Source of the DNA: Pseudomonadota bacterium
GTDB lineage: Bacteria > Bdellovibrionota_C > UBA2361 > OMIW01
Direction: 5' to 3'
Length of the DNA: 5,030 bases
Assembly (NCBI GenBank): GCA_900299205.1
Contig: OMIW01000109.1
Span: forward strand, 1-5,030
The notes beneath the pieces are model-generated. The model was not told where the DNA came from. It did no database searches and saw nothing but the letters and a program-made list of their open reading frames with translations. Positions 1-5,030 of this stretch are shown piece by piece; the first letter of the stretch is position 1, and every line of letters starts with the position of its first letter. Both the position numbers and the translations under genes were made by a program.

Positions 1-37
1 ATGTGATGCATCGCCAAGCGCACACCCGGCACCACTC

Positions 38-1597
38 TTAATCTTGCGACGCCTCGCACCCTCGCTCCTCATCCAGGTCTATCCATCCATCGACCACGAC
101 CCCGACCTCCTCGATAGCAAGCAACAGGGGAAGTCTCTCGTCCTCGCTCTCCTCGGCGGTAAATACCAGTCTGACGGGACCATCACCATAGTGATGCTTC
201 ACCAGAAGAGCCAACGCTTTATAATCGCGAGCATCCTGCGTGATTCCGATAAGGTCGGCGGCCGCCTCTTTCGAGTCTGCGTGCCCTTCCCTCATGAACC
301 GCTCCTGCAGAAATGCTGCGCCAAAGCCATGCCCGCCGCCATCTTCGGGGTACAACACTACCAGCCCATTACCATTTTCCACAATCGCCTGTACTGAGCG
401 CTGGTAGGATGTTGAGCGTTCCTCGGGAGCCAGGGGAAATCTCTGCAGATAACTCTCCGACTGAACTCGTACAAGAGGCATCTCCCTCTCGACTTTGGAA
501 TGCTCGAGGACCACAAAATCCCGGCACGATGCGCTATCGTGATAAATGTGGTCATTAAACCAATACGGATGTTTGGCGATAAATCGCGAGAGCTCCTGCT
601 TTTCGGGCCCAACCGCTTCAAGTATCGAAGGGTCGAACTCGACAAGCACCTCCCCTGAAGATAACGGGAATTCACCCACCAAGGAGGAAGCCGATTCTTC
701 CCCGGACGCGCTCATTACTAGCCCCTTAAAAGCCTCAACCGCAGAGGCAGGAATGAGCAGCATGCCCTCAGGCGGCCGAATCGGGAGGGGATAAGTCGCC
801 GTATGGGTAAAACGCGCAGCCCCCTCAAATCGCCTCGGAAGAAAGGTCCGAACTTCCCAAGGTATCGTTCCGACCTCCTCTCCTTGCGCGGTGATCATAT
901 GACCGCCAGCGGCTTTTTTACTCTCAAGGTAGTGAGCATTATGGGGATTTGATGGAACCGACAACTCATCTCGGACGTAAGAAATTCCAGCATCCTGAAG
1001 AGCTTTCAACTTCAGGGGATTGTTCGTCATTATGCGAAGGTCAGCGGATATATTGAGGAGGTGGACCAAGTCTGACAGCATTTCGTAGGATCGAGCGTCT
1101 GCCGGCAATCCCATCGCGTGGTAGGCGTCAAATGTGTTTATTTTATTGCCGCTGTTCATGACCGCCATCCGGTCACGACCCTTATTCGAGTAACCCGCCC
1201 CTCGCCCTTCCTGAAAGAGATAAAAGAGAACCCCTCTCCCTTCCTGAGCAATCTGGGAGAGTGCTTTGTCGAGCTGTTGGACACAATCACAGTCGCATCC
1301 GCCAAGAGTTTCGCTGGTGATGCACTCAGAATGAAGGCGAACGAGCAGAGGGTCATTCGAACCTATGTCTCCCATCGAGACCGCGACCACGTGAGACCGA
1401 TCCGGGAGGGACTCAAACGCGTGAAATTGGAAGGTACCGTGTGTCAATTCGACTGGAAAACTGCCCATCGACTCAAGGCGGCCATGAATCGGAGCGCCCG
1501 TGCGACCCACCCCAAGCGCACTACCCGGTAAGGCGACTAATGATTCGTCATCCCACCGAGACGGACTTCCCCCTGCTCCATTTACTAATGCATCCAT
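38..1597 (-). CDS. Tandem GTP cyclohydrolase II-like protein with a degenerate second domain
   Basis: GTP cyclohydrolase II (RibA) opens the GTP imidazole ring, releasing formate and pyrophosphate, as the first step of riboflavin synthesis; it is a cytosolic zinc enzyme. The first domain spans about residues 44-235. It has RLHSEC (Cys92) and CDC (Cys103, Cys105) at the exact E. coli zinc-ligand spacing (54/65/67), QEGRG at 129-133, the ADAR motif with Asp167 and Arg169 (E. coli Asp126/Arg128), and TNNP at 191-194. The position of E. coli Tyr105 is Arg143, and about three extra residues follow before Asp167. After a linker of unknown function (about 236-345), residues 350-505 look like a second copy: RVQSES for RLHSEC, GNGLVVLY for GRGVLFYL, TQDARDY for PADARSY. 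That copy lacks all zinc cysteines, the QEGR arginine and TNNP. E. coli RibA has about 196 residues; this has 519. The ATG at 1597 is the first usable start, with GGGAG about 14 bases upstream, which is long; Met44 is an alternative. Likely cotranscribed with the upstream cyclo-ligase paralog. Fold is certain; the reaction is not. Confidence 0.9.
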   Translation of the reverse strand: MDALVNGAGGSPSRWDDESLVALPGSALGVGRTGAPIHGRLESMGSFPVELTHGTFQFHAFESLPDRSHVVAVSMGDIGSNDPLLVRLHSECITSETLGGCDCDCVQQLDKALSQIAQEGRGVLFYLFQEGRGAGYSNKGRDRMAVMNSGNKINTFDAYHAMGLPADARSYEMLSDLVHLLNISADLRIMTNNPLKLKALQDAGISYVRDELSVPSNPHNAHYLESKKAAGGHMITAQGEEVGTIPWEVRTFLPRRFEGAARFTHTATYPLPIRPPEGMLLIPASAVEAFKGLVMSASGEESASSLVGEFPLSSGEVLVEFDPSILEAVGPEKQELSRFIAKHPYWFNDHIYHDSASCRDFVVLEHSKVEREMPLVRVQSESYLQRFPLAPEERSTSYQRSVQAIVENGNGLVVLYPEDGGGHGFGAAFLQERFMREGHADSKEAAADLIGITQDARDYKALALLVKHHYGDGPVRLVFTAEESEDERLPLLLAIEEVGVVVDGWIDLDEERGCEASQD

Positions 1598-1691
1598 GGT
1601 GACCGCAGAATCTCCCTGGAAAAATACAACTCTCGAAGCTACCGACCGCCGAACCCGGCTCGCAAACCAACCTCGCTCCCTAGCGCACCCC

Positions 1692-2501
1692 TCACCCGCC
1701 CTTAAAGCTTACCTCTGGCCCCAATCGCCCCCTTTCGACCTCGAGCTGAGTTCGTAATTCTGAGAGAAAGGGAATGTCCTGGAACTGATCCTCTCTTACG
1801 GCAGACCACGTTACTCCCCGAGGCCGAACATGCCTGTATTCGGTTACCACTACCTGCGAGGGGGTCACGATGAGATCAAGCGGAAAGTCATGACCCTGCA
1901 ACGGAAGAGCTTCATCACTGACTATCTGAAGGTCATGAACGGTCGTCACAATCGGCGCGCTTGGGGCCACCAGGCCTAATTCCGAAAATATACCCAACTC
2001 AAGGTCGGCAAACCCTGCCCCCTTCCCCGTTCGACCACCTCGACGACCGCAAGCAACACACCCCACAACGAGAACATCCATCTGCTCCATGTCTGAGAAG
2101 TTGACCCTTTCTCCGTGCATGAGAGCACCCTCTATCGAGGCTGCCTCTGCAAAACTGACCCCTTTCGCGACCAAGGCTACTGGGTCAAGTCGAACGAACG
2201 GCAACTCCTGAGCCAGCTGAGGAACCGGCATATATAATCGCTTACCATCGACGAGCGCTCGGAGACGAACAGGCTCCTGAGACTTGTCAGGATTTGATTT
2301 CACAACCTGCGCGTCCTTCCACACAGGAAGCTGCGCAAGCCGCTCGGCTGCATCCGAAGCCCCCCGAAAGTCGGGAATACTGCCCCAAATCTCGCCGACA
2401 CTGGCCCCTTGAGACTCCAATGCCCGCCAAACCATCTCCCTCAATGAGTCCTTCTCAGCATTACGCCCCATCCATCGGCGGGCCTCACTTGCACCTTCCA
2501 T
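1692..2501 (-). CDS. 5-formyltetrahydrofolate cyclo-ligase paralog (MTHFSD/COG0212 type)
   Basis: True 5-FCL uses ATP to convert 5-formyltetrahydrofolate to 5,10-methenyltetrahydrofolate in the cytosol. This protein is closer to the paralog group represented by the N-terminal domain of human MTHFSD. Residues from Met at 2501: SLREMVWRALESQG (19-32), SIPDFRGA (41-48), VVKSNPDKSQEPVR (66-79), LYMPVP (89-94), the nucleotide-loop equivalent GGRTGKGAGFADLE (155-168), TTVHDLQIV (186-194), LDLIVTP (208-214) and RPRGVTW (226-232). Canonical 5-FCL has a GxGYYDR-type loop; the FADLE ending marks the paralog, and known paralogs have been reported to lack cyclo-ligase activity and linked to thiamin metabolism. 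Start choice: the frame is open to a TTG at 2621, but family homology begins only about 18 residues after the 2501 ATG, which has GGGGGA 8 bases upstream. The ATG at 2471 is also possible. It precedes the tandem cyclohydrolase gene by 94 bases on the same strand with no convincing terminator between. Family call is firm; substrate unknown. Confidence 0.88.
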   Translation of the reverse strand: MEGASEARRWMGRNAEKDSLREMVWRALESQGASVGEIWGSIPDFRGASDAAERLAQLPVWKDAQVVKSNPDKSQEPVRLRALVDGKRLYMPVPQLAQELPFVRLDPVALVAKGVSFAEAASIEGALMHGERVNFSDMEQMDVLVVGCVACGRRGGRTGKGAGFADLELGIFSELGLVAPSAPIVTTVHDLQIVSDEALPLQGHDFPLDLIVTPSQVVVTEYRHVRPRGVTWSAVREDQFQDIPFLSELRTQLEVERGRLGPEVSFKGG

Positions 2502-2664
2502 CAGCTCATCCCCCACGCGACAAAATTTATCGAAAAACTCTGGACGAACACCACCACTCAGGAAGCGAACACATCTTTCGGGAAGTTTATTACATGGGAA
2601 GAAATTAGTCCAATCGCACAACCCACATTTGCTTTGAATTTTGGGAGATAATAAACTCTCGAAT
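2502..2664. other. Divergent intergenic region between the cyclo-ligase paralog and HAD genes
   Basis: If the start codons at 2501 (minus) and 2665 (plus) are right, this 163-base stretch is a shared regulatory region. It is more AT-rich than its flanks around 2586-2600 and 2625-2655. On the plus strand a GATAAT at 2647-2652 could serve as a -10 for the HAD gene, placing the transcript start only about six bases before the ATG at 2665, but no good -35 hexamer sits 16-18 bases upstream. The minus-strand frame stays open through 2621 and would encode a 40-residue extension with four cysteines, not expected from the family. Confidence 0.4.
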
Positions 2665-2675
2665 ATGTTTGTCCA
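2648..2675 (-). promoter_or_regulatory. Sigma70-like promoter for the cyclo-ligase paralog/cyclohydrolase unit
   Basis: Read on the minus strand, TGGACA (complement of 2670-2675; 5 of 6 to TTGACA) is followed after 16 bases by TATTAT (complement of 2648-2653; 5 of 6 to TATAAT). Transcription would start near 2641. This gives a leader of about 140 bases if translation begins at 2501, or about 20 bases if the TTG at 2621 is used. The element overlaps the first codons of the divergent HAD gene, so expression of the two directions probably interferes. It is the best promoter match I noticed in the window, judged by eye only. Confidence 0.5.
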
Positions 2676-3570
2676 GAATCGAGAACTTCCCCTATCTCAC
2701 CTATCGGCGACGCTCCAGAGGCTGCGTGCAGCAAGCACTTTCATATTTGACGTCGACGGGACCTTGGTTGAGCGGCAGCAGTTCTTAAATCCCGATCTCT
2801 CCCGAGCCCTCGTAGGATGCGGAAAACAGCTTGGGATAGCGACCAGCCGAGCCCAGGACGAGCTCGACGAGATATTTGCTTTCAGTACGATTCCAAGGTC
2901 CGAACTTTTCCAGGGACCTGTCATCCTGGAGGATGGCGCGGTGATAATTCGGGACGGCGCCTCCCAAACGATTGCTGACCCCGATCACATTCGGGCGATA
3001 GACAGCCTGAGGTCACATCTCACCGCTCACATAACTTCGGTGGGCGAAAACAACATGTGGGGGCAGCTTGCGCACATTGAAGCCCCGCTCGTGCATATAC
3101 CGAGCCGATATGACTATCAGGCGAGTATGAGCGTCTGGCAGCTACCTTCGGGCGATGGAGATAATTCGCACCTTTTCGCAAGAATCATGGCATGGTGCCA
3201 GGATGCAGTATCCGACCTCAAGCTGCAGTCGATGATAGAGCTTGTTGAAATCGGTGACGGAACGTTGCGCGCCTCTGTTCCAGGTCGCAGCAAGGGGGTA
3301 GCTCTCGGCGAGCTCCACCAATTAAATGTTCTCGATCTCGGAAGCACGGTTTTCTTCGGAGACGGAAAAAACGATGTCGCGGCAGCTCAGGTAGTAAAAG
3401 CTGCCGGAGGCTGGGTGGTCGCAGTTGATCACAAGTGTCAGCCCCTCGTGGACGAAGCCAATTTTGTGACCTCGTTGCCCACCGATTTCAACGGCCTCGG
3501 AACGGCGGGACCCAAAGCGATAGAAGGCCTCCTCGCCCTTGCTGCTACTGCTGAGAGCAATCTTCGCTGA
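2665..3570 (+). CDS. HAD-superfamily phosphatase, Cof/IIB-like
   Basis: Probable Mg2+-dependent cytosolic phosphatase acting on a small phosphorylated metabolite. Counting from the ATG at 2665 (301 residues), motif I is FDVDGTLV with the nucleophile Asp29 and acid/base Asp31. Motif II is GIATSR (57-62), motif III is the lysine of GRSKG (Lys210), and motif IV is FFGDGKND (230-237) with metal-binding Asp233 and Asp237. The segment between motifs II and III (about 70-200) is the length of a C2-type cap, and VILEDGAVI (86-94) resembles the 'IxxNGA' element of the Cof/HAD-IIB group. Length is typical for that group, and no signal peptide or membrane segment is visible. A TTG at 2641 is in frame and would add eight residues, but has no ribosome binding site. 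The ATG at 2665 also lacks one at normal spacing (GGGAG is 17 bases away), so leaderless or nearly leaderless translation is possible. It is divergent from the cyclo-ligase paralog gene, sharing its promoter region. The substrate cannot be read from the sequence; a nucleotide from the neighbouring cyclohydrolase is a guess. Confidence 0.87.
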   Translation: MFVQNRELPLSHLSATLQRLRAASTFIFDVDGTLVERQQFLNPDLSRALVGCGKQLGIATSRAQDELDEIFAFSTIPRSELFQGPVILEDGAVIIRDGASQTIADPDHIRAIDSLRSHLTAHITSVGENNMWGQLAHIEAPLVHIPSRYDYQASMSVWQLPSGDGDNSHLFARIMAWCQDAVSDLKLQSMIELVEIGDGTLRASVPGRSKGVALGELHQLNVLDLGSTVFFGDGKNDVAAAQVVKAAGGWVVAVDHKCQPLVDEANFVTSLPTDFNGLGTAGPKAIEGLLALAATAESNLR

Positions 3571-3571
3571 C

Positions 3572-3594
3572 AGGGGAGCCAAGCCACCTCCTTT
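3572..3594 (+). terminator. Weak hairpin just after the HAD gene
   Basis: AGGGGAG (3572-3578) can pair with CTCCTTT (3588-3594) around a 9-base loop, two of the seven pairs being G-U. It begins one base after the HAD stop codon. No T-run follows, so this is at best an inefficient or Rho-assisted stop signal. The rest of the gap between the convergent genes (3595-3788) shows no clear intrinsic terminator for either gene and no coding region I can support. Confidence 0.2.
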
Positions 3595-3788
3595 GTGCCC
3601 ATTCCAGCATTCGTTCGATTGCGCCTATTCGCTGAGTTGCGAACATCCCGACAATCCGTCTTTCTCGATGTGTCCAACAGCGAATCCCTGAGGGGCTTTA
3701 TTTTGGGCATCTTTGAATAAAAGGCTGCGCCGTAACACACGAATCAAGCATCAACGTCGATACATCCTCTCGTGACAAATCTCTCCCA

Positions 3789-4730
3789 TCATCCCCGCCT
3801 TCCGAGCGCCTTCTCGCATCGATACCATCTGCTTGTTCCGAGCAACCCGATATCCTCCTCAAGATAGGCGAGAGCGTGCTTCATCTCCGTAAGGGACACA
3901 CCCGTTTCCACACCGAGCTGTTCGCAGAGGTATACTATCTCCTCGGTCGCGACGTTACCGGTCGCGCCACGCGCAAAGGGACATCCACCGATACCGCCGA
4001 CCGATGATTCGAATATCGACACACCACTCTCGATTCCTGCCATCACATTCGCCATCCCCAACCCACGGGTATCGTGAAGGTGGAGCGAAACGTCACAACC
4101 GGTACCCTGAGCAAGACGCCGCACGAGATCGGCAACACGACGAGGCTCGCCCCACCCCATCGTATCCGCAACACATATCTCTCGAGGTGGAGCACCTCTC
4201 GCCGTTGCTAGCCGTTCGAGCACCCGATCCACCGCAGAGCAGACCCGATCATTCTCGATTCGTCCCTCGTCGTTGCATCCGAAACAGGTGGACACCATGA
4301 ATCCGTGAAGGTATGTCCTCGTCTCCTCAAAGGTGTCGCACCACGACGGAATTGAGTCGAGAAACTGAGCAAAGGTGATGTTGCTATTTTTTCTGAGAAA
4401 CGTCTCACTCGCCGCAAACGGGAGCCATCCCGCGACGGTGATCGGACCCTCTGCTGCCCGCGCCCGCCGGAGCCCGTGCTGATTGAGATACAGGACGGTG
4501 TACGAAACCCCCTCATGAGGGGGAAGTCGTCGGCAGAGCTCCTCAGCATCCGCCATCTGAGGAACTTTGTCGGGACGCACGAACGAACTAACCTCGAGGG
4601 TCTTCAGGCCTGTCGCGAGAAGATACTCGATTAGCTGAAGCTTCTTTTCGGTGGGATAAACGGTGCTGAAGCTCTGAAATCCCTCTCTGACTCCTACTTC
4701 GCGGATAGTAATGGCTGTCATGATGGTCAT
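3789..4730 (-). CDS. HMG-CoA lyase-like DRE-TIM metallolyase
   Basis: HMG-CoA lyase cleaves 3-hydroxy-3-methylglutaryl-CoA to acetyl-CoA and acetoacetate, in leucine catabolism; relatives cleave or condense other acyl-CoAs. The 313 residues cover the full TIM barrel. In order: REVGVREGFQ (10-19; Arg15 matches human Arg41), EVSSFV and VPQMAD (47-61; Glu47 matches human Glu72), a FAASETFLRKN-type segment (105-115), VSTCFGC (146-152), ADTMGWG (188-194), the metal-binding HLHDT (His217, His219), GGCPFA (248-253) with the loop cysteine Cys250 matching human Cys266, and GATGNVATE (255-263; metal-binding Asn259). The human metal-ligand Asp42 is Glu16 here. There is no signal or targeting sequence. 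The start may be the ATG at 4730 or 4721. AGGG lies 2 bases before the first and 11 before the second, so 4721 (310 residues) may be preferable. It is convergent with the HAD gene and separate from the other minus-strand genes. No acyl-CoA ligase, dehydrogenase or carboxylase of a leucine operon is adjacent, so the true substrate may differ from HMG-CoA. Confidence 0.88.
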   Translation of the reverse strand: MTIMTAITIREVGVREGFQSFSTVYPTEKKLQLIEYLLATGLKTLEVSSFVRPDKVPQMADAEELCRRLPPHEGVSYTVLYLNQHGLRRARAAEGPITVAGWLPFAASETFLRKNSNITFAQFLDSIPSWCDTFEETRTYLHGFMVSTCFGCNDEGRIENDRVCSAVDRVLERLATARGAPPREICVADTMGWGEPRRVADLVRRLAQGTGCDVSLHLHDTRGLGMANVMAGIESGVSIFESSVGGIGGCPFARGATGNVATEEIVYLCEQLGVETGVSLTEMKHALAYLEEDIGLLGTSRWYRCEKALGRRG

Positions 4731-4824
4731 TGCCCTAAAAACATTTCTTGAGGAGCATCCTTCGACGGATCGAAGCTAACTGCTCTTCCATCTCTCCTAT
4801 TCGTCTGTCTCGCATCAAGCGTTG

Positions 4825-4869
4825 TGATGGTACCCGATGTGTCAAAAGACGAAACCCATGGTACCATCA
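4825..4869. repeat. Inverted repeat TGATGGTACC / GGTACCATCA, operator-like
   Basis: Perfect 10-bp arms at 4825-4834 and 4860-4869 are separated by 25 bases. Each arm contains the palindrome GGTACC, so the same core ATGGTACC also occurs as a direct repeat at 4827-4834 and 4858-4865, 31 bases apart (about three helical turns). The arms lie 95-139 bases upstream of the lyase start and straddle a consensus -35 hexamer, an arrangement suited to a dimeric regulator or DNA looping. No T-run follows either arm, so it is not an intrinsic terminator. Confidence 0.45.
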
Positions 4870-5030
4870 AGTGATAAGCACCGGTGGATCAGAGAACCCG
4901 AGCCTCGTGCCCCATCCTACCGGAAATGGGCCGCGACTGTCAGGTCACTCGATCAGAAGGTCAACTATCTTGCTCGATCATTTCGTTCAGTCTGTAAACT
5001 CCGGAATCAACATCCGACCCCGCCCCACCC
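4837..5030 (+). CDS. Possible 5' end of an unrecognised gene, cut by the window edge
   Basis: From the ATG at 4837 the frame stays open for 64 codons to the end of the window. It begins MCQKTKPMVPSSDK and continues with a basic, arginine-rich stretch containing RSLDQKVNYLARSFRSV, which could form an amphipathic helix. A second in-frame ATG is at 4858. Neither start has a recognisable ribosome binding site, and I recognise no family. An open frame this short can arise by chance at this base composition. If real, it would be divergent from the lyase and share its operator-like repeat. Confidence 0.15.
   Translation, partial: MCQKTKPMVPSSDKHRWIREPEPRAPSYRKWAATVRSLDQKVNYLARSFRSVCKLRNQHPTPPH
4840..4845 (-). 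promoter_or_regulatory. Candidate -35 element for the lyase gene
   Basis: On the minus strand this reads TTGACA, a perfect sigma70 -35 hexamer, 110 bases upstream of the lyase ATG at 4730. The expected -10 position 16-18 bases downstream (AACGCT, ACGCTT or CGCTTG, near 4816-4823) is a poor match to TATAAT. The promoter would therefore be weak or need an activator, or the hexamer is a coincidence. It sits between the two arms of the 4825-4869 inverted repeat. Confidence 0.3.

Follow-up and report, generated by a model that had tools for sequence, protein, structure and literature searches.

GTP cyclohydrolase II (GCH II) opens the ring of GTP in the first step of vitamin B2 (riboflavin) synthesis, and in the broad genome sample most genomes with any match to its Pfam family, PF00925, have a single one. 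In RibBA, a single GCH II domain is joined not to another of its kind but to a DHBP synthase (PF00926). GCH II paralogues also start biosynthetic routes to GTP-derived compounds (toxoflavin, Streptomyces), and the UTP cyclohydrolases (PDB 7eev and 7ej3; Urc1 type) are members of the GCH II superfamily with a use outside riboflavin synthesis. The Streptomyces protein SCO6655, studied by Spoonamore et al. in 2006, reportedly has methionine instead of tyrosine at the place of residue 105 of the Escherichia coli enzyme, so that the formyl group is said to stay on the product (FAPy). No description of a tandem GCH II was found in the literature searched, and the double-domain family presented here has apparently not yet been described.

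The window, that is, the whole stretch of DNA analyzed (5,030 nucleotides), is an entire contig of a draft genome of 2.45 Mb in 206 contigs, about 90% complete. At positions 38–1597 of its reverse strand (−), an open reading frame with an ATG start codes for a double-domain GCH II paralogue of 519 amino acids, in which PF00925 is matched in two stretches and which has four full-length homologues among the relatives (38%–46% identity). The whole protein scores 157.8 bits against PF00925 (curated cut-off 23.3) by virtue of its first domain, the best stretch being residues 47–206 (E = 2.3e-46). The full-chain structure model has a pLDDT of 86.6 and a pTM of 0.87. Both halves have the fold of E. 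coli RibA (2bz0), and the first has the complete zinc and GTP site of that enzyme. The differences from RibA are that two domains are present per chain, the second of them zinc-less, that Tyr105 is replaced, and that the gene lies away from riboflavin genes.

The N-terminal domain (residues 41–230; 908–1477, −) is predicted to be catalytic, given its fold match to 2bz0 (Z = 19.4) and the conservation of its residues in the family. The predicted site consists of the zinc ligands Cys92, Cys103, and Cys105, together with Gln108, Glu130, Arg132, Asp167, Arg169, and the TNNP motif at 191–194. The three cysteines, Glu-Gly-Arg, Asp-x-Arg, and TNNP are invariant or nearly so among the 51 N-domains of the family; in E. 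coli numbering, Arg49, His51, Cys54, Cys65, Cys67, Gln70, Gln91, Glu92, Arg94, Lys101, Asp126, Arg128, Thr149, Asn150, Asn151, and Lys154 are the same in 51/51. All the RibA active-site residues checked are thus kept, with Tyr105 as the sole exception. This position is occupied by arginine in 50 of the 51 family members versus tyrosine in 22 of 22 RibA domains. Its equivalent in the window protein lies in Arg143-Met144 (1166–1171, −), being Arg143 according to hhalign and Met144 according to phmmer, and neither these nor the family alignment places a tyrosine there. SCO6655 is reportedly similar in that the tyrosine is replaced, but it is said to be a single-domain protein with methionine where the double protein has arginine (or Met144, by the other alignment).

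The intact active site of the N-domain would fit a second, regulated RibA making the normal riboflavin precursor, with the zinc-less domain as an allosteric or stabilizing half, and the protein passes the subfamily model NF001591 (176.6 bits, cut-off 148). Such a role is nevertheless unlikely, as the RibA equivalog model TIGR00505 is not reached (166.6 bits, cut-off 205.85), the catalytic-site tyrosine is replaced, none of the recurrent neighbors found is a riboflavin gene, and all the carrier genomes checked contain a further GCH II. A full and intact RibBA, separate from the double gene, is present in the window genome, and the genomes of relatives have at least one PF00925 match besides it in 12 of the 12 checked. 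The two models also carry a warning for annotation, since the protein passes as “GTP cyclohydrolase II RibA” under NF001591 but not under the equivalog model. Yet another, weaker RibBA-like protein of 401 amino acids is encoded on contig C9 of the window genome (L003:361–1566, +; 133 bits for PF00926 and 93.5 bits for PF00925), and its GCH II part seems to lack the zinc cysteines. Weak second matches of this kind are found in many genomes of the order.

The C-terminal domain is a zinc-less GCH II spanning residues 258–510 (68–826, −). The initial annotation had placed a second GCH II copy in the same chain, at residues 350–505 or so, on the basis of an alignment by eye, and had proposed a profile search and a structure prediction of the C-terminal half. 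Both bear out the duplication. Residues 255–519 alone match PF00925 with 27.0 bits (E = 3.9e-6), above the curated cut-off of 23.3, and the second domain taken alone from Verrucomicrobia homologues scores 33–60 bits. In hhalign, a profile built for the C-domain from alignment A2 of the family (51 sequences) matches RibA domains at a probability of 99.45% and a score of 146. The model of residues 250–519 alone (pLDDT 86.5, pTM 0.81) has as its top solved match the E. coli enzyme 2bz0 (Z = 17.9, rmsd 2.5, 171 of 173 residues), followed by the GCH II of Helicobacter pylori (Z = 16.1, 172 of 173 residues), and its order of strands and helices repeats that of the N-domain. A different fold for residues 340–519 can be discarded, as unrelated chains reach at best Z = 6.1, versus 17.9 for GCH II.

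The extent first given to the copy was too short. An insertion of about 63 residues (279–341; 575–763, −) lies between strands 1 and 2 of the C-domain in the secondary structure of the model, and because it splits off the first strand (260–273), the domain begins near residue 258. A control slice, residues 246–345, which in the model comprises this first strand and the insertion, shows no relation to GCH II by profile (0.3% against RibA domains). The insertion itself gives only weak fold matches (BipA, SBDS, and EF-G chains, Z = 5–6). A WH_Egal match at residues 286–348 (E = 0.0001–0.0003) is under the Pfam cut-off and was taken as chance.

The residues of the second domain agree in most respects with what had been read from the window sequence. 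The places of the three zinc cysteines are held by Ser382, Glu392, and Arg394, all of them replacements as first claimed; most relatives have serine, a variable residue, and asparagine. The Asp-x-Arg pair is retained as Asp455-Ala456-Arg457 (227–235, −), the aspartate in 47 and the arginine in 49 of 50 relatives. The reported loss of the QEGR and TNNP motifs holds for the window protein, which has EDGG and TAEE, but does not extend to the family as far as the arginine of QEGR is concerned: this residue (the Arg94 place) is kept by 48 of 50 relatives, mostly as Asp-Gly-Arg, and the glycine of the window protein is unusual. In E. coli numbering, the C-domain keeps Arg49, Arg94, Asp126, and Arg128 in 47–49 of 50 relatives, the Gln70 place is mostly lysine, and the Glu92 place is aspartate.

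Selection on the two domains was compared in close pairs of relatives only, because distant pairs are saturated and their dN/dS values unreliable. In 27 such pairs, the N-domain has a median dN/dS of 0.027 and the C-domain one of 0.030, compared with 0.108 in the insertion-bearing stretch. Purifying selection on the C-domain in the relatives thus equals that on the N-domain, which indicates that the C-domain is not decaying and favors the view that this half of the protein is stable and has a function. Having lost all the zinc ligands, the second domain might be seen as an evolutionary leftover that serves no purpose, but this is highly improbable when its dN/dS is as low as that of the catalytic domain and about 50 sequences share its own motifs. 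In keeping with the high whole-chain confidence of the full model (pTM 0.87), the zinc-less half would most likely be a permanent built-in dimer partner, possibly with a nucleotide site, and may form an intramolecular pseudo-dimer with the first half. As a putative natural pseudo-dimer, the double GCH II lends itself to a simple test of what the catalytically dead half contributes.

A scan of genome contigs places the double-domain family at no fewer than 80 loci, mostly in Opitutales and other Verrucomicrobia. Cultured carriers include Geminisphaera, Cerasicoccus, Coraliomargarita, and Ereboglobus, and one deltaproteobacterial MAG is also among the carriers. The gene is carried by 17 of 387 Verrucomicrobiota genomes and by 5 of 45 genomes of the window's phylum. 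Neighbors were counted at 82 loci by tblastn with representative proteins, because six-frame clustering is noisy at high-GC loci, where long antisense frames occur. The closest association is with a gene for an SIS-like protein, present on the same strand within 4 kb in 47/82 loci, in 41 of these within 300 bases, and in none farther away. At one locus (L119:7977–10352, +), the double GCH II and the SIS-like protein are naturally fused in one open reading frame of 792 amino acids. The SIS-like family matches PF01380 weakly (best E = 0.003); it is divergent, with conserved GxGSSxAHA and SQGxSxN motifs (alignment A4, e.g., L034:1882–2982). The window genome, at about 90% completeness, yielded no SIS-like protein. 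With at least 80 loci and a consistent neighborhood, the question moves from stabilization to a role outside riboflavin synthesis.

Purine-type genes, counted as permease, HPRT, purine nucleoside permease, adenosine or adenine deaminase, and AtzE-like amidase, provide at least one neighbor within 6 kb in 47/82 loci, a raw count taken around the double gene alone. An NCS2-type permease lies directly upstream of the double gene in 17 loci. Other genes near it are those for HPRT (12 loci), a purine nucleoside permease (14), an AtzE-like amidase (16), and an amidohydrolase (16). Several of the families also occur 4–8 kb away, so that the link to purine genes is looser than that to the SIS-like gene. 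The permease that adjoins the gene is of xanthine/uracil type, and in the fold searches GCH II is followed by UTP cyclohydrolases, at only Z = 12.5–12.8; both observations would suit an enzyme of pyrimidine breakdown (URC type) that acts like UTP cyclohydrolase. This is very unlikely given that the protein is far under the cut-off of the UTP cyclohydrolase model PRK07198 (31.8 bits versus 403), that the residues of the RibA guanine site are invariant, and that the recurring deaminases are purine rather than pyrimidine deaminases.

The purine-type neighbors belong to Verrucomicrobia, and the window has its own set: genes for a 5-formyltetrahydrofolate cyclo-ligase-like (5-FCL-like) protein, an HAD phosphatase, and an HMG-CoA lyase-like protein. 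The first (PF01812; 1692–2621, −) lies just upstream of the double gene on the same strand and adjoins it at four loci (the window, L034, L035, and L036); its product is well below the equivalog cut-offs and has an N-terminal extension. The HAD-IIB type phosphatase, identified by Pfam and NCBIfam, is divergently oriented (2641–3570, +), and its gene also adjoins the double gene in L036. The HMG-CoA lyase-like protein (3789–4730, −), with 234.7 bits, stays short of the cut-off of 246. That the window has 5-FCL-like and HAD genes and not purine genes, along with the toxoflavin and Streptomyces precedents, would agree with a first step in the biosynthesis of a GTP-derived compound (deazapurine, pteridine, or similar) instead of breakdown. 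We consider this improbable, because the recurrent neighbors in relatives are purine transporters and deaminases and no biosynthetic cluster genes recur near the double gene.

The conserved family joins a predicted active GCH II to a zinc-less copy that is itself under selection, and its location beside purine genes and outside riboflavin gene clusters suggests that the opening of the GTP ring has a second use. The explanation we favor, tentatively and a little short of an even chance, is a GCH II paralogue outside riboflavin synthesis that opens GTP and hands its product to an SIS-type enzyme for purine turnover. From sequence and neighborhood we infer a substrate, a product, a dimer-like packing, and a pathway, the role being probably purine nucleotide turnover. 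The N-domain would bind a purine triphosphate, most likely GTP; Arg169, with Asp167, would form the usual Arg-linked nucleotide, and the zinc site would open the imidazole ring. With Tyr105 of the E. coli enzyme replaced family-wide, the reaction may end with the formylated pyrimidine (FAPy/AFRPP) and release no formate. The zinc-less second domain would be packed permanently onto the first as its partner and, with its phosphate-site and Asp-x-Arg residues kept, may bind a nucleotide, ring opening presumably not being possible there. The product would pass to an SIS-type sugar-phosphate enzyme, the gene for which adjoins the double gene in most relatives; this enzyme could act on the ribosylamine phosphate. 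In Verrucomicrobia such a pathway would serve purine turnover or the use of purine nitrogen.

It is conceivable, if doubtful, that the family takes part in an undescribed breakdown of purines at the nucleotide level. Purine bases would be imported, deaminated, and made into nucleotides. The double GCH II would then open GTP, giving a diaminopyrimidine ribotide in formylated or free form, and the SIS-type enzyme would remove the sugar phosphate, in bacteria without xanthine dehydrogenase (xdhA) or allantoinase matches above cut-off. Neither xdhA nor allantoinase models gave a match above cut-off in 21 carrier genomes, which also counts in favor of the explanation preferred above, although these genomes may have other purine routes; the allantoinase-model matches in these genomes are weaker and probably dihydroorotases. 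BrbF, a creatininase-type FAPy formamidase (PMC9478397), would pair well with a GCH II that makes FAPy, and creatininase-family genes are present within 8 kb in 6/82 loci. The link is weak because these neighboring genes best match MftE and creatininase models.

A reversed tandem GCH II is also found in 2 of 45 genomes of the window's phylum (L036:836–2413, −, and L038:944–2590, −). Its first domain is the one without a zinc site, and its second has the Cys and CxC with glutamate in place of the general-base aspartate. In L036, the reversed tandem adjoins the homologue of the window protein.
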